From Polytrichum commune (Eukaryota; Streptophyta; Polytrichopsida; Polytrichales; Polytrichaceae): a DNA stretch of 64,000 bases. The stretch covers positions 35,345,081 to 35,409,080 of the forward strand of contig OX485809.1 of the NCBI GenBank assembly GCA_950295325.1. The letters run 5' to 3'. Shown here piece after piece: positions 1 to 64,000 of the stretch (its first letter is position 1; each line of letters starts with the position of its first letter). The translations under genes were made by a program, and so were the position numbers. The notes under the pieces were generated by a model. That model was not told the DNA's origin and did not search any database. It saw nothing but the letters and a program-made list of their open reading frames with translations.

Positions 1-566
1 TTAGACCCCGGATTGCTTAGCAGACCGACATATTCATGAGAGTCATTTGTTGTACTCTCATCATCCCCCAATCTGATATAAGACAAAAGTGATAAGTTTG
101 TTTGCACTTGTGTTTGTCCATAAGTCATAGTGGTAAAACTAAATTGGAATAATGCAATAAGGAAAGCTAACAGGAAAACATCATGACCAAGTCCTTTAGC
201 TCCATTGAGCAAGAAGTAAATTGAACCATCCACCATTCTGTGACACCCTCTCAAAATCTTGAATATGTGGTCTTTTGGCACTAAGCAGTGAACCAAAAAC
301 CAACAGCTTTTTGAAGCACCCGTGCCCCTTCTAAACAAATATTGAACTACTGCTTTCTGATCATCTATCAAGGTTCTTGCAGACTGCCTCTCAGAAACTA
401 TAACCAGAGAAGAGAAAGAGAAATACTGGAATTTTCTAAAGCAGGGGAACAACAATGCTGCACTAATTAGCAGTGCCCACTTAAATAAGTGATGCCAACC
501 TTGACAGCATGATTGAGAGGTGTTTAACATATACGTTGAAGGCAGTTTTTTGTAAAATATTCTCGA
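1..566 (-). CDS. Unrecognised open frame, cut by window start
   Basis: On the minus strand one frame stays open for 188 codons, from an in-frame TAG at 567-569 to the window edge. It has no stop and runs off the end, so it is probably a true exon or an old element ORF. Two hydrophobic stretches are visible: one near the beginning (WALLISAALLF, about 450-490) and one near 135-180 (DVFLLAFLIALFQF). A basic stretch with RRGTGASKS lies between them. The real exon start is unknown; AG acceptors at about 509 and 567 are possible. I do not recognise the family. It follows the UPS exons on the same strand but does not resemble the expected C-terminal half of a ureide permease, so it is either a separate gene or sequence inside a long UPS intron. 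Confidence is limited by the missing homology. Confidence 0.35.
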
Positions 567-875
567 CTATGCCAAAGTCATTCAAGTATCTCTCTGGAAG
601 GTAATGTGGTTTTCTTTTTCCATCTGGCAAAGGCCATTGAAGATCAAAGAGCCCTTAATAACCACAGGGCCAGTGAACGGAAGCCATACTTAGGGTAACT
701 GAGGGGACGCAAAGGCGCATCTCACACTAGAAAACAATTCAGAAATTGATCACTGTAGTAAACTATTCATCTCAGTGACAGAATGGTGTAAAATGTATGC
801 CAAAGATTTATCAATCACCATAAAGGAACTCAAGCGACTGCCATCAGGAGACTAAGGTTGAATTAATTTACTCAC

Positions 876-2393
876 TTTCGACGGATTACATCATCTTGCG
901 CAACCTCTAGCTTGGCAGCTATGTCGGCCGCATTCGAGGCATGGCAGAAGGAACCCAGCACAACAGCCACCAGGAAGCATGCAACTCCAGGAAACAAAAT
1001 GGATGCACGGTTCAACCCATCGTCCAGAAAATAATTCACCGTCGTCCCTGCCATCAAAGTAGAGAACAGATTAGCCCGTCTGTTCCACTCCACTCCACAC
1101 AAATGCAGAATTTTGCCAAAATGTGCAAAGTAGATGTGCATAATTCGGTGTCTGTTCTTCAACGGACACCTATATTTGAGTGGTGTATGGATGGGTGTGA
1201 ATCTAAGAACAGACAGAAAGATATGTGTTGAAAAGAGATTGGACTGCGTGCTCAATACTTGTGAACCATTCTAGATTGTAATAGTCAACATGGGGGGCCC
1301 GCTATATGATCATTTAAATACTTAGAGAATCTTCACTTTGACAAATAAAACACGACCTCCAAATTTTATGACGAAAGTGGCTTCAGGCACGATGTGGATT
1401 TGCTATTCATCTCGCACTAATTGCGTATTTCATATCCTATAAGAAGTGGGTGCAGAGAGAAAAGTGTCCGTTTTAGACCCGGTTACCTTCGAAGGCAGGG
1501 ACTTCCTCTCAAGAATATTAGAAAGAAAAGTCCTCTAAATCATGAGATTGCTTGGGGAACGAAAGAAAAATAAGAAAGAAGAATACCAAGCACAACGGCA
1601 AGGCTGGCGGACACCACCTCCGTCAAAGAGATCCCCACGAATGCGAGGGAGTATTGCATCCCCATGTTCCCCAGGCACAGTGCCAATCCGCCGAACATGG
1701 CAAAGGCCACAGAAGCCCCATTGTCCTGCACCAAATCAAATCAAATGTCCACCAAAAATGTGAGCACCAAAAATCTCCCCTCCTGCCGCCTTGGGGTAAA
1801 ACTGGGCGCTTGTGTGGTGTACTCCATCTCTATCTATAAAATTGAGTCCACCGAATACTGTATTTGATGTCCTTATTGCACGCAGGCGGCCCCCATTGGT
1901 GCCGACAAAGGGCTAGACTTACAGAAATTGCCCAAAGATGTCAGAAAAGCACGAGGAAACGAAATAAAATAGAAGTAGACTACATCAAAGTGAACATCCT
2001 TGCACAACCTTTAACTTCTGGACAAGCACTGCCATCTTGAAAACAGAGAGAGACTTTCAATGGAGACTTCCCATTGGAGTAGATCAACCAAAGAAGTAGA
2101 CAAAAAATAAAGAAAATATGAACCCTCCGATACATGTTTGGCCATTCCTATTATACCTGGAAGAGCTGGGCGATGAAATTGGGGGATTCGTTGGTACCGG
2201 GCCCGATCTCGCCCAGGGTGAAGGCAAACAGAAGGGCCACTGCGTAGTTGGCGATGGTGTAGTCGAGGTATGTGTGCATGGGCACTCGGCCCCTCCGTTC
2301 CAACACATTGAAGAGCGCTGGCCATGAGCCCAGACACCACAGGGACACCACCATCAAGGCGATGGCGCCCACCTCATCCTTCATCACATACAT
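876..2393 (-). CDS. UPS: Ureide permease (UPS family), N-terminal three exons
   Basis: Plant ureide permeases are multi-pass membrane proteins that move allantoin and related oxo-nitrogen ring compounds such as uracil across membranes. Three exons join cleanly: 2393-2157 (79 codons from MYVMKDE), 1725-1587 and 1047-876. Donors are GTATAA, GTATTC and GTGAGT; acceptors are TGCAG and GGCAG. Family motifs are clear: LGSWPAL then ERRG and TYLDY near residues 20-45, FTLGEIGP about 58-65, FAMFGG and LGNMGMQY about 87-102, then TTVNYFLDD, FPGVACFL and SNAAD. The 182 codons make up roughly the first half of the usual 390-400 residues. The last donor (phase 2) points to further exons below position 870, but nothing resembling the C-terminal half is in the window, so the gene continues outside or is truncated. 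The start Met aligns with the family start. A dispersed repeat sits in intron 2. Confidence 0.85.
1161..1472 (+). repeat. Dispersed repeat R1, copy in UPS intron 2
   Basis: A 312-bp block matches 24,022-24,347 along its length; shared landmarks are GGGTGTGAATCTAAGA, AGAGATTGGACT, ATAGTCAACAT and GAAGTGGGTGCA. The ends are short inverted repeats, AACGGACAC at 1161 and GTGTCCGTT at 1464-1472, which suggests a small terminal-inverted-repeat element. It has no coding capacity. Partial or inverted relatives are at about 4890-5165, 12,240-12,450, 14,390-14,480, 38,745-38,880, 39,050-39,260 and 63,430-63,660. Confidence 0.6.
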
Positions 2394-2421
2394 GGCGATC
2401 ACGGGCGGGCCTGAAGAAAAT

Positions 2422-3750
2422 AATTCACACTTGTGCACAAAAAACAACAACTCCTCCTCCAACACTCAGCCTCGCTCCCTGCCAAACCGCACCGTAAGCA
2501 CTCCACTCCACACCCTCGAATCTCCCGGTCTGCTGCCTCTCTCGACCCCGATACCTCACAGGAACATCTCCAAAGACACACTTACACCTCAACCTTAACT
2601 CCACGGCACCCCAAAATTCCTCGAGATTCGGCAGTTTACTCCACCCTCGATTTTCTTAGAGCTTGTGAGTTTGGTACGAACGGTCGGAGGGAACTCACCC
2701 CGGGGTGAATACTATAGATTTCCCGACATCTTGGGTGCTAACCGAGAAAATTCACACTTGCGCACAAAAATAATCCTCCAAAGCAACTGTGAGCATCCCA
2801 CAATGCACACCCTTGAATCTCCTGCTGCCGCTCTCGGCCCAGCAGCACTCTCAACGACGATACCTTACAGGAACATCTCAAAAGGGGCAGTTACACCCTA
2901 ACCTCAACAGCAACCCAAAATTCCTTAAGATTTTGTAGTTTTACTCCATCCTCGATTTCTTAGAACTTGTGACCTTGGGACCTTGGGACCTTGGGACCTT
3001 GGGACCTTGGGACCCATTTGCGTACGAACGAGTGGAGGGAACTTACCCCATATGAACACTATTGATTTCTCCACATCTTGAGTCCTAACCAAGAAAATTC
3101 ACACTTGCACACAAAAAAATATCAACCTTCCAACAGTGCCCTCCCTGCCAAAAGAGCACTGTGAGGACTCCTCACCCTCAAATATCTTGCATTAGTCTCA
3201 ATGATGATATCCCCCAGGAATCTCTCAAAAGAGGCACTGTTACATCCTAGCCTAAACTCAACAATACTTTTAAAAACCGCGCAAGATACTGCAATCTTAC
3301 TCCACCCCTGAATTTCTGATAAACTTGTTGAGTTACTTTAGCAACCATTTGCGTACGAACGGTCAGAGGCAACTCAACCCGGGTGAATACTATTGATTTC
3401 TTGAGGTCTCGATCCCCGACCAAGGAATTTCACACTTGCACTCAAAAAATCCTCCAAAGCAAACTATGAGCACTGCATGTAACCCTCGATCCAATCTCCT
3501 GCTGCCACTCTCGTTGACCAGCATCAATTCTCAACGATGATACCTCACAGGAACCTCTCAAAAGACGTCGCACTTTTTACACCTAAACTCAACTCAACAA
3601 CACACAGCCAGAAATTCCTCAAGATTCCACAGTTATACTCCACCCCTCAATGTCTGATAACTTGTTACTTTGGCACCCATTTGCGTGCATGCGTACGAAC
3701 GGTCGGAGGCAACTCACCCCGGGTGCCTACTATTGGTTGCTCAATATCTC
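2422..3750. repeat. Tandem array of about 335-bp units (4 copies)
   Basis: The landmark AATT(T)CACACTTG begins at 2422, 2749, 3096 and 3426, so units are 327, 347 and 330 bp. Each unit carries the same order of blocks: CACACTTG with CAAAAAA, a C-rich part with CTCCTGCTGC, ACAGGAACATCTC, a CTCCACCCTCGATT block, and GCGTACGAACGGTCGGAGG. The array begins just upstream of the UPS start exon; on the minus strand the first unit runs straight into the exon acceptor TTTTCTTCAG. It may act as promoter or 5-prime leader DNA for that gene, which is inference. Confidence 0.75.
2971..3010. repeat. GACCTTGG octamer microsatellite (5 copies)
   Basis: Five uninterrupted copies of the 8-mer GACCTTGG lie inside the second unit of the 335-bp tandem array. 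The neighbouring units have a single related copy (GAGTTTGG or similar) at the same place, so this is a local slippage expansion. Confidence 0.85.
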
Positions 3751-3839
3751 GCGCCTGTGATTTGTCCCACACTGTAGGTCCGACGTTGCGTACGCAATAT
3801 TTGTTTGGAGTTTTTTTTGCGCTGTTCCATATCATGGGA

Positions 3840-4380
3840 TAGAGGCGATCTAAAGATTGTCTTTGAGTGGTAACATAATGCATGTCAGAATGAATAAGAT
3901 TTGGTGAAGCTCAGTGTAAGAAGCTCAGTGAAATTTTCAATTTAATATGAAAAGAGTTTGTTGCTAAATATAGTAATTTTAAAATGTCATTTTAGGACAG
4001 AGGCTCTCGTGGCAAAGCCACAAGTCTCTTGTTGTTTGTTTTTTTTTCTGTTTTTAGGTTTCTGCCTCAGTGTGTTGATGAGTGACCTTTTGATTGATGG
4101 TTCAGATCATCTTGTTGGGCCTCCTGGCCTTGCTCAGACTTGTGGTTGTGGCATTGGGGCCACTGCTGTAGGTGATGAAGGAGAATTTGTGCAGAGATTA
4201 GGGAGGATTCGGATAAGTGCGATGGAGAAAGAGTGGCAGAGGCGGAAGAGGAGACTTGCGTGCAGGAATAAAGCTCTCCCACACTCATTCCCTCTCATCC
4301 TCCGGATAATACCAAATTATTCCAGCTTTCTTGCACTCAAGCCTCCTCCGCCTCGCTTGACTTAACTTTGACGTGAGGAG
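3840..4380. other. Intergenic, no gene recognised
   Basis: A plus-strand frame is open at 3958-4365, but its translation has no recognisable domain and the composition matches the surroundings. The stretch ends at the left edge of a hAT-type MITE at 4381. Confidence 0.4.
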
Positions 4381-4824
4381 CAGTGCCCGGGGAGATTTTT
4401 GGGCATAATCAGTCAAGATCCAAGTGTTAACTTACCAAATCCAAGCAGTTCATGTTGTGATTCTTCGGTTTTTCTTTAGGGAATTGTTAAATCGACCACG
4501 TAGTTTGTTGAAACAATCACAAAGACGCGTCGCACAGTCACATGACCTGACAAAATTCTATGTTCATCACTTTCATGAAGTGGAGCAAGGTATCAACTCA
4601 ATTTCATCTTTTTTTACATTTCAACTTACAATGCAACCAGAAGTGTTCAAATTTTGGATAAATCGTGTGACTACGTGACGGGCCTTTGTGGTCGATTTAA
4701 AAATCCTTTTTCTTTATTAATTTGAGGTATATTCTATAGATTCCTCAAAAACGATCAGTAATTCGCATGAAGCCTTGAACTTCAACCAATTCATCTATAA
4801 CTAGCGGCAAGTTCTCCTCATTTG
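4381..4824 (+). mobile_element. hAT-type MITE copy interrupted by another MITE
   Basis: The left end (CAGTGCCCGGGGAGATTTTT, then CATAATCAGTCAAGATCC) and the right half (TTGAGGTATATTCTATAGA, then CTTGAACTTCAACC) match the intact family member at 28,897-29,122. The copy is split at 4479-4706 by an unrelated element. Its right terminus has decayed and the flanks give no clear 8-bp duplication, so this is an older copy. Confidence 0.65.
4479..4706. mobile_element. Mutator-like MITE nested in the hAT MITE
   Basis: A 228-bp insertion is flanked by a perfect 10-bp direct repeat, TTTTTCTTTA, at 4469-4478 and 4707-4716. Its ends are imperfect terminal inverted repeats that share TTAAATCGACCAC exactly and begin with GG. 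A 9-10-bp target duplication and GG-starting termini are characteristic of Mutator-like elements. No coding capacity. Confidence 0.75.
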
Positions 4825-4889
4825 TTGGTTTGACACGAGAAGGAGGTTTGGCAACTTAGGTAAGGTATCTAGCGTGTGTTATGTCATAC

Positions 4890-5165
4890 ATTTTTCTCTC
4901 TACACCCACTCCTCGCCAAAGAATATGAAACACGCAATAAGTGCAAGATAATTAGCAAATCCAAATCATGCCTATAGTCACATGCTTCATAATTTCTAGA
5001 GTTCATATGAATATCTCTCTAATTGTCGGAGTGATTCTTGTGCTCGTTAAATGGTCATATAGGGACCCACTTATGTTGACTATGGAGCCTATAATGATTA
5101 GCATATTTTAAGCACATGGTCCAATCTCTTTTAAACACATGTTTGTTTGGTGTCCCTTTTTCAAT
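4890..5165 (-). repeat. Dispersed repeat R1, inverted degenerate copy
   Basis: Read on the minus strand it carries R1 landmarks: AGAGATTGGACC, GTCAACATAAGTGGG, ATGACTATAGGC and GAGTGGGTGTAGAGAGAAA. It is more diverged than the copies at 1161 and 24,022. Confidence 0.5.
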
Positions 5166-5384
5166 ACAAACTTGACCACATACCTCTCAAGTATAGGTGT
5201 TTAGATTATTGCTATGCTTGATTTAGGCACACCTACCTTACTTCATCATCCAAGGGTGGGTTTACATAACAAGGTCTGGATCCAAGAATCTTGGGGTCCA
5301 AAACGTCTTTTTATAGACCTTACTTTTGGACTCAAAATCAGACCCAAGCTTGATGATTGGCTTCTTAAGTGTTATCTTTGGGCC

Positions 5385-5810
5385 TTGCCCATCTAGTCAC
5401 CACATGAATCCTTCTAGGGTCAACCTCAATCCCATCCTTACCCACCACATGGCTAAGGTATTCTAACTCACTCTTTGCAAAAGTGACACATACTTAACTT
5501 AGCATATAACTTGTTCTCACGTAGTGTGCTGAATACTTTGCATAAATGCTCAAGGTATTCTTCTTGTGTTTTTGTTAACACCAAGATATCATCAAGATAC
5601 ACCAAGACAAACTTCCCTAGCAAGTGCTTTTGGAGAATATTATTCATCATCCTTGGAAAGTTGTAGGTGCATTAGCCAATCCAAAACTCAAAAACTTTGA
5701 ATTGATAATGGCCAAAAGGCACTCTAAATGCAGTCTTGCGGCCGGTTTTAGACTAGCCAACCCAAACTTACATTTGTGTATTAGAACAACGTATGTATGG
5801 TGTCTTTAGC
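5385..5810 (-). pseudogene. Ty3/gypsy reverse transcriptase fragment, decayed
   Basis: The minus strand encodes the RT core of a Ty3/gypsy polyprotein: a KTAFRVPFGHYQF-like block (about 5735-5700), then ANAPTTF and MMNNIL, the catalytic FVLVYLDDILV (about 5610-5575), a KTQEEYLEHL block, and ELEYLSHVVGKDGIEVDP with WARP at the end. At least one frameshift lies just before MMNN and stops lie upstream of KTAF. No RNase H, integrase or LTRs were found, so this is an isolated inactive fragment. The YLDD box and the flanking family blocks make the call secure. Confidence 0.85.
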
Positions 5811-5849
5811 TAGGCTCAATTGTAATCCATGTTACACATTTATCTCACC

Positions 5850-8545
5850 TATCAAGTTCATAGAGAGGTTGCAAAAATTACACTCAATACAAAATACCGC
5901 GTATACAAACATGCTCTTTTGCCATATCATGTAACATTGTTGAATGGTAAGAACCTCTTGTACACCAAACACCACTCACTACCACACTTAGTATGTATCT
6001 ACTGAGCCTTGGTGAATACTAAGCAAAGTACGCTCAACTCCAAGCGAGTAAAGGAGTCTTCACATGCAGGTATTTAGGGTTCAAGTATTAGTTAGTAAGG
6101 TGCAGTGGTTGCCCTAGGTCATGAAAACTCTAAATCATGGAGCGTGGTAGCTTCCTTGACCATGGTTAGTTAATTCATGGTTAAGATAGTGTAGTGTCTG
6201 ATATTGGTGTACAACTTATTAAGCATTCCAAACTTTGTAGGAAGTTTAATCAGTTGTTTCACTATTCATTATTTATATAATTTGAAAGAGAGAGAGAGAG
6301 ACTCTCAAATTGTCGTAAATGAGGGACACCTCACCTTGATCACAGCCGCAAACTCATAGCTTATATGAACCCGAGATGGGTTTATTAAGGAAAACTATGA
6401 AACAAGTGTAACTTGAGAGAAGAGATTCGGCCTAATGATCTTCAATTTCAATAGTATCAAAAATGCAAAAATATAGGCATAAGAGTTGTGGATTGGCATA
6501 GCGGTAAGTTGGGTTATCTCCTTCACAATGTTTAGATATGTATCAAACCACCTAATGTATCTAGGAGCGAAGTCCAAAAATGTTGCAACTTCGCACCAAC
6601 GATTTTAAAATCTATCCCCCACTCAAGTTAGAGATGACCGCACATCATTTTCCATTGCGGTTTACCCTCTAATTCATGTTGAATATTATATTATATATGA
6701 TAAAATGTACTCACAAATTTATACACTCCAAAGATTGTGTGGCTAAAGATCAAGTTAGCTTAGCGAATTTCTAAGAGTGCAAGCAAGCACTCCCAATAGG
6801 TATTCTAAGATGAGAAGTACAAGCCCACCCTCCAAAAGAAAAGGAAGTTTCTTGACTTTAACGCTCGGTAACACATGATCAATGTAAGGTAGAACGGACT
6901 CCCATTCACGCCGGTGAAAAGCACATATACCATCGTTTTATTTTATTTTATTTCTTCTAGGATGAGAGGGAATGAGATTAAGGTTCCCTAACCCTCACCT
7001 ACCATGAGTAGGCATTGCATCTAGGGGTCATTTCAATTGGTAAAGCATTTGACACGCCATGGATGAAACGAATCTCGTTCATGACATTAACATGAAACGA
7101 CATTTTTTTTTTTTTCTTACTGTCTTCTTGATTCTCCATGTTAGAGCATGCCCATCAAATCGGACAAATCTTTTGTTATCATTAGATTTGGAGGCTTCAA
7201 GTTGTAAGGTTTGATGGCATGCTTGTCCCTCAGTTTAAAATCAAAATTGATCATTGCCATTAAATATGTTATAAAGGGCCTCTCTTTAAAGTCTCGTCTA
7301 AGCAAGTGTTCTCCTATAAGTAATAGTAAGGAAGTATGAATGGATATTCATTGACACAAGGTTAAAGTTGAAACTTTTTGCACGTACGGAGGTTCTTACA
7401 AACTTCTAACATTTTATTGCTATGCATGATTGTGAATAAAATAAAATAAATGAAAATATATGCATTAAAACCCCTAAATATTTGTGAAACCACTTTCAAC
7501 TATTTTCTATGTTAATGGATCCATGACTGTCCCTGGTCAAGTGTTATAGTCTCCTGATTTCGGACATTGGGATAACTTTTTCCTGAGAGAACATACTAAA
7601 CATGGCCTTTTAAACATGCGTACAATTAAATAACACATGTTCATCACGAATAGACTGTTATAAGGAGCCAAACCATAGGTTTTGTTTTCAAGCACTTTCA
7701 TGTTGGAAGGGATCAATAGTTTAGGGGCTAAACTATTATGAATAGCTTGAATTAGCTTCCAAATGCCTAATGGTTTTACTAAGCTTGTGATAGTAGGTCT
7801 TTCATTCTAGTTGATAAAAGCCTTAACTTTGTGAAGACAAATAACGAGACACCAACTGCATAATGATTTCTTCTAAAAATAACAACGAACGTAATATTGT
7901 TGAGCAACTCTTCATTGTTGTTTTTCCCCAGATGGGCATACGTCACTAAGGACATGTGGTTGTGAACTCCATGCCTAAACATCAATTAACAATTCAACAT
8001 AGGACATACAATTGATGGTATATCAAAAAAAAATTTGAGTACAAGCTCTACACCACCTTTTTGGGCCATTGCCTAGTTTGGGTGGGCAATTTTTGACTTT
8101 CTTGCCTTCCATCCAAAATTTGACGATTGATTTATCATTTGAAGTAAGATGTGAAGGCCATAACCACTCAAAGATGGTTGTCGTGCTTAGGTATTGCCTC
8201 CCCCTCATTGTTGTCTACAAAAGGTAGGTTGCCTAAGAAGAAGAAAGGTTATTAGTCCTCAAGTAGAGAAGTCATTTCAATGAAATTTCTAGGAGACAAC
8301 GTAGATTAATCATTTGAGGAAGAGTGATAATCTAAGAAGGATCAATAGAAGGATAAGGAAGAGTGATAGTCTAAGAGGGTTTGAAAGTGGTAGTCTAAGT
8401 GGAAGAAGACCAAAATAGCACGAGGGAGACTAAGTCATTTAAATGACATTAACATGTCATAGCCATGTCAGATGTCTAAAATCACATAGAAGAGAGGAAG
8501 ATATTATCTTGTGTTATTTAATGCTAAGAGAGAAGGGTGCAAGCA
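5850..8545. other. Gene-poor AT-rich stretch
   Basis: No exon, domain or TE structure was recognised. Contents are small: a (GA)n run near 6284-6300, T runs near 7104-7116, and AT-rich low-complexity DNA. The open frames here are about 60 codons and resemble no known family. Confidence 0.5.
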
Positions 8546-8557
8546 CAGTAAAATCCC

Positions 8558-9562
8558 AGGGGGGGGGGGAGGCACTGGTGATATTTTATAAACGACGTGC
8601 AATAAAATATAGGGTATTGAATATTCATTTGAGGTGAATTTTTGAATAATTTTATACAAATTATAGGGGTGAACTAAAGTTGGAAGCCTCTTATTAAAAA
8701 ATACCATGCAATATAACATCTATATTTTTATTATATATATTTTAAATTAAAAATAACCTTGAATAAAGGTATCATAAGTTGAATATTACGTAGGCTTAAA
8801 TGGGATGGATGAAAATTGCTTTTATCTAGTCTATTTTTGTAGATGAATCATGGTTTTAGGGTTTTGGGTGAGCCAAGGGGGTTAGCTATCTTGACAATGA
8901 TCTTCTCTTTCATGGAGCCCAAGCTCATCTTTTGTTGTAGCCGTTGGCGTGTTTGGTTTGCCTTTCTTAAAGCCATTGCACGTCTTCAAGGGTTTGGTTC
9001 TATTTTGTACCTTTGAGCACTAAAAGGTACAAAACGTCTCTATTATGTTTAAACGTTGACATGAAGGGATATATTTGAGACAATATTTGATGTTTGAAAT
9101 TATTTTGTAAATGTTGTACAAACTCTTGCGATCGTGCAAATGTTGGACACTTTCGTTTCTTATCTTAACACACTAAACTTTAAGGCTACACTCTACTTGC
9201 ATTTTCCATTACAATCTTGTTGGTGTAATTACTTTCCGTTGTGTTTTCTTCTTGTCATGCCACAACAATGCAATCATGTTGCTAAAATGCCAATTCACAA
9301 TGCAACCCCCGCCCCCTTTGGTTAAAAATTATATGCTATCAAAAATTTGTAAGAAAAATAAGGTGTCTAATATTCAATGCATTCTAGATTTCTAATTACC
9401 AATAGGGTATTGAAATTTTGAGCTCAATAGATTTTTCCTACTTTAAGGACTCTTAATATTCTAATTCCCAAGGATAATACCCCCCCTTGAAAATAAGTGG
9501 TTATTGCAGGTGTCTCCAAAAAATTATTATGGGTGTTGCCCCCCCCCCCCCCCTCGGGGGGG
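8558..9562 (+). repeat. Dispersed repeat R3 with G/C homopolymer ends, copy 1
   Basis: The left edge is a G run (8559-8569) followed by GGCACTGGTGATATTTTATA; the right edge is GTGTTG followed by a C run from 9541. The same order of sequence recurs at 28,110-28,866: TATTCATTTGAGGT, ATACCATGCAATATA, TTTGAGACAATATTTGATGTTTG, CACAATGCA, AATACCCCCCTTGAAAATAAGTG. The terminal runs are inverted (GGGG...CCCC), so it behaves as an inverted-repeat element. The copies differ by internal indels, and neither has coding capacity. Confidence 0.65.
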
Positions 9563-9569
9563 GTAGTCA

Positions 9570-12240
9570 TTGGTTGGAGTAGCAATATACGTGCGAACAA
9601 ATGATAGGGTATTTTAAAAACATGGGAGCTAAAAATTATAAATCGACTTAAGAGTAATATAGGGTATCAAAAATGGCATTGGACATCTTTAAAGTACTAT
9701 AGGGTATGGAATAATAGGTACTTTGGAATTATAAGTAATGCAAGCCATTTTTCTATTAACCCAAAGTAGAAATTTACATAATGATAGCATGTGAAAAAAA
9801 GAAGAGAATTGAAAGTAATACCCCCCTATAAAATAGTGGTTGTTCGCACCTATATCCTTAACTTTTTAACACATTGCCCCCCCCCCCCCCCGGGAGTAAA
9901 GTGGAGAACTCTTGTTCCTTGCATAGATTTAAGTGAAAGTTTTTCAAAACAGTATACTAAAGTTGAATCTTGTGAAAAAAAATCATAATTTAAAGAAAGA
10001 TTGATCTAAAAAGCCAAGCACCTTATGTTGACAAACAAAAAAAAATCTACATATTCTAGAAGACAAATTGAATGCTAGTGGTGTGCAAGTGGAGATATTG
10101 AACAAGTAATTGTCAAAAATTTGTTTAAACTATGATAAAATTACATTGCATTGTTGGTTTTCTACAAAAATGATTGTTTTGATGATGAACTCAAATGTAT
10201 AATGAATTCAAAGAATATTAAATAAAGTCAAGTTCAAAATTGTTCAGGTCATGAAATTTACATCCAAAGCTAGATCTAGTCATTTGCTTTTGAGCAATAC
10301 TTTTAATGATAAGTTACGAAGATCTCAAATTGGTATTCTACATTCGAGTACTTAACACAATAGTAGAGGTCACCATGAGATGCATTTCAAAGTATTTGCA
10401 CCAAGACCACAACTTATTTCTTCAATTGGATAATTTCATTAGAAGAATAATTGTATTTTGCGAAGGGTGGCCTTTCTAAGAAATGACAAGATGACAACTA
10501 CAAATTCATTTTACTTGTGGTTTTTGTAACATGCAAAATTTGGCAACTCCTTGGGCACACATATTCAATTTATAACACGATTTGCTACTACTTTGAGGTG
10601 TTTGACCCAAAAATCTATGGTTTTAGGATACTTGAGCATCTTCTTGCTCCACTTTACCATGCATGCACCTACAAGTATAACATGAGTAGGTCTACTGCAC
10701 CTTGCCAATAAAAACATAGAGTTTGCATGCATGCATGACACGGCTTAGTGATATTTGGTACAAGCTATAGGCTAGAAGGACAATACCTTGAAGAGAAGAA
10801 GACTATACTGTATTGGAGTAAAACCATACCCAATGCAAGTGATTTAAAAATTAGATTGATGGACATAACATGAGTTATTGCCTAACTTGTTTGTGCATTG
10901 TTTTTGTATTAACTTGTGTGGGTAATTCTTGAGTTGATTTGCCAAATATACATGAAGATGAAGGTGGTGATTATAATTTTTGAAGACTTACATGATGGTT
11001 GTCACTTGAAAAAAATAACTTAATTGTGAGATTATTTCAAGCTTACTTCATGACATTCTAAGATTGTGCAGTTACACGAAGACATTACCTCAAACTTTTG
11101 TCATGAGTATGAGTCATTGACTACTTCACCAAGCTATTGAGCTTCACAATTGAAGTAGAGAATGAAATTAGACTGATAGGAGTCCACACTCAAGATAAAA
11201 ACATACACAATGGAGAAAGCACTAATGAATTGTTAAGAGTCGGACTTAAACATGATTAAGAAGGAACAAAGGTCTTAAAAACCTTAGATTGTTGGTAAAA
11301 ATCTTAATCCAATGTGACATTAGTCCTTATAGACTTAGATCAGTCGACCCTGAGACCCATTACTCTGGATTATCTTCTTCGATTGTTTTAAATGATAACA
11401 AAACCTAACTACACAAGCCATGTGTAATTCCTGGACCAACAAAACCAATAGTTTCAACTGAGTGACATTATAAACCCTTAAGAATTAACCATAGAATGTA
11501 ATGTAAGAATCGAGAATATGCATTTCCAATATTGAATGATACTAAGATATTTGAAAACCAACTTGGACAATGGTTTACAAATCCACTACAAAGATTGAAA
11601 TTTGGAACATGCTACTAGAATTAAATTTCTTGACAAGAAAAAGAAAAATACAACTTAAGGTATGTGGTCAATCTTCTTGATTGAACACCAATATTTAAGT
11701 GGTATATGACAGGGCTTGTAGTTTAAAACAAGAGATCAAAAAGACACGTGCTACCATGAGATTGAGCTATGTATTTTAATTATAAACATTGGATAGATCT
11801 AACCATGTTCCATAAGCAACACAATTGGAGGCCTATTTGATCATTTAAAGAGAATTATAATCTACATTTTGATTTCTTGTAACTTTTACAACCCATTAAC
11901 TGCAATAATGAAACTTGAAATCATGATCTTCGTGATTCGCAATTCCCAACAAGATAAAACAAGTGCCCATTGGGTCCAATGGTCTAACTTGTTTGTGGAG
12001 TTGGAAGGACCCACAATAGGGCCAAATACCTTAGCACTCAACATGCCGATGTGTGCTTTACCACTCCCCAATTATTTGGGTCACAATAATGTATGTGGAT
12101 GTTACTTGGTTCACTTTTCAAGTTCTCCAAACTCCTACCGATAATATTTACACAACACAAATTGTGTTGCATTAGAAAAGTTATGATGAAACATTTGCAA
12201 AAACCGCATCAAAAATCAAACCTCCCCTAATTTAGTTATG
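9570..12240. other. Intergenic, with an extra R3 end
   Basis: At 9820-9893 a second right-end fragment of R3 is present (AATACCCCCC, AAAATAGTGGTTGTT, TTGCCCCCC). The rest, to 12,240, is AT-rich with no recognisable exon. Open frames at 10,517 and 11,869 are short and unlike known proteins. Confidence 0.45.
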
Positions 12241-12450
12241 AGAGTCAAAAGTGCATGTTTGTTGATTTCTAAATTGGAGACATAAGTCCTCCCAATTGTG
12301 CTCACTATTGTGTGTAGAATAATAATAAATATTTGAAAACGTAGTCCAATCTCTCTTAAACATGTGTCTTTATGATGCTCGCTCTTTCGTCCTCACCGAA
12401 CCACATACCAATCAAATCTAGGGGTCCAATTACAAATACAAGCCACTTAA

Positions 12451-13565
12451 GGACCGGTTCACATGGGGTCCCAAGTCCCAAGTCCCACTTATGTAAGCAA
12501 GTCCCAACATGGAGGCAAAGTCCCAACTTTTGAGCCTTAGGATACCATTAAAATATGGTTAATTATCATTAAAGTCGGATCTTGATTATTTCGTACAAAA
12601 GCATTTGCAGGACTTGTGTTGCGAGTTGGATCTAGCTTTTTGCTTGACCTAATTCTAAACACAAGTCCCAATCCTCACCTCCAAATAATAGGCTTCCATG
12701 TCATACTTGGGACGTAGGACTCGGGACCATATGTGAGGTGGTAAGTCCCAACTTCCATGCTCTCAACGGCTAAGATTGCACGGATTGACATTAAATAACT
12801 TGGGACTTGGGACTTAGGACCCCGTGTGAAGTGGTAAGTCCCAACTTCCATGCTCTCAACGGCTGAGATTGCACAGATTGACATCAAGTGACTTGGGACT
12901 TAGGACTTAGGACCCCGTGTGAAGTGGTAAGTCCCAACTTCCATGCTCTCAACAATTGAGATTACACATATTGACATCAAGTAACTTGAGACTTAGGACT
13001 TGGAACCCCTTATGAAGTGGAAGTCCCAACCTACATGCTCTCAACGGCTGAGATTGCACGGATTGACATTAAATGACTTGGGACTTGGGACCCCGTGTGA
13101 AGTGGTAAGTCCCAACTTCCATGCTCTCAACAGTTGAGATTACACATATTGACATCAAGTAACTTGAGACTTAGGACTTGGAACCCCTTATGAAGTGGTA
13201 AGTCCCAACTTACATGCTCTCAACAGCTGAGATTGCACAAATTGACATCAAGTGACTTGGGACTTAGGACTTAGGACCCCGTGTGAAGTGGTAAGTCCCA
13301 ACTTCCATGCTCTCAACGGTTGAGATTACACATATTGACATCAAGTAACTTGGGACTTAGGACTTAGTACCCCGTGTGAAATGGTAAGTCCCAACTTCCA
13401 TGCTCTCAACGGCTGAGATTGCACAAATTGACATCAAGTAACTTGGGACTTAGGACATGGGACCCCGCGTGAAGTGGTAAATCCCAACTTCCATGCTCTC
13501 AACGGCCGAGATTGCATGGATTGACCTCAAGTGACTTGGGACTTGGGACCCATGTGAACCGGCCC
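12451..13565. mobile_element. PIF/Harbinger-type non-autonomous element
   Basis: The ends are terminal inverted repeats, GG(A/G)CCGGTTCACATGGG followed by TCCCAAGTCCCAAGTC, and the element is flanked by TAA at 12,448-12,450 and 13,566-13,568. A 3-bp TWA target duplication with GG-starting termini is the signature of PIF/Harbinger. The interior has no transposase; it is almost entirely a 93-bp tandem repeat. A short relative with one unit is at 31,869-32,214. Confidence 0.75.
12741..13545. repeat. 93-bp tandem repeat (9 units) inside Harbinger element
   Basis: The landmark GTAAGTCCCAACTTCCATGC starts at 12,741, 12,834, 12,927, about 13,019, 13,105, 13,198, 13,291, 13,384 and 13,477. Spacing is 93 bp except one unit with an 8-bp deletion. 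Each unit ends in (C)TTGGGACTTAGGACTT, the complement of the TCCCAAGTCC block at the element terminus, so the array seems to have grown by repeating subterminal sequence. Confidence 0.85.
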
Positions 13566-13569
13566 TAAG

Positions 13570-15080
13570 ATGCATCTACCTTAAAAGAGGATCGAACCTT
13601 TCCCAAACCCCAAGACTTATGAGAAACCCAAGGTCCTGAATAGAGTGTACAAAATTCTAGGAGAATCTCATGGGCACATCAATCCAGTCATTTGGCTACA
13701 CGGGTAGATCACTCCATTGTCAAGTTGAACACCACGTGCGACCAAAAAAAATATTCTTTTGGTAAGTTGCACCACCAAAATGGGTCAAAATTTTATCAAA
13801 TTTTTTTCATGAGTAGATATACACAGTACCTATGACATGGTCAAAAGCGGTAACTAAATTTGATGATTTGTTTTTTTCATAAAACATACCATTTCTAAGT
13901 AGAATGACACAAAATTGAACTAAAAAAAATACTAAAAAAAATAAAGATGACTAAAAATTTCAAAAAGTATACAAAAGATACTATCAATGGTTATGTATAT
14001 GTAGAAAAAATATCATAAATTTTAAAATTATATATGGCATATAATATAGGGGTAGCAAACTTTGTCCGCACGTGGTGTCAACTTGACAATGAAGTGACCT
14101 CCCCGTGTTTGGCTACCGACGTCAGAGATTAAATCTGGAACGAAAGAGAATTGTTCTCACGGAAATACATGATTTCTCACATAGGTATCAGTGACACTCA
14201 CGATAAGTGGGCCTAAAATGGGCGACTTCTCCTAGGATATGCAACAAATTTAAGTTACGGTGTTTGCCATTTCCCTCTCATAATGAAAGTGATGCATGGA
14301 TCGCCTATGAAAATTGTATCCATAAAGAAAGTCAGCATTTTATTTCTTGTGAAATGATCACATAGGTCCTTCCTGTTACGTAGATTATCCAACATAGAAT
14401 GGTCAACCAACATTGAACACGTAGTCCAATCTCTTTCAAATGCATGTCTTCTTGGTGTTATTTTTTAGATTTACATACCACTTAAATAGTAGGTCTCCGA
14501 TTGAGATAAGTAGCCAACTCTGACATCCTTAGGTTACATACAAACCCATTAGAACCAAACACAACAACTTTGAATCGATAGGGTAATAAGACCCCATTCA
14601 CTTCCTCCAAGAAGGGGGAGGGGGGGGAGGGGTTGAAAAGTGATGAACTTGAAGTTAATCATGGTCGGAGGTCCATTTTCAATCTCCTTTAACTACATTG
14701 ATTATCCCTATTAGCGTGTTTTACTATTCGGAGTTATGTAGTGCAATAATGTCTCACTCAAGAGTTTAAAAATTTCTAAAAGTTCAATAGGTTGCTCAAA
14801 CATTATAGAACATAATTGACTTTGCTTGGTAAAATGTTACATTCTCGTTATATAGTGATAGCATTGCATAACTATGAACAGTAACACACACTTATTGGGA
14901 TAATTAGTGTTCCACACTATATGCAAACATGTACTAAATGACAACATTTCAAAACCAAAAAAATATAAAAATATAAAAAGCATGTGTCTACACTTGACTA
15001 CGTGTAGTATGACATAGAGGTCACATTGGGCCCAGCATTGGATATTATTTAGGCTGTAAATAATTATTGAGATCACTAAA
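13570..15080. other. Intergenic, no gene recognised
   Basis: AT-rich sequence. It contains an R1 fragment near 14,390-14,480 (ACGTAGTCCAATCTC) and a G-rich run at about 14,612-14,635 with four G tracts that could form a quadruplex. No exons seen. Confidence 0.45.
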
Positions 15081-15284
15081 TCACGATGGTGAGTTTTTTG
15101 AGCATCATTGGTCAAGATCCTCACGCTTCCAAAGTGCAACCAGTCACATGTTGTGATCTTTCAGTTTTTCTTTATAGATTTGAGGTATATTCTCTACATT
15201 ATTCTAAAACAATTGGGTAAGTTTCATGAAGTCTTGAATTGCAACCAGTTGTCTTCCAAATCTAACTGGTTCATCTATAACTTA

Positions 15285-17052
15285 GGGCCGCTTCACACTA
15301 TGGCTGAAGGTCGAGAGGTTGTCGATTTCCACCAATCATGTTGCAAGAAACCAAGAATTCGTCCTCTCGGTCCTTCACACTAGAGGCCAAAGTCCAAAGG
15401 CCGTCACAATTCAAAATGCTTACTTTTTGACCAAGGCGACGGACTCTCGAAGGAAGTTTGGGTCGGACGGGAATGGAAACCCAAACTATGGTCGAGAGGC
15501 TGTCGGTTTTTTTTCATAAAACAATCAATCTATGACAAGATCTTGACCGTTAAATTGGAGGGTTGTTTGAGTAAGGAATAAAGTGGGATGCTCCTTTGGG
15601 TTTGGACTTTGGGTTTGGCCTTTGGAGGCTTCACATTATGCCCGGTTGAAGGTTCCAGTTCCTATATATTTATCAACTATGTATTTTCAACCCATTTCTT
15701 TGGACTCTCAACAAAGTTCGGCCGTTCGATCCCACGGCCTCTCGACTTGGACGCAATGTCCGGGGAGAACCGGTATTTAGTGTAATGGCAACCGGTTGGT
15801 TTTGTGAAAAGTCCGGTTGAATTGGGAAAGTGGAGGATGTGAAACCGATGCTTTTAAAATAAATAAATAAATGGATGTCAACCGGCAACCATTTTGAGGA
15901 GGAGGATTTTTACCCGGATGAATTGTGAAATAGGCGGATTTCATCCGGTTTGATTCATCTAGGGCCGGATATCATCTGGTTCTAGGGTTTAGGTTATGTG
16001 TTTGTTGTAGGCTTGTAGCGATTTGGTGAATGGTGGACATGCGAAGCTTTTGCTTCAGTATTGCATTTCATTGTTGACGGCTAGCGTTTAGAATGTATTA
16101 TGAGTGTGTCTATGGAAGATCTTCGTGGTGATCTTGATAACGTACTAATGGAAGCCATAGCTTTACGGAGGAACTCTACAAAGTTTAGATGGTTGTTTTC
16201 ACATCCACAGAGATACCTTTCAAGGCATTTTCCTCTTGAAGGTGAAGATGATACTGCTGATTTTGACTCTAACAATTGATTAATTTCATTTTTGTATATA
16301 GTATGGTATGTTAGGCTACTCTTTATCATGTTGTGGCCTCAAACCTAATTTGAGGTTTTAAGACCTAGGTATGATAGGAGAGTAAATCCACGGCCATCAA
16401 CCAGTTGATGGGTTATTTTAGGTTCAACTCCTGCTATGGATAAATTATTGATCATTGTTGTTGTTTCTTGTCTGTACTGAACTGTTGATCATTGTTGTTG
16501 TTTTTTGTCTGTACTGAACTGTTGATCATTGTTGTTGGATGTTGATATCATTACACATTATTGTTGTATGTTGATATCTTCTTTGGACGTTGTTGTTGAA
16601 TGGTGTATGTCGTTTGGAGATATAATTTTGCTACATTGCAAAACCGACTTACTTATCAATGCCCAAGTTTTTGACCGGTTGTCATTATAATGAAGAGGAA
16701 ATCAGCCAGCACTTGAAAAAAAATACAGGATATTAGAGTTATCCTTTAATTCAAATGAGTTTGGTAGGGAGTTTCTTACAAAACCTTCCATGTTTGGCAA
16801 GCTTGAGGTGCATGCGTCGGAGGTCGTGTGGAGGTTTGAACCAATAACATTCTATATCAGGGAATTGAGGGTCAAACTCATTTTAGCAACGCATGCGGTT
16901 GCTAAAATAACCCATCAACCCTTAATGGCAACAAGTTTGCAACCGGTCAAATCCTAAAAAAACCAATAGAAGTTGTGAAGGGGCGGATTTTAGCTGGTTG
17001 AGCTCAAAAATCTCCCGAACCCTGCTTGGACGGCCATAGTGTGAAGCAGCCC
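15285..17052. mobile_element. PIF/Harbinger-type element, 1.77 kb
   Basis: Terminal inverted repeats GGGC(C/T)GCTTCACACTATGGC are flanked by TTA at 15,282-15,284 and 17,053-17,055, the 3-bp target duplication expected for PIF/Harbinger. The interior is rich in CCGGTT words and holds direct repeats (TGTTGATCATTGTTGTTG near 16,480-16,530) but no transposase. One small open frame lies at 16,100-16,279. A segment near 16,760-16,900 (ACAAAACCTTCCA, GAGGGTCAAACTCAT) also occurs at 62,600-62,700. Confidence 0.75.
16100..16279 (+). CDS. Small ORF inside Harbinger element, unknown
   Basis: ATG at 16,100 opens 59 codons ending in TGA at 16,277-16,279. The peptide is acidic at both ends (MEDLRGDLDN at the start; EGEDDTADFD at the end) with a basic, aromatic middle (KFRWLFSHPQRYL). 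It may be the remnant of a protein once carried by the element. I do not recognise it, and it could be chance. Confidence 0.2.
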   Translation: MSVSMEDLRGDLDNVLMEAIALRRNSTKFRWLFSHPQRYLSRHFPLEGEDDTADFDSNN

Positions 17053-17099
17053 TTATTGATCGGTTCCCCCTGTTAATTGTTGCATAGATTATTGTAGGT

Positions 17100-17478
17100 C
17101 AGAGCATCAAATGGTGACCCACAAACAACATGTGATTGGAATTTTTGGCATGAATATACACATACAGAAATCTCTTCTTGTAGTGGGTCCGGTTGTCATT
17201 ACATTTTGGTTGGTATGCAGTCCTGCTCTGTGCTGTTGACAGCTTGTGTATAGGCCACCAGATTGATGGAAACTTTTTGCAAGTCTTGTCATTTGTGGGG
17301 TGGGCTATATGGCACACATGTAAACTCACCCATCATGGATGAAGCTTTTTATTTTGCTTTGTTTTGCTTTGTTTTGTTTTGCTTTGTTTTATTAGTTGGG
17401 TGAAGCAGACTCAACATAGCTCGTATAATATCCTGTGGGTGTAGAAAAAGGTTGTTTGATATCATTGGCTTTTTCCAA
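17100..17478. other. Intergenic, no gene recognised
   Basis: A TTTTGCTTTG(T)-type simple repeat is present at about 17,346-17,392. No exon recognised. Confidence 0.45.
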
Positions 17479-17479
17479 G

Positions 17480-17779
17480 AAACCAAAATCCCTCAAAAAA
17501 TCAAAATACGAAGTACTTTGATAGACTATTCCCCACCACAACCGTATACATGGAGGGACACACACCTCTACCAACTACCTACGCCACCGTCAACTTTACT
17601 ACACCCTGCAAGAGGAGTTATGCTCACCATCCACTGCAAATACCATACTAAATCTCAGCTAGAACACATCCAAGTCCCCACCCAAATCGTCCCATATATG
17701 CAAATCATACTCGTACACAACAAACCCACGCACCCCTTCCCAATCATACACATCTATGTGCCTTCCCACCTCTTATTAC

Positions 17780-17818
<39 letters not shown>

Positions 17819-18640
17819 AACTCTGGTCCCTGGGGTAGGGGCCGGCGTGAATAAAGTGTCCGTTCGTAATGCCAATAACCCGATGCCCACCTCTTATTAT
17901 ACCCCTAGTACAAACCTTCATACAAAAATGCCATCAACTAGTTCCCAACCTGCAATATCATCGTAGCCACCAAAATGTTCCAGCCACCCAAACAAACATG
18001 CAATGGTTTCACTTCACAACACAATTGGAACTCAAATATATCTCCACCAACACACATGTCACCCGCCAAGGAGGTGATAACTACAACTCACATAGCCTTC
18101 ATAAATGCATTCTACATTCACGAACAGAGGCCCCAACTAGATACTAGTTGCACAAACCTCAACCACACACATAACATTGACCACTATCCAATACACCAAA
18201 CATTCCCCCACAACCCATACTCAACCAACTACACGTATCCCCCTACCAATCTCGCCCATTAATATCCAATGTTTAATAAATATCTACTTACCATAAAATC
18301 ACATCAATATTGTACACAATCCAAACCACTGTCATTGGACACCTACCACAGTTTTAGCCCATTTTTTGTGAAACCCTCGAATCCATCACTAGGAGAATGG
18401 CCCAATGCATTGACCAAACGTGCACTAGACCCTTCCCACGTCAAACACACACAATCCCTCCAACAAGGAGGATTCATATCCCACTCCCCCAAAAACTTCA
18501 ACAACACCACAATATCTACCACTTTAAAAGGAAAATCATATGCCTTCACCACGCTAACCCCTTAGATCCCCATCTCCCCTCCTTCCTATCAACACTGCCA
18601 ACTACTCTTGAATTTCATGATACTTGAAATGAAATCCATT
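17480..18640. other. G-poor, C/A-rich strand-asymmetric segment
   Basis: The plus strand is strikingly poor in G for over 1 kb while C and A are common, unlike the flanks. As a result several plus frames stay open, which is a composition effect. On the minus strand one frame (18,552-18,343) reads more like protein, with many Trp and Cys and a GEWDMNPPCWRD block, but it matches no family I know. This could be an old pseudogene or a decayed retroelement. A SINE fragment is inserted at 17,779-17,885. Confidence 0.4.
17779..17885 (-). mobile_element. 5-prime-truncated SINE copy with target duplication
   Basis: Read on the minus strand this is only the 3-prime end of the SINE at 30,127-30,495: it shares GAATAAAGTGTCCGTTCGTA and AAACTC(C/T)GGTCCC, and ends in a (TATC)n tail of about nine units (17,781-17,818 on plus). 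A 14-bp direct repeat, CCCACCTCTTATTA, flanks it at 17,765-17,778 and 17,886-17,899, as expected for target-primed insertion. The internal promoter boxes are missing, so the copy is dead. Confidence 0.85.
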
Positions 18641-21335
18641 GCGTGTCATTTTGACACAAAAATGACATCTTTGACATGTCCTACATGACAATGTGTCCAA
18701 TGGGTTGTGTCATAAAGACCCCCTTTTCCTACTCGTGACTCTAGTTAGAGTCGAACCGCCTATTCCCGATCATGACCCCATCATGAATCTATAGGTACTG
18801 GAATTTTAATCAAGTTGGGAGTGGTTTTGATCATTTATTTTCGTGGATGGTTAAAATAAGGTTACGTGTTTCACAGCTTGGACTTTTGTTTATAGCATGA
18901 CATGATTTCTATTTGTCACGTAAATTAAAACATGAGTTAAGGTCGAGGCATCCATAGTCAACCATGTCCATTTAACCACTCACAAGGGTTTTGTAACGAC
19001 AACATAGATGAGATCTATATTTCTTAGGAGAACAAAGTTAAAGTTTCCGTGGTGGCAGTTGTGATTGATTACCCTCATAAGAGTTTTGACAATTCTCGTA
19101 GCCAAGGGGTACCATTGAGACGAGCAGTTATGGATTAACCCATAGATCCACCTCGTGTAACCGTAAAATTTACGCCTCAAAATTTGTAGCAATTTCCATA
19201 TTCACGGTATTGCATTCTCAAAAAAACAATCGCATTCTCCTTAGAATTTGTTTCTCTTATTAAGAAAAACAATTCCATGATATTGCTCCTCCTAAACATA
19301 TGCAAACTCTCTTATTTTATCGATTATAGATGCCTCAACCTTGGTGAGAATGGCAGCATGTATTTCAATATTAAAGGTTCACACGAATGTAAGTTATAGC
19401 AATCCCTTCCTGCCAGCTTGTACACAAGTAGTTATTGGTTTCTAAATCTCCAACTTCGGTTATGGTATCACCAAGGAGTTGATAGTGCCATGATGCATGT
19501 CCCTAGATTTGAGTACTAAAATAAGACAAAATTTGTTTCAAAATGAGTAGTTATGGCAAACTCTAGACATTAGTAATGTGTTAAAGCCAACTTTGGCTAC
19601 AAAAATTCATAATTATTTTATTTTAAATAATATATATAAAGTAGAGCCACCCAAAAAATGATACTTTAAGAAACATTTCCTGTTATAAAAAGGTTAAGTA
19701 GCTTGGATTTTTTTTAAATCCATAAATTAGAGAATCTAAACCCTGAACCTTAAACCCTAAATCTCAAAAAATAAAATAAAATAACAAATTCATATTCAAC
19801 CTACAAAAAATTGCAAAGTCATCATGAGGAAAGAGCCTTTACTCTCCACTAAAGGGGGGGGGGGGCTATTGATGTTGGATTGCTAAGGGAGAATCACCAC
19901 AAGACCAACCTTATTGCATGTGAAGAACATTTATTAAACAAAGGTGTTGTCCCCCTATTGTGAATCACTTCTTACACTGCCTTGTCGAGCATATATATAG
20001 ATCCCCGATAAACCATTGTAATAGGGCAAAGTTGGTGTTCTTCTAAACGTTCTTGCATATTTCTTACACTGCTATTATGAATGGTCGAAGTGAAGCTATT
20101 TTGTACTTAATGTTGCATATGATTAAGGTAGAAATACCCAAACCGGCAAACTACCCTCTACCTATGTTGTAGACTTCCGTCAGAATAGTGTAGTGCCATT
20201 TTTTAAATCAATGATTGTGAGGCTTCAAATGCGTGTACAATTAATTTAGCCAAATTTAGTGATGTTTGACTATCATCAATCACAATTTCATGTACTCATG
20301 AGTTAACTGGTTTAGGTGATGTTTTGTATGGAAATGAGCATTACCATTTTTGGTGTAAGGAGAATATGGTGAACGAGTAGGGGGTTTGACAAACTTTCCA
20401 CTTTGAAAAATTGCAGAATTTTTTTCTTACATGGAATAAAAATATGAAACAACTTGCATTCTTCATGAATCCTTCTCTTTTATCTTGAAAAATTATGTCA
20501 TGATTTTAAGACCATATCTTCAATGCACTCACTTGTTGAGTGCTTAAGGATTAAAAATAGGTGTCCCCAAAAGGAAGGTGTTATTTTAAGGCCTCACTAC
20601 CTTAAATCCTTCGAACTTCTTATTGAGCACGTGTTCCCCTCCACGACTAAACTGGGGAATGGGAGTGCGTCGTGATGGTCTATTATTACCTCAGGAGACC
20701 ATCACGTGGAGCAAGAGTTGGGTGCGATCCGATCCCGCTCTGATGAGGAGCAAGATCAAGGAGATGCGCACCATGGCCGATCAGATGAGGAAGAAGACCA
20801 AGGAAGGACCACAAGCAAGAAGATGGTGAAGAAGTCGGGCATCGGGAGCGATCGGACCACAATCTGCTGAGCAATGTAAAGAAGACGAGCACCAGGAGCG
20901 GTTTTGATGAGGAAGAAGGTGGCAGAAGGTCGAGACAACACATCAGGGGAGCATTGGAGAGCTCTTGAATGGTACTTCATAGTCTTAGCTACATTGTTGC
21001 TACAATTCATCACAAAGCAATGTGTATGGATACTAAGACCTCATAAAGATCACTCGTCAATATTCTACACAAGTATCGCATCAAGTTCCACAAAGACCTC
21101 CTCCCAAGCCTCACAAAAGAAAGATTCAGCTGCCCTACCATCAAGAGAGTGCGCCCCAAAGTTCCATCATGGTTTCCTATACAACAAATAAGATGCAGTC
21201 GCAACACTGCCAAATCCTCACATATACTTGTATATCAGTGCACATCGCCTTCAATGCCATATCGCTCTCATTTACTGCTCACACTGGATCACGTCTTCAT
21301 GACCCCCACCGGGCCCTCACTCGAGAAACTCAAAA
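18640..21335. other. Intergenic, no gene recognised
   Basis: Mostly AT-rich. A G run lies at 19,855-19,864. A higher-GC patch at 20,620-20,960 has overlapping open frames on both strands but no recognisable domain; it may be a retroelement remnant. Confidence 0.4.
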
Positions 21336-21339
21336 ACTC

Positions 21340-22170
21340 TCAACAAAAACTACTCCAACAATGCCTCACAAAAGTTCCTCCAAGCCCTGTTACAAGAATC
21401 TCAAGAATCTATACACAGAAGTGCTCCAACGATACCACATAATCGCTCCTTCAAGCCCTCACTCCAGAAACTTCAAATAGCTCTCCACAAAAACTACTCC
21501 AACAATGCCTCAGAAATGTTCCTCCAAGCCAAAGTCAAGAAAGTCAAGAAACTCTTCGCAAAATCTACTCCAACAATACCCTGTAAATGTTTTCCAAACC
21601 CTCACTCAAGTAACTCAAAAAGCTTTCCACAAAAACTACTCCAACAAACACCTCACAAATGTTCCTCCAAGTCCTGTTTCAAGAACCTCAAGACACTCTC
21701 CACAAAAAGTACTCCAACGATACCACATAAATGCTCCTTCAAGCCCTCACTCAAGAAATTCAAACAGGTCGCTCTCCACAAAAACTACTCCAACAATGCC
21801 TCAGAGATGTTCCTCCAAGCCCTCATTCAAGAAACTCAAGAAACTCTTCGCTAAAATTGCTCCAGCAACACCCCATGAATGTTTTTCCAACCCTCACTCA
21901 AGAAACCCAAAAATTTCTCCACAAAATTTACCCCAACAATGCCTCAAGCCCTCACTGAAGGAATCCAGAAAGCTTCCCACAAAAACTACTCCAACAATGC
22001 CTTACAAATGTTTCTTCAAGCGCTCATTCAAGATTCTCAAGACACTCAAAAAACCCTCTCTACAAAATCTACTCCAACAATACCACATAGATGCTCCTTG
22101 AAGCCCTCACTCAAGAAACTCAAATAGCTCCCAACAAAGATTACTCCAACAATGCCTCAAACATGTTCCT
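21340..22170. repeat. 72-bp minisatellite, about 12 units
   Basis: The block (A)CTCCAACAATGCC recurs at about 21,352, 21,423, 21,495, 21,566, 21,637, 21,710, 21,785, 21,857, 21,929, 21,987, 22,070 and 22,142, mostly 71-75 bp apart. Between these lie CTCCAAGCCCTCA and CTCAAGAAACTC blocks. Because the unit is a multiple of three and nearly lacks plus-strand stops, frames of up to 198 codons are open (21,505-22,101). They encode the same low-complexity repeat in each frame and are not credible proteins. Confidence 0.8.
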
Positions 22171-22199
22171 TGAAACTCTTCAGTTGTTCTCACCAAGAT

Positions 22200-24000
22200 C
22201 CACAAAATTTTGACATCGAGATCCCACTCGCACTCACATGAAAAATCTTCACCAAGAACCCCCTTGTTACAGGGGAAAATATCTAAGCTATTTTCATTCA
22301 TGTCTGAACGGCATGTGGTTAGGTGTGCATCCAATAACAAACACCATAGATATGCATGTTTAAAATATATCGGATTGCATCCTCTGCGACCATAATCTGG
22401 TCGTGAACAATTCGCTCTAACCCCTTTGACACTAATTTGGATGGTTGATGGATTGTTTCAATTACTTCTTTTGTTCATGTTCAAATTTGCCATATCCTAC
22501 CACGTGGATAATTTTGATTCAACAAAGTTAGTTGTCTTTGGATTATTTCAAATACGAGAGTGCGCTCTCAACCCGTTTATAATGGAATTGGTCCACAAAC
22601 AAGAGCTTGACATTCGTCACCTCCGCGGTTTAGGAGCAACATATTTTAAACATGTTTATTGTTGATCCCTATGTGCAAATGATTCCCAATTGATTTGAAA
22701 ACTAGCAAGACACTCAAATGCAACATATCCTAAACACATGCCGTTGGAATTTGTAGTTGGACATGTGTTGGTGAGTGTAAATCCATGTGGAAGGTGCATA
22801 GTTGTGGCACCTCTACCTCAAATTACAAAGCTTCTCAAAAAATCACAAAATAATGGTTTCAAGATTTGTGAGCTAATTTGAGTACATATATTGCCCCTCT
22901 TTTGAATGAGGGCAACATTTTGTCGTTTGGAGATGATTTGAGTGTAGGTTTGATAAAAAAACCAACCCCAATTCAATTTCTAAATTGGTGCCCCTCAAGA
23001 CCACTATTGACATTCCTATTATAATCTCCTGCACACGAGAACCTCAATATTTAAGATTTCGATTGTGACTAGTCACCTCTAACTTAAAAACATCTAAACG
23101 GTTGGATTTGTCATAAGAAATAAAAATTAGATCTTCAACTACAGTTGTTAAAATTGAGGTCACACTTTCTAATAGTTTTGAGGGAGATTGGGTATGGGAA
23201 GTTAATAGCCAACATGATTGGAAGAACCTATGTAGTCATCCAAACAATTAACCCACATGCACTTCCAATAACCATCACTAAACAAAGGAAGGTTTGAATT
23301 TGGGTATGGTCTCATCATAGAGTTGCTAATGTGACACAAATCTCTAAACATCATATGTTCAATAGAAGATGGAGAACTAGAGAACCAAGTCACCAAATAA
23401 CATTTGCACATCTACTAGCCTGTCCATGGCTCATGTTATTCATACTATGCTCCAACATATCTTCTTGTCTCATCAACAACAACGACAAGCTTATCAAATG
23501 GGACCCCACAATACCTACTCCCACCAACCAACAATTATAAGCCTACAACCACTTTATTAGAAAGAAATTCCACTTAGTGATCGCTCTACAATGTCTAAAT
23601 TTTCTCATGACATGTATCCTCTCAATCCATATATATATAGAAAGCATTTCAAATGCATCCAATGTCTTCAATTGTTATTGTTTGTCTTAATCTCCAATAA
23701 ATCTCCACTACGTACACACACAAACTAGACAACATCACCCCTCCTAAAGCACAACAAAACCCCTCACCAAGTATTCAGACAATTTGAACATATCATTGTA
23801 GCATTACTCTTAATCGGATTCCTCCAAACACAAAGCACCCCACATCACAATCTCAAACAAGTCATGTACACTAGCATCACACATAACCTCTATATGTGAT
23901 TTTTGTTTTTGTACATGTGACTTCTTAAACTTTTAATTGTGGGTTTTCCAAAAGAAAAAGAAAAAAAGAGAAGAAAAAAAAAAACCTAAGATAAATGTGT
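22200..24000. other. Intergenic, no gene recognised
   Basis: AT-rich DNA with no exon or domain recognised on either strand. Open frames are 60-80 codons and unremarkable. Confidence 0.45.
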
Positions 24001-24021
24001 ATACGTTGATGTATAATCTTG

Positions 24022-24347
24022 AATGGACACCCATATTCGAATGGTGTATAATTGGGTGTGAATCTAAGACCAAACATCAAAAAAGACATGTGTTGGGAAG
24101 AGATTGGACTAGGTTCACAAAATTTGGTAACTAGTCTTGATATTATAGTCAACATTGTTGGAGGAGACCCATACAATCATTGAATAACTTGTAAGTTCTT
24201 CACTTTGACCATGACTGCAATATTCAAATTTCATAGCTTGAGCTTTGAAAATTATGAGGAAAGTGGTCATGGACATGATTAAGATTTGCTACCATCTTGT
24301 TGGTTTCATATCCTACGAGAAGTGGGTGCATAGAGAAAATGTCCATT
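24022..24347 (+). repeat. Dispersed repeat R1, second full copy
   Basis: 326 bp aligned with the copy in UPS intron 2. The ends are inverted repeats, AATGGACA at 24,022 and TGTCCATT at 24,340-24,347, corresponding to AACGGACAC/GTGTCCGTT in the first copy. The interior shares GGGTGTGAATCTAAGA, AGAGATTGGACT and AAGTGGGTGCATAGAGA. Confidence 0.65.
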
Positions 24348-24349
24348 TT

Positions 24350-26495
24350 AAGAATTGCTTACTTCAAGCAACATGGCCTCTTGGGTGACTTGGGTTAGCA
24401 CCTAAGCATCCAAGAAGCCCATATTTGACCTCTCCATGCACAAAAAAACATGCAATTGAACTAAATGGGTCTATCCTTAGGCTATAGTATGTGTCAAAAG
24501 CAATCTTATCTAAATTTAAATAAATCTCAAAGTACGCTTTCTTAATCAATTGAATACCTTGATGTTATTGAAGATTTTGATTCAGGCATGAAGCATAAAT
24601 GCCCTTATATGCATGCACATTCTTACACTAAGGTAGACAAACCCAATTTTGTTACCCGTAAGCAATTTTGCATAAGTGATACTCAAGTCATTGATTTTTT
24701 GCATGTCCGGATTTGATATCACAACGTTTAACAACAACAATAACAAAAAATCACGATTTATTTTCATGTTTTGAAAACTATCATAAATTATCAAAAGCAA
24801 GATCCACTCCCAACCCATGTGTCATAGTATAGGTTGACATGTTTCCAATAATTGGGAGATGAAAACTTTAGTACAATCAGTGCCTTTTTCAAGGAGCCCA
24901 AATCCGTGCCTTGTTAACTTACTTTTCCCATCACACCGAATAAGGCAACAACATGTGTGAACCTTCAAGGCTTTTTCCATCAGGTTAGAAAATGATTACT
25001 CAGGCTACATGTGTGAAACTTCGCGGCTTTAGAGGACTATGTGAATCAATGTTGGGGAGGGGATACCAAAAATGGTTATGTCTACCATACATTTTGATCA
25101 TAATGTCAAGTACGAGCATATTCTTATTTTCTCTTAGACACGAATTTTTTTTATAAAAATAATGTCTATGAACTTGGTGAGGCTGGCATAAATCGGTTTA
25201 CATGACCGTGTCTTGAGACCCCACGTTCTTGGAGGGTTAAAGCTCTTAGGGATCTCCTTTTCGTTGGAAAAGTTATTTGTGCAGTCAATTAGAATTCCAA
25301 AGTACGTACTTGCCGCATGATGCTAAGATTCCAAAAAGGGTAATTATGGAATATGAGCCTTAATTGAAGCCCAATGTACTTGCACATAACTTCTTCATAA
25401 GGTTCTTCGCATCATATCACACCGTGCATCATTGGACACTCTATTTTAAATCATATTATACTCGTAATGGCCTAAGTTTAGACTCTACAATTGTCAACTT
25501 GCCTTTGGCTTTCATACACTTCTTGATGACCATGGCGAGAAGAGGATTTGTTGCATATGTAGAGTAGACAAACGTGTTTCCATAAGATAAAACCTTAACC
25601 TCAACCCCCCCCCCCAATCTTAGTATATAGGCCATGAACTTCCACACATGTTGATGTCATTTTCTAACGTGATGGAAAGAACTTCGAAGTTTCAGACACG
25701 TCGCTATCACATTTTGTGCGATGGAGGAAGAAATAAGTTAAAAGGTCATAGATTTGGGTTTTTGGAAAAGGGCATTGATTGTACTAAAGTTTCCATCTCC
25801 CAATTGTCGGAAACATGTCAAGCTACACTATGGACATGGGTTGCGAGAGAATATTGCCTTTGAAAATTTATGGTAAATTTCAAAACTTGGAAATAAATTG
25901 TGTTCTTATTATTAAACATTGTGATATCAATTTCCAGACCTATGAAAATTCGGTCCAATGTCACATTTATACTACACTTATGCAAAATTGTTAATGGATG
26001 ATGGAAATGGGTTTGTCTACTCTACAAACATAACTCGGCCCTCCTCCGTCCATGTTAACCAAGGAAGCTCAATGTATGTGCATATTCACAATTTCTACGA
26101 GTCTCATCAACTCTAAAAATCGTGTTTTTCATACAATTTGGTTATGAAATTTACTTAAATTTTAATGTATGTCGAGAAGAATAGACATCCATATATTCAT
26201 ATGTGACATGGATGAGGGAAATTAATGAACGGGGAGAACCGACTATTAGTTACAGATGGACTGTTGAAGGTGGAGCATTAGAATGCTCGTAGGTAAAGAA
26301 ATATAATACTAGAAAGAATAAGGTTGTCATACTCCTACAAGGCTAGTCCGTAGTGGGAGAAAAATTATCCCATATTGTTTGTGAGAACGGAGTTGAAAAT
26401 GAGCAATAAAGGGCAAGGCAAGGGGTGGGGAAGACCATCTCGCTCCAAGCATTGTTCATATGCCTTTGTGTATGTGTTCTTGCTTGTGCAATCTC
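24350..26495. other. Intergenic, no gene recognised
   Basis: AT-rich. A C run lies at about 25,603-25,615. No exon, domain or element boundary recognised. Confidence 0.45.
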
Positions 26496-26499
26496 ATCT

Positions 26500-26713
26500 C
26501 TAGTCTTATTGAGTTCCAATATGGACTGGTTGGATTTGAAAAATAGTTGGTTGAAGTTCAAGACCTCAATTTAATTACTAATCATTTTAGATGAATCTAT
26601 AGGATATACCTTCAATTTATTTAAGAAACCCAAAAGATCACAATGTATACCCGGACGGATTTGGATACATTAGGATTTTGACTGATTATGCTTAAAAATC
26701 TCCCCGGACACTA
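26500..26713 (-). mobile_element. hAT-type MITE, inverted degenerate copy
   Basis: On the minus strand the sequence begins GTGTCCGGGGAGATTTTTA, continues CATAATCAGTCAAAATCC, and includes GGTATATCCTATAGATTC and GTCTTGAACTTCAACCAA, in the same order as the intact copy at 28,897-29,122. The distal end has decayed and no target duplication is visible. Confidence 0.65.
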
Positions 26714-26719
26714 AGCATA

Positions 26720-28105
26720 ATATTAAGTGAGCATTTGCATTCAAGGGCACCAATGCCGTTGTATTTTGAACTCATGTATGACTTGGTTTGAAAATTGCAC
26801 TAGAAGAATGATTTATTTTGATATGGTTACTTTTGGCTAAAACAAGAAGTGTGTAGCCCATGTCAATGTTTTCATACATGGAGAGGGCCTCATGTTGGAT
26901 ACTTACGGGTTTTAAACTAGTCGCCTACATGTTTGTGGTTGACTCGTCTCAATTTTGGCCCAAAAAATGGATTTGGATCTCTTAAACTACGCTTGAGAGT
27001 CCTATTACTGTGGTGGAAAATTAATGTGGGCCACACTAATCTTCTAATGAGGGTGGAAATAATGTGGATCAAAGAACCATGGGTCTTTCCCTGAGTCTTC
27101 TTGAAGACTTTCAACCAACACCTTGAGTTTCACTCCAAGGACATAAAGTAGCATAAAAGAATACAAACACCTACATCAATTCCTTAAAACAATCAATGCA
27201 ACCCACGCTAATTTGAAACTTAAGATTGGGCGTGAGTTGAAAACTAATGCAACCCACAATAATTGTCAATGTTAAAAATAATGTGGATGCTAGAGATTAT
27301 TGTGACCCACACTATCATAACTATCTAGTGTAATTGTGGTGTTAAGTCAAGCTTAGAAGGTACTTTATGGGATATATTAAACTACTTCAAGATGATTTGT
27401 TGGATGAATGAGAGGTATACTTGTATGCAATGTCAAACCTATACTGCCAACAATCATGGAGCCTTAATAACGCTCCGGGTCTCAACACTTACAGTTGGGT
27501 TACATGCATTTACCCCATAACTAGCATGCTTAATAAACCCATTCCAAATTCCACATTTGAGCTTGTTTCTATGATCAAGTGTGAAGTGTCCATCAAACAT
27601 GCCAACATGCAGTTGGGTCACATCGCTTGGTTTATATGTAGTTCTCATTACTTCAAGTGTAGGTAAACATGTTGATATCTAAAAGGTTCCGTAACGTGCT
27701 TATGTATATAGAAATTGAAACATAAAACATAGAACTTCATGCTTTTGAATGTAGCAAGCTTTGAAAGCTACAATCTTTGTATCTTTTTCTTTTTTTTTAA
27801 TTTTTTATGTATAAGTTGTTCGATTTATATTCAAATGATACAAACAAATGGGTTATATTCTAGCACTTCCTAAGATCTTCAAGTTTCCAATGAGAAGTTG
27901 GTCGTCACGTTCACCTAGCCATTTGTGAAACATTATAAGTCCTCGTAGCAGTTCTGAATGAATTTGTTTGAACAATATGCATTTAAACATCCTCTATGAC
28001 CCCAAAGTTCACTCCAATTCAATGCTCACTAATTTGGAGGTTTGACAAAATATTTCGCGTTTCGGGAATTAAAACCACAGATGCTACATTTGTGTAGTAG
28101 ACAAT
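26720..28105. other. Intergenic, no gene recognised
   Basis: AT-rich. Between about 26,990 and 27,330 the words GTGGGCCACACTAAT, ACCCACGCTAATT, ACCCACAATAATTG and GACCCACACTATC recur on both strands, suggesting a decayed inverted-repeat element. No exon recognised. Confidence 0.4.
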
Positions 28106-28109
28106 ACCA

Positions 28110-28866
28110 TGGGGAGGGGAGGGGGGGGGGGGCACTAGTGGTATTTTAAAAACGATGTGTGATAAAATATAAGGTATTTAATATTCATTTGAGGTAAAAT
28201 TTTGAAGAATTCTTTATAAAATATAGGGGGGAAATTAATATTGGAAACCAATTATTAAGAAAATACCATGCAATATACCATGTGTAAGGGACCACATTTT
28301 GCTTCATTAAAGAAGATGACAAACTCACTTTTATTTCATGAAGGTTTCTCTTCATTAAAGATACTTTGAACTCCATTATGTCTGAATGTTGACACAAAGG
28401 CGTATATTTGAGACAATATTTGATGTTTGTAATTTTGCAAATGTTGTACGAACTCTTGCTATCCTACAAATGTTGGACCGTTGTGTTTCTTAACACATTG
28501 CATTTCAAGGTTACACTCTACTTGCACTGTGCATTACAATCTTGTTGGTGTAATTAATTTCTATTATGTTTCCTTCTTGCCATACAACAACAATGTTAAA
28601 ATGCCAATCCACAATGCACCCCCTCCCCCTCCCCTTGGCTAAACATTAAAGGCTATAAAAAATATGTAAGAAAAAACAATGTGTTTAATATTGAATGCAC
28701 TTTATATTTCTAATTACCAATAAGGTATTAAAATTTTAAGTCCGGTATATTTCCTCTACCTTAAGGACTCCTGGTATTCTAATTCTTAAAGTTAATACCC
28801 CCCTTGAAAATAAGTGATGTCGCAGGTGTCTCCAAAAAATTACTATGAATGCCCCACCCCCAAGGG
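28110..28866 (+). repeat. Dispersed repeat R3, copy 2
   Basis: The copy starts in a G run (28,112-28,131), followed by GGCACTAGTGGTATTTTA, and matches 8558-9562 block by block, ending near GAATGCCCCACCCCCAAGGG. It is about 250 bp shorter because of internal deletions. Confidence 0.65.
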
Positions 28867-28896
28867 ACAATACTTGGCTATCCATACTACCTAATA

Positions 28897-29122
28897 CAGT
28901 GGTCGGGGAGATTTTTGAGCATAATCGGTTGAGATCCTAGTGTTTGCAAGTCCAACCGGTTACATGTTGACATCCTCCGGTTTTCCTTTATTAAATTGGG
29001 GTGTATTCTATAAAGTCCTCCAAAATGATCGGTAATTTGCGTGAAGTCTTGAACTTCAACCGGTTATTTCTCAAACTCAACCGGTACATTTGTACCTAAC
29101 CGCCGGTTCTCCCCGACCATTG
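28897..29122 (+). mobile_element. hAT-type MITE, intact with 8-bp TSD
   Basis: A 226-bp element with terminal inverted repeats CA(G/A)TGGTCGGGGAGA, flanked by perfect 8-bp duplications ACCTAATA at 28,889-28,896 and 29,123-29,130. An 8-bp duplication and CA(G/A)TG termini are typical of hAT elements. The interior is rich in AACCGGTT-type words and has no coding capacity. This is the reference copy for those at 4381, 15,082, 26,500 and 52,393. Confidence 0.85.
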
Positions 29123-29134
29123 ACCTAATAATGT

Positions 29135-30110
29135 CTGAACACCAATAATGCACACCAATCCTTGAAAATCAAACTTTTTAATTACTTTCTTCCTATAAGG
29201 ACATCATGCGATTGACATGAATGCGGAAAGTCAACGTGTTCAATGGCTATATGTAAAATGGTTATGTAGTGGATAGTGCCAAGCATTGACTTTTTGTACA
29301 TGCAAAGCCACAGTGATTTGTCTTACAATACACATTATTAAATGCCATTATGAACTTTGTTGTTCGTCAACTTAGGACCTAAAAATAAGAGTCCATTTGA
29401 GATTCTAGCAAGTGCACCCTAAACTCCGTAACATACTAACATCAACCTCCATAGTGTCACTCCTTCTCTAATATCGGTTCCAAATCTCACTATTCATTGT
29501 CACATTCCTCTAGTTGTGGAATCCTTGTGGGAGAAACTTTTTGCAATCCATTTTTGGTATAACGTCCATCCCGGCAAACGACTTACTGCGTATTTTTTCC
29601 CGGGGGCTGGATTCTTCATTGGATACCCCAGTGACGTGCGTGATTATTATTATCCACAGTGATTCAAACTTGCTCCTTCAAATTTCCCACACTTCTTGCT
29701 GCAGGGAGTGTGGCATGTTGTTTTGATTGTGTCCCCACAACGCTTTTCATCTTGTATCCTTGTCTGAGGTCACATTGGAGTTGGATCACCACTTTTGGTC
29801 AAGCCAAATCCAAGGTTGATAACTTCAAGTTTTATGGCACATATGTGCCACCATGAAGAATATTGGGACTTAGAATTGGGACCTAGCACAAAGCCAAGAA
29901 TAATGGGACCTTGTTCTCCATGAAGCACATTGCTTGAGTAAAGTGGGACTTGAGAATTAGGACATATTATGAAGCGATCCTTACTCGGGCTTAGAACACT
30001 ACACTGGATTTCGCTTTGTTGATTGGATGGCTTTCATTTTGTTTTTTTGTTTTTTGTTTTTTAAATCCCTCCTTTTAAGAAGGGGGTCATTACGAGAGGT
30101 CCAAATACAT
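29135..30110. other. Intergenic, possible Harbinger fragment
   Basis: No exon recognised. At 29,855-29,990 short GGGACTTAGAATTGGGACC-like repeats end in GAAGCGATCCTTA, the complement of the Harbinger-type terminus TAAGG(A/G)YCGCTTC seen elsewhere in this window, so a fragment of that family is likely. A T-rich run lies at 30,036-30,062. Confidence 0.4.
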
Positions 30111-30126
30111 CATAATGGTATTAGGA

Positions 30127-30495
30127 AGAAAGAAAGAGAAACTCCGGTCCCTTTTTAGCAAGGGGCCAGCGTGAATAAAGTGTCCGTTCGTAATGCCAAT
30201 GAACCCGATGGCCACTGGACAAGGGGACACTGGGACAATACTACTCTCCCCTTTCGAGGATGGACACTATAGTGACACACTATACTAGTTCCTAGCTAGC
30301 CACTAGTGCCTTGAAGATACCGGACATGGTATCCCCCCAAAGGGCTTTGAGGTACCCATACAACAAGGTCCAAGGACCCCCCACCATAGTTGGGTGGACT
30401 AAGGTGGTGAGCACCACGCCGGCATGGGGAATAGAACCCACAACCTCCTCATTGGGGGCCATGAGCCTAACCACCAAGCCAAGGCCCGTGGTGCC
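30127..30495 (-). mobile_element. tRNA-derived SINE with internal promoter and TSD
   Basis: On the minus strand the 5-prime end holds a pol III A box (TGGCTTGGTGGTTAGGC, about 30,480-30,464) and a B box (GGTTCTATTCC, about 30,439-30,429) at tRNA-like spacing. The 3-prime end has TCCGGAGTTTCTC and a TTTC-type tail. A perfect 12-bp duplication, ATGGTATTAGGA, flanks it at 30,115-30,126 and 30,496-30,507. Body length is 369 bp. The 3-prime part recurs at 17,779-17,885. Confidence 0.9.
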
Positions 30496-30509
30496 ATGGT
30501 ATTAGGATA

Positions 30510-31865
30510 TTAAACGGTCATGAGAATGCACTAGCTCAGAAATTGATTGATCCTTTTGGTGGAGAGCAAGGCTTTGTACACAAGGAGTTTACACTAGGGT
30601 CGGGGTCAAAGCTATAGAAATATGAAGTGGCACTAATGTGGCCATATTTTTTTCCCACCAAATCTTGATGGTCCCAATGCAAGAAAATATCTCCACCTTC
30701 TTTGAGAAACCAATGATTTTATGTATGAAATTATGTTCCATTACTTAATAGACTTTTGCAAGGGGCAAATTTGGACCCTGGGGGGTGGACTCTTCATTAT
30801 AAACTTTTTGAAATGACATTCATGGGTCATTATGAAATCAAACCCTTGTATATATGACCGCTATGGAGAAAAACAAATATATACATACTAATGGCATGCA
30901 AGAAAATGGACTTGTGTATTTTGAAGGAATGAACAAGGTAATCACTGAGGACTATTACCATATGACAACAATGGATGAAAATGTGAATTGGATGAAACTA
31001 ACACATCTATTGTCAAAGTTTCTCTTAACCTTAGGGCTCTCTTTTGTACATCTACCTTCACTTCACAAATTATTAATAGCCTTTTAAAATGTACATACTA
31101 GAGAAAAATAATACCTCTCGTTTACATATACTATGTTTGCTAGTGCCTCAAATAACACCCCTTCTTCCATACAAGGTATAAGAGTCCAACTCCCCCCCCC
31201 CCCCGGATTTGGACCCAATTCCTAATGTGACCCTAACAAATTTATCCAACAAATTCACACCCAATCCTTGAAGATAAGACCTACCTACCTATTCTATTGA
31301 CTCGATCATTTACATTGATATGTGCAACTAGGATGCCTTTCCAAATAGGGTTTTATCTTTATCCATGCAAATTATTGTGGTAGAAACCAAATCATAAACA
31401 CTTATGACTTTGTTATTCATCCATATAAAAACCATGATTTGAACAAAATGGCTAGTGTAGTTTGGATTTATGGTGCACTCTACCACCTACCATGGTCCAC
31501 CCGATTATAGTGGGGGCTTCTGGGTGCAACATATATATATTCTCAACCAACCATGTGGGGGAACCTTGGGGAAAATAAGTGTAGGCCGGCTTGTCCATGA
31601 CCATTAATTCAAGGCGCTCACCTTTGAAAGGAGGTGCAACACTAGACTTGTGGCCACTCTAATTCTTGTGACGATTATTTTGAGATTACTTATTGACTTA
31701 GACCAACCCGAAGATGAAGCATGACCATTAATCATGTTGGTGGCATTAGCATATTCATCTTTTTATAGTTTATTATAGTTTGTTACTGTAATAGTAGATG
31801 TTCAAAGTAGTATGAATTGACAATAATCGCACATACAATTAGTGCAAGGATGTGTGAGGAGCACT
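30510..31865. other. Intergenic, no gene recognised
   Basis: AT-rich. A C run lies at 31,192-31,204. The open frame at 30,854-31,087 has no recognisable domain. Confidence 0.4.
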
Positions 31866-31868
31866 AGA

Positions 31869-32214
31869 GGCTAATTCATATGTGGTCCCAAGTCCCAAGC
31901 CCCAATCATGTCAGCAAGTCCCAACTTTTGAGCCTCAAGAAATCATCAAAGTTAGATCATGATTTATTATGCAAAAATATCTCAGACTTGTGTTTCGAGT
32001 CAGGTCTAGTTTTTTGCTCAACCCAACCCACAACACAATTTCCAAGCCTCACCTCCAAAAAGTGTTGTCATGTAGACACCCATGTCATACTTGGGACTTA
32101 GGACTTGGGATCTCATGTGAATTGGTAAATCCCAACTTCCATTCTCTCGAAGCCCGAGATTGCACATATTGACCTCAAGTGAACTGGGACTTGGGACCTT
32201 GTGTGAACTGGCAC
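31869..32214. mobile_element. Short Harbinger-type relative with one 93-bp unit
   Basis: The left end (TTCATATGTGGTCCCAAGTC) and the inverted right end (CAGTTCACACAAGGTCCCAA on minus) match the termini of 12,451-13,565. The interior shares AAGTCCCAACTTTTGAGCC and a single unit of the 93-bp repeat (GGTAAATCCCAACTTCCAT). Flanking target duplications are not clear. It lies 43 bp before the CACTA element. Confidence 0.65.
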
Positions 32215-32257
32215 AATATAACTCCCTTTAGCACCGTCCTTGCACACAAGCTTGAAA

Positions 32258-32286
32258 CACTACAACAGATTGGGTATTTTGTGACT
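32258..32286 (+). repeat. CACTA left terminal inverted repeat
   Basis: 29 bp beginning CACTACAACAGATTGGGTAT and ending TTTGTGACT, a perfect inverse match to 47,535-47,563. The two sides diverge immediately after GTGACT. Confidence 0.95.
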
Positions 32287-32525
32287 AGGGAAATATGACT
32301 GGGGATGACTGGTGACTACATGCAATCACATTTTGCCAGGCCTCGACCTTTGTCGGGTACGAAATTCAAAAATATGACTCGCAGTCATATTTTTGTGTCG
32401 TATTTGGCAAATGTATTGTATACGGCGTATGGGAACGACGAGTGCCTTTATAGGGAACGACGGGGAACGTGTATGGTGGACGCCCAGTCATATGTGGCAG
32501 TCACATTCTGACTAGGACCATTTTT
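32287..32525. promoter_or_regulatory. CACTA left subterminal region with motif dyads
   Basis: ATGACT and AGTCAT words recur, including a perfect 13-bp-arm palindrome at 32,367-32,395 with a 3-base loop (arms end in ATATGACT / AGTCATAT). In characterised CACTA elements, repeated subterminal motifs are bound by the TNPA-type protein; binding here is inference. Confidence 0.6.
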
Positions 32526-32882
32526 TTCCTTCTTTTGGGCAGCCCTTGATAATTCAGGTTGCCCTAGACGGGCCTCTTGTGTTTTTGCCCCATGACTCAT
32601 TATCTAGTATTATGGTGTGGAGTATTTATTTAATAATGACAAATATTGGTCAAAATTAAGTATTTTGTGTGTTATAGTATGAACGGCAATGAGAATTGGG
32701 AATGGCCCATGTTTATTTATTGAATAATTAGTTGATTGATGTTTTAGGGAGTATAGGGGGAAAATTGGGGAGGAAATTTGATTTTTACTATTGCCAAGAG
32801 ACTAATTGAACATGTATATAATTGAACTTAAATATATACCCACCTAAGTTTCATTTATACAACTTCTTGCTCGGACGGGAAG

Positions 32883-35800
32883 TCAATCACCGTCCGAGTC
32901 GCAGTGCTCGGAGTCATCTACCGATGCGTCATCCAGTCCCTCTAGACATTCTAATGCCTTGGCAACCACTCCTGGCCCTACTTCCACTGCATCGCCCAAT
33001 ATGGGTGTTTTTGGTACGATATCGTCCTGAAACGCCGTCACTTGTAATCCGGGAAAATCAGAAGTCCTACCTAGTGCTATGCATTGTACTTCATCCGTTC
33101 TTTGTTGTTTGGAGAATACCCGAACCCCTCTCGGTTCCTTGCGCAAAACAACTTCCCATCCACACTTCGCTACGTCAGGTGCAAAAAAAACTTGTTCGAT
33201 GTGGAGAGGAAATGCAAATGATTGTGCTGAGAACGGAATCAATGTGTCAAAGTTTACAATGGTGAAACCATAGTCGTCGCGCTTCATTGTCGCCCCATCT
33301 CCCTTAATGTTTGCAACGACCCAATTGCAATAGAGGACCACCACCTCGAAGAATCCATAGTCCACAGATAGGATTTCCTCCACCCAACCCACATACTCCA
33401 ACTCCGCTGCCTTTGGATTTGTGTCCTTCAGGCCCGAGCGACATAATTGTCGAAATGTTGCGGCCACCCCAGAGTCCATCGTTGTCAATTGTGCCTGTGC
33501 GCTTCGGACACGGATGTGGTTTCCAAACGCATACATGGATCGATACGATTTCGCTGCATCCGATGGAGGTAACATCAAGGCCCTAACGTCTTCTTGTACC
33601 TCCTCCGTGCCTTCTTCTATGGCGCGCATCACTGCTTTTGGAAACCAAATGTGGAAATCCTCGTCGCGCAGCTCCGCTGGGTACATTACCCGCGCCTTCC
33701 GCTTCTTGTGCCTGTATTCGTGCCGCTCACATTCCCGCCGTGACATGTCATCCTTGTGTTTCCTGCATTTTGGATACAGCCCAACACATCATTACCCGTG
33801 ACTTGCTAAAATCACTAAGGGCAGTCATATTTGCATACAACAGTAGTCGTACTGTGTCGCGATAACTACAACGAAATGCATATTTTACGACTACATTTTG
33901 TGATTGTACTCAGTCACAAATCCCAAAATATGACTGACTGCAGTCATATTTTTTGGTCACAAAAGATGTGTTTTGTTGTAGTTCGTATGGTTTGCACTGT
34001 TGTTCTAAGAGAGGTGGTGCATTTAAGGTTCTTCCACTAAAACGTGAACTCACCTCCTCCACTCCTCTAGTGGTGCCGCATTGTTCACCACGAACTCATG
34101 TATCCATTGTCGAAGGTCGGATGGGAGATGACGCGCCAGCCCGCCACCTTCGAGGATCTCATCATACATTGATGGGTCTTCTTTGTCATCCCACACTCTT
34201 CGAGTGGTGACTGTATATTCTTGCATATACTCCGTACAGAATCCCAATGCCTCTACTATGGCGTAGCCTTCAGCCATGCAACCCTCTAGTCGAGTATGGT
34301 TTCGGACATACCCTTTTAGAGTCTTCAGGTACCTCTCGATAGGGTACATCCAATGTGTATGTACGGGTCCATAAATTTCCACTTCCTCCACGAGATGCAG
34401 GACCAAATGGCTCATGATGTCAAAAAATGATGGCGGGAATTCTTTTTCCAACATGCATAGTGCTATGGCCGCTTCACACCTCATCTCCTGTATTGTTGCA
34501 GGATCAATGGACTTAGCACACACCCTCTTGAATACACGGCTCAACATTATTATTGATGTCCGCACTTCCTTTTTCATTGTGCAGCGCATACATAGTGCCA
34601 ACACTTCCTGCATGAGGACATGGTAGTCATGGGATTTCAAACCTTTAATTTGCCCATCCACGTTTACGCGCTTCTTCAACTGTCCCACATAGTGAGTGGG
34701 GGTTCGCAGTGCATGCACTTGCTCCACAAAGACTTCACGCTCTTCTTTCGTCATAACGTACGAGGATCGAGGTAGAATCACGCTACCGGGTTTTGTTCCT
34801 GCTACGGGCCAAAGATGCGGGCGTATACCCGCCTCCTTCATGTCCAGACGAACTCCAAGTGTATCCTTCTCTCCAAATATGGTTTTCATTACATTCTCAG
34901 CGATGTTTTTCTCACAGTGCATAACATCCAACGTGTGTCGAATTAGAAGATCCTGCACAATGACTCGACCCAGTGAGAAATTTTCCGGAGCGAATCACAA
35001 TATCACTACGTGCAATCATGTCACTGTACATGACTATGTCCACTCACATAATACTCATAAACAATATTACTATATGCAATCATGTGACTATGTCCACTCC
35101 CTTAATTCTCATAATAAGAAACACGTACTTTCATGTATGGAAGGTCATATAGACATGTCCTCCTCTTCACTCCATGTTCGTGTACGGGGTCTGTCGTCTG
35201 CCCAGTTTGGTTTCTGTAGTATTTTTTTGTCCACTCTTCTCGCTCGTTCGCATATCGCAATTGCTCTCGACCACTCATCCTTCTTGGCGGTGGTCTCATC
35301 TCCGGCTACCCATCAAAATTGGACCTCTGTCGTCTCCATTGGTGGGTCATTGGCAGTTGTCGTCTATGCCCAAGGTAAACATTTTTTTTCAGCGCTTTGG
35401 AACGCCGTGTTGCCACGTTGGGGCCACACACGGGGCAAGCCCTATGTCCTTTTGTTACTTGCCCCGAAATCAAACCGTACGCCGGGAAGTCATTCACCGT
35501 CCACAAAAGCATGCCATGTAGCTTAAATGTTTTCTCTTTGGGGTTTCCTTGCGATCCGTCCAAGCAGTCGATCCCTTTCCAAAGCTCTTGGAGCTTCTCA
35601 ATCAACGGTGTCATATACACATCCACGTTCCTGTCCCTTACACTCTCTTTTCCTGGTATGATTAGCACAAGCATCATGAAGAAGTTTTTGGTCATTAACC
35701 AAGGGGGGAGATTGTAGTTTAGCATGACTACGGGCCAAGTAGAGTGGCTGAGACTTTGGTTCCTAAATGGATTTACGCCATCCAGTGCAAGGCCAAGCCT

Positions 35801-36685
35801 AACGTTCCGTTCATCTTCCGCAAACCACGGCCACCTATTATTTACGTGGTCCCAAGCCTTCGAGTCCACCACAGACCTCATCACCTTGTCCTTACTTTTC
35901 CCACCTACATGCCATTTCATTAGGCCCGCGATCCGTGTGCAGCTGTACATCCTTCGCAAACGAGGAATCAAAGGAAAATGTCTCAAAACTTTGACTGGAA
36001 TTGTACTGGAGTTCTCTACAAAGCGCGATTTGTGGCATGTTGGGCACTCCGTTGCATTCTCCAATTCTTTCCGAAACAAACAACATCCATCTCTACACGC
36101 ATGTATTGAGTTGTAGGACAACCCCAACTTCATCAACAAGCCTTTCGCCTCGTTAAATGATTTCGGTAGTGTGTTGTCCTTGGGTAAAATTGTCTCCTTC
36201 AACAACTTCAACAACTCATCCACAAAGTTGTTTGGTACAGCGAATGTGGTGCAACACAATAGTATCAAGAGTGTCGATGTGAGACGGTTCGAGGGGCTTC
36301 CCTCATACAGTGGAGTTCCAGCTTCGCATAAGAGCTTCTGGTGGTCTACCCCACTGGGGTCCTCATTGTTCATCATACTCCCTCTTGTTTCCATGGGGTC
36401 ATTCGTTTCTTCCCTTTCCCCCTCGCTAGCTTCACTGTCCTTCGTTATGAAACCATCCTCCCCTTCATCGTCTTCAACCAATGCATCCCCGAGTCCCTCA
36501 TGTATGGTGGCTTCGGTTTCGTGTCCATCAAATTTGAGGCCATCGTACTTGCCAAAGCACTCTGCCACCATACGTAGAACCTCAACTTCTCCATCTTGTC
36601 CATCGTTTGTGTTATGGTATGTCTGGCTTCTTTGCCCAGTCCGGGGTGCATGGGAGAACAAGTCAATCAGGTTGTACTCGTCCTG
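32883..36685 (-). CDS. TNP2-type CACTA transposase body
   Basis: DDE-type transposase of plant CACTA elements, which cuts at the terminal repeats. Three exons fit: 36,685-35,129 (acceptor CTGCAG, donor GTACGT), 34,952-34,054 (acceptor TGCAG, donor GTGAGT) and 33,762-32,883 (acceptor TGCAG, stop TGA). Family blocks appear in order: LYEGSPSNRL, FVDELLKLLKETILP, ATECPTCHKSR, VKVLRHFPLIPRL, NVRLGLALDGVNPF, LLWTVNDFPAYG with ACPVCG in exon 1; LDVMHCEKNIAENV, then a DUF4218-like part (MRCEAAIALCMLEKEFPPSF, YPIERYLKTLKGYVRN) in exon 2; a DUF4216-like C-terminus (LDYGF-type VDYGFFEVVVLYCNWV, HIEQVFFAPD) in exon 3. One in-frame TAG at 35,306-35,308 interrupts exon 1 after FDG; reading resumes in the same frame with RPPPRRMSGREQL. 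The first coding exon is probably the TAD exon at 37,912-38,109. Confidence 0.9.
33763..34053 (-). other. TNP2 intron with palindromic motif
   Basis: This 291-bp intron carries several AGTCAT/ATGACT words and a near-perfect inverted repeat at about 33,932-33,955 (AAAATATGACT, then AGTCATATTTT), nearly identical to the palindrome in the left subterminal region. Confidence 0.6.
34953..35128 (-). other. TNP2 intron with duplicated motif block
   Basis: This 176-bp intron holds two diverged copies of a block with CAATAT(C/T)ACTA, GCAATCATGT, TGACTATGTCCACTC and CTCATAA, at about 34,999 and 35,062. They contain the ATGACT-type word found across the element. Confidence 0.6.
35306..35308 (-). other. 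In-frame TAG in transposase exon
   Basis: Both sides of the stop align with TNP2 in the same frame (SNFDG before, PEMRPPPRRMSG after), so this is a single nonsense change and not a frameshift. CAG to TAG, a C-to-T transition typical of deaminated methylcytosine, would explain it; that is inference. A sequencing error cannot be excluded. Confidence 0.75.
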
Positions 36686-37210
36686 CAGATAGTGATAAAT
36701 TTGTGCACACGTTATATATTTTCGCTTTGGCAGAAACATACGACAAGGACTCATAACAATGATGATCATAGAACACGGATTGTATATAACGTGCACATAT
36801 TATATACAAATGTATAAAAACGATAAGGAGCAATCACAAGTAACATTGTATCACATGGATGAGTCATAAATTTGTGACTTCTGTGTTATATGATTATATC
36901 ATAAAATGAACAATGTATCTAACGTGGGGCAATCATGAAACGCCGAATATAACATGAACGTGTAACATGCGTGGGGGGGGGATGTTCATCGATTATGAAG
37001 ATAAGAGTGTGTTAGGTAAAAGAAATTGAATGCACCATACAAATACAAGCATTGGATGTAAAAAAATGGTCATGTTCCACATACACATGTATACCGTGGT
37101 CTGGACATGTATACAAAATTTTGTCAAAACAAAATATGACTTCGTGTAGTCATGTTAGTGAACACATGGCACACTTTAATCATTCCGAATGTGGACTAAT
37201 GGGTGTCAGC

Positions 37211-37819
37211 CTACAATGCGGTGTGCGGGTTCAAAGAGTAATGTGCATACAACTCTTCTCCGACCAAAATGTCCTTTGTGGCCATGGTGATTACATACCC
37301 CCATTCCTGTTTGTTCCAGGGTTTTGGCAACATGCGAAATTCCCACACCACAATTCCTATTTCTTTGCGTCCTATGGAACTATTTATGAAGCCTGCGACA
37401 TTCCCTTTCATTACATCTCCATCGATGTACAAGTCTGGCTCAACTTGCATCGCATATGACTTCACTCGAGGTTGTGCATTCTTCAAAGCACTGTATTCTC
37501 CCTTGGTGTATTGTGGTCCTACGAATGGAAGCAGTTCCTCTCCCTCTTTGGCGGGTTGAAGTGCAAAGAGACCCCAACCCATAAATGGGAAGTTGGACAC
37601 CCTTACTTCCCATTCTCTATTCCAGTATGAAAACTTTATAAGTTTTGGGATGGGCCCGTCACACCACTGTCCGTCATACACGTTTGACCCCCATGTCTGC
37701 AAGGCTCGTATTCTTGCAGACGCAGTGTTTGGCATTGACTGTGAAGGCATTTCGTGTCCTCCTATAAACTTTCTCAGGGATGTCTTGCAAGCAGCTTTTA
37801 CAATGGGTCTCCATCGGGC
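37211..37819 (-). CDS. SET-domain exon carried by the CACTA element
   Basis: SET domains transfer methyl groups from S-adenosylmethionine to lysines, often on histones. This exon (202 codons plus TAG) begins at a strong acceptor (pyrimidine-rich, TTTTGTAG) 92 bp after the TAD exon donor, and joins it in phase 0. Counting from the internal Met at 37,750, the SET hallmarks are GWGLFA (58-63, the GxG cofactor motif), GNVAGFINSS (116-125, in place of the usual N(A/H)RFxNHSC) and GEELYAHY (164-171, in place of GEELTYDY), with the last Tyr kept. The usual His and Cys of NHSC are Ser and Ile here, and there is no post-SET Cys cluster, so activity and substrate are uncertain. The frame has no stops or indels while the neighbouring transposase has a TAG. 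It could instead be a non-catalytic captured domain. Confidence 0.85.
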   Translation of the reverse strand, partial: ARWRPIVKAACKTSLRKFIGGHEMPSQSMPNTASARIRALQTWGSNVYDGQWCDGPIPKLIKFSYWNREWEVRVSNFPFMGWGLFALQPAKEGEELLPFVGPQYTKGEYSALKNAQPRVKSYAMQVEPDLYIDGDVMKGNVAGFINSSIGRKEIGIVVWEFRMLPKPWNKQEWGYVITMATKDILVGEELYAHYSLNPHTAL

Positions 37820-37911
37820 CTACAAAATTCATGTACACAAAGATGAAAACTCGCTCAAAGCAGGACCACCCGCTGACGCTCATTCACAAGTCGTTTCATG
37901 GAATGACTCAC

Positions 37912-38109
37912 CAAGATAGAGGCTGTAAACACGGGGTCCCTTTTTTTGCTGCGAAGATGCTTTCGAATTGTGGCTCGATCGAGGACTTTCCCTCCTGCAC
38001 ACTCCATGCAGGGGCATGGGTACTTGGATAGCCGCATTGCATCTGCTTGGACCTCTTCTTCTTGCCATAACTGTAGATGCTTCAAGCTTTCGACCTCCCC
38101 TCCTGCCAT
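37912..38109 (-). CDS. Transposase-associated (TAD-like) N-terminal exon
   Basis: The 66-codon frame from ATG 38,109 to donor CTTG|GTGAGT carries a CPCMEC cluster followed by LDRATIRKHLRSK. This resembles the transposase-associated domain at the N-terminus of plant TNP2 proteins, a Cys/His-rich module thought to bind DNA. It ends in phase 0. Two downstream acceptors are in the matching phase: 37,819 (SET exon, 92-bp intron) and 36,685 (transposase exon, 1.2-kb intron). One promoter could therefore produce a TAD-SET protein or a TAD-transposase. The start Met is the first in frame. Confidence 0.7.
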
Positions 38110-38245
38110 CCTGTGGTGTGCACGGCATACGCGCTAGGTCAATTTGTGATATGGGAATACCTTACAAGGAGGAAGTGCTCGTATGCACGCAGTCACGTAT
38201 CTATGTGGATTAATACGATCTAAGGGAAGTCAAATAACCCAAGGC

Positions 38246-38379
38246 AGTCATATAACATAGGGGAGTCATATAAGACATGACAGTCATATAACACAGGGGA
38301 GTCATATAAGACATGGCAGTCATAGAACACACGGGGGTCATATAACACATGCCAGTCATATAAGACATGACAGTCATCA
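38246..38379. promoter_or_regulatory. 18-bp tandem array upstream of SET/TNP2
   Basis: The word AGTCATA (one copy GGTCATA, the last AGTCATC) begins at 38,246, 38,264, 38,282, 38,300, 38,318, 38,336, 38,354 and 38,372, exactly 18 bp each time. Unit tails alternate between TAACACAGGGG-like and TAAGACATGAC-like. The array ends about 140 bp upstream of the TAD start codon, where a promoter would lie, so it is a plausible operator-like control site for the element's own DNA-binding protein. Confidence 0.85.
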
Positions 38380-38399
38380 GCTCATGACTAGAAGGCGTG

Positions 38400-41340
38400 A
38401 AAATACTCTAACCTAAGCCGTGAAGCAACTTGAAGGAATATTATGAAACATCATGAACCCAATCCACTTTGTATGAATCTTCTTTTACAACATTCATGAA
38501 CATGTTTGATAAATCGTGGCATATGATTGTATGATTTAAATAAAAGTATCCTAGTTGAGTTGGTTGAGAAGACTCGACTGGTCATAAACTAAGTAGCTTA
38601 TTCTCTTTGAGTTGGATAAGGGTTGTTTTCAATATGAGATCAAGGGCTGCGAGGAAAGAAAATTAGGATGTCTCATTGTCCAAAAACCACGACCATCGGA
38701 TATTCACGTCACTTTTTAAAGCCTTGATCATGGGACATGTTGTAAAGCATACTTAGGGAAATGGCTATGGGCACAATTTGGATTTGCTAATCATTTTGCA
38801 CTAATTGTGTATTTCACATCCTATGAGAAGAGGGTTTAAAGAGAGTTGTGTTTATTCAAGACCCACTTACCTTAGTGACCACTAATGTGACCTTATGGAC
38901 CATTGTGCACAATATGTATCTTCTTGGTCATTGAGTGTACACAATTATATATGGGAGCTCACACATAGTGAGCTAAAGTTTCCTATTTTCAAAGCCGAGC
39001 AAACACCAAGCATTACTTCATTTGATTTAATTATAGTTATGAGAAATGCATAACATTTGTTGATTTCTTAACTAAATACGCGGGTTCTCCCAATTGTGTT
39101 CATTGTTCAATGTAGAGTAGTTCTTTGAATTTTGAAGACGTATTCCAATCTTTTCTAAACATATGTCTTTATGATATTTTCTTTTTGATGATCCTCACCG
39201 AACCAATTATCAATCATATCTAGGGGTCCGATTAAAGAAGGGAGCCACTTAAGCCCATCTACCTTACATACTTAGAAAAGGTGGTACCAAGGGACCATTT
39301 CAACATCAACATTTCTTTTCGCTTCTAAATGAAAACTCGTCCTAGAAGTGCAAAGCAGACTCAATGAACACGGACCTGAAAGATGGGTTTCATTTGTTAA
39401 CAAAACACTTGAATATTAAGAAGGTACCAAATACAATCTCAAAGGGTGAATAGGTATTATATTAAGCAATAATTGACCACTATTATGTCCGTATAATGTC
39501 AAGTCATCCAATGTGGATGAAGGGGATTTAGTTTTAAAAAGGTCCCCGTTAAGGTTGAGGGTCGATTTATTCCAACTAGACTCCATAAGATTAATTTAGG
39601 GACTTTGATGTGTAATTTGATGTCAATCACAAGTTATACTACAATTCACTACGTTTCCTCCTTCATAATGGATGAGTTTACATAGACACCACGAATCCCT
39701 CGTCAAGTTCATGCCTTATAAAGTAAATTAGGGAGAAGAGCTAGAATCCCCTTAGAAAAAATGAATATTTGACCTACTGGATAATTCTTCATTTGATAGA
39801 GATAAATTTATATTGGTATAAAAGATCACATGGATAAGTGTGGACCTATGATATATACCGTAAATATATCGTAATCGATTCCAGGGGAGTCATATATATA
39901 CCCCGGTTATAAGTAAGTGTCATGAAGCCCATACTTTTTTTGTAAAAGTAATTTCGAATGTTGAGAATGTAAAAGTAATTTCAAATGTTGAGAATGTAAA
40001 AGTAAAGAGAATGTTGGGCTTTAATTTGGTTGATGGATGAACTCATCCATCCACGACAATATTTGATGACTTTTTCATAGCCCAATAATTGTTACTATAA
40101 AAAAATGTAAAATTTCAACGTTTTACGTGCAAATTAAAGTTGTTGATCTATTTTAGGCCCAACTCTATTTTTATAATTTATATCTCTCTCTCCCTCCCTC
40201 CCTCCCTGTCCCTGCCTCGCCCTCCTCGTCCCCTCCCCCACCCGCGCTCCCTCGGCCGCACTCCCTCACTCGTGCCTCCTACCCTCCCCCGCCCTCCATC
40301 CCTCGCTCTCCTCCTCCCTCATCTGTTACAACTTTGACGATTCAGATTCACTTTATAGCAGATTCAGGTGAGAGGCAGATTCAGGCTCAAAGACATGGTT
40401 TAGGGATCGCGAAATTTGATGTGGTTTAGGGTGGCAGACTCTTTGGTTTTCGGTGGCAGACTTGAAGGATTCGGCACCTGCCTCGATACATTTGGCAGAT
40501 TCAGGTGAGGTGGTGGGTGAAAGGGTTTTGTGAGAGTGTTGGGTGAGGTGGTGGGTGGTGGGTGCCGAGTGAGAGTGCATGCATAGTTTCGGTGTTGAGT
40601 GTTGTGCCGGGTGGGAGTGCTGGTGGGTTTCAGGAAACAGGGGGATTTCGGGAAACAGGTGGGTGATGGGTTTTTTTGAGTTTACATAGACACACCAGAT
40701 TCGGTGTCGGAGCTGCTGGGTGGTGGGTGCAGCTTCCTCCACCCCCCGACTTCGGTGTTGGGTGCACCTCGGCACCTCATTTGAATTCTTTGGTGCAGGT
40801 AACGTGGCAGCAGGGTTTTCGGAGGCAACTCTCTCTCCTAAACCCTTTTCGGGCATCAGTCCCTCTCTCCACCACTTCCACTCACCCTCCAAGGTTGTGC
40901 ACTCTCCCATCTCCAAGGAGAGTAATTTTAGTTTAAATATTTTATAATACTTCAAAAATTTCAAAACTTGTACTTTGAAAGACGACATCTAAATTGGGAA
41001 ATGATGAACCCTAATTCGGACACTAATTCGGGTCTCAATGTATTATTCTACATGTCACGAATGAAAGTTATTCTAATCCGGTCACTTATCTTAGTCAAAC
41101 ACCTAAATATCATGCTAAAACCCCGCACACACAATCGAATACCCGTGGAGAAAGTTGAGCTCACCTATATTCGCAACTCCCTTGGCATTTGTTGTAGAGG
41201 AGCTGGTTGTTCAATCCCTTATCCGCTAACCTGTAGCATCCACAAAAAATCGATGAGGACTGGTAGGGAATACAAAACAAACATAAAAAATGTATACAAC
41301 CTGTTTGTATTCTAGTGAACACTAATGTGGATTATGGTTT
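38400..41340. other. CACTA centre: older repeats and divergent promoter zone
   Basis: Between the two divergent units. Contains R1-related fragments at 38,745-38,880 and 39,050-39,260, a 27-bp tandem repeat (GTAAAAGTAATTT(C)GAATGTTG) at about 39,942-40,010, a pyrimidine-only tract at 40,181-40,325, and a diffuse repeat of GGTGGCAGA/GCAGATTCAGGT words at 40,360-40,560. AGTCAT motifs are absent from most of it, which suggests that part of it inserted later. No convincing exon, though an open minus frame lies at 40,353-40,988. Confidence 0.5.
40181..40325 (+). promoter_or_regulatory. Pyrimidine-rich tract in CACTA centre
   Basis: About 145 bases of almost only C and T, starting as (CT)n and (CCCT)n, upstream of the TNP1-like gene. 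CT-rich leaders are common near plant transcription starts, so it may belong to that promoter. It could equally be a simple repeat. Confidence 0.4.
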
Positions 41341-41345
41341 TGCAG

Positions 41346-44300
41346 AATCATGGAGGAAGAAATTCCGGAGTATGAGAGGGTGCGGAAGAAAAACATCGAG
41401 GCCAACAACCAGAAGCTGAGGGAACTCGGTCTGACACCGATTGGGACCTCTCAAGAGGCCTGAGGACCCCGGGTATGTAACCCCAAACCCTAATACAACG
41501 GACCTGCTACCGCTAGGGTTGCTTATGAAGTTTGAAACTTTTATGAATCTTTGTAGTCATAAACTGTATACAACTTGCTGAAGACATGACTGTTTGCAGT
41601 CATAGTTCATAGTATTATGACTCCCTGTAGTCATACTTCAGAATATTATGACTCCCTGTAGTCATACTTTAAGGTCTGTATGACACAGTCCAGTCACATT
41701 TTTGTGAGTGTGAGTCTTCCCAGTCCTAAAAATATTGTAACTTCTTCGAACATCCATGTTGTTGTGCATCATATGTGGCTTCTATTGGTTGTCTATGATT
41801 GTGCATTTATGATCATGTGTATGAACAATGTTTTTGTTTGACATCACATAATGAATGAATAATTCCATACTACCCAACAGTCCAGAGTTACCAAATTTGA
41901 AAGGGAATTGAAACCATAATGCATAGGCTAAATATTTCGGGTGTCATATTGAGGAACAATGTAGTGAGGGCTAACTAAGCTGCCCACATGCATGATTGGT
42001 TGGTGCCCGTGATGATAATGAAAGTTTGAATCATTGGAACTCAATTATTACTAGCTAGAGCACGTGTATGTGTTTGTTACATATTCCTTTCGTAAGATGA
42101 ATTCACAAAGGTTCAAACTCAATTTTATGTGTTGACAATGTGTATGTGTTGTGTATGTGTATGTGTAGGTGTATGTGTTGACAATGTGTATGTGTTGTCA
42201 ACTCTACAATAGGTTCTAACAATTACAATGGAATCTTGAACTGAGTTCCAGTAATAGACATTCAATTTCAATTTTTATTTTCAACCATCCTCATTACATG
42301 TTGTGAACAATTTCATGATTATGACTCCTCCCATTCATACTAATTTTCACCCACATGACTCATTTGAGTCATGTTTCAGCATTGGCATGTGTTGGAGTCA
42401 CAATTTTGTGAGATGTAATGTCCGTCTAATAACCCCCGCTCGTACTGAATAGTGTGGTTCCCGCGACTTCCACCAAAAATGCCGAAATGAACAATGTACT
42501 AGTCAATTTGATAACAAAAATAGCTAATCTGCCTGATAGCATGCAAGTGGAAGTATTTCGCACAATTGCTAGTTTCCCGGCAATTTCATTGCCGGTTTTG
42601 GAGAGAGTGGGGAATGAGGTTGCGCGTGTTTTTGAGAGCAACCGTGGCGTGCCTGTGGGAGAGCCGGGCCCATCTCTAGAGCAGGGTGGTGGCTGGGGTG
42701 TGACCACTCGAGCGAAGGGAAAAATACAACTTCTTGAAACAGACCTCGATGATGACGAGGACGAAGAGGACGAAGATGAGACTTCTGAGGACGAGCGGCC
42801 CAAACCAAGGAGGCGGAAGGTAAAAACATACATCTCCGTAGTTTCTTGCATTTGCTTCCGCATTCAGTGGTTCGCGTTACATGACTATAGGTAATCATAT
42901 GACTTTGTCCAGTCATATTATGTAACTTAGTACAGTCATGTAGGGTGACTCCATGCAGTCATATAATGTATTGTACGTCTGGGTGTGTAGGGAAATGCAA
43001 ATGAACCCAAGTCATGGCCGTTGCAATCTAGTGGAAAGAAGGGCAAGGCGGTCGATGAGGAGGATATCCTGCTGTCCCAAGACATGCAAGATACTCTCCG
43101 GGCTTGCGAAATGGACGCCGACGACGCATCGGCGGACAGCGAGGAGAAAGAGGATGGCGCAGGGCATCGTAACGAGCTCCTTGACGAGTTGGAGCTCCGG
43201 GAAGTCAGCATTTTGCGGCGTATGGCTCAAAAAGGAGCCGATCCGACACAACTTCGCGAGAAGGTGCGTTGCCTTGGCCGGACGGCAGAGGTTCAAGGCG
43301 ACAACGGAAACGCGCGGCATCGACAATCGAAGTTGAAGAACCTTAGGCGGTCCTTGAAGAAGAGTGACGAGTTGCACACTTCCAGTGGTGGTCAGCGTTT
43401 GTGGGTCAACGTCGACGAGGCCGGGTGCCCGACAGGGATACACAGGCCTGACTGGCTGACGCAACTACGCGGGTACTATCGCGACCTTGACTGGAGTGTC
43501 GACAACTTCAGGGCACACCCACAGCCCTTGTTGTTGGCGATTAAAGACAAGATGGCCGCACAGTTCGAGTACCGTGGTGGACTCGGAGACGTGCCTGAAG
43601 CTGTTTTTTTTCAGATTTTGCGCCAGCAGATGCGGACTCGCAGGTCGAATATGAAGAAACTCATAGAGAGTTGTGGCCCGCTCCCACCGTATGTGAAGAA
43701 GGCGCACGTCGACAACTTCAAGCGCTTAATTGCCCGGACGGACAAAATCGTGGAAGCTACGCGCATGAAAGCCGCATGGCAGACCGTGCAGACCATGTCG
43801 TATTCTGGAAGGTCCGAGGGGGAGGTGCGCTCTAGACTGGTAAGTGATTTTGTGTGCAAGTCATTCAAACATAAATAGGTGACAACCTGCAGTCATACAA
43901 TTCAGTCATATAATGAATGATATCACTTTACATAGTCATACCGTGAGTCATATGGCCATAGATAATCACATGTGACCTGAATATGACTTCACCTAGTCAT
44001 ATTCAGACACATATGACTTCACCTAGTCATATTGTGAGTCATATGACTTCACCTAGTCATATGTTGAGTAATATGACTTCAGATAGTCATATTCTGAGTC
44101 ATATGACTTTACCTAGTCATATTTAGTATGTTTACGTATTTTTCATGGATCCACAGTTGCTCCTTTCATGGGCCGCAGATTTAGAGCGGCCCCCGACGCA
44201 GCTAGAGGTGGAGACTAAGCTAGCGACACCCGGGAAATCAGGACGGGGCCGGTCATCGTCGTCCAGAGGGCCACTCCCAAATGCAAGAGCGGGAGATAGA

Positions 44301-46761
44301 GCCCTCTTTGTTACGCGGACCGAGCTGCACGACTTCCAGGATAGCATGAAGGGGGAGATGGAAGATATAAAGGCTATGGTGAAGCAGCTGCTACTGGAGG
44401 TGCAGAAGCGAACGACGGCCACGGACATGGAACCGCCAGCCACGGCGGAAGCGGGAGTCGACGTGATCCAAGTAACCGCCGAAAAGGTTACGTCTGTATA
44501 CCCTCTAGTATTCGCTTCGAGTACATGTATGGAACACCTTTGCTTCAGCAATGTTGTATGTCATGCATGAAGATCGTTCACTAATACACGCCTCATGTGG
44601 ATCATTAGAACATGCAGGCAACTGGGAAGTTGGCGGAATCCGGGTATACTAGGTCGACTGCGGCATCGGAGCCCCTGCGTAACACCCTAGCAGATATGGG
44701 TTGCCAACCCGTCATTCAAAAGAAGAAACCCATAGCCAAGAAGAGGAAGGGCGAAGCGGAGAAGCTATTGGCGGAACGCGATGCACGGCCTACCCAACGT
44801 GCAATGGCTCGACAGAAAGAGGTTGGCATTTATGTCATATGCACATTATACTTGTCAGATAGTTATATTTACGTGCAAGCTTTATATCTTTAATTTGGCC
44901 TCAACATTGGACAGTCATATGACTATGTCACATAATATGACTCTAGGCAGTCATATAATATGACTCTAGGCAGTCATGTTATACGACTATAGGCGGTCAT
45001 ACTATATGACTCACTGCAGTCATAAAACATGAGAAGTAGCAGTCATATAACATGACATGAGGTTATCACAAGCAGTCATGTATGACAGGGCCGAGTCATA
45101 ATCTAACGCTAGAGTGTTACTGGGTCGTGGCCTTCCAGGTTATGACGGTTGGAGCGAGTCAGGATCAACCCGTGGACTTGCAGAAGGACGAGGACCATGA
45201 GGAGCCTGCGACGAAGAGGCCGGCAAAACGGGCACATAAAGGAGGCAGTCCACAGAAGAAGAAGAAGAAGGCTGGCAATGCTCCGAAGATCCAGCTGTTA
45301 GCTGCGAAGGTCCCCTCGGTAAGAGTGTCGGACTCCGGGCGTAGGAAAATTATAGTGTTGAATGTTGTAGGACTTCTTTGCGATATCAGACCTCTGCACG
45401 ATAAGAGATAGTGGGGCCCGGATCTAGTGATCCACCACGCAAAGGACCTGAATGTAAAAATCAAAAAAAGAACCGATTGCGACAAGTTTTTGTCGATGTT
45501 GTTCTCTAATTTTGATGTCGGGATATGGTCCCCCGTAGAGCAGAATGTACTAGAGGTTGTAGGTGCATTTTTTGCATTGGGAACGACAGCTCAATGGAGC
45601 TTTCTGTGGGGGAGGACTTACCCCCTCCAGAACCCAATAAGAGACCTCCGCAATCTATTTGATATGATTCCGGACCCCACGCACGGCTCAATACGATGTC
45701 TCCAAATCGATTGGGATACAACGGTGACGGCGCGTTCCCCCCCCCCCCTCAAATATCCTAAACTTTCCGCTTTGGGATCCCCTAAACCCCAACGATGACT
45801 TCCTCCGCAGAATCTACGGGCCATTCGAAGCATTGGCCCGCAAGCAATCCGATATTTAATATTGCTTGGCGTATCTGACCAAGGAGGTCCATCTAGCGTC
45901 GGTACCTGTGAACATGGTAGGTTCATCGACACAGGTAAGCTGCTTTTGGATATTTTTTGTTTCTATTTGGTTCTCACTCCAATCGCAAACAAAGAAAATG
46001 CTGATAACATATGTCCGCATAGGTATGTCACTCCACGAAGTAATATGAGGACCCTAGGTGAATATGCAACTTATTGTGGTCATACAATATGACTCTGTCC
46101 AGTTATATGACTATGGTCAATTATAGGAAATATGACTATGTTCATTCATATGACTATGGCTAGTCATGGGTTGTATGACTATGTCCATTCATATGACTAT
46201 GATTAGTTATAGGTCGTAATTATATTAGTCATTGTTGTCATATCTGATGACTACGGTGCGTTATATGAGTATGTCATGTCATATTATGCAATCATAGCCT
46301 AGTGTGAGGTCATATTTTGAGTATTGAAGCTCCAGTAACTCCACACGGATTGTTTTGATTGTTGATAATTACGTTTTCTGCTGCAGACACAAGTAGAAGA
46401 GGACACTCTCGTATTGTCGGAGACGGCTAATGCGTTGGTGGAGGACGCACCCTTGCCGTTGGCCACGGGGTCCAATGTCAAATTGTTTGACTTGGACGAG
46501 GAGAACAAGGCCAAGGCGAACGTAGTGGCGCAAGGCATCATCGTGAGCCTTGCAGGAGGTTCACTCCACGGGCGCCTCATTGAGGAGGGCAACGTATCAG
46601 TGTCCTCAATCGAGCCGGGAGCAGAGTCCGTGTTGTTGTACGAGGGCAACAACGATGACGATCCTTCGATGCTGCGTCTGGGCGATGCACTGAAGTCCAT
46701 CACCAAGTGGCTTGTGGAAGCATTGAAGGCTATCCCGCCGAAACCTCAACAAACCACTTAG
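41346..46761 (+). CDS. TNP1-like CACTA accessory gene, partly damaged
   Basis: Exons found: 41,346-41,472 (ATG 41,350), 42,453-42,819, 42,991-43,839, 44,157-44,486, 44,618-44,821, 45,139-45,318, a damaged one from 45,371, and 46,387-46,761. Exons from 42,991 to 45,318 all join in phase 0. The first has the YERVRKKNIEANNQKLRELG motif usual at the start of such proteins; 42,991-43,839 resembles the Transposase_24 region, with an acidic run before it; 45,139 has a lysine run like a nuclear signal; the last resembles the DUF8039-type C-terminal domain (VVAQGIIVSLAGG, SMLRLGDALKSITKW). TNPA-type proteins bind subterminal repeats and help excision. Damage: TGA at 41,461 just before the donor GTATGT, and frameshifts plus a stop in 45,371-45,900. 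So this copy probably makes no full-length protein. Confidence 0.75.
41614..41671. repeat. 31-bp motif duplication in TNP1 intron 1
   Basis: ATTATGACTCCCTGTAGTCA begins at 41,614 and again at 41,645, identical over 20 bases, each a dyad of ATGACT and AGTCAT with a 6-base spacer. Confidence 0.8.
43981..44130. repeat. 30-bp motif array in TNP1 intron (5 units)
   Basis: ATATGACTTCACCTAGTCAT begins at 43,981, 44,011, 44,041, 44,071 and 44,101, exactly 30 bp apart, with small changes in the last two. Each unit is an inverted pair ATATGACT / AGTCATAT with a 6-base spacer. The array fills the end of the intron before the 44,157 exon. Confidence 0.9.
44935..45072. repeat. 23-bp motif array in TNP1 intron (6 units)
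   Basis: Units begin at 44,935, 44,958, 44,981, 45,004, 45,027 and 45,050, exactly 23 bp apart. The best copies read ATATGACTCTAGGCAGTCAT, an inverted ATGACT / AGTCAT pair; the last two are weaker (ACATGA at the same phase). Confidence 0.85.
45371..45900 (+). pseudogene. Damaged exon of the TNP1-like gene
   Basis: An acceptor (GTTGTAG) at 45,370 opens a frame (DFFAISDLCTI) that meets TAG at 45,425. A shifted frame then reads well (PDLVIHHAKDLNVKI to IRCLQIDWDTTV) up to a C run at about 45,737-45,748, beyond which the sense shifts again (PLNPNDDFLRRIYGPFEALA) to a TAA near 45,857. Two frameshifts and a stop indicate a broken exon, or sequencing error at the homopolymer. The domain is not recognised. 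Confidence 0.6.
46088..46216. repeat. 43-bp (18+25) motif array in TNP1 intron
   Basis: TATGACT begins at 46,088/46,106, 46,131/46,149 and 46,174/46,192: pairs 18 bp apart that repeat every 43 bp, three times. Units carry TATGACTATG(G/T)(T/C)CA and CATTCATATG words. The 18-bp spacing is the same as in the array upstream of SET/TNP2. Confidence 0.85.
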
Positions 46762-47094
46762 ATTTCGGTAGTTTACGCATTTAGGGATCATGTAGGAAAG
46801 ATGAACACATTTGGATATGCTTGGAGACATGGACTACATAATATCGTTCAAGTTATTGAAATTTATCTGCTCAATTTGTGTGCTCAATTTCTTATTTGGC
46901 TCAGTCATGTAGCACATGACTTGAATGTGTCGTCATTGCTTGGAATGTGCCACAAAATATGACTGATATTCAGAATTGCAAGTAATACGAATCTAACTCA
47001 ATACAGTTACAACAACGCACAAAGAACTACACAATGTGACTCTCCATCTACGCGAATATCACTCCATCATGTCACATTGTGCATCACATGTTAC

Positions 47095-47534
47095 TAAGAA
47101 TATGACTACAGAACGTCATATAATAATGTCATCCCCGCAGGAAATGTGACCAACGCCCCAAAAAATATAACTACAAGCAGTCACATTCCACGTGGCCTGC
47201 TACGTCGGCAAAATTATGACACATGCAATTCATATTACACGTCAGCAGAAAACATGACTACATGGAATCACATGCCACGTCGGTTTGGTATTTTTCTGCC
47301 CGGGCAGGTCAAAAATGGCACATACTCCAAGGCTAGTCAAGGTATGCCCCACGTGCAGTGGGGGTCGTAGAATCTGTCCTTTTATACGCCTCCACAACCG
47401 TATATATTCATATGACTCATGTCCGAAGTGACTCGTCGGTAATGACTAGACCCAGTCACTACGCGCGTCATCCGCATCCGGAGCCTCGTCAGTCATATTT
47501 TGGGATTTTATGACTTAAGGCAGTCATAAATTAC
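47095..47534. promoter_or_regulatory. CACTA right subterminal region
   Basis: Dense (A)TGACT/AGTCA(C/T) words continue to the right terminal repeat, including CAGTCATATTTTGGGATTTT followed by ATGACTTAAGGCAGTCATA at about 47,489-47,527. This mirrors the left subterminal region. Confidence 0.6.
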
Positions 47535-47563
47535 AGTCACAAAATACCCAATCTGTTGTAGTG
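47535..47563 (-). repeat. CACTA right terminal inverted repeat
   Basis: Perfect inverse of 32,258-32,286, ending TACCCAATCTGTTGTAGTG, then the AAA duplication at 47,564-47,566. Confidence 0.95.
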
Positions 47564-47689
47564 AAATAACTTAACAAGAAAGACGCAAGAAGACAATTTT
47601 TTTAAGGCAAATCTTACTAACCAAATTTCCACCTCAGCTTTTTAGAGAAGCATATTTAGTAGCAAATTATTACAATAAATTATTAATTT

Positions 47690-48072
47690 TTAGTGTCATA
47701 TGGTCCTTTATGTCATTGTGATAACTTTTCTAGTGACACATCTTATGAATAAGTTTACAAAAACTACATCTCAGCTTCCTGTTAGTTCATCCAAATGCCA
47801 ATTATTGGAACAAAGTTTGGCATATTATGCCTTCTAATAACATTTTTGTAACAAAACATTGCTATGGATGATTGAAATTTGGATGGAAAATCACTTAGTA
47901 AGTGACAATAATTGCGACATTGTAATTCTAAAATGCCCGATCCTTTTTTTAACAAGGAATAACAAATGATGTTAAGTTTGCATTTAGTGTTGGTGACACT
48001 ACACAAGCGGTTTACAATTAGTATTGAGCAAGACAGATAGAATCGGTGACACTAAATACAATACATCTAGCG
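47690..48072 (+). mobile_element. CACTA-family fragment, inverted relative of 51.7-52.05 kb
   Basis: TAGTGTCATATGG, TTATGAATAAGTTTACAAA, TTATTGGAACAAAGTTTGG, CATTGCTATGGATGATTGAA and TTAGTGTTGGTGACACTACA occur here in the same order as on the minus strand of 52,050-51,700. The end GGTGACACTAAATACAATAC resembles the terminal repeat of that family. It is non-coding and begins about 125 bp after the large CACTA element. Confidence 0.65.
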
Positions 48073-48227
48073 TGGTTTTCCATGAGTGATCCCGCCAAAC
48101 AACTAACCCATAAAACGAAGATCGAATAAAATGAGATTGCCACATATTGGATGCATGTATGGATAAAAATGTATGTCTCATCCACAACGTACATTCACAA
48201 GGATGTGAGTAGCTTCTTCATAAGTTA

Positions 48228-50205
48228 GGGCCACTTCACACACGAGACCAAGGGCCCGTGACCATTGCAATTCAAGCACTCTCATTAGTGGGAAAGGCGG
48301 AGCTGGTCCAAGATTGCTTCACACTACACTTGAGGGATCAACAAAGCAATTGTTGCAAGATGGACGTAAAGTCTACATGGATTCCTACATGGCATCAAAT
48401 GGTATCGTGTTTCATGGTCAATTGGACAGTTTGCAAAAACCACCTTTTGGACACCATAGGTCTATTACAAATATGGGAGACCATGACACTATGTAATTCA
48501 AAACCGTTGATTTCATATATTTTATCATGTGTGAGGATCCCACATGAATAGACATTCATTGAAATAGTAGTTGGTTGAGGGCATGGTCACATATAACTCC
48601 ACACAATATAGCCATCCATATAAACTTATCCTTGAATCCACGGTCCAATTGTTACAATCCCGCACACAAGCCACTGTACTTCACAAAAGTGGAGTCCATG
48701 CTAATATTGATGGCAATGAACAAACAAACACATCGATTAAACAACGATACAAATTGGACCATAGAAATGCCACAACACCATATGAGCACGCCCATCCTAC
48801 ACCATATATATAATCTTCATAAAAATCAGCGGCATTCGATGCAAGAAACACCAAAGAAAGGCCCTATCAGACACTCAAAAAAACACAACCTCAAACATGA
48901 CAAAAGACACAATCTAACAACCATAGTAAACCAATTACACAAATGGCTTGAAAACAAAGATATTGATAAAACAATATAAAATAGTTTATGGAAAACCCCA
49001 TTATTACAAACAAACAAAAGACATGCATAGTTAAATCCCATATAAGGCAATACATGGGCCACATTTGAAAACAACAACTTTATTCGGTAGAGAAGCCTAC
49101 CCATAAAAAACATGCCCAATCTGCAACTCACTAGACGCCAACATAGGGCTACATGCACTACTCAAACACAAACAACAACACATGCATGCATTAATAACAA
49201 AAAGACACAACATAATCGTTTGGAAATTGCGAAAACTTCTCATATCTAATACAATATCAAGACACTACACACTCATGAACATTGGAATTTATAATTGACT
49301 ACCTAAAGAAAACCAATACTAACATGGCTACTATGGTGCACATGTGACGCCCAAAGATGTCACTGCAATGCCTCCAAGACCTCCAAGACCCGCCTTAGAT
49401 CATAAGTTGGAAAGGACACATTAAAGCACAAACCTATGTTGATATACCCATTATACATCCCCACTTTGATAAAAAGAAGAAGAAGGAAATGATTAATAAA
49501 AAACAAAACAAAACAATGATAATACTATACTCCTGAACAACACCCAACAAACATGGTTACATGCTAATGGCTACAATTAATGATAACCGGATATTGGTTA
49601 CATCTAACACCACCATCCCTTAGGACGTGGCCACGGATGTCTTACGAACAAACACTCTATTAACTCCAGCCACCCATAGAAGACCGGAGTTGTTGTTGTT
49701 ATTCTTCTTCTAACTTCACACGACACTTGAGGGCCCATGACTAGAATACACAAGTGTGGAAGTGTCTTTGGGACAATCTTTTAGGGCCACTTCACACACG
49801 AGCCAAGAGCCATGACCATGAAATCGTGAGAGCCCAACAGGAAGTGTCCCAAAGGCCATCCCAAGACACCTTCAAAATCATGTAATGTGATCACGGACCC
49901 TCAAGTGTCGTGTGAAGCCATATGTGACTGTGCCCTCAACCAAATGCTATTTCAATGATTGTCTCTTCACGCGAGTCCTCCCACATGATAAAGTAAAATA
50001 AATCAACAGTTGTGAGCATTTGAAGTGCCATGGTCTCTCATGACACTGATTTTGTAGTAGGCCTACCTACAAGAGGTGGTTTTTGAAAATAGTCCTAGTG
50101 ACCACTAAACATGATCCATTCGATGCCATGTAGGAAACCATGCAGACTTTACATCCATCTCGCGTTGACAGACTCCGTTAGTCCCTCAAGCGTAGTGTGA
50201 AGCAG
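48228..50205. mobile_element. Cluster of nested Harbinger-type ends
   Basis: Left-type ends GGGCCACTTCACACACGAG follow TTA at 48,225-48,227 and again at 49,781-49,783. Inverted partners lie near 49,905-49,920 (GTGTCGTGTGAAGCC) and 50,186-50,205 (CTCAAGCGTAGTGTGAAGCAGC), and another direct copy at 49,716 (CTTCACACGACACTTGAGG). The termini match the family at 15,285. I cannot pair all ends or find clean target duplications, so this is read as insertions within insertions. The 48,570-49,600 part is G-poor on plus and holds no recognised gene. Confidence 0.5.
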
Positions 50206-50384
50206 CGAACTTGGAGCGGCTCCGCCTTTTCCACCAATGAGAGTGCTCGAAGTGTAAATGGTCAGGGGCTCTCAGTCTCGGAAGTGACGCGGCCGTAAGA
50301 CAGGTCACTTGGGCTCTCACAATGTCGTGGTCACGTGTGTGCAGGAGCCCTAATAAGGCAAGCCTTGCTGCAGCAGCATGGGGT

Positions 50385-50905
50385 GGGGGGGGGCAACTCG
50401 CACAGGAGTCATAACTACTTGCGACGCCCAGCGTGACAGTGGGGCCCGTCGCGGGCGCACAGCGACACAATCGCCCATATCCGGCTACGTGCCAGGACAT
50501 GCAATCTCCTGCAGATCTCGGTCCGCCGGAAGATCCGACGGGTGACGCCACCCCCCCGCTTTCTATGGAACGATTCCTCCCCCGCCACGCATCCCGCCCG
50601 CCCGCCACCCCCCTCCGCTTGTTAATAGTACATACTCCCCGCTAGCCAATTGCCAGCTTATTAACAAAGGCACTTACAGCCAGCCACGTCTACACTTCCG
50701 CTGCAATCCCCCACGCCTAGCTACTGCCGCAACAGGCCCGCCCCGTCCGTCCGTCCGTCCGTCCCTCACTCCCTTCGTTCGTTCGTTCGTCGGTAGCGCC
50801 TATAATGACCCCACCTGAGCTGAGTCAGTAGAGTGAGTCTCTGTCGAAGAGGGACGAAACCCGACGGTTTCATCCGTCGTTGAGGATGCTTTCTTTCGAC
50901 AGCTC
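50385..50905. other. GC-rich island with GTCC and CGTT microsatellites
   Basis: The composition jumps from AT-rich to strongly GC-rich with many CpG. It contains (GTCC)n at about 50,744-50,764, (CGTT)n at about 50,776-50,790 and a short hairpin CGACGG...CCGTCG at about 50,861-50,880. No gene recognised; the open minus frame at 50,186-50,608 is low complexity. It could be an unmethylated promoter or leader of an unseen transcript. Confidence 0.4.
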
Positions 50906-50959
50906 CCTTGCTACACTTAAAATATGACATTCAGTGTCACCAATTCGGATTGTCTGCCT

Positions 50960-52055
50960 CACTACACTAAATAGGATATTTAGTGTTCGATTATATTTAG
51001 TGTTGTTACCACCCTACCCTACTCAAGACTAATTTTTAATTCCTTGACAATTAGTGTTAGACATAAATGTGTCGCTACTTTCCCTACTGCCACCTCCCTT
51101 ATTATAACCTTTTGTTTTTATATCCGTACTAACACTAAATTCAAACATGTAAAACTTACACATGTTATGCCCCAACCCCCCACCTGACTGTACCAAGTAA
51201 CCAAAGTCTTTTCTAAAAACCAGGTAAAGCCCCCTCAGTTATAAGGGAGGCATCTGGCTATCCCAAGGCACCTACAAGAACTTGCTTCGGAGATTTTGAG
51301 TAGGTTTAGTTAAGTAGCTTTCATACATGTTCATGGTTTTATCTATTGAGCAATGAATGTTGGATGGTTTTTGTCCCATCCCCAAATGCCTTACTACTCA
51401 CTTATCTTACCATCGTTATATTTATTTATTAATGGATCTCCTTGTGCCCTCGTAGCTAATACTAAAAAGCAACCAATCACAAGGGCATGAGGCGACACTT
51501 TTAAAGGTCCTATATTTCTTGCCTCATGTTTAGGTACCGATGGGAGGGTCAGTGCTTGAGGCTTGAAACCTCCACGTTTAAGTCATGCCACATCATTTGC
51601 CAACTAGGCTCGGCACTAGATAATGTCGATGGTGTGAAGGCCGGGTTGTTAGAACCAATTTTTAGTCTTAGCTAAAGTCAGGTGGGAAGGGGGCATTAGT
51701 GTATTAATTGTATTGTAAACCTACAGTGTAGTGTCGCCAACACTTGAATGTTAACCTAACGATATTTGTTGTTCCTTGTAACATTAGAGCATTATAGATT
51801 TATAGTGTTGCAAGTATTTTCACTTACTAGGTGGTTTTTTCATCCAAGCTTCAATCATCCATGACAATGTTTCATCATATATTTATTAGGATGCAAGTTA
51901 TACCAAACATTGTTCCAATAGTTGGCCATTTGGGTGAATGGAAAGTAAGTTGGGATGCAAACATTTGTAAACTTATTCATAGAAAGTGTCATTAAAAAAG
52001 TGACCGCAGTGACATAAAATGCCATACGACACTAAATATCATGTTTAGTGTAGCT
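50960..52055 (+). mobile_element. Non-autonomous CACTA-like element, 1.1 kb
   Basis: The left end CACTACACTAAATAGGATAT, then TTTAGTGT, is matched inversely by the right end (CTACACTAAACATGATATTT on minus, from 52,053). An additional degenerate end lies at 50,911-50,940. Target duplications are not clear and the final TG of the right end is changed. No coding capacity. The right 350 bp recurs inverted at 47,690-48,072. Confidence 0.65.
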
Positions 52056-52059
52056 CGTC

Positions 52060-54250
52060 GTGTATCGGAGCCTATTTTGAAAGTTGGGTGAATTTTTTGG
52101 GAACCTCCTCTTTTCATCTCTTAAACTTTGAAATTTTTTTTAGGATTTGAATTGCGGTCGCACATGGGAGTTGTTGTCCTAAATTCCAAATCAATATGCA
52201 AGTCATACCTTGACCCACCCATCCTACTAGGACAAACTAGGGATTATAAAAAAAACAAAAAACAAACGGTTCTTAATAGCCCGGCACCACTCTATGTGTA
52301 TGATTAATTCAAAATCAATACAACTCGGATGACTATGTGTCAATTGTCATGCACTTGAGGTGTGGGACTTAAACCCATGGTTTCGTCTCCATTGTCTAGG
52401 GAGGTTTTTTGACATAATCAGTTGAGATCCTAGTGTTTGTAAGACCAACCGGTTACTTATTGCAACACATTATCCAGTTGAGTATAAAGGGTGGGTGAGG
52501 TTGGGAATAGTCATATACTATTCAAGAACTATACCATATGTAGGTAACAAACATTCTTTCATGAAATATAGTTAAAGACATGACAAATGGCTCCAAGTTT
52601 TTGGGAGGTTGTTAGTATATGTGTTTGTAGTGGATTTTTTGTTTATTGAATTTTTTATAATTATTTGTCCTCGACGGTAGGTTTCTCATAAGACGACAAT
52701 GGTTCCGAAACCCAACAATAGAGTCATAATTATCCTTGGATGACATGAAATCAACCACACTTCAAATCGTATGGACCCTCATTGACAATTAGAATTTTCA
52801 GTGATTTTCAGTTGTTTCATGATACATAATTATAAGCGATTGGATCCAAATGCCACCAAATGTCGATGGTAGTGAAGATGCAATCATAAGTTAAAGATGA
52901 AATTGACGAATACAAGGGAGAACCTTGTTAAGAAGAGAAGAGATAAGACATCAATGTTGGAATTGAAATGAACATTCAAGAAGAAGACAACAAATGATGT
53001 AATTGAATTGGGTGAATTAGAAGGTGAAGAGGAGGTCACTAAGTTTCCATGGTCACCTTGGTTACCTTGGTTACTATACTGCCCACCCCAAGAGGGGTTA
53101 GTAGTCATGCACCATTGTTATTATGCCCAGCAGGCATAATACCAAGGGTGGGTCGAACATGTATTTCAATCGTGCTGGTCCAGGACCATCGTTTCTTCTT
53201 TTCTCTGAAGAGGAGGTCCTTATTAAATGGCAAAATTATGAAATTGAAAACTTCATTACAATCTACGGTGAGATAAAAGCAAAATGTGAAAAATCAACAA
53301 GAAAACAAGGTACACGATAGTTTGTTTGAAACAATAATGTAAAAAATGCAAATGACCAAATTCAAATCAAACTAATCAGGCCTTAGCATTTTTCCATTGT
53401 GTACTCGATGCTTGGTGCATGAGTGGGGTTTCATACTCTAAACCTCGCAACTTGTGATCGATGCCTTTAGAATGGCTTAGACCATTGGGTTTGCTAGCTT
53501 AGTTAGTTCTTACTTATTCTAAATTTTAGTAATTATATAAGAGCATAAATGCATGCTTAGATTAAGCTTCATGCTTGTATGGTTTCAAGTTTACGTAATG
53601 GAAGGACATTGTTGGCTTGTAAAAAACTAAAAATAAACACTCAAATGAAAATTTAGGAGATAATAGACATGAATGTCAATATTATGAGCAAATGAACATG
53701 TAAAATGAATAACATGCAAGTTTAGTCAATCAAATGATGACATGTAAATAAGAAAACAAAGATGACATGTAACATAATTCACATATGGGAGTCCACCTCC
53801 AAATACTACAAAAGATTAATAAAACTCAAGACAAAGTGGAAGAAGTAATGGAATAAATTATTATTATTTTTTCTAATTTGATAATATTTTTTTAGACTAC
53901 AACAAATTTATCAAAAAACATGGATGCTCATATGACGATAATAATACACTCATATCAAGTTTAATGTTCACATCCTAAAATTCTATGTTTGATTCTTTTT
54001 GAAAGCCATAATAATTTGGCTATAGCTTCATGTATTTTTATAGCCTTGATTATGATTATGATTATTTTTAATTGAAACAAGTCTCTTTGTCAACCTCCTC
54101 ACATCTCTATAGATTTATTTGTATTAATGATACCTTTTATTTTGCCTGTAGCTGTCACTTCAACTCTCAGTTTATGTTTTTCTCTCAATAACTTATTTGT
54201 TGTCTTTTTTCAAAAAAAATCCTCCTTCTATCAATTTATTATAAAACTCG
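52060..54250. other. Intergenic, with hAT MITE fragment
   Basis: A truncated hAT-type MITE is at about 52,393-52,485 (CTAGGGAGGTTTTTTGACAT, CAGTTGAGATCCTAGTGTTTG, AACCGGTTAC). The rest is AT-rich with no exon recognised. Short GGTCACCTTGGTTACCTTGG repeats lie near 53,051-53,070. Confidence 0.45.
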
Positions 54251-54252
54251 TC

Positions 54253-54710
54253 TTTGCTAATTGCACACATATTTTATAGTTGTCTATAATTAGTAATTAC
54301 ATCAACCATATATTGTAAAGATGCATCAACCCTTCTCATAACAATTATGCATATTTTTTTTAGAATCCTAAAAGCACATACTATGCATATGCGAGTAGAA
54401 CTTTGAATAAGATTCCAATTAGTTTTATAACCTTCTAAATCCTCTACACAACTTTTGAATAACATGTAAATTCATGGCTGCACTAGATATGCACAACCTC
54501 CAATCAACTTATAAGGTAAGAATTTACATTCTATGCAATCTCTTCCAACTTTTGTTGATTGAAATAATGTCCAATCATGCATGTTTGTTGCCCATCCAAA
54601 TTTGTAACCCCAAAATACATATTTTATGTCAACAAAACCTTGTAGTAAAACTGAGTGAAATTGCTTTCAACAATAATAAACTTCTCCAATTATATGTGCA
54701 AAAATCGGAA
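54253..54710 (-). pseudogene. PIF/Harbinger transposase fragment, decayed
   Basis: The minus strand retains the order of the Harbinger DDE domain: QGFVDIKYVFW, then WATNMHDWTLFQS (the family's GxxHD(S/A)R region), LPYKLIGGCAYL (in place of the usual GDxxYPL), then after a stop TNWNLIQSSTRI, CAFRILKKI (in place of AFGxLKxRF) and MRRVDASLQYMVDVI. At least one stop (TGA just after AYLVQP) and several lost key residues show it is dead. It might derive from the source of the non-autonomous Harbinger elements in this window, but that is untested. Confidence 0.7.
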
Positions 54711-54875
54711 TGTAAGATCCATTAATTGCTCCAATAATATAAGGAATATCAGGAAATCCTCAAATTCTTGTACTAAAGTTTTTAAACCATACTAAACTTG
54801 GGAATTACACAGAACTACATTGCAAATGATTTTTTACCAATCCACAAAAACTTGTGAGAAGTTTTTAAAATTGTG

Positions 54876-54913
54876 TGTGGCCACCCCATATCACACTGTA
54901 TGGGGTGGCCACA
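54876..54913. repeat. Perfect 15-bp-arm hairpin
   Basis: TGTGGCCACCCCATA at 54,876-54,890 is the exact inverse of 54,899-54,913, with an 8-base loop (TCACACTG). It is isolated, with no T run after it. It could be the joined ends of a collapsed element or a small fold-back. Confidence 0.7.
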
Positions 54914-55199
54914 TACTATATGATCGTTCATGTTCATACTCTCAAAGGGAAATGTTAAAAACCAAGGCATTCTCCCATTCTTCATCGAGTGCCAATGCTT
55001 GCATATCAAACATATGCTGCACAATCATGTACAAACACCAATATAAAGCGAAATGATACAAAAATCCTCCCTCTTCAACAAATTCCCCTCGACAAGTGTC
55101 AATTTGGATGAAAGTGAGACTATGAAATGTCACAACTTGGATGAAATTGACCAAAACCCCAACCCTCAACCATGAACCCTACTACCTTACAAGAACAAC

Positions 55200-55548
55200 T
55201 CGCATCGTATATGTAGAGGGTGAAACTATACCCACTAAGAATACACATGAGTTCACCGATTATCCATTGGAATTTGATCTCAACAATCCCCACATACTTA
55301 TTGAGGAGGAGATTATAGGTATGCTTGATGAAAGAGATGATTCAAACGACAATGAACCTGTTGAAGTTGACATTGTGCAAAGTGGTGATGTGCTGGTAGA
55401 TAGAGCAGGATTCAAGGATGTTGAAAGTGCATTAATGACGTTGAAACAATTCACGAAACACGTTACACCTCTCATCCGTAGCAATCAAAGTCGGTGTGCA
55501 CAAAAATCTCATCAAGCCACTATAGATTCGTTCTTCCATTACACTTGA
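55200..55548 (+). pseudogene. Probable pogo/Tigger-like transposase C-terminus
   Basis: The open frame at 55,141-55,548 ends with an acidic stretch (DERDDSNDNEPVEVD), a helix-like ALMTLKQFTKHV block and a terminal QATIDSFF. That arrangement (acidic linker, paired helices, then TxxDxFF at the C-terminus) is seen in pogo/Tigger-type transposases. The DDE core is not present here. This is a suggestion from the terminal motif only. Confidence 0.3.
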
Positions 55549-55679
55549 ATGTATGATGTCATTCAGATTCTCATGTAAATTCAATGCTTCAGTTACACAA
55601 GTGTTAGCGAATTGTTGTCTATAAGTGTTAAAAAGTGTTACAAGTTCCCTTGCTCCGAAGCGTTGACAGATGTGGAGGG

Positions 55680-57111
55680 TAGACTGTAGCTGCCCCCGCC
55701 CGCGGTGCCCCGCCACCTCCGCTCGCGCAACAGCGCCACTGCCACTCGCCATGCCTGCTTAATCTTAACTTATGTCGGATGCATGTGACGCCTTCACAAA
55801 AATATGCGGACCGACGCTTTCTTGCCTTAAACTTCCATTATTCAACTCCCCAATCGGAGGCACACTTTAATCGCAGCAGCAGATAGTGTGCGTGCGTGAA
55901 TCATCATTCCAGGAAGCAGCCGGTCGTGGGAGATAAGTGAAGGCTTTTTAACTTAAGCGAAGCTAGTCTGCGCTGGAGATTGAGGGAGAGTGTTGCAGGG
56001 AGATTGGAGGCCGCGAGTTGACCTTCTGGTTGTGCTTTTGGTTTGGGACACAAAGTTATGTGACGGATCGACGGTGTTGTGCTGAGTGGGTGTGGATATT
56101 TTGAGGGTAGGGAGGAGTTTTGCGCTGGGGACGTAGATAAGGAGCCCGGGGAAGGAAATAACGAAAAACTGGAGGAGGCTTGGAGGAGGATCGGAGGCTG
56201 CGTTAAGTCATGCGCTAGATCGTGGTCGCAGATCCGGAGTAGACATTTTTCTTTTCTTTTCTTCGTCTTCTGAAGGTAAGGGGTTGTGTGGTGGAGATTG
56301 AGGGAGAGGACAGATCAGGAGGTTTGCTGGAGGCAAGGAGGGACCGTGTGTTTGTGGTTTGTTATCAGAATGGAGAGGCGTGGGATTTATTCCAAGGTTT
56401 GTTGGAGGTAGTTGTAACAGTGTGCGTCCGGTTGTAATGAGTACTAAGGTTGTGGTTGAGAAGTAGGTGTAGTGTCTGGATACAAGAGTATTGCGGTGGA
56501 ATTGAGTTGAGAAGCCGAGGTGAAGAGGTACTTTGTTGGGAGGTAACTTTGTGCATCTGATTGCGATCAGAAAAAGAGTTTTACTAGTCTTTTTCATCGG
56601 AGTGTCACTAATTAGGTAACAAATTAGATAAAAGTAGGTACGTGAGAATGTAAGCCCACAACTGCGGTATAATTTGAGGGGAAGTAGGTAGAGAATTTGT
56701 GTTTGAGTCAAGCATGCGCGTCTGATGTTGCGCAGAAGAGACGTAGAATCTATTGGACAGTTTGTTGGAGGACTGCGGAAAAACCTAGCAGAGCAGGAGT
56801 AAGTAGTTTATATATGCGGGGGATTTGAGTTGACCTAGGGAAAGGCGTTTTGTTGGAGGCAACCCGATTGTTATGAGAAGTAGAGGCTTGTTTTTCTTAA
56901 AGAGTAGAGTTCTGCGGGGGACCTGTCATGCTGACAGTCAAAATTTGGGTTGGTTGAAGGTAAGGTCCGGGGCGCCGTTGTGGTGGAGGCAGCAGCCGTG
57001 TGCATCGGATTGTGATGGTAAGAAGAGGAGTTGAATTTTCCTGAATATTTGAAGTGTGCTGTGTAAGATCGGGAGAGTGCTACCGGAAGAACTAGGGGAG
57101 GGACAACAGAC
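55680..57111 (+). promoter_or_regulatory. SDR upstream region with degenerate G/T-rich repeats
   Basis: The sequence is more GC-rich than its flanks and nearly free of plus-strand C runs from 55,950 on. Variants of TTTGTTGGAGGCAA followed by GTG(T)GCATC(C)GATTGTGAT recur near 56,315, 56,397, 56,532, 56,760, 56,850 and 56,980. It leads directly into the SDR start codon at 57,112, so it probably contains the promoter and 5-prime leader. Regulatory elements were not resolved. Confidence 0.45.
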
Positions 57112-59061
57112 ATGGAGCCGCCAACCGGACTTCGGTACGTAATCCGTCTTGAAATTTGAAAGATAGGGGAACATGATTTAAGGTGGCAGATGATGTTTCC
57201 TTTGTGGTGGCATGTGAGCCGTCATCGGGAAAATTCCTCCGCAAAGATTGAGACTTTTTGGAATCACGAACTGTATGCAGAGAGAGAGATTGTTGCGACG
57301 TGGTCAACTAGTGCGTGCTGATCTCCTTTGTGTCAACTTCCGTGCGCTCATATCTTCTTGAGTTTAATCGCTGTTACAGCCAGTATCGTTTTTTTTACAT
57401 CATCCTCCTATCTATAAGGAGGATTTCACAAATTTCTGACACCACTAAAGTATAGGTATGGGTAGTTGAGGATATTTTTAGTATCGAAACCATTTGAGTT
57501 TCTATAGCATGCAAGAACCTAGAAAAATTTGCCCTAGTATCAATATGGTATTTATACATGGTACTATTGACCCAAATTATAATAACTTGGGTACACAAAG
57601 ATTCTCTCAACTTCGAGACTCCACCAAATATCAATATTTGACTAATATTACAATTTTGATGACCACGGGTAGTTGCTTTCTTTGAGATCGCTGATGTTGA
57701 TTATTGATTCCACGCATTCACCTTTATAACGGTATTTACGTACAATGGTTACAACAGTAGTAAATTGTAAGTAGTATATCGTAAGTCCTTTTCATCATCG
57801 TTAGTACGAATGTGGGACATGCAGGTGGTGGACGAAGGAGACAGTAGCGGTTGTGACGGGAGCTAACGAGGGTATCGGCTTTCAGATTGTGGAAAGACTG
57901 GCTCTGGAAGGACTTATGGTCGTATTGTGCTGTCGTGATGAGTGTCGCGGTATTCATGCCACTGAAGATCTACATGCCAAAGGGTTGAAGAATGTTATAT
58001 TCCGCAGATTAGACATCAGAAGTCCCGAGTCGAGGTCGGACTTCATAGATTGGATTAACCAAACCTACGGTGGTCTGGATATCTTGGTAAGTCATCTCTA
58101 AGTTGTGGATCATGCATATCCATTAACTCACTCTTTATAGTTGCTTCAAATTGGTTACGTCACAAAATCATGGACTAGTCTAGTTTGTGCTACTCTTTCA
58201 AATGGCAACTAATAACGGGTCAGGCTAATTTTGCAGATTAACAATGCTACAGCGTTTTTCTACGACAATGAGGCTGAACATGCACTTGAAACCATGAACA
58301 CCAATTATCATGGACCTGTCAGCTTTACGGAGAGTTTGCTGCAGTTCTTCAAGCCTTCTACCGCAGGCGCGCGTATTGTGAATATCAGTTCCTTACAAGG
58401 ACAGTTGATCGTGAGTCACAGATTGAAACCTCCTTCAATTCAATATATAGTACCTAATCCTTGCATGAGCTCATGGTGACTATATTGAAAATGACGAAAA
58501 CAGAAGAAATTAGAGGGATTGGTTGAGGTTTCGGTGAGGTTATGAATCTGACAGGTCACTGGAGTTCGATCGATCTCTTGAATCCATTTTTGTTGGTTGG
58601 AACTGCAGAATGTAAATGATGTCGGCTTACGGCAACAACTTGTCGACCCCAGCTCATTTGATGTCGATTTTATTAACAGTTGGGCGATGAAGTACGAGGA
58701 AGCCTGTCAGGCCGGCAACGGAATGGAGGTAAGCTACGGAAGTTCTGCATATCACGTTTCCAAAGTCCTTCTCAACGCCTACGCCCGCGTCTTATCACTG
58801 CGAGTAGCCGACAGGCAAGAAGGAAGCAAAATTTATGTCAACAATGTGCATCCAGGCCCAATGGGCACCAATATGTGTCATACGTGGCGCTCAACTGTGG
58901 ACAGCGCCAATTTCGCGCAGCTTAAGGCTAGCGGCCGCTTCGACTCCATCGAGAGCGCGGCGCAGGACTCCGACACTCCTGTTTGGCTTGCTCTCTTGCC
59001 TCCCGGTGGCCCCTCTGGACTTTTCTGGTTCAACAGAAAAGAGATCAGCTTTTACAGTTAA
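57112..59061 (+). CDS. Short-chain dehydrogenase/reductase, complete, 4 exons
   Basis: NAD(P)(H)-dependent oxidoreductase of the classical SDR type, closest in layout to plant carbonyl/menthone/salutaridine reductases; the substrate is unknown. Exons: 57,112-57,134, 57,825-58,086, 58,237-58,410, 58,609-59,061, joined by consensus donors (GTACGT, GTAAGT, GTGAGT) and CAG acceptors, giving 303 residues. The 23-bp first exon supplies MEPPTGL and two bases of an Arg codon, making RWWTKETVAVVTGANEG across the junction, as in related proteins. Motifs: TGANEGIG (cofactor loop, about 17-24), NNAT (about 97-100, usually NNAG), VNISS (catalytic Ser, about 143-147) and SSAYHVSK (YxxxK active site, about 200-207). 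No transit peptide is apparent, so it is probably cytosolic. All catalytic residues are present. Confidence 0.92.
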
Positions 59062-59069
59062 GCTTGACC

Positions 59070-60910
59070 TCCAAATTTTGTAGGTTTCGGGAGCCTTATA
59101 CGCGTTGCTCGGCGTCAATGCTGCAACAAGAGAAATTGCGGTGATCTGGCAAAACTAAGCGTCCTACACTGCGGCATAGAAGGTGACAATCGACATCAAA
59201 AAATTGAGCTTTCAAGTCACCTATATCTGATACTGTTTTCTCGTCCATGCCGTGTATCTTCACTGCACAAAGGAACACTCTGCGTATAGTACTGCGAAGC
59301 TTTACACTGGGCATGAACGATATTGGTTGTGTACGATTAGGGTTTAGGTTATCAAACCTTATACAAGAGAGATTGATTGTTGTCTTGAGGATATTAGGTT
59401 TGGTGCACTGTTGCTGAACTGCATTAAGGGGACGCATTCAGCCCCCGGTCACGTAATAGAGATCGAGTACATATAATTTTCCTACCAGAGCAGGTTCACC
59501 CAACGAGAGCCGGGAAATCATTTTATCTGGGTAGGTGGCGGGTTCATGTTTCATTTTGGTTTGTACGTGTCTGGCACTTCGCAGCCGCTCATGGCATTCT
59601 CTTGCGAGGTCCATTAATTTATTCAAACAACTCGTCACCTCTGTTTATCAAACGGCTGCAACTTGTTCTCGGTTTCACGAAGTTACTGTTTTCCTTGAAT
59701 GATAATAAGGTAAGCTTTGATTCTTTCTATGGACATTTTTTTGTGAGCTAATTGTGTTATCTAAGGTAGACAGTTCATGCTGGTTATGGCTTTCTGTTTG
59801 TTTTTAACGAGTGTTGTTTACTAGTGCAGAGGTTGCATATATTGGACTCCAGAGTCTAGACCTACTTCTGATGTTGTGGGCATGATGTAGAGCCCAAGAC
59901 ACTTCGGTGTATTTCCTGCCCATCGGCAGTACAGCCGTTTGAACTTGGTATCTTCAACTTTATACGTTTGGAAGAATCTAATGTACAACGCTCCTGAGAG
60001 AATGAAAGAGACATCTCTAGGTCAGTTTTAATGTCGTGTACTAATAAAAGAATTGAACTGAAACTTATGGCTTATAAAAACTTGATAGGAATTGTCCTCG
60101 GTAACGTGTCTATATCTACATATAGAAAAGGAACATTGCTGAGTCCGACGTTTTGGTCGGGTCCGACCTGATGGGTTAAAATTCCAGGCCAAGAGCTCCA
60201 TGGGAGTGTATTCTACCGGTGCGAAGTTAATGCGATGGCGCTCTTGAAATGCACTCCTCCGTCCATCATTGGATTGCACTGACGGGAGATCACTTCGTGT
60301 TACAAATCCCTGAAGTTATCTAATGAAATTCTTGATCCTCCTGGATTTTACAACTGTGGATAGAAGCTTTTCTAACCTTTGTAGGTTCTTCTCATCATGG
60401 ATTCCAAGAAGCCCGGATGGAGTGATCGGTGGCTAAGATGGAGCACAGCCATTCAGTCAAAGGTATGGTAAACGTGCCTTATAAGGTGCAACTAAATGAC
60501 TATGTTCCGCGCATTCTGCACATGGAAAAAACAATATCTAGGTGCGCACTATCAGAAACATGTTCATTTAGGTGGCACGCTCACCATAGATATATCCAAG
60601 CCATGAGATAAATGTTGACATACTTACGTGGGGGAATACCTCATATGCAAATGTCCTTAGATGAGGACTTTTCTACCCCAGATCACTTTATCTCATTTGA
60701 GGTGTATTCCTATGCAATTCATATGCAAACAACGAATATACTCCATAAAATCTCACTTCAATATACCTTCTCTGGCCAAGCTCCTAGTATGGATCTTCTT
60801 GAAGTTAGTCAATTCAATTTCCCCACACATGTAAATTACACATACTGGCAGGTAACGAAGTCATGCAAACCACGTAAGATAAAGTGTACTTACTGACGTA
60901 TATAAGTGGA
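59070..60910. other. Intergenic between convergent genes
   Basis: The SDR gene (plus) and the aspartic protease gene (minus) converge here. No additional exon or TE was recognised. Untranslated ends of both are expected but their polyadenylation sites were not identified. Confidence 0.45.
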
Positions 60911-60917
60911 TCAAAAT

Positions 60918-63279
60918 TTACAAGACTGTTTGTAAATAGGCTGTCCTTGTAGCCATGGACAGGATAAAGCGAGTTTTACTGAAGACGTTGAGACCAAGAA
61001 TGATGTCACAACTGATTGCCTGAAGTGCCGGCAGGTTACCTACTGCAAACAGTATTTTCTCAAACAGCAGCGTTGTTGATGACCCACTCCTTTCGTGTGT
61101 GTGCATTGTAACGTCAATGAAAGCCTTCGCAAAAGCCATTTGTTGACCACCAACACCAACCCCCGAAATTCCTAGCTTTTCCTGTGCAACACAAAACATA
61201 AAAACGAATCGATTAGTTTTTGGAAGCCTTGACCTTCATCTATTCCCTTCTAAATCTTTTCTTTGCATGCAGGAACAGACACTGCCAATTGTTCCACCTA
61301 CAAATGTGCTTCAACATGTTATGGCTAGTAACATTAATGACCTTATTCACATATACATCATTGGAGACAGGTATTTCAATTCTACAGCAATAAGTGTGAA
61401 TCTAGATAAAGCTTTACCGAGTTGATCAAACATAGTAATTGAGGTATCTCTGATTACTACTTGAGTTTTACACCTGTTACTAGTGTAAGAAGTATGTCTG
61501 TGCATACAGACACGATAGTTGAAGCTTTATCATTGAAGCTTTTACAATGCTGACCTTCTAGAAACAACTTCAAAAAATAATGTGTACGAAGTGTACTAAG
61601 TCAAGTAAGATTTTTAATTCAGGTCTGACCAGAGCTATGATGATACGCAAGATGAAAACCCTAGTAAACTATGGAGCAAGGGGTTTGTGTAAGACTGACG
61701 TACCAAGGTTGCACCTGCAGAATTTGCTACGCTCGGTGTTGTTACACTTAGAGAAGATCCCAAATCTATGATAGCCAATTGGCTCTTTCCTCTTCCCATC
61801 TCTACCTGTTGCATTATTGGTACTTTGCATCAGATGCCAATTTCTTCCTAATATGTAGGCAATTTTCACAACAAAACCTGCTTTCTAACTGAAAAGAGAG
61901 AACATATATATACATATACCAGATCAGAGTTGTATCTTACTTGGAGTCCTGGTAAGGAGTATTGAACAGGTGCCAGAGCAAGTTTTTGCAATCCTTGCAT
62001 GTCGCAATCTCCCCTATTAGCTGCACCTACTGTGTAAAAGGCGATCTGTTCCTTCAGGAAATGGAACTCAACATCATATTGGGATAAGATATTGAGGCCT
62101 ACAATACCTGCAACAGATGGAGGGAGCCCTGCACTGGCCAGGTCCATAACAATTCCCTGTGCAATCACAACATCATTTAAGTCACCACAGGTAACCAATA
62201 CTCTTAAGCTTGGCCCTTGACTCATCACAGTACTTAGAATGTGAAACAATCACACGTCTGGTGACATGCATAAATGTACACTAATTATAATAAATAGTAT
62301 GGGCAAATGTGTAGTATGGTCCGCGAATATACCAACACTGGTCACACAGGAAAATATTGTGCAAACCCAAGTTTCACTTGTCATGCAACCCTGCTATATA
62401 CCCACCTCTAGGTTGAATGTTCTTTCAAATGCAAACTACTTTCAACCCAATAGAAATAGTGTAACCTACAACATGGACATCTGATGGTCAACATTGTGGG
62501 CTGGTAGTGTGAACCCACAATGATATGCCCACTGTTTTTAGTGTGGAAATAAGCTCAATAGTGAAGTTATCCGCTAACTCAACATGACTTTTGGTTGGGA
62601 GTTGGTTAGTTTGCTTACAAGACCTTCCATATTGGTTCATTGAGGGTCAAACTCATATTTGGCATGTCAAGAGGTGCATAAAATGAGTTTGGCCCTCAGT
62701 GAACTGAGATGGTTTGCTCTTTATTCAATTTCAATCACTACCTCCAAGCATGCACCACAAGTAATATTGAAAAGGACTGAACACTAGTGTCGCCCACAGT
62801 AATATTTACCATAATTATTGTAGCAAATGAAGTTTGTGGGTGATAGAATAGTGTAGGAAGAAGTGTAGGAATGTGTGGTTTCACCTTGATGGGTTGGCAG
62901 AGATGACCAGCAATGGTGACAGCAGGGAGGGAGACTTCACGCATATCAAGCCCTCCATCCCCCATGCCACCAAGTCCTCGAGAGATTTGTCCTGAGCCAG
63001 GAATGATGCCCAGTTTGTTATAAGCTAAGGAGGGACTAACAATGGTGGTGCTGCTGCCAGTGTCAAGCAAGAAATCAAATGTGCCACGGTTGCCAAATGT
63101 CAGTGGGATGATGATGTACTCTTTCGGTGAAGACATTGTGCTTTTCAGTTTTCGCATTGGAATGCGAGCAATTGCCTTATCCTTATCTGGCTGCCTCATA
63201 GCGGGTTGCTTCCTATTCTTCACCGCAGCAAGTCGTTTTACAAGCTCGTCTTTCTCAAAGCAGTCTTTATATGAAACTC
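60918..63279 (-). CDS. Retropepsin-like aspartic protease, 3-prime three exons
   Basis: Probable single-lobe aspartic protease. Exons 63,279-62,885, 62,156-61,941 and 61,181-60,918 (TGA/TAA-type end) join in phase 0 with acceptors TTTTCCAG, TTGCACAG and TTGCACAG. Exon 1 opens with KDCFEKDELVKRL, a Cys-containing helix like those in SAP/MANF-type domains, then a basic linker, then FDFLLDTGSSTTIVSP, the DTG active site. Exon 2 contains GIVGLNILSQYDVEF, the hydrophobic-hydrophobic-Gly motif that closes a retropepsin lobe. Exon 3 contains a second similar block (IILGLNVFSKTRF) but no second DTG, so dimerisation would be needed for activity. The 131+72+87 codons lack the N-terminus; exon 1 begins mid-codon, so an upstream exon lies beyond 63,280 or outside the window. 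Intron 1 carries a 22-bp-arm hairpin. Confidence 0.8.
62635..62704. repeat. Hairpin in protease intron
   Basis: Arms 62,635-62,656 and 62,683-62,704 (GTTCA(T/C)TGAGGG(T/C)CAAACTC...) pair at 20 of 22 positions around a 26-base loop. The arm sequence also occurs within the Harbinger-type element near 16,865, together with a nearby ACAA(A/G)ACCTTCCA block, so this is a fragment of a dispersed fold-back family. Confidence 0.65.
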
Positions 63280-63429
63280 CTGGAAAACAATTTTGCAATG
63301 ACATGTGTCTGTGTTAACCCACAAGAATCCTGTAACATTGCAACCGCATTCCCTAACTGCTTCATCTCTGGGTAGTCAACACACACAAGCAAAAGTTGTA
63401 AATGGGCCTTAAGTGGTTACTTTTTCCAA

Positions 63430-63660
63430 CTAGCCCAGTTCTCCTAGAATATGAAACTCACGAGTAGTACGAGATGGTTAGCAAATCAAATCAAGGCTGT
63501 AGTCACTTCCATCATGATTTTCAGAGATCATATGAATATCTTAGATTGAAGATTCTCATGCTCATTAAATGGTCACATTGGTCACCCCCACTTATGTTGA
63601 CTATTGAGCCTAGAGTGGTTATCATGTTTTCAGGACGTAGTCCAATCTCTTCATTGTGGC
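63430..63660 (-). repeat. Dispersed repeat R1, inverted copy
   Basis: The minus strand carries AGAGATTGGACTACGTCC, GTCAACATAAGTGGGGG, ATGACTACAGCC and CGTGAGTTTCATATTCTAGGA, in R1 order. It separates exon 1 of the protease from the duplicated exon fragment. Confidence 0.55.
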
Positions 63661-63805
63661 AAGTCGTTTCACAAAGCTCATCCTTCTCGAAGCAGTCTTT
63701 ACACAAAAGTCCTAGGTTAACCCAGAAGAACCCTGTTACATTTGCAACCTAACATTCCCTATCCGCTACTTCATCCTTCGGTAAACCAAGCACACGCATA
63801 TGTGA
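63650..63805 (-). pseudogene. Partial duplicate of protease exon and its 5-prime flank
   Basis: CTTTGTGTAAAGACTGCTTC, then GAGAAGGATGAGCTT and AAACGACTTGCC, repeats the exon 1 start of the aspartic protease gene (63,279 downward). The matching 5-prime flanks also agree (TTCTTCTGGGTTAAC here, TTCTTGTGGGTTAAC at about 63,320), as does CATTCCCTA with TACTTCATC. The copy reads CKDCFEKDEL, then shifts frame after GAGCTT and loses the retropepsin part. It looks like a local duplication split by an R1 insertion. Confidence 0.7.
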
Positions 63806-64000
63806 GAATTGTTTACCATGTGAACCATATCCAGCAATTTCAGGCCCGCTTCTAATGACTGATTCACATTTTTGAACATGTTGGCTTTTGAAGTATTTTG
63901 AGGGAATTTGTTGCTTCAATGACAAGGACATGTAGTGTGGCAAACTTCAAGTCATTCACGATTGCGCAACACTTAAGGATTAAGCCAGAGAGAGGTTTGA

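Follow-up and report, generated by a model that had tools for sequence, protein, structure and literature searches.

A CACTA (EnSpm) element of 15,306 bp occupies positions 32258..47563 of the window, the 64,000-nucleotide stretch of Polytrichum commune DNA analyzed here, and carries its transposase and SET genes on the minus strand. Perfect 29-bp terminal inverted repeats (TIRs) bound the element at 32258..32286 (plus strand) and 47535..47563 (minus strand), and a 3-bp target site duplication (TSD), AAA, flanks it at 32255..32257 and 47564..47566. A preliminary description of this DNA had placed a SET-domain exon inside a bounded CACTA element, and the TIRs, which start with CACTA, the 3-bp TSD and a TNP2 transposase (PF02992) bear out both the class and the boundaries. 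Divergent plus-strand ORFs at 42433..46761, which matched no Pfam family over its cut-off, are probably a second gene of the element. Elsewhere in the window, a tandem array with ~93-bp spacing lies at 12705-13549, with related sequence at 31942-32212 directly to the left of the element, and a retroelement-type aspartyl protease ORF lies on the minus strand at 62738-63313 (Asp_protease_2, 29.8 bits).

Gene anatomy and the SET exon

The exons were predicted from splice consensus and homology, and on the minus strand they run in the order Transpos_assoc exon, SET exon and TNP2 exon. Exon 1 (37912..38109, minus strand) begins with an ATG, encodes a CxC..C..H Transpos_assoc-like domain and ends in phase 0 at the donor TTG/GTGAGT (the slash marks the splice site). 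The Pfam score of this exon for Transpos_assoc is below the cut-off (21.3 bits versus 27.7), and its match to U-box, which is above the cut-off (23.1 bits versus 21.4), is probably due to chance. An intron of 92 nt (37820..37911, minus strand) leads to the SET exon (37211..37819, minus strand), which encodes 202 residues followed by a TAG stop codon at 37211-37213. The next 528 nt are non-coding and separate the SET exon from the TNP2 exon (35129..36682, minus strand), which has the phase 0 acceptor CTGCAG/GAC and matches Transposase_21 with an E value of 6e-67 over its open part. In the window copy this exon is interrupted by an in-frame stop (35306..35308, minus strand), at a codon that is a sense codon in all 19 other copies covering it (1 of the 20 lacks coverage). 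Two further transposase exons follow on the same strand, one with a Pfam match to DUF4218 (PF13960; 34054..34952) and the last (32883..33762) with a DUF4216 score of 24.4 bits, below the cut-off of 30.6. In three other copies (L010, L011 and L014) the four exons checked are free of stops and frame changes.

The 202-codon ORF of the preliminary description was recovered at exactly the same coordinates, on the transposase strand and intact; the plus strand across 37211-37819 is interrupted by stops. The reading of the exon as a chance ORF was rejected. The motifs GWGLFA, GNVAGFINSS and GEELYAHY follow one another in that order along the exon. With a simple matrix of generic consensus values, the acceptor ATTTTGTAG/G reaches 7.5 bits; the motif order and the good acceptor reported earlier were both seen. 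The identification as SET was also upheld, since the translation matches Pfam SET (PF00856) at 36.8 bits against a cut-off of 22.4 (E 5.6e-9), with the alignment spanning residues 81-194 and profile positions 1-104 of 105 (nearly full length), and the SET profile matches all 13 copies that we aligned. A PDB search with the single window sequence gave weak matches (best NSD2, E 0.034), and the profile of the 13 rows gave ASH1L as the best match (E 1.1e-4), followed by MLL and EZH2. All 13 copies also weakly matched an NCBIfam family of Legionella SET effectors (29.1 bits for the window copy against a cut-off of 550), which, at the level of sequence, we read as distant SET kinship only. A Pfam Ntox17 match in one of the 13 was taken as chance, an AlphaFold2 model of the single window SET protein (mean pLDDT 34) was set aside, and a scan of viral contigs found no relatives of the exon.

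SET exons in other copies and their linkage to the transposase

A search of the host genome (407.8 Mb in 64 contigs) with the SET exon gave 150 scored matches among 203 candidates, some of which are two pieces of one exon. The rbcL gene on contig C8 of this genome (L107) has 9chz as its best PDB match, and its residues look bryophyte-like. The 101 longer rows form three diverged groups, A (at least 74% identity, 42 rows), B (30) and C (29), the identity limits being our own choice. We fetched 20 long group-A loci plus 20 short loci comprising 10 of group B, 8 of group C, L048 (at 74%) and L047, in which the SET end is missing. Exon 1 was found upstream of SET in all 40 of these loci and TNP2 downstream of SET in all 20 long loci, and the intron between exon 1 and SET is 88-117 nt in length, with the acceptor AG missing in L039. 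The terminal stop falls at the same place in all 40 loci whose SET end was read (the window copy included and L047 left out), although the codon differs by group: TAG in 22 of 22 group-A copies (counting the window copy and L048), TAA in 10 of 10 group-B copies and, among the eight of group C, TGA in seven and TAA in one. Internal stops were present in 5 of the 22 group-A exons and in none of the 10 group-B or 8 group-C exons; note that B and C copies without internal stops were mostly the ones chosen, so that their intactness reflects that choice.

The element ends give an independent count of the family. The 29-bp TIR, with at most two mismatches allowed, occurs 114 times in the genome versus none for a reversed-pattern control. 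Among 100 of the 114 TIR places listed, 33 neighboring pairs are in facing orientation no more than 60 kb apart, and a group-A SET lies between the two ends in 26 of them. The other seven consist of one pair of 17.6 kb and six of 5.8-7.5 kb (C2:17528421, C2:53543159, C3:45035958, C3:48730502, C4:12776107 and C6:39029013), the short ones being possible deletion derivatives. A TIR lies downstream in 17 of the 20 long group-A loci (16 of them exact), with flanks that differ among loci. When the other element end was examined in 10 copies, both ends were found in eight, and the 3-bp flanks, read by eye, agree in seven of the eight (the exception being L013).

The preliminary description had proposed a search for further CACTA copies, and these were abundant. 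For 70 of the best 150 of 643 TNP2 candidates, the same strand carries one of the 101 longer SET rows at an upstream distance of 0.9-2.6 kb. Of the 80 hits still unpaired, 3 have one of the 49 shorter rows upstream, giving 73 of 150. No SET-TNP2 pair in another strand or order was found among these best 150 of 643, and 31 of the 101 longer SET rows have no partner within the same set, perhaps only because the scored hits stop at 150. The remaining 77 of the best 150 TNP2 hits have no SET match nearby, indicating that CACTA elements can live without the SET exon. A TNP2 tree of 39 rows (19 SET-bearing hits and 20 of the 77 SET-less hits) requires four changes of the SET label, three of which are forced by well-supported branches. 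Shuffled labels required a mean of 13.4 changes, and none of 500 shuffles was as low as four. Two of the four changes are explained by L053, which keeps a 25-residue SET remnant, and L052, in which exon 1 and SET are both absent within the 2.5 kb fetched. Reading upstream of eight SET-less loci gave an exon 1 match in five and a SET remnant in one (L053). The tree is unrooted and fits one gain of SET with later loss as well as several exchanges.

Selection, origin and key residues

Ratios of nonsynonymous to synonymous change were computed as Nei-Gojobori group means. Between groups, dN/dS of the SET exon was 0.16 (B1-B2), 0.21 (B1-B3), 0.25 (C40-C) and 0.33 (A2-L048), with higher values for A1-L048 (0.37), A1-A2 (0.42) and B2-B3 (0.58); for most pairs of A versus B versus C the synonymous change is saturated. 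Within groups the values were 0.11 (B2), 0.27 (B1), 0.38 (A2), 0.73 (A1) and 0.92 (both B3 and C). The test of these ratios that had been suggested earlier thus came out in favor of selection, seven chosen SET pairs giving dN/dS of 0.15-0.36 (Fisher p 0.014 to 4e-18) with recent copies higher. In the A1-A2 comparison by exon, SET (0.43) is slightly less constrained than exon 1 (0.18) or two TNP2 exons (0.33 and 0.30). Judged from these sequence comparisons, the SET exon is under purifying selection in diverged CACTA families, and low ratios between lineages with higher ratios in recent copies are the pattern of a gene that works in the mobile lineage and decays after insertion.

CACTA elements are known to carry pieces of host genes (in the available text of PMC8616336), and a host SET exon could have been acquired once and carried as cargo in the manner of Pack-CACTA elements. 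The near-neutral ratios of the recent copies would agree with such a capture. However, three groups at 45-57% identity retain the frame, the splice sites, the stop position and low dN/dS. PF00856 gave 119 matches in the genome. For 90 of them a transposon SET match lies no more than 700 nt away; the other 29 lie elsewhere, and 16 of these 29 were compared with the transposon SET profile. The best of the 16 host pieces (L084) reached only 13.1 bits, and thus no close host source of the exon was seen among them. A Pack-CACTA cargo would be nearly identical to a host gene and free of selection, which is not what was found with 16 of the 29 host matches, and we regard passive capture as extremely improbable. 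The preliminary description had named two outcomes as fatal to its reading, a lack of SET matches and a one-off capture of a host gene. Neither was encountered: SET profiles match the exon, and other copies, in three groups and in most of the facing TIR pairs, carry it as a permanent component of the element, and no close host gene was seen among the 16 of 29. From the sequences we therefore adopt the reading that plant CACTA elements possess a real, conserved SET exon under selection. Note that transposon exons can raise the apparent number of SET genes in genomes of this kind, as the 90 of 119 SET-profile matches illustrate.

In the 13-row alignment GWGLF, Asn140, Asn146, Ser147, Ser148, Glu188, Glu189, Leu190 and Tyr194, the tyrosine of GEELxxxY, are invariant. 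In place of the NHSC-type SAM-binding motif the copies have NSSI, NSSA or NSST; the altered motif of the preliminary description (NSSI) is therefore no peculiarity of the window copy, the replacement being fixed across all three families. The aligned rows extend only 3-8 residues beyond Tyr194 and lack a post-SET or equivalent C-terminal part. Because of the replaced NHSC motif and this short C-terminus, the SET protein of CACTA elements may be non-enzymatic. At SET residue 156 the window copy also has a private Ile, against Asn in the other 12 rows.

A proposed role and its relation to known systems

The preliminary description had likened the exon to SETMAR, with SET and transposase in one protein. 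This part was not supported, as a conserved stop closes the SET exon ahead of the TNP2 exon. The position of the SET exon, between two transposase exons on the same strand, would allow it to enter the transposase polypeptide by stop readthrough or an unseen splice. Against such a fusion, the stop was present in each of the 40 loci read to the end of the exon (L047 excluded) with a codon that differs by family, and SET-less relatives join exon 1 straight to TNP2 in phase 0, so that we consider fusion very improbable. In these relatives, L049 and L050, the exon 1-TNP2 junction spans introns of 203 and 558 nt, indicating that the SET exon occupies the place of their plain first intron. Given that the SET exon has exon 1 on one side and the TNP2 exon on the other, and that the exon 1 donor and both the SET and TNP2 acceptors are phase 0 so that exon 1 can join either, the SET exon most likely serves as an alternative terminal exon yielding a separate protein of ~268 residues.

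The element contains the palindrome TGACT-N4-7-AGTCA 19 times, always in its non-coding parts and never in the minus-strand exons. Seventeen of the 19 lie within 41587..47511, the others being at 33931 and 37137. The motif is absent from the 48.7 kb of the window outside the element, and mononucleotide shuffles gave a mean of 0.07. The VANC anti-silencing proteins of Arabidopsis Vandal MULEs have tandem repeats as their targets (in the text available of PMC5735166) and, by analogy, the palindrome is a fair candidate for the binding site of an element protein.

We propose that exon 1 would have two alternative splice partners, both joined in phase 0: with the TNP2 exon it would give the transposase, and with the SET exon the ~268-residue protein. 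Exon 1, or a partner bound to the TGACT-n-AGTCA repeats, would recruit the SET domain to the DNA of the element. There the domain would alter a chromatin lysine by methylation or read it by binding, and this chromatin action would ease silencing of the element or tune its expression. The splice choice, the DNA targeting, the catalysis and the effect on silencing are what we infer. That the SET exon is a lasting, selected part of the CACTA gene giving a separate protein recruited to element chromatin seems to us about an even call, and a chromatin action of this protein is plausible. Conservation of the exon across families suggests that the elements use SET to influence how the host packages or silences them. 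The window copy itself, with its transposase broken by a stop and SET residue 156 changed, counts against the proposal.

The protein could instead be a selected accessory part that is not a methyltransferase but serves as a scaffold or reader, partnering for instance with the transposase or with chromatin complexes of the host. Such a role is favored by the NSS that replaces NHSC throughout the three families and by the near absence of sequence past the last Tyr, and purifying selection is compatible with any protein function. Yet GWG, Asn146, Glu188-Glu189-Leu190 and Tyr194 are kept without exception, some active SET or PR domains also deviate from NHSC, and small viral SET proteins do without pre- and post-SET. 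We take the scaffold or reader role to be quite possible, if short of an even chance. The stronger form of our proposal, in which terminal-exon choice in at least three families yields a lysine methyltransferase, for histones or another protein, that shares the transposase's N-terminal module and works on the palindromes of its own element to counter or set silencing, is put forward only tentatively and is, on balance, unlikely.

If the CACTA SET protein is chromatin-active, it would open a direct way to study the response of DNA transposons to host silencing, and it would be a naturally occurring fusion between the targeting module of a transposase and a chromatin domain. SETMAR (Metnase) of primates is a host gene in which SET is fused to one mariner transposase. 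It resembles the present case in associating a SET domain with a transposon gene, whereas here SET has its own stop, the transposase is of the CACTA (TNP2) type and the whole is a mobile multi-copy element. VANC is not known to carry a SET domain. The likeness to VANC lies in our working model, which would likewise pair an element-encoded protein with target motifs repeated in the non-coding parts of the element (PMC5735166, available text).

No report of a CACTA-encoded SET was found in the literature searched, to which Repbase and most subscription journals do not belong. Few transposons carry epigenetic enzymes, and the SET cases found named are the oomycete Harbinger and MuDR elements (PMC12730594, available text). 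Kojima 2025 (PMC12730594), citing Kojima and Jurka 2014, places SET genes in the HarbingerS and MuDR transposons of Phytophthora. These are likewise histone-methyltransferase-like genes carried by DNA transposons, although the transposases are of other superfamilies (the present element has TNP2 rather than a Harbinger transposase) and the hosts are oomycetes. The same source, in its available text, describes TET/JBP-carrying DNA transposons of fungi, EnSpm included. These share with the present element the CACTA type and an epigenetic-enzyme gene beside the transposase, but the enzyme is a DNA dioxygenase, not SET, and the hosts are fungi (PMC12730594). To these systems the moss element adds a standing SET exon of a plant CACTA, which most TIR-bounded copies of a single family contain and which is, by the ratios given above, selected in diverged families.
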